A stretch of DNA of 32,349 nucleotides. Origin: Donghicola tyrosinivorans. GTDB taxonomy: Bacteria > Pseudomonadota > Alphaproteobacteria > Rhodobacterales > Rhodobacteraceae. Within the stretch, counting starts at the first letter, position 1. Each line of letters starts with the position of its first letter. Under the pieces are notes generated by a model. The model was not told the DNA's origin. It made no database searches and saw only the letters and a program-made list of their open reading frames with translations. Positions 1 through 32,349 of the stretch are shown here, piece by piece. A program made the translations under genes and the position numbers. The DNA is taken from positions 1-32,349 of the forward strand of contig NZ_PVTQ01000027.1 in assembly GCF_003003355.1 (NCBI RefSeq), written 5' to 3'.

Positions 1-10
1 CAGGGCTGCG

Positions 11-110
11 ATATCTGAGGTCTCCGCCCTGTCAGGCTTTGCTCCAGTCGCTCCCAATGGTGACACTTCTGCTTTGCAAGCCGGGTGACATTTCTGAATG
101 GTTGCAACAA
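11..110. repeat. Left copy of ~100-bp imperfect direct repeat (IS-end-like)
   Basis: This copy pairs with 546-645 at a constant offset of 535 bp and no indels. Identical blocks include the 28 bp at 16-43 (551-578) and GTGACACTTCTGCTTTGCAA at 60-79 (595-614). Inside the copy a subrepeat recurs: GTGACACTTCTGCTTTGCAA at 60 and GTGACATTTCTGAATGGTTG at 85. Multiple short subrepeats at an end are typical of some insertion sequences (IS21-like). The family assignment is inference. Confidence 0.6.
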
Positions 111-191
111 CCATTGTAGTTGGGGTGCGCGCTACCATCAAGCGCGGCTCCCAGTAGAAAACAGCGGGTTATCTAATGGAGAGACGCTGCC

Positions 192-427
192 ATGGGAACG
201 GTTTACAATCAACTGAGCATCAATGAGCGCGTGCAGATCGAGCGCTGGAGGCTTGCAAAAATCCCTGTCCGGGAGATGGCCCGCGTTCTGAAACGATCAA
301 AGGCCACGATCACCGCTGGTTCGAGGTCCGCGGGCCGCCCTGGACGCATGCCGCGATCACAGAGAACAAGCACCTGAGCGCCGTGCCCGAGCATATCAAG
401 GCCGAGCAAGAGAACGCGCCGCCGTAG
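192..427 (+). pseudogene. IS30-like transposase remnant (N-terminus only, frame broken)
   Basis: The first ~41 codons from ATG 192 read as the N-terminal helix-turn-helix of IS30-family transposases: MGTVYNQLSINERVQIE, then a conserved arrangement ending in KRSKATI. After about base 315 the similarity stops. The original frame closes at 377, while another frame stays open from about 317 to the TAG at 425-427 without a recognisable domain. The DDE catalytic core (normally ~300 aa) is absent, so the gene cannot encode an active transposase. It lies between two direct repeats (11-110 and 546-645), consistent with decay of an insertion followed by internal deletion. The family is judged from the N-terminal motif only. 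Confidence 0.6.
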
Positions 428-545
428 AAGAAGCGCGCAGGCAGACAACGCACCGTCTACGAGCCGACCGGTCGCCGCAACGCCGGTTGGAACTCCGTGG
501 CCGATCGCAATCGCAAGGCCACACGCGCAACCGGTCAGGCCTCTG

Positions 546-645
546 ATATATGAGGTCTCCGCCCTGTCAGGCTTTGCTACCCTCCCACATCAGAGTGACA
601 CTTCTGCTTTGCAAACCACGCGACACTTCAACTTGGTTGCAGCAA
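546..645. repeat. Right copy of ~100-bp imperfect direct repeat
   Basis: Second copy of the repeat at 11-110. It ends four bases before the stop codon of the minus-strand PAP2 gene (CTA at 649-651), so the repeat abuts the gene's 3' end. The 428-545 stretch between the transposase relic and this copy shows no recognisable gene. Confidence 0.6.
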
Positions 646-648
646 TCC

Positions 649-1350
649 CTAACTCTCGATCCGGCCCCGCCGTGCCATGTGTTCGGCCAGCATGGCCACG
701 CCCAAGGCCCACGCGGCCCCCAGTGACCAGCCTGCCAGCACATCGGACGGCCAATGGACCCCTAAATAGACGCGGCTGACCCCGACCAACAGCGCCAGGA
801 TGCCCGCCAACACGATGTAAAACCTGCGGATGCTGGCGCGAGGCTCGGCCCGTCCCAGCATGACCGCCAGCGTCAAATACGTCACGGCGGCCATCATCGA
901 ATGGCCTGATGGAAAGGACGAGGACGAGACCTCGACCGCGTGAGAGACCAGATCGGGGCGCGGACGGTCAAACCCGAATTTCGCCAGACCCGAGATCACC
1001 TGCCCGCCCACAATCGCCAGCCCCAGAAACGCCGCCGAGGCTTTTTGGCGGGCCAGTATCAGGTAGGTCATCACCGACAGGGTCATCACGGTCAGCACAG
1101 TCACGCCACCCAAAGCGGTCAGATCGCGCATGGCAATCTCTATCTCGGGGCCGCCGATGGGATTGTCGGGTTGTCCGGCTACGCGGAGCGCCAGCAGGAC
1201 GGTTTCGTCAAAGCTGTGCAGATCGCCTTCGCTCATCTCTTCAGCCACCCCGACAAAGCCCCAAAGCGCGCCCGCACTCAGCGCGATCATGGTCAGGGTG
1301 CGGGTCTCATACCGCTGGATTAGGGTCGTTAGGATGGGAACGCGGATCAT
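649..1350 (-). CDS. PAP2-family membrane phosphatase
   Basis: A 233-aa integral membrane protein with the three phosphatase motifs of the PAP2/type-2 phosphatidic acid phosphatase superfamily: KFGFDRPRP (about residues 124-132), FPSGH (about 146-150) and SRVYLGVHWPSD (about 193-204). The Arg, the two His and the Asp of the catalytic site are all present. About five or six hydrophobic segments surround them. Family members dephosphorylate lipid phosphates such as phosphatidic acid or undecaprenyl pyrophosphate at the membrane; which substrate applies here cannot be told. The ATG at 1350 is preceded by AAAGAGG. It follows the small membrane gene at 1411-1707 on the same strand, 60 bp apart. Confidence 0.9.
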   Translation of the reverse strand: MIRVPILTTLIQRYETRTLTMIALSAGALWGFVGVAEEMSEGDLHSFDETVLLALRVAGQPDNPIGGPEIEIAMRDLTALGGVTVLTVMTLSVMTYLILARQKASAAFLGLAIVGGQVISGLAKFGFDRPRPDLVSHAVEVSSSSFPSGHSMMAAVTYLTLAVMLGRAEPRASIRRFYIVLAGILALLVGVSRVYLGVHWPSDVLAGWSLGAAWALGVAMLAEHMARRGRIES

Positions 1351-1396
1351 TTGGCCTCTTTGAGGAAATGTGTCACTTGGAAACGCGGGGACAGGG

Positions 1397-1413
1397 TAAG
1401 CGGTTCCCGCTTA
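1397..1413 (-). terminator. Stem-loop at the 3' end of the small membrane gene
   Basis: A perfect 7-bp stem (TAAGCGG / CCGCTTA) with a 3-nt loop TTC. It overlaps the stop codon of the upstream minus-strand gene (TTA at 1411-1413). No T-run follows, so it may be an mRNA-stabilising hairpin rather than a terminator. Confidence 0.3.
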
Positions 1414-1707
1414 ACGCCTTTTGCGCTGCAGTTTGGGCCTGCGTTTGCGCTTTGGCTTGGCGGGAACGGCTGGCGGTTCCGCAGAGGGGAACAGGTTGCC
1501 AACCCATTGGAGCAAGGCAAACGGCCACAAAAGGCCGAACAGCATCATGATCAGCACTTCGATAGGGCTGTCCACATCCCTTTCGTCCGGAATGGTCGGC
1601 CCGCCCCTGAACAGAATCCACATCCCGTGGATGAAAGCCCCCAGCAGGTAGACCCCCAGCCAAGTGGGTGCGTGGTCTATAATCGAGTCGAGCGCTGTCT
1701 GTTCCAT
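1411..1707 (-). CDS. Small membrane protein, unknown function
   Basis: A 98-aa protein from the ATG at 1707, which is preceded by GAGAGAGG. An in-frame start at 1755 would add 16 residues and is less likely. It has two hydrophobic segments (about residues 16-32 and 50-72), separated by a charged stretch with PDERDVDSP, and a very basic, proline-rich tail ending KPKRKRRPKLQRKRR. I do not recognise a family. Codon use and the ribosome site suggest a real gene. It lies 60 bp upstream of the PAP2 gene on the same strand and may be cotranscribed with it. Confidence 0.6.
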   Translation of the reverse strand: MEQTALDSIIDHAPTWLGVYLLGAFIHGMWILFRGGPTIPDERDVDSPIEVLIMMLFGLLWPFALLQWVGNLFPSAEPPAVPAKPKRKRRPKLQRKRR

Positions 1708-1864
1708 ACCCTCTCTCGTAGCAAGCTGAGCTGGGTTGGAAAAGATGTGTGGCAACTGGTCGCGTCGGGCTTCCGGGGCGCACTTGGCTTGCGGAATGAA
1801 TCAGTCAGAACGTGCGTTGTTATGGTGAAGGGCCTGCCCACTGCCCGCTATTGTTATATGTAAG

Positions 1865-1892
1865 ATTATGATTTTTATATAGAAATTATAAT
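1865..1892. promoter_or_regulatory. 28-bp AT-rich near-palindrome, candidate operator of the polyol operon
   Basis: Twelve of the 14 half-site positions are complementary (half-site ATTATgATTTtTAT). It lies 23 bp upstream of a candidate -35 box in the otherwise gene-free 1708-1993 interval. A DNA-binding SorC-type regulator is encoded as the last gene of the downstream operon (8774-10846), so this is the obvious operator candidate. The dyad is seen; the link to the regulator is inferred. Confidence 0.5.
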
Positions 1893-1915
1893 GAATAACT
1901 TTTTCTATTTTTGCT

Positions 1916-1946
1916 TTGACAAAAGTCAGCACACCGTGCGTATGAT
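1916..1946 (+). promoter_or_regulatory. Candidate sigma-70 promoter of the polyol operon
   Basis: TTGACA at 1916-1921 is a consensus -35. The best -10 is TATGAT at 1941-1946 (spacing 19) or CGTATG two bases earlier (spacing 17). The ATPase GTG start is at 1994, leaving a leader of roughly 40 nt. The rest of 1708-1993 is AT-rich and holds no credible gene. Confidence 0.5.
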
Positions 1947-1993
1947 GTGTCCGAGGAAGGGTTCGCCCTTAGGGAGATTTATCGGAGGACGCC

Positions 1994-3475
1994 GTGGCAG
2001 ATGCTCTGCTTGAGGTGAACGGGCTGCGAAAGCAGTTCGGGGGTGTTGTTGCGCTGAGCAATGGCCGGTTCGTTTTGCAGCCTGGATCCGTCCATGCGCT
2101 GTGCGGCGGGAACGGTGCGGGCAAGTCGACATTTCTAACCATCGTCATGGGAATTCAGGACCGCGATGGCGGCGTGATCCGGCGCAACGGCAAAGAGGTG
2201 CACTTTGAAAAGCCCTCGGATGCCTTGGACGCTGGCATCAGCATCATCGAGCAGGAACTTTCTCCCGTGCCAGCCATGTCCGTGGCCGAGAACATTTATC
2301 TGGGGCGCGAGCCTGCGGGTTTTCTGGGCCGGATCGATTTTGCCACCATGAACAAGAATGCGCAGGCGTTGCTGGATGAGCTGCATTTCGACATCTCGGC
2401 CAAGTCGCTGATGATGGACCTCACGGTCGCCGAATTGCAGTTGGTCGAGATTGCAAAGGCTCTGTCCTATGACGCCGAGGTGATCATCATGGACGAGCCG
2501 ACCTCGGCCCTTGGTGAGGCTGAGGCAGACCAGTTGTTCGCTGCAATTGAACGCCTGAAAGCGGCAGGCAAAGGGATTATCTATGTCAGCCACCGCCTGT
2601 CCGAGATTTTCCGCATCGCTGACAGCTACACAGTTTTCCGTGACGGGGCCTTTGTGGGCGATGGCGCGATTGCCGATGTGACCCGCGAAAGCCTGATCCA
2701 GATGATTGTGGGACGCCCCCTGACGGAAGAGTTCATCAAGGAAAACACCCCCACTGAAGAAGTGACGCTGAAGGTACAAGACCTGAACACGCGCGGCTGG
2801 GTGCGGGACATCAGCTTTGAGGCGCGGCGCGGGGAAATTCTGGCGTTCTATGGCCTGATGGGATCGGGCCGCAGTGAGGTATTCGAACGCCTGTTCGGCA
2901 TGTCCCCGAATGAAGGCGGCACGATCTCTCTGTTCGGGCAGGCGGTGGATTTCGCCTCGCCCAAGCAGGCGATTGATGGCGGTCTAGCCTTCGTGACCGA
3001 GGATCGAAAAGGCACCGGCTTGGTCCTTAGCGGTGATGTGCGGGCCAACATCTGCCTTGCGCAGTTGGAGCAGTTGTCGCGCGGCCAAGCCATGCAATCC
3101 CGTCTTGAGGCGGACGCCGCCCAAAAGATGATCGAGATGTTCGGGATCAAGACCGCCTCGGACCGGCTAGAGGTCTCGGGCCTGTCGGGGGGAAACCAGC
3201 AAAAGGTAGTCTTGGGCCGGTGGTTCCTGACCAACCCCAAAGTGCTGCTGCTGGATGAGCCCACACGCGGCGTCGATGTGGGCGCAAAGCGGGAAATCTA
3301 CCGGATCATGTCCGATTTTGCCGCCGCGGGCGGGACAGTGATCATGATCAGCTCGGAAACCGATGAGGTTCTGGGGATGGCCGACCGCGTGGTCGTGCTG
3401 CGAGACGGACGCATCAGCGGCACGCTGGATCGGGCGCAATTGTCAGCGGAAACGCTGGTCCACTTGGCAGCCTGA
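1994..3475 (+). CDS. Sugar/polyol ABC importer, double ATPase subunit
   Basis: A 493-aa protein with two ABC ATPase domains in tandem, the architecture of RbsA/XylG/MglA sugar importers. The first domain has Walker A GGNGAGKST (38-46; the usual Glu is Gly) and Walker B VIIMDEPTSA (163-172). The second has the degenerate P-loop GLMGSGRSE (287-295) usual for this family, a canonical signature LSGGNQQKV (397-405) and LLLDEPTRGVD (418-428). It powers uptake through the permease at 3490 using the binding protein at 4593. Translation starts at GTG 1994, six bases after GGAGG at 1984-1988. It is the first gene of the operon that continues with an SDR and DhaK/DhaL kinases, so a sugar alcohol or short ketose is the likely cargo. 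Confidence 0.92.
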   Translation: MADALLEVNGLRKQFGGVVALSNGRFVLQPGSVHALCGGNGAGKSTFLTIVMGIQDRDGGVIRRNGKEVHFEKPSDALDAGISIIEQELSPVPAMSVAENIYLGREPAGFLGRIDFATMNKNAQALLDELHFDISAKSLMMDLTVAELQLVEIAKALSYDAEVIIMDEPTSALGEAEADQLFAAIERLKAAGKGIIYVSHRLSEIFRIADSYTVFRDGAFVGDGAIADVTRESLIQMIVGRPLTEEFIKENTPTEEVTLKVQDLNTRGWVRDISFEARRGEILAFYGLMGSGRSEVFERLFGMSPNEGGTISLFGQAVDFASPKQAIDGGLAFVTEDRKGTGLVLSGDVRANICLAQLEQLSRGQAMQSRLEADAAQKMIEMFGIKTASDRLEVSGLSGGNQQKVVLGRWFLTNPKVLLLDEPTRGVDVGAKREIYRIMSDFAAAGGTVIMISSETDEVLGMADRVVVLRDGRISGTLDRAQLSAETLVHLAA

Positions 3476-3489
3476 GCGGGGGAAAGACA

Positions 3490-4509
3490 ATGACGGTAAA
3501 GGGAGACGCCCTGATGACGGCGCAGACAGACAAACAACGCGATGCGCGGGCGATGGCGACCGAGTTCGCCCAGAAATACGGAATCCTGCTGGCGCTGGTG
3601 CTGGTCTGCGTGATCCTGACCTTTGCGAACGAATACTTCCTGACGGGGCGCAACATCATCAACGTCCTGCGTCAGACGGCGATCAACGGCATTCTGGCGA
3701 TCGGGATGACCTTTGTAATCCTCACGCGGGGAATTGACCTGTCGGTTGGCTCGGTCGTGGCGCTGGCAGGGGTTGTGTCGGCCTCACTGGCGACGACCTC
3801 GACCACCGCTGGGATCGCGGGTGCGCCCTACCCTGCTTTGCTGGCGCTGCTGGCCGGTCTGATCGTGGGCGTCGCGGCGGGCTGGGTGAACGGCATCATC
3901 GTGTCGCGCTACCGCGTGCCTGCCTTTGTGGCGACGCTGGGGATGCTGTCGGCGGCGCGGGGTCTAACGCTGCTGTATGCAGGAGGCAAGCCGGTGCCCG
4001 CCCTGACCGATGGCTACCGCTACATCGGGACGGGCGACATTTTGGGCGTTCCCATGCCGGTCGTGATCTTTGCTGCCGTGTTTTTTGTGGCCCTCTGGGT
4101 GCTGTCGCAATCGCGCTTTGGCCGTCAGGTCTATGCGGCGGGCGGCAACCCCCATGCGGCACGGGTCTCGGGCATCAACGTGAACCGCGTCAAGCTGATG
4201 GTCTATGTGATCTCGGGCGGATTGGCGGGCCTTGCGGGGATGATTTTGGCGGCGCGGACAGGCTCGGCCCTGACGCAGGCAGGCATCGCCTATGAGCTGG
4301 ACGCCATCGCGGCGGTGGTCATCGGCGGCACGTCCCTGTCGGGCGGCGTGGGCAAGGTCACAGGCACCCTGATCGGAGCGCTGCTGATCGCGGTGGTGAA
4401 CAACGGTTTGGATCTGATGGGGGTGGAATCCTACTACCAGCAGGTCATCAAGGGCGGCTTGATCGTAGCGGCAGTCATGCTGGATCAGGCGCGGCACAAA
4501 CAAAGCTGA
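3490..4509 (+). CDS. Sugar/polyol ABC importer, permease
   Basis: A 339-aa polytopic membrane protein of the RbsC/BPD_transp_2 type. It has about eight to ten hydrophobic segments and the family signature around GMTFVILTRGIDLSVGSV (near residues 77-94). A later stretch, AVVIGGTSLSGGVG, is also typical. It forms the translocation channel driven by the ATPase encoded 14 bp upstream. Two starts are possible: ATG 3490 (GGGGG upstream) and ATG 3514 (GGGAG upstream); the first gives the length used here. Cargo is inferred only from the downstream catabolic genes. Confidence 0.9.
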   Translation: MTVKGDALMTAQTDKQRDARAMATEFAQKYGILLALVLVCVILTFANEYFLTGRNIINVLRQTAINGILAIGMTFVILTRGIDLSVGSVVALAGVVSASLATTSTTAGIAGAPYPALLALLAGLIVGVAAGWVNGIIVSRYRVPAFVATLGMLSAARGLTLLYAGGKPVPALTDGYRYIGTGDILGVPMPVVIFAAVFFVALWVLSQSRFGRQVYAAGGNPHAARVSGINVNRVKLMVYVISGGLAGLAGMILAARTGSALTQAGIAYELDAIAAVVIGGTSLSGGVGKVTGTLIGALLIAVVNNGLDLMGVESYYQQVIKGGLIVAAVMLDQARHKQS

Positions 4510-4534
4510 AGGCATTGAAATTTAACGAATTTGT

Positions 4535-4554
4535 CGCCTGCCCCATCGCAGGCG
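4535..4554 (+). other. Intercistronic stem-loop between permease and binding-protein genes
   Basis: A perfect 7-bp stem (CGCCTGC / GCAGGCG) with a 6-nt loop, in the 83-nt gap after the permease. No T-run follows. Such hairpins often protect mRNA ends, so it may help raise binding-protein levels. Confidence 0.4.
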
Positions 4555-4592
4555 GACAGGTGAACTGTGCAAACTTAAGGGAGGAGCACATT

Positions 4593-5579
4593 ATGATTAA
4601 GGCACTTAAGACCATGACCGCCGCGACGGCGATCCTTGCAGGAACTACTGCATTTGCGGCGGACACCCCCAAGATCGGCGCCGCCGTTTACGGCCTGAAC
4701 GCAGAATTCATGCAGATCTGGGCCGCGGCGCTGGAAAACCACCCCGCTGTGAAAGAAGGCAAGGTCGAAGTGACTGTCTTTGACGGCCGCTATGATGCGC
4801 TGGTCCAGCAGGAACAGTTCGAGACCATGATCACCCAAGGCTATGACGCGATCATCTTTGTTCCGATTGACATCGAAGCAGGCGCGACCGCCGTGCAACT
4901 GGCCGCTGATGAGGGCATTCCGGTCTTCGGCTCGAACACCCGTGTGAACAGCGACCAGCTGACCGCCTATGTGGGCTCGGACGATGTGCAGTCCGGCTAT
5001 ATGGAGGCGAAATACGTGCTGGATCAGATCGGCTGCACCGGCAACGTGGTGATCATCGAAGGCCCCATCGGCCAGTCGGCGCAAATCCAGCGTCTGGAAG
5101 GCAACCAGAAGGCTCTGGCCGAATGCCCCGACGTGAAGGTTGTTGAACAGCAAACCGCCAACTGGTCCCGCGCCGAGGCGCAGACGCTGATGGAAAACTG
5201 GCTGACTGCCCACCCCGGTGAGATCGCAGGCATCATCGGCCAGAATGATGAAATGGCCCTTGGCGCGATCGAGGCGGTCAAGGCCGCTGGCCTGAACGTC
5301 AGCGACTTTGCCATCGCGGGTATTGACGGTGTGACCGACGCGCTGCTGGCGGTGAAAGCGGGGGATATGGCCTCGATCCTTCAGGATGGTGCGGCGCAGG
5401 CGCAGGGCGCGCTGGACCTTGCTATCAAGGCGGTTCAGCCCGACTATGAACCTATGTCGCCCATCTGGGAGGCCTATCCCGACATGCCGTGGAACGGTGG
5501 CGCGGATGCAGAATACAGTGTGCCGTGGACGCCTGTGACCCTCGATAACGTCGACGCCCTGCTAGAGCTGCGCCAGTAA
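4593..5579 (+). CDS. Periplasmic sugar/polyol-binding protein of the ABC importer
   Basis: A 328-aa protein of the ribose-binding type (Peripla_BP_4, PF13407 fold). A signal peptide runs from MIKALKTM to ...TTAFA, with likely cleavage after AFA. The mature chain begins ADTPKIGAAVYGLNAEF, typical of the first beta strand and ligand pocket. The ATG at 4593 has a strong site, GGGAGGAG, at 4579-4586. An in-frame ATG 78 bases upstream lacks one and would bury the signal peptide. The protein should capture the ligand in the periplasm and deliver it to the 3490 permease. PF13407 binding proteins include the tetritol-binding ones studied in mycobacteria, which fits the downstream genes but does not prove the ligand. 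Confidence 0.9.
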   Translation: MIKALKTMTAATAILAGTTAFAADTPKIGAAVYGLNAEFMQIWAAALENHPAVKEGKVEVTVFDGRYDALVQQEQFETMITQGYDAIIFVPIDIEAGATAVQLAADEGIPVFGSNTRVNSDQLTAYVGSDDVQSGYMEAKYVLDQIGCTGNVVIIEGPIGQSAQIQRLEGNQKALAECPDVKVVEQQTANWSRAEAQTLMENWLTAHPGEIAGIIGQNDEMALGAIEAVKAAGLNVSDFAIAGIDGVTDALLAVKAGDMASILQDGAAQAQGALDLAIKAVQPDYEPMSPIWEAYPDMPWNGGADAEYSVPWTPVTLDNVDALLELRQ

Positions 5580-5593
5580 GCGCGGCCCTGGTG

Positions 5594-5641
5594 CCCTGCC
5601 CGGCTGCATTGAATGCTCCCCAACCCGGGCAGGGTTTCTTT
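5594..5641 (+). terminator. Terminator or attenuator between transport and catabolic genes
   Basis: CCCTGCCCGG (5594-5603) pairs perfectly with CCGGGCAGGG (5625-5634), followed by TTTCTTT. The loop is 21 nt. Since the SDR starts only 26 bp later with no obvious promoter, this is best read as a partial terminator that sets a lower level for the catabolic genes. Confidence 0.6.
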
Positions 5642-5666
5642 AAACCGATTTTCAAAGAGGACAGTC

Positions 5667-6437
5667 ATGGTGACCGGACCTGCAACACTTGATTTCAACT
5701 TTCCGCTGACCGGCAAGACTGCCCTTGTGACCGGCGCGGCCTCTGGCATCGGCGCCGCGATTTCCGAGGCCTTCGCCGCCAAAGGTGTGCGCGTGGCCGT
5801 AGTTGATTTGAACGAAGACGCCGCCAAAGCCAAAGCGCAGGAACTGGGTCACGGCGCGATTGCGGTGGCTTGTAACGTGGCCGACGGGGCCTCGGTCCAA
5901 GCTGCGGTGGATGCGGTGAACGCAGCCTTCGGCGGCATCGACATTTTGGTGAACAGCGCAGGCATCGCTGCCCTTGCCCCCGCCGAGGATATTGACCACG
6001 GCGCTTGGCAGCGCACGCTGGACATCAACCTGACCGGCACTTTCCTGATGGCGCAGGCCGTGGGCCGCGTGATGATCGCCCAAGGCTCGGGCCGGATCAT
6101 CAACCTTGCCTCGCAGGCGGGATCGGTGGCGATTGACGAACATGTGGCCTATTGCGCCTCAAAATTCGGGGTCATCGGCGTCACCAAAACGCTGGCGCTG
6201 GAGTGGGGCGAATTCGGGATCACCGTGAACTCGATCTCTCCGACCGTGGTCCTGACCGAGCTTGGAAAATCCGCGTGGGCCGGTGCCAAGGGCGAGGCGA
6301 TGATTGGCCAGATCCCCACAGGCCGTTTTGCCGAGCCGTGCGAGATTGCAGCAGCGGCGGTGTTTCTGGCCTCGGATGCGACGGGCATGTTCAACGGGGC
6401 CGATCTGATCATCGATGGCGGCTTTACTGTTAAATAA
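5667..6437 (+). CDS. Short-chain dehydrogenase, probable polyol (tetritol-type) dehydrogenase
   Basis: A 256-aa classical SDR. It has the cofactor motif GAASGIG (23-29), NSAG (96-99) and the catalytic set Ser149, Tyr162 and Lys166 (YCASK). The Asp at the end of beta-2 (VAVVDLN) predicts NAD+ preference. The start is ATG 5667, after AAAGAGG. The block around EHVAYCASKFGVIGVTKTLA, then ISPTVVLTELGK, resembles SDRs that travel with DhaKL kinases, such as mycobacterial D-threitol dehydrogenase and Listeria GolD. It probably oxidises the imported polyol to a ketose for the kinases encoded next. D-threitol, erythritol, glycerol or another polyol cannot be distinguished from sequence alone. Confidence 0.8.
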   Translation: MVTGPATLDFNFPLTGKTALVTGAASGIGAAISEAFAAKGVRVAVVDLNEDAAKAKAQELGHGAIAVACNVADGASVQAAVDAVNAAFGGIDILVNSAGIAALAPAEDIDHGAWQRTLDINLTGTFLMAQAVGRVMIAQGSGRIINLASQAGSVAIDEHVAYCASKFGVIGVTKTLALEWGEFGITVNSISPTVVLTELGKSAWAGAKGEAMIGQIPTGRFAEPCEIAAAAVFLASDATGMFNGADLIIDGGFTVK

Positions 6438-6447
6438 GGAATTTCCG

Positions 6448-7446
6448 ATGCAACGTTTTCTGAACAACCCCGACGATATCGTTGATGAAACGGTTGCCGG
6501 ATTTGTCCGCGCCCACCGCGATCTGGTGCGCCTGTCGCCCGATAATGCGCGGGTGGTGGTGTCCCAATCCGCGCCGCAGCAGGGGCGGGTGGGTATCGTG
6601 ACGGGCGGCGGCTCGGGGCATGAGCCTGCGTTTATCGGCTATACGGGGCGCAATCTGGTGGATGCGGTCGCCGTGGGCGAGCTGTTCTCATCCCCCACCG
6701 CGAAAAGCTTTCACGACGCGATCTGTGCGGTAGATGGCGGGGCCGGTGTGGCGGTGCTGTATGGCAACTACGCGGGCGACAACATGAACGTCAAAATGGC
6801 CCGCAAAATGGCCAAGAAAGACGGGATCGATGTGGATACCGTTGTCGCCAACGACGACGTGTGTTCCGCCCCCTTGGCCGAGCGGGAAAAGCGGCGCGGG
6901 GTGGCTGGCGAGATTTTCATGTGGAAGATCGGCGGCGCGAAGGCGGCCAGTGGCGCATCGCTGCCTGAGGTCATCGGCGCGGCGCAAAAGGCCATCGATA
7001 ACTGCCGTTCCATCGGTGTCGGTCTTGGCCCCTGCACCCTGCCCCAAGTGGGCCATCCGAACTTTGAGATAGAACCCGGCAAGATGGAGCTTGGCATCGG
7101 CCACCACGGCGAACCCGGTATGCGCGTCGAAGACCTGCGCACTGCCAATGAGGTTGCCGATGAGATGGTCAAAATCGTACTGGATGATCACGATCTGCCC
7201 GATGGCACCGAAGTGGCCGTTCTGGTCTCGGGCCTTGGGGCGACGCCGGTGAATGAGCTTTATGTGCTCTATGACCGGATCGAACAGCAGATCGAAGCGC
7301 GGGGCCTGAAGGTCTATCGGCCCTTCGTGGGCAACTACTTTACCTCGCTGGAAATGGTCGGCGCGACCCTGACGGTCATGGCGCTGGATGACGAGCTTAA
7401 GGCCCTTTTGGACCATGACGCCGCCAGCCCCGGCCTGACCACCTGA
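6448..7446 (+). CDS. DhaK-type ketose kinase, substrate-binding subunit
   Basis: A 332-aa single-domain DhaK (DAK1). The substrate residues are present: His58 in GGGSGHEP, Asp111 in YGNYAGD, and the His that forms the covalent hemiaminal with the ketose (His220 in GHHGEPG). It starts at ATG 6448 (AAGGA upstream), 10 bp after the SDR. It should bind dihydroxyacetone or erythrulose and receive phosphate from the ADP/ATP-carrying DhaL encoded at 7458. No DhaM (PTS phosphodonor) gene is in the window, so an ATP-dependent DhaKL as in L-erythrulose kinase is likelier than the E. coli PTS type. The tetrulose-phosphate isomerases of the known tetritol pathway were not found here. Confidence 0.9.
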   Translation: MQRFLNNPDDIVDETVAGFVRAHRDLVRLSPDNARVVVSQSAPQQGRVGIVTGGGSGHEPAFIGYTGRNLVDAVAVGELFSSPTAKSFHDAICAVDGGAGVAVLYGNYAGDNMNVKMARKMAKKDGIDVDTVVANDDVCSAPLAEREKRRGVAGEIFMWKIGGAKAASGASLPEVIGAAQKAIDNCRSIGVGLGPCTLPQVGHPNFEIEPGKMELGIGHHGEPGMRVEDLRTANEVADEMVKIVLDDHDLPDGTEVAVLVSGLGATPVNELYVLYDRIEQQIEARGLKVYRPFVGNYFTSLEMVGATLTVMALDDELKALLDHDAASPGLTT

Positions 7447-7457
7447 AAGGAACCAAT

Positions 7458-8096
7458 ATGACAGCCATCACGAACAAGGGCAGCGGTCCCATCATTCAGG
7501 AGATCGCCGCCGTTATCGTTGAAAACAAAGCCTATCTGTCCGAGATCGACGGCAAGATCGGGGACGGTGATCACGGGGTCAACATGGCCAAGGGCTTTGG
7601 CCGCGCCTCTGACCGGATCAGCGCCGAGGATACGCTGACCGATGCCATGCAGACCCTGTCTGATGTTCTGATGGCCGAGATTGGCGGCTCGATGGGGCCG
7701 CTTTACGGGATGATGTTTTCCGACATGGCAGACCATCTGGAGGATACGGACCAGATTGATGCCGCTGTCTTCGGGGCGATGTTGCGCGCGGGTCTGGAGG
7801 GCGTGCAGGAAATAGGCTCGGCCTCGGTCGGGGACAAGACTCTGCTGGACACCTTTGTGCCCGCGCTAGAGGCCTATGACTCGGCACTGGCTGGCGGCGC
7901 AGATTTCGCTGCCGCATTGGATGCTATGAAAGCCGCCGCCGCCACAGGGCGGGACAGCACCATTGATATGGTTGCAAAAATTGGGCGCTCGGCCCGTTTG
8001 GGGGAACGTTCGCGCGGGGTGCTGGATGCGGGGGCCACGTCCTGTTGCATGATCCTGACCGGCTTTGCCGACGGGATTAAAACGCGCCTGACATAA
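7458..8096 (+). CDS. DhaL-type kinase subunit 1 (nucleotide-binding)
   Basis: A 212-aa DhaL (DAK2) domain. The Mg-nucleotide-binding aspartates are conserved as Asp31, Asp36 and Asp38 in DGKIGDGDHG. Other family motifs are GPLYGMMF, GDKTLLD and LGERSRG. The C-terminal motif usually written GHxDPGA is altered to GVLDAGA (His to Leu, Pro to Ala), unlike the second DhaL at 8136. It is translated 11 bp after DhaK (AAAGGA upstream of ATG 7458) and probably forms the DhaK-DhaL kinase with that protein. Whether the altered motif affects nucleotide binding or only specificity is unknown. Confidence 0.88.
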   Translation: MTAITNKGSGPIIQEIAAVIVENKAYLSEIDGKIGDGDHGVNMAKGFGRASDRISAEDTLTDAMQTLSDVLMAEIGGSMGPLYGMMFSDMADHLEDTDQIDAAVFGAMLRAGLEGVQEIGSASVGDKTLLDTFVPALEAYDSALAGGADFAAALDAMKAAAATGRDSTIDMVAKIGRSARLGERSRGVLDAGATSCCMILTGFADGIKTRLT

Positions 8097-8135
8097 CCGC
8101 TTGCAAAGGCGCTGCGGGAAGGATCATCTTGCACC

Positions 8136-8774
8136 ATGACCCAGATCGACAGCGCCTTTCTTATCCGTTTCTTCCGCCTTGCCTCTGAGCAACTGGAAGC
8201 CGACCGTAGTTACCTGTGCAAACTGGATGGTGCGATTGGTGACGGGGATCACGGCACCTCAATGGCGCTTGGGTTTGCGGCGGTGGTCGAACGTCTGCGC
8301 CGCCCCTTGATGCCAGAGCCACCCACCCCCGACGCTATCCTGACCGAGGCCGCAAAGGCCTTTCTGTCAGAGGTCGGCGCCACCGTTGGCCCTCTTTACG
8401 CCAGCGCGTTCCTGAGCGGCGCGAAATGCTTGGCCGCTGGTCCGCTTGAAACGCGGCAGATCGGCACTTTGATCCGTGCCTTCGCGGACGGCATTCGCAC
8501 CCGTGGCAAGGCCGAGACTGGTGACAAAACCATGCTGGACGTGTGGTATCCCGCTGCTTTGGCCGCCGAGAACGCTTGCGGCGATGGCGCGGCCCTTGCC
8601 GATATCCTCACTGCCATTACCGAGGCCGCCACGGCGGGTCGCGACAGCACCGGCCCGATGATCGCCTCGCGCGGGCGGGCGGCACGGCTGAATGAGCGCA
8701 GCATCGGCCATATCGACCCGGGCGCGGCCAGCGCCGCGCTGATCCTGTCGGTTCTGCCCGAGGTGATCCTCTGA
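8136..8774 (+). CDS. DhaL-type kinase subunit 2, paired with the SorC-DhaK fusion
   Basis: A 212-aa DhaL homologue with Asp31, Asp36 and Asp38 in DGAIGDGDHG, GDKTMLDVW, and an intact nucleotide-lid motif NERSIGHIDPGA. It therefore looks more canonical than DhaL 1. Its TGA overlaps the ATG of the next gene (TGATG at 8772-8776), so it is translationally coupled to the SorC-DhaK fusion and is the natural partner for that DhaK domain. The start has GGAAGG about 13 bases upstream, rather far. It may serve as a second kinase subunit, as a signalling partner, or both. Confidence 0.88.
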   Translation: MTQIDSAFLIRFFRLASEQLEADRSYLCKLDGAIGDGDHGTSMALGFAAVVERLRRPLMPEPPTPDAILTEAAKAFLSEVGATVGPLYASAFLSGAKCLAAGPLETRQIGTLIRAFADGIRTRGKAETGDKTMLDVWYPAALAAENACGDGAALADILTAITEAATAGRDSTGPMIASRGRAARLNERSIGHIDPGAASAALILSVLPEVIL

Positions 8775-10846
8775 TGGCCGCCCCGCGCAAGCGCCCGACC
8801 CGCGAAGCCGGCACCAAACGCCCGCCCCTACGCTTTGGCGAGGATGTGCTGCTGTGGGCCGCGTGGCTTTACTATGAAGAGGGCCTGACCCAAGGCGAGA
8901 TTGCCGACATTCTGGGGGCCTCGCGCCCAACGGTGAATAACTATCTGGCCGATGCCCGCGCCAGCGGTGTGGTCAATATCTCGATCGCGGGGCCGCGCCT
9001 GCGGGCGGTCACCACCGCCCGCGCCTTGGAAGAGCATTTCGGTCTGGGCAGTTGCTATGTGATCCCCAGCGAACGGGGCGAACGGTCGCTTTATGACAGC
9101 TTGGGCTCGATGGCGGCGCAGGCGCTGCCGTCCTATGTGTTCTCGGGCGATGTGGTGGGCATATCATGGGGCCGCACCATGCTGGCGCTGGCCAATGCAA
9201 CGCCCGATAGCAGCTATAGCGATGTCACAGTGGTGCAGGCCACCGGCGGCACTACGGCGGCGATCACCTACACGCCCGAGGCTTGCGCCACCCGTCTGGC
9301 GGACCGCCTGAAGGCCAATTTTATTCCCCTGTCCGCGCCCGCCATCGTCAGTTCCGGCCAAGCGCGGCAAATCCTTGAAACTGAACCCGTCATCGCCGAG
9401 CAACTGGCCCATCACACCCGCATGAACCGCGTGTTTCTGGGCGTCTCCAGTCTGCGGCAGAACTCGACCATCCACACCAGTGGCTTCTTTGAGCCGGGTT
9501 TGCAGTCGTCATACGCGGCTGGGGTCGGCAGCATTCTGGGCCGTATCATTGATGCCCAAGGCGATGAGGTAGACGGCCCCCTGAAGGACCGCACCATCGG
9601 CATGGGGCTGGATCAGTTGCGGCAGGTCTCAACCCGCGTTCTGGTCGCGGGCGGCTATGACAAAATCCCCGCCATTCTGGCTGCCATGCGCGGGGGCTAT
9701 GTCAGCGAGTTGATCACCGATCTGGACACCGCCGAAGGCATCTTGCGGGCGGATGGCGTGGAAATGGACACCCTGCGCCCCGCCAAAACGCCGAAAGCCA
9801 AGTCTAACGACGACAGTACCGAGGCCACCCGCAGCCGGATCAAGAAATTCATCAACGCCCCCGACACCATCGTGACCCAAGCGATGGAGGGGGCCTTTGC
9901 CGCCCATCCCGATCTGATCGCGCCGATTGACGGCTCGCTTCGGGCGGTGCGCTCGGTCTCGGAAAAGCCTGCGGGCAAGGTAGGCATCGTGATCGGCGGC
10001 GGCGCGGGCCACGAACCCAGCTTCATCGGCTTTGCAGGGCAAGGGCTGGCGGATGCGGTGGCGGTGGGGAACATCTTTGCCTCGCCCCCGCCCGACCGGA
10101 TTCTGACCTGCACGCAGGACGTAGATCGGGGCGCGGGGGTTCTGTACATCTACGGCAATTACACCGGCGACGTGATGAACTTTGACATGGCTTCAGAGCT
10201 TGCCCGCCTTGACGGGATCGAGGTGCGCACGGTTGTCACCACAGACGATATCGCCTCGGCTCCGCTGGACAGCCGCCGCACGCGGCGCGGGACCGGCGGC
10301 AATATCTTTACCTTCAAGGTCGCGGGCGCGGCCAGTGCGCGGATGATGCCACTGCCCGAGGTCACGCGTCTGGCGCAAAAGGCCAATGACGCCTGTCTGA
10401 CCGTGGGCGTCGCGTTGGAATCCTGCGCCATGCCTGACACCATGCGCCCTAGTTTCACCATCCCCGATGATGAGATCGAGTTCGGCGTTGGCGTTCACGG
10501 CGAGCCGGGCATGACACGCCTGCCCCTAGCCCCCGCTGACCGGATCGTGGACCGCATCTGCGACAAGATCTTTGACGAGATGCACCTGACCACGGGCCAG
10601 CGCGTGGCGGTGCTGGTCAATTCGCTTGGGGCCACCCCGCAGATGGAACTGTTCGTGCTGAACCGCCGCCTGAACGAACGTCTTGCCGCACGCGGCGCGG
10701 TGGTGGTGAAGACGCTGGTCGGGAACTACTGCACTTCGCTGGACATGGTGGGGGCGTCGATCACGATCATGGCGCTGGATACAGAGCTTGAGGATTTGCT
10801 GGCCGATCCCTGTCATGGCTTTGGCTGGCAGCAGACACGGGCCTAG
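8774..10846 (+). CDS. Fusion of SorC-type transcription regulator and DhaK kinase domain
   Basis: A 690-aa two-part protein. Residues 24-68 form a helix-turn-helix (WLYYEEGLTQGEIADILGAS, then RPTVNNYLADAR). Residues ~75-335 match the sugar-binding effector domain of SorC/DeoR-type regulators. A short polar linker (~336-355) leads to a complete DhaK domain (356-690). The DhaK part keeps the substrate residues: His413 in GGGAGHEP, Asp466 in GNYTGD, and the covalent-binding His575 in GVHGEPG. It therefore looks catalytically competent rather than a relic. It is the last gene of the polyol operon, coupled to DhaL 2. It probably controls the operon while also binding, and perhaps phosphorylating, the ketose. 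I recall this domain order as an annotated but uncharacterised type. Confidence 0.9.
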   Translation: MAAPRKRPTREAGTKRPPLRFGEDVLLWAAWLYYEEGLTQGEIADILGASRPTVNNYLADARASGVVNISIAGPRLRAVTTARALEEHFGLGSCYVIPSERGERSLYDSLGSMAAQALPSYVFSGDVVGISWGRTMLALANATPDSSYSDVTVVQATGGTTAAITYTPEACATRLADRLKANFIPLSAPAIVSSGQARQILETEPVIAEQLAHHTRMNRVFLGVSSLRQNSTIHTSGFFEPGLQSSYAAGVGSILGRIIDAQGDEVDGPLKDRTIGMGLDQLRQVSTRVLVAGGYDKIPAILAAMRGGYVSELITDLDTAEGILRADGVEMDTLRPAKTPKAKSNDDSTEATRSRIKKFINAPDTIVTQAMEGAFAAHPDLIAPIDGSLRAVRSVSEKPAGKVGIVIGGGAGHEPSFIGFAGQGLADAVAVGNIFASPPPDRILTCTQDVDRGAGVLYIYGNYTGDVMNFDMASELARLDGIEVRTVVTTDDIASAPLDSRRTRRGTGGNIFTFKVAGAASARMMPLPEVTRLAQKANDACLTVGVALESCAMPDTMRPSFTIPDDEIEFGVGVHGEPGMTRLPLAPADRIVDRICDKIFDEMHLTTGQRVAVLVNSLGATPQMELFVLNRRLNERLAARGAVVVKTLVGNYCTSLDMVGASITIMALDTELEDLLADPCHGFGWQQTRA

Positions 10847-10859
10847 CCCCGTCTGAATT

Positions 10860-10889
10860 GCGCGATCCGGACGAAATGGCGGATCGCGC
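10860..10889. terminator. Convergent terminator stem-loop
   Basis: GCGCGATCCG (10860-10869) and CGGATCGCGC (10880-10889) form a perfect 10-bp stem with a 10-nt loop. It lies between the plus-strand fusion gene and the minus-strand regulator ending at 10905. There is no strong T-run on either side. Confidence 0.55.
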
Positions 10890-10904
10890 GAAAGGGGCAT
10901 TCCC

Positions 10905-11456
10905 CTAGCTGGCCGCAGCCTTTGGCTGGTCTTCTGTCTGGTCCTGCGACCGTTCGGCGGCGCGGGACAAAAGCTCTTCAACGAAATAACTAACAAATTG
11001 CGGATGACCCGCCACATTGGCCTTGCTGTAAATACTGGCCAATTGGGCACGAATGGTACCCGCAGCCCGCCCGCGCAGCTCTGCGATTTCGCGGATGTCG
11101 CAGCCCTTAAGCGCCAGAAAGCCCACGTCGCGTTCAGCGTCGGTCAGGGACCAGCTGTCGAACTGACGTTCGATGAACCGCACGAAATCACCCGAGGCCA
11201 CCTCAAGCGCACGGCCCTGCATCTCCATCTCGCGCAGGGTCCAGCGCAATTGCGCCACTGAGAGGACGATCCCGATCAGCAGGACGCTGGTCACCAGTGC
11301 CTCAAGCACCGAATGGGCCCCCAGCGCCGTGGTCCAGAGGTCGGCGGTCACGTCTGCCACAAAGAACAGGGCCGCGACCGCTTGCAGAACGATGAACGAC
11401 GCAAGGGCGATCGGGAAGGATCGCCCTTTTGCCGGTAGTGTCACAGGCCAACCCAT
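10905..11456 (-). CDS. Membrane-anchored LuxR-type regulator
   Basis: A 183-aa protein. Two hydrophobic segments (about residues 14-34 and 46-68) are followed by a coiled linker and a LuxR/GerE-like helix-turn-helix (about 105-165). The DNA-binding part begins WSLTDAERDVGFLALKG and includes a recognition region around GTIRAQLASIYSKA. The C-terminus is polar and Ala-rich. The ATG at 11456 overlaps the cytochrome stop (TGATG), so the two are coupled. It probably senses a membrane or redox signal and regulates this small PepSY-cytochrome operon or other genes; neither ligand nor target is visible. Confidence 0.75.
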   Translation of the reverse strand: MGWPVTLPAKGRSFPIALASFIVLQAVAALFFVADVTADLWTTALGAHSVLEALVTSVLLIGIVLSVAQLRWTLREMEMQGRALEVASGDFVRFIERQFDSWSLTDAERDVGFLALKGCDIREIAELRGRAAGTIRAQLASIYSKANVAGHPQFVSYFVEELLSRAAERSQDQTEDQPKAAAS

Positions 11457-12100
11457 CAGGACCGGCCCCGTATCATCGGGCGAACCAGATTGCGCTTTAA
11501 GGCCATGCTTTCCACGGCCACACCAGCCACATGCACCACTGCCAGAACCAGCATCAGGTTTGCAGCCAGTTCATGGACCTCTTTGATCAGGCGGCTCAAG
11601 GACATATCCTCCGAATGCGCGTCCCCCTCAGTGGCGTTGTTCACCAGAACAGACCAGTCTCCGGCAGCGACGGCGGCTTTTTCCTCGGTGATCGTAACGG
11701 GGTTTTTCCACTCTGTCATTTGCAACCCTGTCGCAATGACAAGGGCCAGCGACAGCCAGAGCGCATAGACCATGATCGCCCCTGCCGGATTGTGCGAAGG
11801 GTGTTCGCGCACCCTACCCCGCAGCAGCGATAACACGTGCGCCACCGCCCGTCGCGGATCAGGAAGAAAGGACGCAAATCGCGCCTCTCGCGGGCCGACA
11901 AAGCCCCAAAGAATGCGTAGAGCCAGCACCACCAGTGCGATCCAGCCGATCCACACATGCACCGTCCCGCCAGGTTTCGAGATCAGCCCGTTCCACAGCA
12001 CCGCGCCCGCGATCACCCAATGGGTGATCCGGACCAGCGGGTCCCACGGGTCTGGGGGGGCAATCTCTGCCCCTCCCCGTTTGGTCGTGGCCAAAGACAT
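11456..12100 (-). CDS. Cytochrome b561-type membrane electron carrier
   Basis: A 214-aa protein of the Ni/Fe-hydrogenase b-type cytochrome / cytochrome b561 family (PF01292-like), with four transmembrane helices. Four helix histidines can ligate two b hemes: His27 (RITHW), His48 (GTVHVWIG), His176 (EVHELAA) and His190. It should move electrons between the quinone pool and a periplasmic or soluble partner. The start ATG at 12100 lies one base from the PepSY stop (TGA at 12102-12104). An upstream extension of the frame only mirrors the PepSY gene. The adjacent PepSY protein is a common companion of such cytochromes. Confidence 0.85.
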   Translation of the reverse strand: MSLATTKRGGAEIAPPDPWDPLVRITHWVIAGAVLWNGLISKPGGTVHVWIGWIALVVLALRILWGFVGPREARFASFLPDPRRAVAHVLSLLRGRVREHPSHNPAGAIMVYALWLSLALVIATGLQMTEWKNPVTITEEKAAVAAGDWSVLVNNATEGDAHSEDMSLSRLIKEVHELAANLMLVLAVVHVAGVAVESMALKRNLVRPMIRGRS

Positions 12101-12101
12101 A

Positions 12102-12362
12102 TCAATCTTCGTCCTTGATTTCGACCACAGCGCCCGATTGCGGGTCGATGTAGACTTCCCACTCTTTACCGGCCTCATCGTTGCACTTGGCTTCGATCTT
12201 GCCGCCTTCGGCTTCGAATTCGTGCACGGTGCAGCCCTTCTCGGCCAGCGCAGCGGTGGCGTCGGTGGGGTTGGTGCCGACCACGTCACCAATGACGGGC
12301 ATCGCGAAAGCGCTGATGGGGGCAACGGTCAGGGTCAGGGCGAGCAGCAGTTTCTTGGACAT
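12102..12362 (-). CDS. Small secreted PepSY-like protein
   Basis: An 86-aa precursor. A signal peptide MSKKLLLALTLTVAPISAFA is followed by a ~66-aa PepSY-like fold with the typical ending EWEVYIDPQSGAVVEI. One cysteine pair (GCTVHEF and AKCNDE) could form a disulfide. The ATG at 12362 is preceded by AAAGGAAA. It heads the operon with the cytochrome and LuxR-type regulator and probably acts in the periplasm beside the cytochrome. PepSY domains are generally thought to be inhibitory or binding modules; a specific role cannot be given. Confidence 0.8.
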   Translation of the reverse strand: MSKKLLLALTLTVAPISAFAMPVIGDVVGTNPTDATAALAEKGCTVHEFEAEGGKIEAKCNDEAGKEWEVYIDPQSGAVVEIKDED

Positions 12363-12462
12363 CAGATTTCCTTTCCAGTGTGTCGTGTCACCAATGCGGC
12401 GACATGAGGAAAGGAATGGCGATGCACCGACCGTAAAACCATTGAACAAACGCGTAATTTTG

Positions 12463-12488
12463 ACCGCATAAGCGGCTGCTTATCCGGT
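12463..12488. promoter_or_regulatory. 26-bp dyad upstream of the PepSY operon, candidate operator
   Basis: ACCGCATAAGC (12463-12473) and GCTTATCCGGT (12478-12488) are inverted repeats matching at 10 of 11 positions, with a 4-bp centre. The dyad lies about 100-125 bp upstream of ATG 12362 on the minus strand. A response regulator or the LuxR-type protein of this operon could bind it; this is inference. Confidence 0.4.
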
Positions 12489-12575
12489 TAAACTATTGTT
12501 GATGCGGGGGTATCTTTTAAATGAGCCTTACGCCCGAAGGGACGTTCCGAATTTTGGTGCCTGCGCCAAGGCGTA

Positions 12576-12597
12576 AAGGGGGCGTCGTCGCCCCCTT
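12576..12597 (-). terminator. Rho-independent terminator of the azoreductase-hydrolase unit
   Basis: AAGGGGGCG (12576-12584) and CGCCCCCTT (12589-12597) form a perfect 9-bp stem with a 4-nt loop, 35 bp beyond the azoreductase stop. On the minus strand the stem ends in CCCCCTTTA. Confidence 0.7.
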
Positions 12598-12631
12598 CTT
12601 TGATAAATGCCTATGTAGCCTGACCGTAGCT

Positions 12632-13261
12632 TCAGGCCGGTTGCGGCGCCAAACCTTTTGCCTTTTCAACGGCTCTGGCCTGATCGCCCACCGGATCGGG
12701 CGTCAAAAGCGAGGGCTGGAACCGCAGGGCCTTCACCTCGGTCACGCCAATGAAATCCAGCCACCAGCTAAGGTAGGTCGAGTGGAAATCCATCCCGTAC
12801 TTCGCGGGCGCGCCCGGCGCATAGACGCCCGAGGTGAAAAAGACCCGCGCGCTTTTGCCTTCCAGCAGGCCGAAATATCCCTTGTCGGGATCAAAGCCGA
12901 ACAGCAGGCCAGGCTGGGTGATGATGTCGATATAGTGCTTCAGTTTATAGGGAACGCCGCCATTCCACATGGGAACGGACAGAACATATTCGTCCGCGTC
13001 GGTGAATCGCTGGGTAATCGCGACGATCTGGTCCCAAGCGCTTTGCCGCGTGGCATCCATTTCGCCGACCCCGAAGAAGGTCATCTTCGCGGCGGCCTTG
13101 TCGCCGTCGAATTCCGGCAGGTCCGCACGCCACAGATCAAGGCGATCAATGGTCAGGTTGGGCTCGGCGGCTTGGCGGGCGACCAGATAGGCCTCGGCCA
13201 GCTTGCCGGACTGAGACATCTCGGCCCGCGGCGAGGCGGCAATGTAAAGAATTCGGGTCAT
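12632..13261 (-). CDS. azoR: FMN-dependent NADH:quinone oxidoreductase / azoreductase
   Basis: A 209-aa flavodoxin-like protein of the AzoR/AcpD family (E. coli AzoR is 201 aa). The FMN phosphate loop is ILYIAASPRAEMSQSGKLA (about residues 4-22). The conserved block PMWNGGVPYKLKHYIDI (about 98-114) and a later FFTSGVY loop (about 145-151) are also present. It reduces quinones and azo compounds with NAD(P)H as a cytosolic dimer. The start ATG at 13261 follows AAAGGACC. It lies 40 bp downstream of the alpha/beta hydrolase on the same strand; the pair is probably controlled by the divergent CGNR regulator in response to an electrophilic or aromatic compound. Confidence 0.85.
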   Translation of the reverse strand: MTRILYIAASPRAEMSQSGKLAEAYLVARQAAEPNLTIDRLDLWRADLPEFDGDKAAAKMTFFGVGEMDATRQSAWDQIVAITQRFTDADEYVLSVPMWNGGVPYKLKHYIDIITQPGLLFGFDPDKGYFGLLEGKSARVFFTSGVYAPGAPAKYGMDFHSTYLSWWLDFIGVTEVKALRFQPSLLTPDPVGDQARAVEKAKGLAPQPA

Positions 13262-13301
13262 ATGATTGGTCCTTTCTAGGTTGGTAGGTGGAAAGCGGGG
13301 A

Positions 13302-14228
13302 TCACCGGCCCATCGTCGCCAGAATGGCCGCGCCGATTTCGTCGGCATGGGTTTCCAGCGCGAAGTGGCCGGCGTCGTAGAGATAGGTGGCCGCATCCGG
13401 CAGCAGGTTTTGCAGCCCCTTGACCGCCTCAAGCGTGAAGAAGGGATCGTTCTGGCCCCAGACAATCAACGTTTCAGGGCGGGCGCTGGCCAGATAGTCC
13501 TGCCAGTCGGGATAGGCGGCGACGTTGTCCTGATAGCTCCAGAGGTATTCCAGCTGGATTGCGTCATTGCCGTCCCGATCCAGCCCCGCCTGATCATGGG
13601 TCCACGCGTCAGGGCTGAGGCGCTGAAGGTCGGTGCTGCCGTGCTCATACTGCCAGCGGGTGGTTTGCGGATGCAGGAACTGCCGCAAGGGGGCCTCGGT
13701 CTGGGGCGTCCGCTCGGCCCAGAAGGGCGCAAATTGGGCCACCACATCGGGCGACCAGCCTTCCACGTGGATGGTGGCGTTCTGGAAAATCAGGCCAGAG
13801 ATGCGTTCGGGGTGCGTCATTGCCAGACGCATGCCCACTGGGCCACCATAATCCTGCATGTAAAGGGTGTATTCCGTCAGCCCTAAGCCTTCGGTGAAGG
13901 TCTCCATGGTCTGGGCCAGGGTCTGAAAGTCATAGGCATAGCCCGCTGCATCAGGCGCATCTGATTGGCCAAAGCCCGGATAGTCGGGGGCAATCACGTG
14001 GAACCGCTTGGATAGGATCGGGATCAGGTCGCGGTACATATGCGATGAGGACGGAAACCCATGCAGCAGCAACATGACAGGCGCATCGGGGGCGCCCGCC
14101 TCTCGATAGAAAATGGACAGGCCATCAACCTGTTGGTGGTGATAGGTGACGGCTTCGGTCGCGCCAGCGCCAGTGGCTGTGGTGGCAAGACCCGCCAGCG
14201 CAAGCGCGGCGAAGGGAAGTGGTTGCAT
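13302..14228 (-). CDS. Secreted alpha/beta hydrolase, epoxide hydrolase / dehalogenase type
   Basis: A 308-aa protein with an N-terminal signal peptide (hydrophobic residues 4-20, cleavage near AGATEA). The alpha/beta hydrolase core has the oxyanion motif HGFPSSS (56-62). The nucleophile is an aspartate, Asp126 in MQDYGGPVG, not serine. Asp261 (GQNDPFF) and His288 (DAGHFALE) complete the triad. An Asp nucleophile with HGxP points to epoxide hydrolases or haloalkane dehalogenases rather than esterases. Periplasmic export is less usual for these. It is the first gene of the minus-strand unit with azoR and is preceded by the four-site regulatory region shared with the CGNR regulator. Substrate unknown. 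Confidence 0.82.
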   Translation of the reverse strand: MQPLPFAALALAGLATTATGAGATEAVTYHHQQVDGLSIFYREAGAPDAPVMLLLHGFPSSSHMYRDLIPILSKRFHVIAPDYPGFGQSDAPDAAGYAYDFQTLAQTMETFTEGLGLTEYTLYMQDYGGPVGMRLAMTHPERISGLIFQNATIHVEGWSPDVVAQFAPFWAERTPQTEAPLRQFLHPQTTRWQYEHGSTDLQRLSPDAWTHDQAGLDRDGNDAIQLEYLWSYQDNVAAYPDWQDYLASARPETLIVWGQNDPFFTLEAVKGLQNLLPDAATYLYDAGHFALETHADEIGAAILATMGR

Positions 14229-14246
14229 TGGCTGTGCCTTTTCAGC

Positions 14247-14350
14247 GTAACTGTTAAAATTTAATTTAGACAGTGACTGAGTAACTTTTAAAAACTGGTT
14301 TAGCCAGTTACTTTAAGGTGAGCGGCTGTGTGATATGGTAACTGGCAAAA
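14247..14350. promoter_or_regulatory. Four-copy motif array in the divergent hydrolase/CGNR promoter
   Basis: Four copies share GTAACT(G/T) followed by an A-rich end: 14247-14259 (GTAACTGTTAAAA), 14281-14293 (GTAACTTTTAAAA), 14297-14311 on the opposite strand (GTAACTGGCTAAACC) and 14338-14350 (GTAACTGGCAAAA). Copies 2 and 3 face each other and contain a 6-bp dyad AACTGG/CCAGTT at 14293-14309. The likely binder is the CGNR protein encoded next. Confidence 0.55.
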
Positions 14351-14408
14351 GCGCCCGATAAGGGTTATCGACAGAAGGTTGCGCCCCGCCCTCCAGACCG
14401 GAGTTCCC

Positions 14409-15017
14409 ATGACCCGAGAGACCAGACCTGCCCCTTTCTTTGTCGGTGAACATCCGGCGCTGGACCTGTTGAACTCGGTCGCGACACCGCACACGGCGCG
14501 GTTCGACTGGCTAGAGACGGGCGCGGATTTGCTGGATTGGATGATCGCGGCGAAGCTAGCGTCAGAGGCTGAATTGGCCCCGTTCCGCACCCCCGCCTGC
14601 GCCGATGCGCTTGAGGCTGCGCGGCAACAGATCGTCACCTTCCGTGAGGACTTCCGCACCTTTATCGAAGGGGTGTGCGGGGCACCGCTATGCGCCTCGG
14701 ATCATCCAATGATCGGGCAGATCAACGGCATTCTGCCCAAGGGTGCGCGCTATTTGCAGATTACCAAGGCGGGTCCTGAGCAGACCTTTGCCCTAGCGGA
14801 CCGGCACCGGCTTGATGCCCCTGATGCTCTGATCCAGCCCATCGCCGCTGCAGCCGCCCATCTGATCTGCGAGGGGGATTTTCGCTATATCCGCAACTGC
14901 GAAGGGCCCACATGCACGCTCTATTTTCTGGATGTGAGCAAGAACCACAAACGGCGCTGGTGCTCGATGGAGGTGTGCGGCAATCGGGCCAAAGCGGCGG
15001 CCTATCGCAACCGCTAG
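14409..15017 (+). CDS. CGNR zinc-finger transcription regulator (ABATE domain)
   Basis: A 202-aa protein. The N-terminal ABATE-type domain opens with PFFVGEHPALDLLNSVA (about residues 9-25). The C-terminal zinc finger has Cys164, Cys169, Cys185 and Cys190, with the family signature CGNR at 190-193 and a basic tail for DNA contact. Such proteins are small one-component regulators, often next to stress or detoxification genes. The chosen ATG at 14409 has GGAG five bases upstream; a TTG 30 bases earlier is in frame but weaker. It is divergent from the hydrolase-azoR unit across an array of four repeated motifs, so autoregulation and control of that unit are likely. The ligand is unknown. Confidence 0.85.
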   Translation: MTRETRPAPFFVGEHPALDLLNSVATPHTARFDWLETGADLLDWMIAAKLASEAELAPFRTPACADALEAARQQIVTFREDFRTFIEGVCGAPLCASDHPMIGQINGILPKGARYLQITKAGPEQTFALADRHRLDAPDALIQPIAAAAAHLICEGDFRYIRNCEGPTCTLYFLDVSKNHKRRWCSMEVCGNRAKAAAYRNR

Positions 15018-15098
15018 AAGACGCGCAGCGGAGGGCAGTGGCAGGCACGGCGGATCGGTGCTAGATCAAAGGCAACTTACGGGAAAAGGAAGACGGGC

Positions 15099-15428
15099 AT
15101 GATCAAGCCGACCTCATCGTTCAAGGACAATCTGGCTTTGCTGCCCGCCATTGACGGAGTTGCCGCGATCGAGGTGCTGGATGCCTCGGGCGCGGTTGTT
15201 GACACGATCCCGAACCAGCCGGGAAAAAAGGGCTCGGTCGCGGTATATCAGTACTTGCATCAGACCTTTGGCAGCCTGAACGCTGATGCTGCCACCCACG
15301 GGATGGCGGTCTTTGCCGAACATACCGCCGATGCCGAGGCCCGCCCCGGCGCCCATCCGAACATCGACCGCTTGATGGTGATCGCGAACGGTGGTGCGCC
15401 GCTAACGGTGCGTATTATCGCGGAATAA
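15099..15428 (+). CDS. DUF2322-like small protein
   Basis: A 109-aa soluble protein beginning MIKPTSSFKDNLALLPAID. It has alternating strand-like segments (AAIEVLDASGAVVDTIP, then GKKGSVAVYQYL) and an ending LTVRIIAE. Overall it resembles the uncharacterised DUF2322 family (about 100 aa), judged from memory. GGAAG precedes the ATG. It follows the CGNR regulator by 81 bp on the same strand and is closed by a stem-loop at 15437-15458. No function can be assigned. Confidence 0.6.
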   Translation: MIKPTSSFKDNLALLPAIDGVAAIEVLDASGAVVDTIPNQPGKKGSVAVYQYLHQTFGSLNADAATHGMAVFAEHTADAEARPGAHPNIDRLMVIANGGAPLTVRIIAE

Positions 15429-15436
15429 TCCCGCAA

Positions 15437-15458
15437 GGGCGGCTCGTTAGACCCGCCC
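15437..15458. terminator. Convergent terminator stem-loop
   Basis: GGGCGG (15437-15442) and CCGCCC (15453-15458) form a 6-bp stem with a 10-nt loop, followed on the plus strand by CTTAAAC. It lies between the plus-strand DUF2322-like gene and the minus-strand SDR ending at 15473. Confidence 0.45.
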
Positions 15459-15472
15459 CTTAAACTCTGTCA

Positions 15473-16225
15473 TCAGACCCGCAGGGCCGGCAGACCAACG
15501 CCGGTGCTGTCAAAGCCGCCATCCGCTGCAACGACCTGACCCGTCACATAGCTGGCGCGGTCCGAGCAGAGGAACACGATCACCTCGGCGATCTCGCGCT
15601 CGGACCCATAGCGGTTCAGGGGGATTGCGTCGTGATAGGCGGCGATGATCTCGGGGGAATGCACGGCCATCGCCAGTTTGGTGCGCACAGGGCCGGGGCA
15701 GACGCAGTTGGCGCGGATGCCATGCTCGCCCAATTCTGCCGCCTGCTGTTTGGTCAGCTGGATCACTGCCGCCTTCGAGGTGCCATAGGCCACCCGTAGG
15801 GTCGAGGCCCGCAGACCCGAGATCGACGCGATGTTCACCAGCGCCCCTTTGGTTTCCTTCAGTGCGGGCGTTGTTGCCTGCGAGACAAGGAAGACCCCAT
15901 CCAGATTGGTCTCCATCACGCGGCGCCAGCGGGCAAAGTCGGTCTCGGCAATCGGGCCAAAGTCCGCGACACCGGCGTTGTTGACCACTGCATCAATCCG
16001 GCCAAAGGCTGCGGTCACCTCAGCGACCATCTGGTCCACTTGTTCAGGGATCGAGACGTCAAAGACAAAGGCCTGCGCCTGATCCAGATCCTTGGCGGCA
16101 ACGGCCAGTTCGTCTCCGTCGCGGTCGATCATCGCGACCTTCCAGCCTTCTTCGATAAACAGTTTGGTGGTGGCCAAACCGATGCCACGGGCCGCGCCCG
16201 TGACCAATGCAACTTTCTGCGTCAT
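15473..16225 (-). CDS. Short-chain dehydrogenase of the TRAP/CoA catabolic locus (SDR 1)
   Basis: A 250-aa classical SDR. It has GAARGIG (10-16), NNAG (82-85) and catalytic Ser134, Tyr147 and Lys151 (YGTSK). An Asp after beta-2 (AMIDRDG) suggests NAD(H). AGGAAAGACGC precedes ATG 16225. It is the last gene of the minus-strand unit dctP-dctQ-dctM-SDR 2-SDR 1, 12 bp after SDR 2. It probably oxidises a hydroxyl on the imported acid or its CoA ester; two different SDRs suggest two oxidation steps or two stereoisomers. Confidence 0.85.
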   Translation of the reverse strand: MTQKVALVTGAARGIGLATTKLFIEEGWKVAMIDRDGDELAVAAKDLDQAQAFVFDVSIPEQVDQMVAEVTAAFGRIDAVVNNAGVADFGPIAETDFARWRRVMETNLDGVFLVSQATTPALKETKGALVNIASISGLRASTLRVAYGTSKAAVIQLTKQQAAELGEHGIRANCVCPGPVRTKLAMAVHSPEIIAAYHDAIPLNRYGSEREIAEVIVFLCSDRASYVTGQVVAADGGFDSTGVGLPALRV

Positions 16226-16237
16226 GCGTCTTTCCTG

Positions 16238-17032
16238 TTAAGCTGACGTTCCCATCAAGGTTCCCATACCGCCATCGACCCGCAGATCGACGCCGGTGAT
16301 AAATCCTGCCGCGTCCGAGGCCAGAAACAGCGCCGCCTCTGCGATATCCCAAGCGGTGCCTTGCCGTTTCAGCGGCACCTGCGCGGCGCGTGCCGATCGC
16401 ACGGTTTCCATATCCTGTCCGGGGGCAATCATGGCTGCCACATGGGGCGTGTCAATCATGCCGGGCACTACCGTGTTGGCGCGAATGCCGCGCGGGGCGT
16501 ATTCCACCGCCACGCTGCGGGCGAACCTTTGCAGCGCGGCCTTTGAGGCCTCATACCCGATATAGCGGTAGGGGCCGTTGTTCAGCCCCGCGAGGCTAGA
16601 GATATAGACCAGCGCCCCGCCCTGCCCCATCAGCGGCACACAGGCTTTGGTGGCGTGAAAGGCCGCATCCAGATTGACGCTAAAGACCTTGTTCCAGTCG
16701 TTAAAGCCGGTCTCTTCCAGCCCGCCTTTCACACTGGTGCCAATGTTGAAATGCATCACGTCCAGCCCGCCCATCCGGGACTTGGCCGCGCCGGCCATGG
16801 CTGTGGCCGCAAGGGGATCGGTCATCTCGCCTGCAAAGGTGTGGGCTGTGCCGCCTTCGGTCGTGATCAAGGCGGCGGTTTCGGCCGCGGCGGACAGGCT
16901 GCGATCCACGCATAGCACCTGCGCCCCTTCGCGGGCGTAAAGCACCGCTGCGGCCTTGCCGTTGCCCCAGCCCTCGCCCACCGAACCCGCGCCGATCACG
17001 ATGACGCGCTTGCCTGCCATGCGCCCGCTCAT
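16238..17032 (-). CDS. Short-chain dehydrogenase of the TRAP/CoA catabolic locus (SDR 2)
   Basis: A 264-aa SDR with an expanded nucleotide loop, GAGSVGEGWGNGKAAAV (14-30), instead of the usual GxxxGIG. The NNAG structural motif is replaced by FNIG. The catalytic Tyr160 and Lys164 (YEASK) and Ser145/146 remain. Asp43 (CVDRS) favours NAD(H). Its ATG overlaps the dctM stop (ATGA at 17029-17032), so it is translationally coupled to the transporter. That coupling suggests it acts first on the imported substrate. Paired with SDR 1 downstream. Confidence 0.82.
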   Translation of the reverse strand: MSGRMAGKRVIVIGAGSVGEGWGNGKAAAVLYAREGAQVLCVDRSLSAAAETAALITTEGGTAHTFAGEMTDPLAATAMAGAAKSRMGGLDVMHFNIGTSVKGGLEETGFNDWNKVFSVNLDAAFHATKACVPLMGQGGALVYISSLAGLNNGPYRYIGYEASKAALQRFARSVAVEYAPRGIRANTVVPGMIDTPHVAAMIAPGQDMETVRSARAAQVPLKRQGTAWDIAEAALFLASDAAGFITGVDLRVDGGMGTLMGTSA

Positions 17033-18396
17033 TGAAACACCTGATCGGGCAGCCAGAGGGCGACGCTAGGATAGGCGATGGTGATCCCTAGCAGGATCAA
17101 CTGCAGGATCACAAAGGGGATGATCCCCCGATAGATGTCATGGATCGTCAGGTGATCCGCCGCCGCGCCCTTCAGATAGAAAAGCGCAAAGCCGAAGGGT
17201 GGCGTTAAGAAGGATGTTTGCAGGTTCAAAGACACCAGAATGGCGAACCAATAGATCATTTGCCCCTGCGGTACATGCCCGCCAAGGTCCATCAGCGCGA
17301 CCACAGGGGCGAAGATCGGCAGCATGATCAGGGTTATCTCGATCCAGTCAAAGAAGAAGCCCATGACAAAGATCATCCCCATCATGGCAAACAGCAGACC
17401 CCAGTCGCCAAAGGGTAAGGCGCGGGCGGTATCGACGATGAAATGCTCGCCGCCCACTTTGCGGAAGATGTAGGAGAACGCCGTCGCGCCCACGAAGATA
17501 AAGAACAGCATCCCCAGTTGCTTGACCGATCCGTCCATGCTGTCGCGCAGGACAGACATGTTCAGACGCCCCCGCACCAGACCCAGCAGCAGTGCGGCAA
17601 AGACGCCGACGCCAGAGGCCTCGGTCGGGGTGGCGATGCCACCAAGGATCGAGCCAAGAACCGCGACGATCATCACCAGCGGGGCCAGAACGGATTTCAG
17701 GGTCTCAAGCCACAGGCCATCCCGTTCATGGGGCGCGGGCTTGGGCGCTTTGGGTGCCAGATCGGGCTGTAGCGCACTGCGGATCACGATATAGGCCACG
17801 TAGAGACCTGACAGCAGCAAGCCCGGCAGCAGCGCTGCCACGAAAAGCCGCCCGAGCGAGATACTTAGCAGATCGCCCATGAACACCAGCATGACCGAGG
17901 GCGGGATCAGAATGCCCAAGGTTCCGGCCGAGGCGACAGTGCCCGCCGCAAGCCCCTTGTCATAGCCACGCTCGACCATCGTGGGGATCGCCAGCATAGC
18001 CAGCATCACCACCGATGCGCCGATAATGCCCGTGGCTGCCGCCAGAATAGTGCCCATCAGCACCACCGCCAGCGCAAGGCCCCCCGGAATAACCCGCATC
18101 AGGCGCTGCAAGGTCAGCAGCAGGTCTTCGGCGATGCGGGTTTTCTCCATGATGATGCCCATGAAGATGAACATGGGGGCGGCGACCAGCACGGCGTTTT
18201 CAATCGTGCCGGAAAAGATGCGGTTGGGCAGCAAGGTGGCCTGCGCCGCCCGCATATCACCGGTCCAAAGGGCCAGCAGGCCGAAAACCAGCGAAATGCC
18301 CATCAGCATGATCGCCACTGGCGCACCGGAAAACAGCGCGATCACCAGCGACAGGAACATAAGGCCGGGTAGTGAGGAAGAGAGAAGCTCGATCAT
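17029..18396 (-). CDS. dctM: TRAP transporter large permease (DctM)
   Basis: A 455-aa polytopic membrane protein of the DctM/TRAP large-subunit family, with about 12 hydrophobic segments. Typical motifs include LVIALFSGAPVAIMLMG near the N-terminus and GILIPPSVMLVFMGDLL in the first half. It uses the ion gradient to move the substrate delivered by DctP across the inner membrane. It overlaps dctQ by four bases (ATGA at 18393-18396) and SDR 2 by four bases at its 3' end, so transporter and enzyme are translated as one unit. Confidence 0.93.
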   Translation of the reverse strand: MIELLSSSLPGLMFLSLVIALFSGAPVAIMLMGISLVFGLLALWTGDMRAAQATLLPNRIFSGTIENAVLVAAPMFIFMGIIMEKTRIAEDLLLTLQRLMRVIPGGLALAVVLMGTILAAATGIIGASVVMLAMLAIPTMVERGYDKGLAAGTVASAGTLGILIPPSVMLVFMGDLLSISLGRLFVAALLPGLLLSGLYVAYIVIRSALQPDLAPKAPKPAPHERDGLWLETLKSVLAPLVMIVAVLGSILGGIATPTEASGVGVFAALLLGLVRGRLNMSVLRDSMDGSVKQLGMLFFIFVGATAFSYIFRKVGGEHFIVDTARALPFGDWGLLFAMMGMIFVMGFFFDWIEITLIMLPIFAPVVALMDLGGHVPQGQMIYWFAILVSLNLQTSFLTPPFGFALFYLKGAAADHLTIHDIYRGIIPFVILQLILLGITIAYPSVALWLPDQVFQ

Positions 18397-18923
18397 ACCA
18401 GCTCCTCGACCAGATCAGGGCGTTTCAGGGCAACGATGGCCCGTAGCATCACCGACAGCCCGCCAAAGATGGTCAGCACTGCGCCCAAGGGGATGGCGGA
18501 TTTGATGATCCAGCGGTTGGACAGACCCACCCCGCCGGGGCTGCCTTCGGCGCGGGTGAAACTGCGCCATGTGAAATCGCTGCCATACCAGACCAGCAGC
18601 GCCATAAAGGGGATCAGGAACAGGGCGATGGCCAGAATTTCGATCCAGAGACGGGTGTTGCGGTTCATCCGTTGGGAAAACAGATCAATCCGCACATGGG
18701 CGTTCTCCGTGTAGGCATAGCCGAAACACAAAACGGCAATCGCCCCGTGAAGGTGCCATTCCAGCTCTTGCAGCTTGAACGAGCCGGTCGAGAAAAAGCG
18801 CCGCCCGATCACGTCGTAGAGAATTACCGCCATCAGAACCAGCAGCAGCCAGCCGCACAAACGCGCCACCAGACGGCACGGCCCCGCCAAGCGGTCAGAG
18901 ACCGCAAGCCATCGTTCCATCAC
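18393..18923 (-). CDS. dctQ: TRAP transporter small permease (DctQ)
   Basis: A 176-aa protein with four hydrophobic segments in the DctQ layout. It includes the typical stretch RRFFSTGSFKLQELEWHLHG near the second helix. It forms the membrane complex with DctM, whose start overlaps its stop. It lies 58 bp after dctP, with an intervening stem-loop at 18953-18972. Confidence 0.92.
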   Translation of the reverse strand: MMERWLAVSDRLAGPCRLVARLCGWLLLVLMAVILYDVIGRRFFSTGSFKLQELEWHLHGAIAVLCFGYAYTENAHVRIDLFSQRMNRNTRLWIEILAIALFLIPFMALLVWYGSDFTWRSFTRAEGSPGGVGLSNRWIIKSAIPLGAVLTIFGGLSVMLRAIVALKRPDLVEELV

Positions 18924-18952
18924 CCTTGATCCCTTATGGAAAAGCGGAAAAG

Positions 18953-18972
18953 GGGCGGCATATGCGCCGCCC
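18953..18972 (-). other. Intercistronic stem-loop between dctP and dctQ
   Basis: GGGCGGC / GCCGCCC form a perfect 7-bp stem with a 6-nt loop, right after the dctP stop. On the minus strand it is followed by CCTTTTCC. It may act as a partial terminator or 3'-end protector that keeps the binding protein more abundant than the permeases. Confidence 0.5.
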
Positions 18973-18981
18973 GCTTAACCC

Positions 18982-20004
18982 TTACTTGATGTAGGCCAGA
19001 TCCGCCCATTTGGCGAAGCCTTCGCGGAAGTCCGAAAGGCTGGTCCAAGCCTTGGCAAAGTTCTCATCCGCGGCGACCTGCTCGGCCACGACTTCGTCCC
19101 ATGCGTTGCGGAAGGCACCCATCATCTCATCGTTCCAAGTGTGGACGGTGACGCCTGCGGCCTCTAGTTCAGCCAGCGGCTGAAGCTGCTTGGCCTCGCC
19201 CTGCGCGGCGGTATAGGCGACGTTCGCCGCACAAGCGGTCTGGATCGCGAAACGCTGCTGCTCTTCCAGACCGTCCCAGACGTCCTGATTGGCGATGAAG
19301 GTGATCAGCGAGGTCTGCTGGTGCCAGCCGGGGAAATAGTAGTGGCTGGCGTATTCATTCATGCCGACCGCCTTGTCGATCAGCGGGAACGAGACCTCTG
19401 CCGCGTCAATCGTACCAAGACGCAGACCGGTCAGCGTGTCAGCCACAGGCATGGACTGCGCTTCGGCGCCCAGTTTCTGCATGACCTGCGCGCCAAGGCC
19501 GAAGACCCGCATCTTCAGACCCTTCAGGTCGTCGGGGGTGTTGATCTCTTTGGCGAACCAGCCAGAGGCTTCGGGAACCAGAATGGCGCAAAGTTCGGTG
19601 TGGATGTTGTAGGGTTCGGTGATCTCGGCCCAGATGTCCTTGCCGCCGCCTTCATACCACCACGCGGTGTAGGCGCGGATGTCCGGCCCGAAGGGAACCG
19701 AGGTAAAGATTGCCGCCGACGGGATAATCCCCTGTGCGAAACCGGGGCTGTACCAGCCCGCGTCCACGGCACCGGTCGAGATAGCGTCCCACATCTCATT
19801 GCCGCCGACGATTGCGCCCGGCTCGTTGAACTCGATGGTCAGCGAGCCGCCGGTCAGGGTCTCGACCTGTTTGGTCAGGTTTACGCCGCTATCGCCCAAA
19901 AGGGGCAAGGACGACGGATAGACGCTTTGCATGACCAGAGTTTCCGCGTTCGCAGCACTGGCCAGCAGGGTCGCGGCAAGCGCGACCTTTCCGAAAGTCT
20001 TCAT
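18982..20004 (-). CDS. dctP: TRAP transporter substrate-binding protein (DctP)
   Basis: A 340-aa precursor with signal peptide MKTFGKVALAATLLASAANA and mature start ETLVMQSVYP. The DctP fold includes the conserved Arg166 in GLKMRVFG, the residue that in this family usually salt-bridges the ligand carboxylate. An organic acid is therefore the likely substrate. The chosen ATG at 20004 has GGGAGGAAAA upstream; an earlier in-frame start would hide the signal peptide. It is the first gene of the minus-strand unit and is divergent from the IclR regulator. Confidence 0.92.
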   Translation of the reverse strand: MKTFGKVALAATLLASAANAETLVMQSVYPSSLPLLGDSGVNLTKQVETLTGGSLTIEFNEPGAIVGGNEMWDAISTGAVDAGWYSPGFAQGIIPSAAIFTSVPFGPDIRAYTAWWYEGGGKDIWAEITEPYNIHTELCAILVPEASGWFAKEINTPDDLKGLKMRVFGLGAQVMQKLGAEAQSMPVADTLTGLRLGTIDAAEVSFPLIDKAVGMNEYASHYYFPGWHQQTSLITFIANQDVWDGLEEQQRFAIQTACAANVAYTAAQGEAKQLQPLAELEAAGVTVHTWNDEMMGAFRNAWDEVVAEQVAADENFAKAWTSLSDFREGFAKWADLAYIK

Positions 20005-20065
20005 AGGTTTTCCTCCCATTAAAGCCTCTGCGCTGGACCTCCCAATCCGGCTACAAAAGCACACT

Positions 20066-20080
20066 ATCCACAATATGGAT
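20066..20080. promoter_or_regulatory. Candidate IclR operator, TRAP-side copy
   Basis: The 15-bp dyad ATCCACAATATGGAT matches the site at 20196-20210 (read on the other strand) at 13 of 15 positions. It sits about 10-24 bp downstream of the inferred start point of the minus-strand TRAP promoter, suitable for repression. Confidence 0.65.
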
Positions 20081-20096
20081 GTTAACATGCGATCTC

Positions 20097-20126
20097 ATGA
20101 TACGAGCGGTTTTTCGATCATGTAAA
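20097..20126 (-). promoter_or_regulatory. Candidate promoter of the TRAP/SDR unit
   Basis: On the minus strand a -35-like TTTACA (20126-20121) and a -10-like TATCAT (20102-20097) are separated by 18 bp. The predicted start is near 20090, just upstream of the dyad at 20066-20080. Confidence 0.45.
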
Positions 20127-20193
20127 CAAAAAATCGAAAAAACTTGCCATGTTCGCGGCAATCGCTCAGCATAGGTTGGGAAGAGGAGAATAT

Positions 20194-20220
20194 ATGTCCA
20201 TAATGTGGATATCTAAATGA
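20194..20220 (+). CDS. Eight-codon leader mini-ORF overlapping the iclR start
   Basis: ATG 20194 has the only good ribosome site here (GAGGAG at 20183-20188, 5-nt spacing). It encodes MSIMWISK and stops at TGA 20218-20220, which overlaps the IclR ATG (ATGA at 20217-20220). The IclR start itself lies 28 nt from that ribosome site. The mini-ORF also spans the second operator copy. Translational coupling is inferred; expression is not proven. Confidence 0.45.
   Translation: MSIMWISK
20196..20210. promoter_or_regulatory. Candidate IclR operator, regulator-side copy
   Basis: GTCCATAATGTGGAT, whose complement is ATCCACATTATGGAC, matches the 20066 site at 13 of 15 positions. It lies 6 bp before the IclR ATG, so binding would block the regulator's own transcription. 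Confidence 0.65.
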
Positions 20221-21011
20221 TCGCGCAGCAGGCAGAATCGGGCGGCGCGCAAAGCGTGGACCGCGCTTTGTCGCTGCTATCTTTGGTTGCACGGGACGGC
20301 GGGGAAGAGGTTCCGATTGCCACCCTGACCGACCTGTCTGGTCTAAGTCGTCCGACCGTGCGGCGGATGCTTTTGGCGCTGATGCGGGCCGGTCTGGTCG
20401 AGCAAAATCCCAAAACGCGCAATTACGCTTTGGGGCCGGAAAGCTATGTGGTGGGCCTAATGGCGCAGCGGCGCTTTGACCTGCTGGATTTCGCTATGGA
20501 CAGCCTCAAAGATCTTGCCGCCGAAAGTGGCGACAGTAGCTTTGTTTCCATGCGGCGCGGGGCCTATTCGGTTTGCCTGCACCGCGAAGAGGGCTCTTAC
20601 CCGATCCGCACCCAAGCGTTGCAAGTGGGCTATCGCCACCCTTTGGGGGTCGGCGCGGGCGCGATGGCCATTCTGGCCGCCCTGCCCGATGACGAATTGG
20701 CTCTGATGCGCGAAGAGATCACACCGCTCTTGGCCAAGGGCTATGACCGCTACACGCCTGAAATCGTGGGCGCATCCATCGCCCAATGTCGCCGTGACGG
20801 ATGGGCCCTGAATCCGGGCCTCTATCTGGCGAACTCTTGGGCCATTGGCGTGGCGATCAAGGCGCCCACAGGCGACGTGCTGGGGGCGCTATCCATCGCC
20901 GCCATCGATTCCCGCATGGGTGAAGACAGACAGAAAGACTTGGCCAAGATGCTGCTGCGCGAGGCCGGAAAGATCGAATCCAAGCTTCGTCGCAAGCTTG
21001 GTTACACCTGA
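20217..21011 (+). CDS. IclR-family transcription regulator
   Basis: A 264-aa protein. The winged helix-turn-helix (about residues 11-75) begins AQSVDRALSLLSLVA, with the recognition region LSGLSRPTVRRMLLALMRAG. The C-terminal IclR effector domain (about 80-260) includes HPLGVGAGAMAILAALP. It probably binds the pathway substrate or intermediate and controls both arms of the divergent locus through the dyads at 20066 and 20196. It is the first gene of the plus arm, 26 bp before the thiolase. Its start has no ribosome site of its own and may be coupled to the mini-ORF at 20194. Confidence 0.9.
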   Translation: MIAQQAESGGAQSVDRALSLLSLVARDGGEEVPIATLTDLSGLSRPTVRRMLLALMRAGLVEQNPKTRNYALGPESYVVGLMAQRRFDLLDFAMDSLKDLAAESGDSSFVSMRRGAYSVCLHREEGSYPIRTQALQVGYRHPLGVGAGAMAILAALPDDELALMREEITPLLAKGYDRYTPEIVGASIAQCRRDGWALNPGLYLANSWAIGVAIKAPTGDVLGALSIAAIDSRMGEDRQKDLAKMLLREAGKIESKLRRKLGYT

Positions 21012-21037
21012 CATCGGTTCCAAAGAGGGGGAGAACC

Positions 21038-22207
21038 ATGACACATCCGCAGATCGTGGGCTGGTCCCACAGCAAGTTCGGCAAAGCGCCCGAAGAAACC
21101 CTGATCGAGCTGATCGCCAGCGTCGTCCCTGATGCCTTGACCCACGCGGGGGTTTCTGCCGCCGACGTGGATGGCGTCTATGTGGGCGTCTACAACAACG
21201 GCTTTTCTCCGCAGGCGTTTGAGGGGGCCTTGGTGGGCATGGCCGTGCCGGAACTGGCCCATGTGCCTGCCATGCATCTTGAAAATGCCTGCGCCACCGG
21301 ATCAGCGGCGCTGTATGCGGCGATGGATTTCATTGCGGCTGGTCGGGGCAAGATCGCGTTGGTGGTAGGCGCGGAAAAAATGACCACGACCCCCACCGCT
21401 AAGGCCGGTGACATCATGCTGACCGCCTCATACCGCGCCGAGGAAGGCGGGTCCGAGAACGGTTTTGCCGGTGTCTTCGGCCAGATCGCCAGCAGCTATT
21501 TTCAGGCCAACGGGGATCACAGCCGCGAGTTGGCGATGATCTCATCCAAGAACCATGCTCATGGGATGCTGAACCCCTATGCCCATATGCACAAGGATTT
21601 CAGCGTCGAGTTCTGTAACACCGTCAGCGACAAGAACCCGCTGGTGGCGGGGCCGCTGCGGCGCACGGATTGCTCGCTGATTTCAGACGGGGCGGCGGCC
21701 TTGGTCATTGCCCATCCCGATGTGGCGGCGGATCTTGAGCGCGCGATTGCCTTCCGCGCCCGCAATCAGGTGAACGACGTGCTGGCTCTGTCGCGGCGCG
21801 ATCCCACGGAATTTGCAGGCGCACGGGGCGCTTGGGCGAAGTCCTTGGAAGAGGCAGGCGTCACCTTGGACGACCTGAGCTTTGTCGAGACCCACGACTG
21901 TTTCACCATCGCCGAACTGCTGGAATATGAGGCGATGGGCCTAGCCCCGCGCGGCCAAGGGGGCCGTGTGATCCGCGAAGGCATCACCCACCGGACCGGC
22001 AAGCTGCCGGTGAACCCCTCGGGCGGGCTGAAATCGCGGGGCCATCCGCTGGGGGCGACGGGCGTTTCCCAGCATGTCATGGCAGCAATGCAACTGGCCG
22101 GTGAGGCTGGAACCATGCAGATCGATGGCGCCTCGATGGCGGGCGTCTTCAACATGGGCGGCGCTGCCGTGGCCAACTATGTCTCGATCATGGAGCGGGT
22201 GAAATGA
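21038..22207 (+). CDS. SCP2-type thiolase (acyl-CoA acetyltransferase-like)
   Basis: A 389-aa thiolase-fold enzyme. The nucleophilic cysteine is Cys85 in ENACATGSA. Further conserved elements are His286 and Cys288 in ETHDCFTIAEL and His336 in GHPLGATG, the SCP2/non-canonical thiolase pattern; the C-terminus has NMGG rather than the classical CxGGG. It should cleave a 3-ketoacyl-CoA with CoA, releasing acetyl-CoA or another short acyl-CoA. GGGGGAG precedes ATG 21038. Its stop overlaps the next start (ATGA at 22204). In this locus it is the likely terminal step after ligase and SDR reactions. Confidence 0.88.
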   Translation: MTHPQIVGWSHSKFGKAPEETLIELIASVVPDALTHAGVSAADVDGVYVGVYNNGFSPQAFEGALVGMAVPELAHVPAMHLENACATGSAALYAAMDFIAAGRGKIALVVGAEKMTTTPTAKAGDIMLTASYRAEEGGSENGFAGVFGQIASSYFQANGDHSRELAMISSKNHAHGMLNPYAHMHKDFSVEFCNTVSDKNPLVAGPLRRTDCSLISDGAAALVIAHPDVAADLERAIAFRARNQVNDVLALSRRDPTEFAGARGAWAKSLEEAGVTLDDLSFVETHDCFTIAELLEYEAMGLAPRGQGGRVIREGITHRTGKLPVNPSGGLKSRGHPLGATGVSQHVMAAMQLAGEAGTMQIDGASMAGVFNMGGAAVANYVSIMERVK

Positions 22208-23820
22208 GCGCAACCTTGAACCGTGATCCCAAACTGCCTTGGAGCACCCGCACCACCAATCTGGCCCATTTTCTGACCCGCAACGCCGCCCGTCTGGAGG
22301 ATCGGCCCGCGATCATCTGGGATGACCTGACCATTACTTGGGCCGAACTGGACGCCCGCGTCAGTGCCTTGGCCGCCGCCATGAAAGACCGCTTTGGCAT
22401 CAAGCATGGCGACCGCGTGCTGGTCCAGTCCCCCAACAACAACCAGATCACCGAGGTTATGCTGGCCTGCTGGCGGGTCGGCGCTGTCTGGGTGCCGTCG
22501 AACTTTCGCCAGCGCGCGGATGAGGTCGCCTATCTGGGCCAAAAGGCCGATGTGTCCTTGATGGTCTGTGAACAGGGCTTTGAAGGGCACGCAATCGCCT
22601 GCATTGAGGCCGCGCCCAAGCTGGAACAGGTGATCTGCATCGGCAGCGGTTTTGGCACAGAATATGAGGGGCTGATCGCCGATTATATGGGTCAGGATGT
22701 GCCGAATGCCGATGTGGACCGCGATGATCCATGCTGGCTGTTCTTCACCTCAGGCTCGACCGGACGGCCAAAAGCGGTGGTGCTGACCCACGGGCAGCTT
22801 GGGTTCACGACGCTTAATCACCTGAACGATCTGATGCCCGCCACCACCTCTGATGACGTGAGCCTAGTGGTCGCGCCCCTGTCCCACGGGGCGGGTATGC
22901 ACCAACTGGTGCAGATCGCGGCGGGGGCGGCCAGCGTTCTGGTGCCTGCGGGCAAGTTCGATCCTGATGCGGCGTGGGAACTGGTGCAGCGTTACAAGGT
23001 GACCAACATGTTCACCGTGCCGACCATCGTCAAAATGCTGACCGAACATCCGGCGGTGGACGCCTATGACCATAGCTCTCTGCGCTATGTGATCTACGCA
23101 GGCGCACCCATGTACCGAGAGGATCAAAAGCACGCCCTGCGCAAGCTGGGGCATGTGTTGGTGCAGTATTTCGGCCTTGGCGAGGTCACTGGCGCGATCA
23201 CCGTCCTGCCCCGCCATGATCACCATATCGAAGATGGCCCAGAGGCCCGCGTCGGCACCTGCGGCATCGAACGGACGGGCCTGCATGTCACCATTCAGGA
23301 TGACGACGGCAATATCCTTGGCCCCAATGAAACCGGCGAGATTTGCGTGGCCGGTCCCGCCGTGTGCGCGGGTTATTACATGGATGACGGCGCGAACGGG
23401 AAAGCCTTTCGCAACGGCTGGTTCCGCACTGGCGATCTGGGGCATCTGGATGCGCAGCGGTATCTCTACATCACGGGTCGGGCCTCGGACATGTATATCT
23501 CGGGCGGCTCGAATGTTTACCCGCGCGAGATTGAAGAGCTGCTGCTGACCCATCCCGCTATCTCTGAGGTCGCCATTCTTGGCTGTCCGCACCGCACATG
23601 GGGCGAGGTTGGACTGGCTGTCTGCGTGTTGGAAGCAGGCCATGCGGTGGATGAGGGCGATCTGAACGCGCTGCTGGCGGCGAAGCTGGCCAAATACAAG
23701 CTGCCAAGCCAGTACATCTACCTGACCGAGATGCCCAAGACCGGCTACGGCAAGATCACCAAGAAACTGGTCCGCGAAGAGCTTGAAGCCCGTGGCCTTT
23801 GGCCTGGTGAGTTGTCATGA
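22204..23820 (+). CDS. AMP-forming acyl-CoA ligase
   Basis: A 538-aa adenylating enzyme. It has the P-loop TSGSTGRPK (182-190), A5 motif YFGLGE (322-327, where YGxTE is common), the GWFRTGDLG block with Asp411, and the adenylation lysine Lys517 in TGYGK near the C-terminus. It converts a carboxylic acid, ATP and CoA into acyl-CoA. It overlaps the thiolase upstream and the PCC protein downstream by four bases each. The TRAP-imported acid, or its oxidised product, is the likely substrate. The aryl or fatty acyl class cannot be fixed by eye. Confidence 0.9.
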   Translation: MSATLNRDPKLPWSTRTTNLAHFLTRNAARLEDRPAIIWDDLTITWAELDARVSALAAAMKDRFGIKHGDRVLVQSPNNNQITEVMLACWRVGAVWVPSNFRQRADEVAYLGQKADVSLMVCEQGFEGHAIACIEAAPKLEQVICIGSGFGTEYEGLIADYMGQDVPNADVDRDDPCWLFFTSGSTGRPKAVVLTHGQLGFTTLNHLNDLMPATTSDDVSLVVAPLSHGAGMHQLVQIAAGAASVLVPAGKFDPDAAWELVQRYKVTNMFTVPTIVKMLTEHPAVDAYDHSSLRYVIYAGAPMYREDQKHALRKLGHVLVQYFGLGEVTGAITVLPRHDHHIEDGPEARVGTCGIERTGLHVTIQDDDGNILGPNETGEICVAGPAVCAGYYMDDGANGKAFRNGWFRTGDLGHLDAQRYLYITGRASDMYISGGSNVYPREIEELLLTHPAISEVAILGCPHRTWGEVGLAVCVLEAGHAVDEGDLNALLAAKLAKYKLPSQYIYLTEMPKTGYGKITKKLVREELEARGLWPGELS

Positions 23821-24647
23821 CCGGACGGGATGTGATCCGTCACCCAGGCCCTGCCGCCATCGCGCCCTATAGCGTGGCGCGGGGCACGGCGCGGCGGGTG
23901 CAGGTGACGCTGCCGAAAGGCGCAGTACTGATGCAGGCGGTTGGCGAAGCGATGGATGCGGCTGGTTGTGACAGCGGGATTATGGTGTTTGACGGGCTGG
24001 CCCTTGGGGCCTTTGATTTCGTCATGCCCGGCCCGTCGAATGATGGCGTTCATGCCGCATGGTATAGCGCCACCCACAGCCGCGCCTCTGGAACCATCAC
24101 CGATGGCACTGCGATTATTGGCAAAAGGGATGGCGCGTGGTGGCTGCATTGTCATGCGGTCTGGACCTCTGAAAACGGACGAGAGATCGGCCACCTGCTG
24201 CCTGATGCTGTGACGCTGGCCGCTGACTGCACCGTGACCTTGGTGGCCTTTGACGGAGGCGCGTTTGACGTGTCGATGAACGAAGAGACCCTGTTCCCGA
24301 TCTTTCACCCCACCGGCGGGACAAAGACCGGCAACGCGGTGATTGCCAAGCTGAACCCCCATGTGGACGCCCATGACGCGATCACGCGCATCATCCACCA
24401 AACCGGCTTTGGCCGCGCCACGGTCTACGGCATCGGCAGTCTGATCGGCGCGCATTTCGCGGATGCGCCATCTATGGCCTCGCCCATCTCTGAGGTGCTA
24501 ATCGCCCCGCAGGCCACTTGGGATGGGGCGCTGACCCTACCGATGATCTGTGTTGATCCCGCAGGCCAGCAGTTCGCGGGGGAACTGACGCCCGGGACCT
24601 CGCCCGTCTGCGTCACGTTTGAATTGTTGGTGATGGAAGAGACCTGA
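23817..24647 (+). CDS. Tandem PCC/DUF296-domain protein of the catabolic operon
   Basis: A 276-aa cytosolic protein that appears to hold two PCC (formerly DUF296) domains, about residues 20-150 and 165-275. The first has the characteristic histidine-containing strand WWLHCHAVW and GREIGHLLPDAVTLA, then EETLFPIFHP. The second is more divergent. PCC domains form trimers with a histidine-lined pocket; bacterial members have no settled biochemistry. Its four-base overlap with the ligase means it belongs to the pathway. A hydrolase, isomerase or CoA-ester-handling role is possible, but no reaction can be named. Confidence 0.7.
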   Translation: MTGRDVIRHPGPAAIAPYSVARGTARRVQVTLPKGAVLMQAVGEAMDAAGCDSGIMVFDGLALGAFDFVMPGPSNDGVHAAWYSATHSRASGTITDGTAIIGKRDGAWWLHCHAVWTSENGREIGHLLPDAVTLAADCTVTLVAFDGGAFDVSMNEETLFPIFHPTGGTKTGNAVIAKLNPHVDAHDAITRIIHQTGFGRATVYGIGSLIGAHFADAPSMASPISEVLIAPQATWDGALTLPMICVDPAGQQFAGELTPGTSPVCVTFELLVMEET

Positions 24648-24663
24648 AACGCCCGATCGGCGA

Positions 24664-24750
24664 AGAAAAAAGGCGACGCACAAGGGAGGAGAAGATGTGC
24701 GCCGCCTGAAATGTCAGATGGCATCAGGGAGGAGGAGAGACACCATCTAT
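24664..24750 (-). ncRNA. CcsR/cuckoo-type anti-Shine-Dalgarno sRNA, copy A
   Basis: On the minus strand there are two hairpins. The 5' hairpin (24748-24716) has stem CCATCT/AGATGG and a 17-nt loop containing CTCCTCCTCCC. The 3' hairpin (24706-24672) has arms 24696-24706 and 24672-24682, an 11-bp stem with one C-A mismatch, and a loop with TTCTCCTCCC. It is followed by TTTTTTCTT, a rho-independent terminator. A second copy at 29332 differs by compensating base changes in both stems. Two CCUCCUCCC-loop hairpins define Rhodobacter CcsR RNAs, which are stress-related. The usual upstream DUF1127 gene is absent here. The loops could pair with mRNA ribosome sites. The 5' end is approximate. Confidence 0.8.
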
Positions 24751-24759
24751 GCACTCAGG

Positions 24760-24803
24760 ATGACGTGTCCCCGTTCCCCGGGCAACACAACTTGCTGCAA
24801 CGC
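24760..24803 (-). promoter_or_regulatory. Conserved upstream blocks of sRNA copy A
   Basis: Read on the minus strand, GCGTTGCAGCA (24803-24793) and GTCAT (24764-24760) are separated by 28 nt. Exactly the same spacing and near-identical blocks precede copy B. They probably mark the promoter; the sigma factor is not clear. Confidence 0.45.
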
Positions 24804-25179
24804 AGCGATAACATGCGTGATAATCTGGGTTTTTGCCTGACATTTAGGCAATTCGGCGCACTTAGGTCGCTGCGGTGTGATCTGCTTGATTCTTTTGCGA
24901 GCAAACGAAAACGACATCCGATTGATTTTGAAGCAAAATCTTGCAACGCCATCAGATGGCTTTGCAAAACCTCAACCTCGATTCTTGCGATGAGGAAACA
25001 GGCAAGGTTCCTGTGTTGGAGGCTCAGTTCGCCTCAGCCACACCAGCTAAAGTGAATCTAGCGCCTGCCGTTTCACCACAGGGCAGAGGAAATCCCGCCC
25101 CATGCTGCGCCAAAACCTTGCCTGAGACTAACCTTTGGCGATAGCATCAGGCATTCCGCCAATAAATAAAGGGGCATCT
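24804..25179. other. Gene-free interval between sRNA A and the NUDIX gene
   Basis: I see no credible gene here. One palindrome stands out: GCCATC-A-GATGGC at 24948-24960, flanked by TTGCAA at 24941-24946 and 24962-24967. It could be a protein-binding site. The remainder is leader sequence for the NUDIX gene. Confidence 0.4.
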
Positions 25180-25641
25180 GTGAAGCCATCCTTCAACGAA
25201 TTCGTCCAAAACTATATCCGCCCTCTGGTGCAACGACCCGAGGCATTGCAGACCGCTGCCCTGTGCTACCGCTACACCAAAACCGGAGCAAAGCAGGTTC
25301 TGCTGATCACCAGCCGCGGCACAGGCCGCTGGGTCATCCCCAAAGGCTGGACCATGCGCGGCATGGACGCCGCCGGTGCCGCCTTAGTTGAGGCATGGGA
25401 AGAAGCGGGCGTACGCCCTGCCGCCACCCCCATTGCGCCGATCGGACATTTTCTTTACCGAAAGATCAAATCCAGCGGCCTGCCCGTCCGCGTCAAGGTG
25501 CTGGTCTACCCTGTTGAGGTCGCCACCCTCAAAGACGAATTTCCCGAGGCAAATCAACGCACACGCCGTTGGGTTAGCCCTGACGAGGCCGCATCGATGG
25601 TCGCCGAACCGGGCCTGCAATCGATATTTCGGCAAATGTGA
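25180..25641 (+). CDS. NUDIX hydrolase, DIPP-like
   Basis: A 153-aa NUDIX-fold protein. The box spans Gly56 to Val78 (PKGWTMRGMDAAGAALVE, then AWEEAGV). The catalytic acidic residues Glu71, Glu74 and Glu75 are present, but the first Glu is Met62 and the Arg is Val70, a variation seen in diphosphoinositol-polyphosphate-phosphohydrolase-like bacterial members. It probably cleaves a nucleoside- or polyphosphate-type diphosphate. The start is GTG 25180 with AAAGGGG upstream; an in-frame TTG at 25135 would add 15 residues. It precedes the phosphate transporter by 80 bp on the same strand; a phosphate link is possible but unproven. Confidence 0.85.
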   Translation: MKPSFNEFVQNYIRPLVQRPEALQTAALCYRYTKTGAKQVLLITSRGTGRWVIPKGWTMRGMDAAGAALVEAWEEAGVRPAATPIAPIGHFLYRKIKSSGLPVRVKVLVYPVEVATLKDEFPEANQRTRRWVSPDEAASMVAEPGLQSIFRQM

Positions 25642-25663
25642 CAGACAAATATGACGTTCACAA

Positions 25664-25686
25664 AAACGTTGTAAAACTGTTACAAT
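25664..25686 (+). promoter_or_regulatory. PHO-box-like site upstream of the phosphate transporter
   Basis: Two 11-bp units, ACGTTGTAAAA and CTGTTACAATT, resemble the PhoB box (CTGTCATAAAA then CTGTCACAT) at about 14 of 20 positions. They also contain the dyad TTGTAA-AACTG-TTACAA at 25669-25685. The site is ~36-58 bp before ATG 25722. In Sinorhizobium meliloti PhoB represses pit through such a site. Confidence 0.4.
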
Positions 25687-25721
25687 TGAATTAGCGCCCC
25701 TCCCAACGTCAGGAGGGCAAT

Positions 25722-27212
25722 ATGTCTAACAACAATATCGACCCAAGCCATCTGGAAACGCTGGATCGCGATCTGGGGCGTCTTTCCACGCTGGAACAAG
25801 CCACCTCTTATGTCGCCCGTCCGATGATCGGTCTGGGGATCGGCCTGATCTTTGTGGTCTTTGCGGCCATTCTGGCGGCAATGGTCTTTGGTCATGCCAA
25901 CAACACGCTGGTCGTCGTAATCGCCGCCGCCTTCGGCGCATATATGGCGCTGAACATCGGTGCGAACGACGTGGCCAACAACATGGGCCCCGCCGTGGGC
26001 GCGAATGCACTGACCATGGGCGGGGCGATTGCCATCGCGGTGGTCTTTGAAAGCGCGGGCGCGTTGATTGCGGGCGGCGATGTGGTCTCGACCATCGCGA
26101 AAGGCATTATTGCCCCTGAAAGCATGGGCACCTCTGGCGCATTCATCACAGCGATGATGGCGGCGCTTTTGGCCTCGGCCCTTTGGGTGAACCTTGCCAC
26201 TTGGATCGGCGCACCGGTGTCGACCACCCACTCGGTCGTGGGCGGCGTCATGGGTGCTGGCATCGCGGCTGCGGGCTTTTCGGCGGTCAGCTGGGACAAA
26301 ATGGGCGCGATTGCGGCCAGCTGGGTGATCTCGCCCTTGTTGGGTGGTTTGATCGCAGCCCTGTTCTTGTGGTTCATCAAAAGCGCCATCATCTATAAAG
26401 AAGACAAGATCGCTGCGGCCCGTCGCTGGGTGCCCGTTCTGGTCGGCATCATGGGCGGTGCCTTCGCCACCTATATCGCCGTCAAAGGTATCAAAAAGCT
26501 GATCAAGATCAGCATGGGCGATGCGGTTCTGATCGGTATCGGCGCAGCTATCCTGATCTGGCTGGTGATGATCCCAATCGTCCGCAAGCAGTCCGAAGGG
26601 CTGGAAAACCGCAACAAGTCGCTGAAGGTCCTGTTCGGCATTCCGCTGATCGTCTCGGCCGCGCTGCTTAGCTTTGCCCACGGGGCGAACGATGTGGCGA
26701 ACGCTGTGGGTCCGCTGGCGGCGATCGTGCAAGCCTCGACCACCGGTGATTTCACCCATTCGTTCGGCATCCCTCACTGGGTGATGATCATCGGCGCGCT
26801 GGGGATCTCGTTCGGTCTGTTCCTCTTCGGCCCCAAGCTGATCAAGATGGTCGGTAACCAGATCACCAAGCTGAACCCGATGCGTGCCTACTGTGTGGCT
26901 CTGTCGGCGGCGATTACTGTGATCGTGGCCAGCTGGCTGGGTCTGCCCGTTAGCTCGACCCACATTGCGGTGGGCGGCGTCTTTGGCGTGGGCTTTTTCC
27001 GTGAATGGGACACCGAGCGCCGTATGCGCAAAGCCATGGCCACCGTGCCTGGTGCTTCGCGGGTGGCCCCTGAAGAGCGTCGCCGCCGTAAGCTGGTCCG
27101 CCGCTCGCACTTTATGACCATCGTGGCCGCTTGGCTGATCACCGTACCCGCAGCCGCGCTGCTGTCGGCGGGGCTCTTCGCTGTGATCCGCGGTGTTATG
27201 GGCACCTCGTAA
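25722..27212 (+). CDS. pit: PiT-family inorganic phosphate transporter
   Basis: A 496-aa polytopic membrane protein with the two inverted PiT signature repeats, NIGANDVANNMGPAVGANAL near residue 76 and FAHGANDVANAVGPLAAI near residue 316. Membrane segments flank a cytoplasmic loop. It imports phosphate, probably as metal-phosphate, with H+ or Na+ symport: a low-affinity, constitutive-type system. CAGGAGGG precedes ATG 25722. A strong terminator follows. There is no phoU-like DUF47 partner gene next to it. Confidence 0.93.
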   Translation: MSNNNIDPSHLETLDRDLGRLSTLEQATSYVARPMIGLGIGLIFVVFAAILAAMVFGHANNTLVVVIAAAFGAYMALNIGANDVANNMGPAVGANALTMGGAIAIAVVFESAGALIAGGDVVSTIAKGIIAPESMGTSGAFITAMMAALLASALWVNLATWIGAPVSTTHSVVGGVMGAGIAAAGFSAVSWDKMGAIAASWVISPLLGGLIAALFLWFIKSAIIYKEDKIAAARRWVPVLVGIMGGAFATYIAVKGIKKLIKISMGDAVLIGIGAAILIWLVMIPIVRKQSEGLENRNKSLKVLFGIPLIVSAALLSFAHGANDVANAVGPLAAIVQASTTGDFTHSFGIPHWVMIIGALGISFGLFLFGPKLIKMVGNQITKLNPMRAYCVALSAAITVIVASWLGLPVSSTHIAVGGVFGVGFFREWDTERRMRKAMATVPGASRVAPEERRRRKLVRRSHFMTIVAAWLITVPAAALLSAGLFAVIRGVMGTS

Positions 27213-27233
27213 CCCACGCGACTTACTGTCTAA

Positions 27234-27261
27234 GGGCCGCCCCGCAACGGGCGGCCCTTTT
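27234..27261 (+). terminator. Rho-independent terminator of pit
   Basis: GGGCCGCCC (27234-27242) and GGGCGGCCC (27249-27257) form a perfect 9-bp stem with a 6-nt loop, extended by AA/TT, followed by TTTTGCTTTT. Confidence 0.9.
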
Positions 27262-27285
27262 GCTTTTGGGTAATGCGTTTGGCCC

Positions 27286-27687
27286 TTAGCCCTCGCCCGT
27301 GCAGACCTGCGCAGCGATAGCGGCTTTGTCGATCACCGACGTGACGGTCTGGATTTTGCCGTCTGCAAATTCGTAAAAGACGTTCTCGGTAAACTGCACC
27401 CGCTTGCCGTTGACCGGCAGATCGAACAGATCGCCGACGGGCGTGCAGTCAAAGGTCAGATGCGCCGCTATCCAAGGCGGATCGCAGATCAGGCGACCGA
27501 TATTGAAAGTCAAATCAGGGATCGCTTGGAAGTCCCCGATCAGCATTTTCCGATACCCCTCAAGCCCGATCAAAGTGCCGTTGTAGGACGCCGTCTCCGA
27601 GACATACTGGTGCAGGTTCTGCCAGTCCTGCCCGTTAAGGCAGGCAATATAGCCGGTATAGGCGGCAATGATCTGGTCGCGGGTCAT
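27286..27687 (-). CDS. SnoaL-like / NTF2-fold protein
   Basis: A 133-aa single-domain protein of the SnoaL-like ester cyclase type (NTF2-like cone). Typical features are an N-terminal helix, IIAAYTGYIACLNGQDWQNL, the segment GLEGYRKMLIGDFQAIPDL, and an ending VFYEFADGKIQTVTSVIDK. Members of this group bind small hydrophobic ligands or isomerise them; many lack a known role. AAAGGACG precedes ATG 27687. It is divergent from the rsmB-like gene, with a ~180-bp shared upstream region and no clear motif in it. Confidence 0.8.
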   Translation of the reverse strand: MTRDQIIAAYTGYIACLNGQDWQNLHQYVSETASYNGTLIGLEGYRKMLIGDFQAIPDLTFNIGRLICDPPWIAAHLTFDCTPVGDLFDLPVNGKRVQFTENVFYEFADGKIQTVTSVIDKAAIAAQVCTGEG

Positions 27688-27868
27688 GGGCGTCCTTTCG
27701 GCTGGATGGCCAGTTGTATCACGGAACATCGCGGGACAGCACGCCCGCCCTTGCGCCGGTTCCTGCAAAATGCCGGTTTCCAAAAGCGGGTGCGCCCAGT
27801 AAACACGCGCTGATGGCTCTGCCTTTGCGCAGAACCCGTTTGTTTTGCCCCAATATGATCGTCCGACC

Positions 27869-29194
27869 ATGACCCCTGCTGCCCGCTTGCAAGCCACTTT
27901 GATCCTCGCAGAAGAGATCGACACCGTCGCCCGTCCTGCGGATGCGGTGATCTCGGGGTTCTTTCGCGGTAAAAAGGCCTTTGATGATGAGGATCGCGGG
28001 GCCATTCTGGACTTGGTGAATGATCTGCTGCGCCATCAGGCGCGGTTGGATTGGTGGTTGGCCAAACACGGTCGCAAGACCACGCCGCGCAACCGTCTGC
28101 TGGCATGGCTGACCGTGGGTGCCCGTAAGCCCGCTGACCAGATCAAACGCCTGTTTAATGGCGGTAAATTCGCCCCCGAGGCCCTGGCCGATCAGGAATA
28201 CACCCTGCTGATCAAGCTGAAAGGCAGCACGATCCAGCACCCCTCCATGCCAGAGGATGTGCAGGTCGAATGCCCCGAGTGGGCCGCTGGCCCCTTGCGC
28301 GACCGATTCGGTGCAGATTTCGGGACCGAGATGGCCGCCCTGCTGACGCCCCCTGCACTGGATGTGCGGGTTAACACGGTCAAGACCACCCCGAAAGAGG
28401 TCCTGCACGAGTTGACCGCACTGGGGCTTGAGGCAGACCCCCTGCCCCGGGCAGCCAATGGTATCCGCATCAGCCAGCGCATGGCCCTGTCCCGCCTGCC
28501 TGCCCTGAAGCGCGGAGAGATCGAGATTCAGGACGAAGGCTCGCAACTGGTGGCGATGTTGGTTGATGCCCAACCGGGCGAGCGGGTGGTGGACTTTTGC
28601 GCCGGTGCCGGCGGCAAGACCTTGGCCATCGCGACCCAGATGAACAACAAGGGCCATATCGTGGCCTGTGATGTGAACGAAGGCCGCCTGAAGCGCTGCG
28701 CCGAGCGGATGCGCAAGGCCGGTCTGCACAATGGCGAGACACGTCTTCTGGCCAGTGAGACAGACCGCTGGGTCAAACGTCGCAAAGGCGGCTATGATCG
28801 CGTCTTGGTCGATGCGCCCTGTAGCGGCACAGGCACTTGGCGCCGCAACCCCGACGCCCGCTGGCGCGCGCCTGAGGAAAAGGGTCTGGAGGCGCTGGTG
28901 GCGCTGCAAGCCCGCATTCTGGCTAGCGCCGCGCGGCTGGTCAAACCGGGTGGACGGCTGGTTTATGCGACGTGCTCGTTGCTGACAGAAGAGAATGAGG
29001 CCCAAGTGGCCGGTTTTCTGGCCGCCAATCCTGCGTTTCGGGTTGTTCCTTTGCCCGAGGTCGCGCCGCAAATCACAGACTCGGCCCATCCGGAGTTCCT
29101 GTCTCTGACCCCCGCCCGTCACGACACTGACGGCTTTTTCGCCGCAGTTTTGCGACGGGATGATGGCGTGGTGACGGCTGAGACCCCTGCCTGA
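27869..29194 (+). CDS. RsmB/NOP-family RNA m5C methyltransferase
   Basis: A 441-aa protein. The N-terminal NusB-like helical domain is about residues 1-140, then the Rossmann methyltransferase. The SAM motif is VVDFCAGAGGKT (240-251). The two catalytic cysteines of the family are Cys318 (DAPCSGTG) and Cys369 (YATCSLL). It transfers a methyl group to C5 of cytosine in rRNA, probably 16S as in RsmB. ATG 27869 was chosen because upstream in-frame TTG 27845 adds only eight residues without a ribosome site; neither start has a strong one. Confidence 0.9.
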   Translation: MTPAARLQATLILAEEIDTVARPADAVISGFFRGKKAFDDEDRGAILDLVNDLLRHQARLDWWLAKHGRKTTPRNRLLAWLTVGARKPADQIKRLFNGGKFAPEALADQEYTLLIKLKGSTIQHPSMPEDVQVECPEWAAGPLRDRFGADFGTEMAALLTPPALDVRVNTVKTTPKEVLHELTALGLEADPLPRAANGIRISQRMALSRLPALKRGEIEIQDEGSQLVAMLVDAQPGERVVDFCAGAGGKTLAIATQMNNKGHIVACDVNEGRLKRCAERMRKAGLHNGETRLLASETDRWVKRRKGGYDRVLVDAPCSGTGTWRRNPDARWRAPEEKGLEALVALQARILASAARLVKPGGRLVYATCSLLTEENEAQVAGFLAANPAFRVVPLPEVAPQITDSAHPEFLSLTPARHDTDGFFAAVLRRDDGVVTAETPA

Positions 29195-29229
29195 TCAGAC
29201 TTCTTCGCCCTAAGTTATATTGACGCGAA

Positions 29230-29249
29230 CGCCCCTGTTGTCGGGGGCG
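29230..29249 (+). terminator. Terminator-like hairpin after the methyltransferase gene
   Basis: CGCCCC / GGGGCG form a 6-bp stem with an 8-nt loop. No T-run follows directly; a second hairpin in the repeat at 29254 does end near TATTTTT. Confidence 0.45.
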
Positions 29250-29253
29250 CAAA

Positions 29254-29283
29254 GCGGGGCTCTGCCCCGCACCCCGAGGTATT
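29254..29283 (+). repeat. 30-bp extragenic repeat, copy 1
   Basis: The unit is a hairpin (GCGGGGC-TCT-GCCCCGC) followed by ACCCCGAGGTATT. It is identical over 30 bp, in inverted orientation, to 31648-31677. In this copy it is followed by TTTGCC and may double as a terminator. Confidence 0.75.
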
Positions 29284-29331
29284 TTTGCCAAGATGAAAGC
29301 AGCATTGGCTTTGGTTTTAAAGGGTGGGGAA

Positions 29332-29420
29332 ATAAAAAAGGCGACACACAAGGGAGGAGGAGATGTGTGCCGCCTGAATTTTCCAGATAACGTCAGGGAG
29401 GAGGAGAGACGCTATCTACT
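29332..29420 (-). ncRNA. CcsR/cuckoo-type anti-Shine-Dalgarno sRNA, copy B
   Basis: Same architecture as copy A. The 5' hairpin (29417-29385) has stem TATCT/AGATA plus CG/CG beyond a mismatch. The 3' hairpin (29374-29340) has CACACA/TGTGTG and GGCG/CGCC arms and is followed by TTTTTTATTT. Both loops carry CTCCTCCTCCC. Relative to copy A, one G-C pair in each stem becomes A-T on both sides, while the loops stay nearly fixed. This is direct evidence that the RNA structure is selected. It lies on the same strand as the iol operon, ~160 bp beyond its terminator, so it may also arise from read-through RNA. Confidence 0.8.
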
Positions 29421-29428
29421 CCATCAAT

Positions 29429-29472
29429 ATGACGCTGCCTTTTGTTGCCAACAACGGTTAATGCTGCAATGC
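29429..29472 (-). promoter_or_regulatory. Conserved upstream blocks of sRNA copy B
   Basis: GCATTGCAGCA (29472-29462) and GTCAT (29433-29429) on the minus strand, 28 nt apart, colinear with copy A. The retained spacing suggests each sRNA has its own promoter. The rest of 29195-29629 holds no credible gene. Confidence 0.45.
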
Positions 29473-29576
29473 GGCTATGCGCATGCGGCAACCCTTCTGT
29501 TTGTGGAGCTTCCCGCGACTGCGCGTATTTTACTGGCAACGGGGCCGCAGTGAGGTGATTGCTGTTTGATGTGAAA

Positions 29577-29607
29577 AGCCCCGTCAACTCCATCGGGAGG
29601 CGGGGCT
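29577..29607 (-). terminator. Rho-independent terminator of the iol operon
   Basis: On the minus strand AGCCCCG and CGGGGCT form a 7-bp stem enclosing a 17-nt loop, followed by TTTTCAC. It lies 22 bp past the iolB stop. Confidence 0.75.
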
Positions 29608-29629
29608 ATGTTTGCATTTGGGGGACTGT

Positions 29630-30424
29630 TTAGAATAGGTGCTCCACCTCAGGCGCGGGAACAAAGCGCCACTTGCGCAGGGGCCCGGCCATGACGTTCA
29701 GGTAGTACATCTCGAACCCATAGGGCGCGCCGCAGGGGTGGTGACCGCGGGGAACGCAGACCACATCACCGTCCTTAACGGCCATCGTCTCATCCAGCTG
29801 ACCATCGTCGGTGTAAACCCGTTGGATGCCAAAGCCATCGGCGGGGTTCAGACGATGGTAATAGGTCTCTTCCAGATAGGTGATGCGCGGGAAGTCATCT
29901 TCGTCATGACGATGGCTGGGGAAGGACGACCAGTGCCCTGCAGGGGTGAACACCTCAGTCACCAAGAGACTGTCGCAATAGTCCTCATTTTCCATCGCGA
30001 TGTTATTGATAAAGCGGGTGTTCACCCCTTCACCGCGCTGGGTCAGGGTGATGCCGTCCGGCCCGATCCGCCGCGCCGCGTGACCGCCCATGCCGGGGGC
30101 CGAGCAGACCGCAATGGTGCAATCGGTGGTCGCCTCAGCGGTCCAATCCTGTCCGTTCGGCACATAGAGGCAATGGGGCGGGGTCTTTTCGAAGACGCTC
30201 ATCCGCTCGCCCAAAACACCCCAGTCCTGACCGGCTGCGTTGAAGCTGGCCTTTCCTTCGACCATCACCAGAATGACCTCACGATCACCTGTCGCCTCGG
30301 CCACGGTCTCACCCGCCCGAAGACGGTAAAGCGAGAACCCCACATAGCGCCAACCGGCGCTTTCCGGTGTGATCTGATGCACCTTGCCGTGGGTGCCAAA
30401 GGGTTTCTTCAATAGGTCAGCCAT
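29630..30424 (-). CDS. iolB: 5-deoxy-glucuronate isomerase
   Basis: A 264-aa protein of the IolB family, a double cupin. It has histidine-rich metal-site motifs HWSSFPSHRHDEDDFPR in the C-terminal half and VPRGHHPCGAPYGFEMYYL near the end. It converts 5-deoxy-D-glucuronate to 2-deoxy-5-keto-D-gluconate in myo-inositol catabolism. ATG 30424 overlaps the small membrane gene by 8 bp (30417-30424), so they are coupled. It is the last gene of the operon in this window. Confidence 0.93.
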   Translation of the reverse strand: MADLLKKPFGTHGKVHQITPESAGWRYVGFSLYRLRAGETVAEATGDREVILVMVEGKASFNAAGQDWGVLGERMSVFEKTPPHCLYVPNGQDWTAEATTDCTIAVCSAPGMGGHAARRIGPDGITLTQRGEGVNTRFINNIAMENEDYCDSLLVTEVFTPAGHWSSFPSHRHDEDDFPRITYLEETYYHRLNPADGFGIQRVYTDDGQLDETMAVKDGDVVCVPRGHHPCGAPYGFEMYYLNVMAGPLRKWRFVPAPEVEHLF

Positions 30425-30626
30425 CGTCCTTTTCCTTGTCCGCAATCGCGGCGCGATATCCGGGCCCCAGCAACTTGAACGCCGCATAGACCCCCGCCGC
30501 ACCAAACATCAGCGCCCATCCGGGAGAGCCGCTCAGCACCTCCACCAGCGCCCATCCAAGGCACAGTCCCACAATCACGATACGCCGCCACAAAGGCGCA
30601 AAGAACGGATCACTCGGATCGATCAT
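30417..30626 (-). CDS. Small two-helix membrane protein in the iol operon
   Basis: A 69-aa protein with two hydrophobic helices (about residues 15-33 and 36-55) and a charged tail ending AIADKEKDDG. It starts at ATG 30626 after GGGAAG and overlaps the iolB start by 8 bp. I do not recognise a family. The position between iolE and iolB suggests it is cotranscribed with inositol genes; a role in transport or membrane association is only a guess. Confidence 0.65.
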   Translation of the reverse strand: MIDPSDPFFAPLWRRIVIVGLCLGWALVEVLSGSPGWALMFGAAGVYAAFKLLGPGYRAAIADKEKDDG

Positions 30627-30702
30627 CCTGTCTTCCCTCTGGTTGTCCCGCGTGCAGACTGCGCTGGCGCGATCCTGTTTGCAACCGGACCGCGCCGCTT
30701 CT

Positions 30703-31602
30703 TCAAATCAAGCCGACCTCGCCAGCGATACGCTTCAGCGTGTGCAGGCCAAGGGTCTGATACAGCAGCGGATTGCGTACCTCGGGGTCCTGCTCGGCCT
30801 CGATGACGATCCAGCCGTCGTAGTCCGCGTCCTTCAGGATCTGCAGCAGCGGGGTAAAATCCACTGCCCCCTCCTGATCTCCGGGCACGGTAAAGGCCCC
30901 TGCCAACACACCTTGCAAGAATGACAGCCCCTCGGTCCGTACGCGGGCGGTCACATCGGGACGGATGTTCTTGGCGTGGAAATGCGCAACACGGCCCACA
31001 TGCTTGCGCAGCACCGCCTCAGGATCTCCTCCCCCAAAGGTGCAATGGCCTGCGTCAAACAACAGATGGGTCGCAGGGCCCGTCGCCGCCAAGAAGGCAT
31101 CAATCTCTTCGGGGCTCTCGACGACAGTGCCCATGTGGTGATGGTAGGCCAATGTCACCCCTTCACCTGCCAGATAGGCGCCGAACGCCTCTATCTTTGC
31201 ACCAAAGACAGCCATTTCTTCGGCACTCAGACGCGGACGGTCATTCACCGGCACATCAGGGCTGCCATGCACCGTGTTCGAGCATTCACATACGATACAA
31301 ACCTTGCACCCATTGTGCTTCAGCTTCGCCAGATGACCCTGCACCGCCTCAATCTCTTCCTCGACCGAGCGCACCAGCAACTCGGTTGAATACCAGCCCG
31401 ACACGAACACCAGCCCATATCCGGCGAGCAAAGACCGCAACGCCTCGGGATCATCCTGCGGCCAACGATGGCCATTCTCGATCCCGTCAAACCCGATCAA
31501 GCGACCGGCCTCCGCTAAAATACGCTCGGTCGGAATATCCTTGCCGATCGTCTGGTCGTCATCATTGGCCCATGCAATGGGATTGGTTCCAAATCTGATC
31601 AT
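30703..31602 (-). CDS. iolE: Myo-inosose-2 dehydratase
   Basis: A 299-aa TIM-barrel protein of the xylose isomerase-like family. It has the IolE opening FGTNPIAWANDD and the metal/active-site regions TLAYHHHMGTVVE, FDAGHCTFGGGDP and AHFHAKN. It dehydrates 2-keto-myo-inositol to 3D-(3,5/4)-trihydroxycyclohexane-1,2-dione, the substrate of IolD. It lies 93 bp after iolD; a repeat and a hairpin occupy that gap. It is followed by the small membrane gene and iolB. Confidence 0.94.
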   Translation of the reverse strand: MIRFGTNPIAWANDDDQTIGKDIPTERILAEAGRLIGFDGIENGHRWPQDDPEALRSLLAGYGLVFVSGWYSTELLVRSVEEEIEAVQGHLAKLKHNGCKVCIVCECSNTVHGSPDVPVNDRPRLSAEEMAVFGAKIEAFGAYLAGEGVTLAYHHHMGTVVESPEEIDAFLAATGPATHLLFDAGHCTFGGGDPEAVLRKHVGRVAHFHAKNIRPDVTARVRTEGLSFLQGVLAGAFTVPGDQEGAVDFTPLLQILKDADYDGWIVIEAEQDPEVRNPLLYQTLGLHTLKRIAGEVGLI

Positions 31603-31624
31603 CTCGATGTCTTTCTTCTCTGAA

Positions 31625-31646
31625 AGCCCCCCTTCATTTTGGGGGT
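31625..31646 (-). terminator. Hairpin between iolD and iolE
   Basis: On the minus strand the arms CCCCC and GGGGG flank an A-rich loop and are followed by GCTTTC. It lies just upstream of iolE and could partly end iolD transcripts. Confidence 0.4.
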
Positions 31647-31647
31647 C

Positions 31648-31677
31648 AATACCTCGGGGTGCGGGGCAGAGCCCCGC
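31648..31677 (-). repeat. 30-bp extragenic repeat, copy 2 (inverted)
   Basis: Identical over 30 bp to 29254-29283 on the other strand. It is inserted in the iolD-iolE gap. The hairpin plus conserved tail is typical of a dispersed extragenic palindromic repeat. Confidence 0.75.
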
Positions 31678-31695
31678 CTGTCCTGCTGTTTCGTG

Positions 31696-32349
31696 TCAGT
31701 TCATGCCGGTCTGACGGGTGATCTGGGTGATGTAGTCGGCATAGCGGGCGCGCTGCTTCTCGCGGGCGCTGACCTGCGGCACCGCCACATCCCAGAAGAA
31801 CCCGTGACTGCCCGCCGTCGTCTGCAGACCTGTGCCGGGGAAGTCCTTGGCGATCGTCTCGATCACGATCACCGTCGGGATGTTCCGCTCGCGGGCGGCC
31901 ACAATCTCGGCCTCCAGCGCGTCGGTGCCGCTGGCCTTCACCGCATAGGCACCCATCGATGCGGCATGGGCCACATAGTCGATCTCGGGCTGCACCTCGA
32001 CGTTGCAATCCACATACATGTTGTTGAAGGGCTCACCGCCACAGCCCATGGTCTGCAGCCGGTTAATGCAGCCGTAGCCACGGTTATCCGTCAGCACCAC
32101 GGTGAAGGGAATGCGCCGCATCACCGCCGTCGCCAGCTCGGCGTTGGCCATCATGTAGCTGCCATCGCCCACAAAGCAGATCACCTCGCGCTCGGGACAA
32201 GCCAGCTTCAGGCCCATGGCCCCCGCCACCTCATAGCCCATGCAAGAATAGCCGTATTCCATGTGGTACCCGCCCTGAGAGGGCTGCCACAGCAGCTTCA
32301 GCGCCCCCGGCATGGTGCCCGCCGCACACATGGCAATCGCGCTCTCGCC
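31696..32349 (-). CDS. iolD: 3D-trihydroxycyclohexanedione acylhydrolase, 3' part
   Basis: The C-terminal 217 residues of a thiamine-diphosphate enzyme. The reading frame is open to the window edge, where the codons before the first Met read GESAIA, so the gene continues to the right. The ThDP/Mg-binding motif is GDGSYMMAN, followed by the Asn of DNRGYGCINR. The 3' domain ends TQITRQTGMN. IolD opens the ring of trihydroxycyclohexane-1,2-dione to 5-deoxy-glucuronate, the IolB substrate, which fits the order iolD-iolE-iolB. The complete protein is normally about 600-640 aa; the missing part is outside the window. Confidence 0.93.
   Translation of the reverse strand, partial: GESAIAMCAAGTMPGALKLLWQPSQGGYHMEYGYSCMGYEVAGAMGLKLACPEREVICFVGDGSYMMANAELATAVMRRIPFTVVLTDNRGYGCINRLQTMGCGGEPFNNMYVDCNVEVQPEIDYVAHAASMGAYAVKASGTDALEAEIVAARERNIPTVIVIETIAKDFPGTGLQTTAGSHGFFWDVAVPQVSAREKQRARYADYITQITRQTGMN

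Follow-up and report, generated by a model that had tools for sequence, protein, structure and literature searches.

A SorC-type regulator fused to a DhaK kinase subunit in Donghicola tyrosinivorans, a possible repressor that makes its own inducer

Does a one-component regulator that carries a kinase domain read the substrate held on that kinase, or the product caught in its ligand pocket? This question is posed by a locus of Donghicola tyrosinivorans (assembly GCF_003003355.1, contig NZ_PVTQ01000027.1), of which a whole stretch of 32,349 nucleotides, called the window here, was analysed. In this locus a regulator of the SorC type and a DhaK subunit are encoded by one gene, the parts of which are as follows.

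8774..10846, forward strand: SorC-DhaK fusion, 690 aa, ATG to TAG, from the open reading frame call
8846..9748, forward strand: SorC half, HTH and sugar-binding effector domain (PF04198), residues 25–325
9770..9832, forward strand: linker, residues 333–353, pLDDT below 50 in the model
9842..10816, forward strand: DhaK half, residues 357–681
10010..10012, forward strand: His413 codon, GHEP motif (GGGAGHEP)
10169..10171, forward strand: Asp466 codon, NYTGD motif
10496..10498, forward strand: His575 codon, GVHGEPG motif

Gene, operon and distribution

In Pfam searches, the Sugar-bind domain (PF04198) covers residues 81–325 of the fusion (E 2.1e-54) and Dak1 (PF02733) covers residues 372–681 (E 8.2e-112), the DhaK domain being complete, and weaker HTH matches lie at about residues 29–80; in a second look at the Foldseek matches, residues 25–326 align to chains of DeoR and LsrR. 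Between the two domains lie 24–35 aa in 37 fusions. His413, Asp466 and His575, the last of which we take to be the covalent substrate-binding histidine, align to the corresponding motifs of E. coli DhaK. An earlier note on this DNA had described a regulator and a full DhaK in one polypeptide with these three residues in place, and both statements are borne out by the two domains within the frame 8774–10846 and by the motifs. Judged from its residues, the protein would thus hold a catalytic part and a DNA-binding part, both intact, as is expected of a trigger enzyme. The suspicion that the domain order is already annotated proved right, since plasmid records carry the NCBI product name 'bifunctional sugar-binding transcriptional regulator/dihydroxyacetone kinase subunit DhaK'; the same note knew of no mechanism described for this order, and our search of open-licence papers likewise found no paper on one.

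The fusion gene comes last in an operon of the order RbsABC-SDR-DhaK-DhaL-DhaL.

1994..3475, forward strand: ABC sugar ATPase, first gene of the operon; best match RbsA, below the cut-off
3490..4509, forward strand: ABC sugar permease; best match ribose permease, below the cut-off
4593..5579, forward strand: periplasmic sugar-binding protein; best NCBIfam match RbsB, below the cut-off
5667..6437, forward strand: SDR dehydrogenase of the GolD/DthD family (372 bits, cut-off 286)
6448..7446, forward strand: DhaK1, the separate DhaK
7458..8096, forward strand: DhaL1, belonging to the group of DhaLs found with the separate DhaK1
8136..8774, forward strand: DhaL2, the partner of the fusion (PF02734, E 9e-45)

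The TGA of DhaL2 overlaps the ATG of the fusion by one base (TGATG), which agrees with the translational coupling stated before. On a different contig of the genome, TIM and RpiB matches lie about 50 nt apart. Read through the threitol/erythrulose pathway, the SDR gene and the TIM/RpiB matches suggest threitol or erythrulose as the substrate, and DHA is also possible. No match to the DhaM model TIGR02364 was obtained in the genome, with E. coli, L. lactis and H. volcanii as positive controls, so that a PTS-driven kinase of the DhaKLM type is unsupported and an ATP-driven one is preferred.

The distribution of SorC-DhaK is patchy. Both halves were matched in 32 of the 80 loci listed, and in 31 of these they form a single reading frame, which argues that the fusion is not an assembly accident; the 32nd (L029) has SorC, DhaK and DhaL as three neighbouring genes of their own, next to the same transporter genes, so the fusion is not needed for the gene set to exist. 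In a second search, 12 of 101 genomes matched across both halves, and 102 plasmid records matched the fusion over at least 80% of its length; the same architecture occurs, for instance, on Sinorhizobium meliloti pSymB and Shinella pShin-04. The fusion was absent from the 60 relatives searched, which leaves its own genome as sole carrier among 61, and it was seen only in its own genome among 385 genomes of the class (E up to 1e-115, with no more than three candidates per genome scored). A search for SorC plus DAK1 proteins with their neighbourhoods, which had been proposed as a check, found the fusions to be recurrent, and a DhaL gene lies beside the fusion, no more than 169 nt away, at all 40 loci. 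In the SorC tree the fused halves form one clade (support 99/97), and the count of fusion events differs between trees, one change being needed in the SorC tree and two (36 + 4) in the DhaK tree, for which similarity filtering took 127 domains down to 98 with all 40 fusions retained. The trees were built without the duplicates L081, L093, L094, L095 and L102, with the window row kept.

Kinase half, ligand region and operator

All 39 aligned fusions keep His413, Asp466 and His575 without change (L013, a near-copy of L012, was left out of alignments A1 and A2, and L103 and L104 out of A2), and the Asp/Asp/Asp/His nucleotide-site motif of the partner DhaL is intact in 40 of 40. Four genomes (L021, L022, L023 and L025) have no Dak1 match other than the fusion (E up to 1e-20) and no Dak2 match other than the gene beside it (E up to 1e-10), which, as far as domain matches can tell, strengthens the idea of a trigger enzyme; transporter genes of the type found in these four also accompany a separate DhaK in L016, L019, L031 and L047. 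The fused DhaK scores 364.5 bits with TIGR02363, below the equivalog cut-off of 406, and so does the separate DhaK1, with 348.1 bits. With the DhaQ model TIGR02362 the score is 208.1 bits against a cut-off of 413, and with the catalytic residues and the DhaL nucleotide residues intact, a dead kinase like DhaQ is unsupported.

Against the nearest unfused DhaKs (K2-type, mean identity 60%), 1 of 116 conserved columns is fused-specific, and against unfused DhaKs at 44% identity the count is 13 of 116. A search for a new coupling surface on DhaK returned column 657 by one rule and column 363 by another. The fused DhaK looks like an ordinary kinase subunit. In the 25 of 40 loci whose DhaK1 and DhaL1 are at least 58% identical to those of the window, a choice that favours DhaK1/DhaL1, conservation of the fused pair falls below that of DhaK1/DhaL1, in 300 of 300 comparisons each. 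The DhaK2 and DhaL2 of the window sit on long end branches, and DhaK2 departs at four near-invariant positions, the catalytic three not among them. Pairwise identities correlate at 0.91 between fused DhaK and SorC and at 0.83 between fused DhaK and DhaL2 (DhaK1/DhaL1 0.80, fused DhaK/DhaL1 0.75), values that linkage and shared descent also give.

The ligand region of the fused SorC is conserved rather than degenerate, and by one rule 6 of 88 conserved columns are fused-specific (N55, L106, L148, A156, R228 and H234).

9455..9475, forward strand: codons Arg228 to His234, fused-specific
9662..9664, forward strand: Lys297 codon, AGGxxK motif, in 40/40 fusions and also in 31/34 non-fused SorC

Position 228 is R in 39 and K in 1 of the 40 fusions (R in 1 and K in 1 of 34 non-fused SorC), and position 234 is H in 38 of 40 (H in 1 of 34). 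In the model, A156, R228 and H234 follow strands that end at 155 and 222, and two of the three add positive charge; their placement at the pocket is by position in the model, whose confidence is low at about 231–240 (pLDDT 61). An acidic residue (D/E) is present in 23 of 34 non-fused SorC and missing from 40 of 40 fusions, and as a mark of fusion this loss was rejected, being shared by the 11 nearest non-fused SorC. The contrast of a changed SorC with an unchanged DhaK is confounded, because the unfused SorC set stands further off, at a mean identity of 38%, than do the unfused DhaKs of K2 type, and the argument that SorC alone was retuned is weakened by the like-for-like count in DhaK at 44%.

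Upstream of SorC-DhaK operons, the palindrome TGACA-N2-TGTCA was originally read by eye from 15 regions, and in the window it corresponds to the following features.

1917..1928, no strand assigned: probable operator TGACAAAAGTCA, one mismatch to TGACA-N2-TGTCA, on comparative evidence
1916..1946, forward strand: possible promoter, TTGACA (1916–1921), 19 nt, TATGAT (1941–1946), overlapping the operator

The predicted operator covers the −35 box, and TGACA itself resembles a −35 box; the promoter was unlisted by the scan tool, whose spacers were limited to 16–18 nt. An operator had been placed before at 1865–1892, which turned out to be an AT-rich stretch, and the element shared by the upstream regions is the one at 1917–1928. 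For a held-out test, 18 regions that had played no part in reading the motif were taken, each delimited by gene start. Allowing one mismatch or none, 11 sites were found in 10 of them (shuffled mean 0.16, maximum 2 in 200), three palindromes were exact against 0.01 expected, and all other spacers from 0 to 15 gave 0–1 sites; with at most two mismatches, sites occur in 14 of the 18 and are missing from 4. A second set, which partly tests the motif's own source, consisted of the source regions plus eight more (added after an earlier result had been seen, five with limits by eye) minus three near-duplicates; here, with at most two mismatches, sites occur in 18 of 20 regions and are missing from 2, other spacers score too (2–16 sites against 33), and 8 of 22 site pairs lie exactly 21 bp apart. 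L010 was left out at a contig end, and the near-duplicates dropped were L013, L011 and L030 from the second set and L030 from the held-out test. The match in the window alone is not significant (0.57 expected per window), and a genome-wide search, with 87 sites per strand at one mismatch or fewer against 34 for the reversed pattern, was too unspecific to name a regulon. On comparative evidence, a palindromic operator is predicted in the promoter region of the operon, and its conservation upstream supports the proposed control of the operon by the fusion.

Readings of the signal

The favoured explanation, which is held tentatively, is a repressor whose SorC pocket senses a phosphoketose made by its own DhaK–DhaL2 pair. 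The SorC half would repress an operon for the uptake and breakdown of ketoses or polyols through TGACA-N2-TGTCA sites at the promoter; together with the DhaL encoded alongside, the DhaK half would act as an ATP-dependent kinase of short-chain ketoses; and the ketose phosphate formed, DHAP or erythrulose-4-phosphate, would bind in the SorC pocket and release the repressor. According to passages of PMC11229326, SorC effector domains bind phosphosugars, a tetramer on DNA with a phosphosugar effector is a property of the SorC family, and DHAP releases CggR from DNA; a passage of PMC3794749 states that phospho-AI-2 made by LsrK releases LsrR. The architecture, the conserved kinase residues of both subunits, the adjacent partner and the palindrome are read from the DNA itself, as are the fused-specific basic SorC residues and the apparent status of sole kinase in four genomes; what we infer is that the kinase is active, that the regulator represses and does not activate, which ligand it binds and that it senses the product. 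The narrower form, in which the SorC pocket catches the self-made inducer within one protein or tetramer, and in which that inducer is made by the only such kinase in four Aurantimonadaceae, is possible and rather less assured; if it is true, repression and catabolism would be inseparable in L021, L022, L023 and L025. Set against the favoured explanation are the separate DhaK1–DhaL1 of operons like that of the window, where catabolism can do without the fused kinase, together with the lower conservation and long branches of the fused pair, the confounded contrast of SorC with DhaK, the missing SorC acid, the pocket placement in a low-confidence part of the model, the non-significant operator match of the window taken alone, the regions without an operator site and the likeness of TGACA to a −35 box.

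Close behind, and also doubtful, comes the earlier note's idea of an occupancy sensor of the DhaR/DhaQ type, in which free ketose at His575 and the docking of DhaL2-ADP or DhaL2-ATP might change the fused DhaK and through it the SorC tetramer, catalysis perhaps serving to clear the signal. According to the titles of PDB 4lrx/4lry, E. coli DhaK binds the regulator DhaR, a table in PMC10647483 gives 4LRZ for DhaR with ADP, its DhaL sequence being the same as in 3pnl, and the DhaK-like DhaQ of L. lactis is titled an operon co-activator (2iu4). Even in loci with a second DhaK-DhaL pair, the fusion retains all its substrate-site residues and its DhaL partner, and the identity correlations fit, with the reservation given above. 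Such coupling might need a new contact surface, however, and the single fused-specific DhaK column, the low-confidence linker of variable length and the conserved SorC ligand region speak against it. That the DhaK active site reads ketose flux and DhaL docking acts as the switch is thus unsupported or unproven; ligand sensing by SorC fits at least as well, because the fused DhaK hardly differs from the closest unfused DhaKs, the linker is of low confidence and varies in length, and the SorC half has a conserved ligand region to which two basic residues have been added.

A low-confidence linker of variable length, a DhaK little altered against its nearest relatives and the separate genes of L029 would equally suit a bifunctional protein in which SorC and DhaK work independently, the fusion fixing a 1:1 supply and SorC binding an ordinary ligand; this is unlikely, since the SorC halves form one clade whose fusion is kept across many genera and plasmids, in operons with differing transporters, and R228 and H234 are common to them. 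That the fused DhaK is a decaying sensor copy, losing function where DhaK1–DhaL1 is present, would match the lower conservation and long branches of the fused pair, but is very improbable given invariant catalytic and nucleotide-site residues, those of the window included, and departures that spare the catalytic three.

Comparison with known systems

In a covalent repressor-kinase that has a DhaL of its own, cause and effect could be put to the test within a single protein. Direct tests could make use of the operator, the DhaL partner and the residues His413, His575, Arg228, His234 and Lys297, and of genomes that do or do not hold a second DhaK; Sinorhizobium meliloti, a fusion carrier, is genetically tractable.

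DhaK-type proteins serve as metabolic kinase, as partner of DhaR and, in DhaQ, as coactivator. In E. coli, DhaK and DhaL are paired with DhaR, an enhancer-binding activator, whereas the regulator here is of the SorC type and covalently joined to DhaK, in a genome with no DhaM match. DhaQ of L. lactis, the coactivator of DhaS, is a separate protein that is not known to work with a DhaL, unlike the fusion with its adjacent DhaL gene at all 40 loci. Compared with the DeoR subfamily of the SorC family (B. subtilis DeoR, E. coli LsrR, Klebsiella SorC), the fusion adds a C-terminal DhaK, lacks the pocket acid, as its nearest non-fused relatives do, and carries Arg228 and His234. The fusion named by NCBI has the same architecture, and its records give a product name that covers neither operator nor partner nor mechanism. 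Of the two proteins LsrK and LsrR, the first is from a different kinase family. The likeness to LsrK/LsrR lies in a kinase that makes the phosphorylated inducer of a SorC-family repressor, as a passage of PMC3794749 describes, with two separate proteins there and one polypeptide in the logic proposed for SorC-DhaK.

Distribution and ancestry of the SorC–DhaK fusion

The 690-aa protein encoded at 8774–10846 (+), in which a SorC-family regulator is joined to a DhaK (Dak1) half, is a real, conserved and database-named regulator–kinase. Both halves were matched in 32 among the 80 loci listed, and in 31 of these they occupy a single reading frame, while the 32nd, L029, carries SorC, DhaK and DhaL as adjacent separate genes. 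In a second genome search, which overlaps partly with the first set of loci, both halves were matched in 12 of 101 genomes. The fusion also matches 102 plasmid records, including 66 from Sinorhizobium; among the 30 listed, every record that names a gene at the matched position has "bifunctional sugar-binding transcriptional regulator/dihydroxyacetone kinase subunit DhaK", and the rest have no gene annotated there. The architecture is therefore already known to annotation, as the earlier note had suspected of the domain order. No description was found in the open-licence literature searched, and, as far as that search reached, the fusion combines parts already known in a new, undescribed arrangement. 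Its distribution is patchy: the Donghicola tyrosinivorans genome is the sole carrier among 61 genomes searched (itself, three of the same genus and 57 others) and among 385 genomes of its class, searched with a strict threshold and at most three candidates scored per genome. In genome G051 (contig C2 261694–263941), a DhaK match adjoins a distant SorC match (L088) on the same strand in a separate frame, which is another unfused pairing.

In the SorC tree, the fused halves form one clade (support 99/97), with the unfused L029 regulator as the next, weakly supported branch (94/49). In the DhaK tree, the fused halves fall into two clades of 36 and 4, the latter grouping with the unfused DhaK of L048 (100/88). 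As far as the trees can tell, the origin may be either a single early fusion, after which some lineages underwent fission or had their DhaK replaced, or else two fusions.

Kinase half, DhaL partner and operon context

All 39 aligned fusions keep His413, Asp466 and His575, in agreement with the earlier claim of a DhaK half with, judging by its residues, an intact catalytic site. In the proposed coupling of the fusion to its DhaL partner, the junction with DhaL2 (8136–8774), a one-base TGATG overlap, was confirmed as the last of the window operon, and a DhaL gene lies within 169 nt of the fusion (between HMM-match ends) in 40 of 40 loci, on the upstream side in 23 and on the downstream side in 17. 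In L019, the adjoining DhaL comes after the separate DhaK and may serve both it and the fusion. The motif residues D, D, D and H and the GPLY stretch are unaltered in all 40 partner DhaLs; in the motif GD[G/A]DHG, Ala occurs in 29 and Gly in 11, including the window. In the DhaL tree, the DhaL1s belonging to the metabolic pair make up a clade of their own, with 30 rows. The partner DhaLs do not group as a single clade (five changes) and are interspersed with the DhaLs that go with unfused relatives of the fused DhaK. Where both pairs are present (25 loci), pairwise identity averages 77% for DhaK1 and 66% for DhaL1 versus 62% for the fused DhaK and 47% for DhaL2, the latter two being lower in 300 of 300 comparisons each, with a bias in favour of DhaK1 and DhaL1, which were picked by identity to the window's copies. 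The fused pair thus evolves faster yet keeps its catalytic residues. Compared with their nearest relatives, the window DhaL2 (1.2) and fused DhaK (0.62) have long end branches.

The window operon reads ABC ATPase (GTG start at 1994), permease, binding protein, SDR, DhaK1, DhaL1, DhaL2 and fusion, with successive gaps of 14, 83, 87, 10, 11 and 39 nt before the final overlap. The SDR scores 372 bits against the NCBIfam GolD/DthD family (cut-off 286), which, in view of known pathways, suggests a polyol of the threitol or glycerol type that yields erythrulose or dihydroxyacetone. A profile search gave zero DhaM matches in the Donghicola genome, with three control genomes positive, so the window kinases should use ATP. 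In L020, the ABC-SDR-DhaK1-DhaL1 genes are divergent from DhaL2-fusion, and the latter pair should therefore own its promoter there. In L006, L009, L011, L015, L024 and L026, the separate DhaK1 and DhaL1 are one ORF alongside the fusion. Elsewhere in the Donghicola genome (contig C15 25671–31515), genes of the SorC family (L106), the TIM family (a second one, 30321) and the RpiB family (31099) form a cluster that resembles an erythritol locus (EryD/EryH/EryI-like).

A common gene set, made up of one type of binding protein with two permeases, two ATPases and a PfkB kinase (no PfkB match in the L023 locus), occurs in three settings:

Settings of the common gene set
Setting 1: SorC, DhaK and DhaL unfused (L029)
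Setting 2: separate DhaK-DhaL plus fusion (L016, L019, L031, L047)
Setting 3: fusion and a single DhaL only (L021, L022, L023, L025)

In the four genomes of setting 3, assemblies of unreported completeness, no Dak1 match (E up to 1e-20) other than the fusion was found, and no Dak2 match (E up to 1e-10) other than its neighbour. The loci of L021, L023 and L025 each include a second gene of the triosephosphate-isomerase family, which in L022 lies outside the locus on the same contig. If ketose breakdown in these loci runs through this kinase family, it must depend on the fused DhaK.

A candidate operator

The palindrome TGACA-N2-TGTCA was read by eye from regions upstream of 15 operons, which hold 11 sites with at most one mismatch, where shuffling gives 0.10 on average (maximum 2 in 200). 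After eight regions were added and three near-duplicates removed, the resulting set of 20 has 14 such sites at spacer 2, compared with 0–2 at any other spacer between 0 and 15, and reversing the second half at spacer 2 leaves no site; 18 of the 20 (all except L002 and L005) have a site with at most two mismatches, and 8 of 22 site pairs are exactly 21 bp, or two helical turns, apart. Because these tests reuse the motif's source, the count was repeated on 18 held-out regions, each the 330 nt preceding a gene start that was set mechanically: 10 of them contain 11 sites with at most one mismatch, where shuffling gives 0.16 on average (maximum 2 in 200), three palindromes are exact versus 0.01 expected by shuffling, and every other spacer gives 0–1 sites. 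With up to two mismatches allowed, 14 of the 18 have a site (all except L005, L019, L022 and L031). The unfused regulator of L029 also has a site nearby.

The window copy at 1917–1928 has one mismatch and, taken alone, is not significant (0.57 expected). It overlaps TTGACA at 1916–1921, with TATGAT 19 nt downstream, and this position on the −35 box suggests repression. The operator previously proposed at 1865–1892 does not coincide with the conserved palindrome; the AT-rich stretch at 1865–1910, just upstream of the possible promoter, might be a UP element, and AT-rich stretches also occur upstream in L002, L004 and L018. On contig C6 of the Donghicola genome, three exact TGACAGCTGTCA palindromes (135307, 139202, 140557) lie within 5.3 kb and are perhaps sites of another regulator. 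A palindrome of the candidate operator's type is found at the start of non-fused SorC genes near the fused clade (L024:14128, L025:17832 and 17864), and this kind of operator may therefore predate the fusion.

Effector half and possible signal

Among the 88 conserved SorC columns, six count as fused-specific under a rule that requires the residue in 92% of fusions and in no more than 18% of their nearest unfused relatives: N55 in the HTH, L106, L148, A156, R228 and H234, of which the last three come after strands ending at 155 and 222 in a structure model that is weak at about 231–240 (pLDDT 61). At position 228, 39 of 40 fusions have R and the remaining one K, versus one R and one K in 34 non-fused SorC proteins; H234 is present in 38 of 40 versus 1 of 34, and K297 in 40 of 40 versus 31 of 34. 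By the same rule, 1 of 116 DhaK columns is fused-specific against the nearest unfused relatives and 13 of 116 against DhaKs at 44% identity; the contrast with SorC should not be overread, because the unfused SorC relatives are more distant (mean identity 38% versus 60% for the nearest unfused DhaKs). The pocket acid that many SorC proteins have (23 of 34 non-fused) is missing in 40 of 40 fusions, as well as in the 11 nearest non-fused relatives. The linker between the halves is 24–35 residues long.

The fusion very probably both controls the operon and carries a conserved kinase pair. A DhaK–DhaL pair converts dihydroxyacetone to DHAP. The DhaK half with its own DhaL would likewise phosphorylate ketose, and the SorC half would sense the phosphoketose produced by the kinase half attached to it; the presumed repressor has two family-specific basic residues in its effector half and is joined by a variable linker to an entire kinase subunit served by a DhaL of its own, making product sensing the simplest, albeit tentative, reading. 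DhaR and DhaQ are regulators that work through DhaK occupancy or DhaL docking, and a signal of this kind, in which the fusion reads the occupancy of its DhaK half and the docking of DhaL, is only slightly less likely here than product sensing. Sensing of the kinase product has parallels within the SorC family, whose effector domains bind phosphosugars according to PMC11229326, where DHAP is described as freeing CggR from DNA (Kd ~3.3 uM, effector domain). Similarly, according to PMC3794749, LsrR is freed from DNA by phospho-AI-2, the product of the kinase LsrK.
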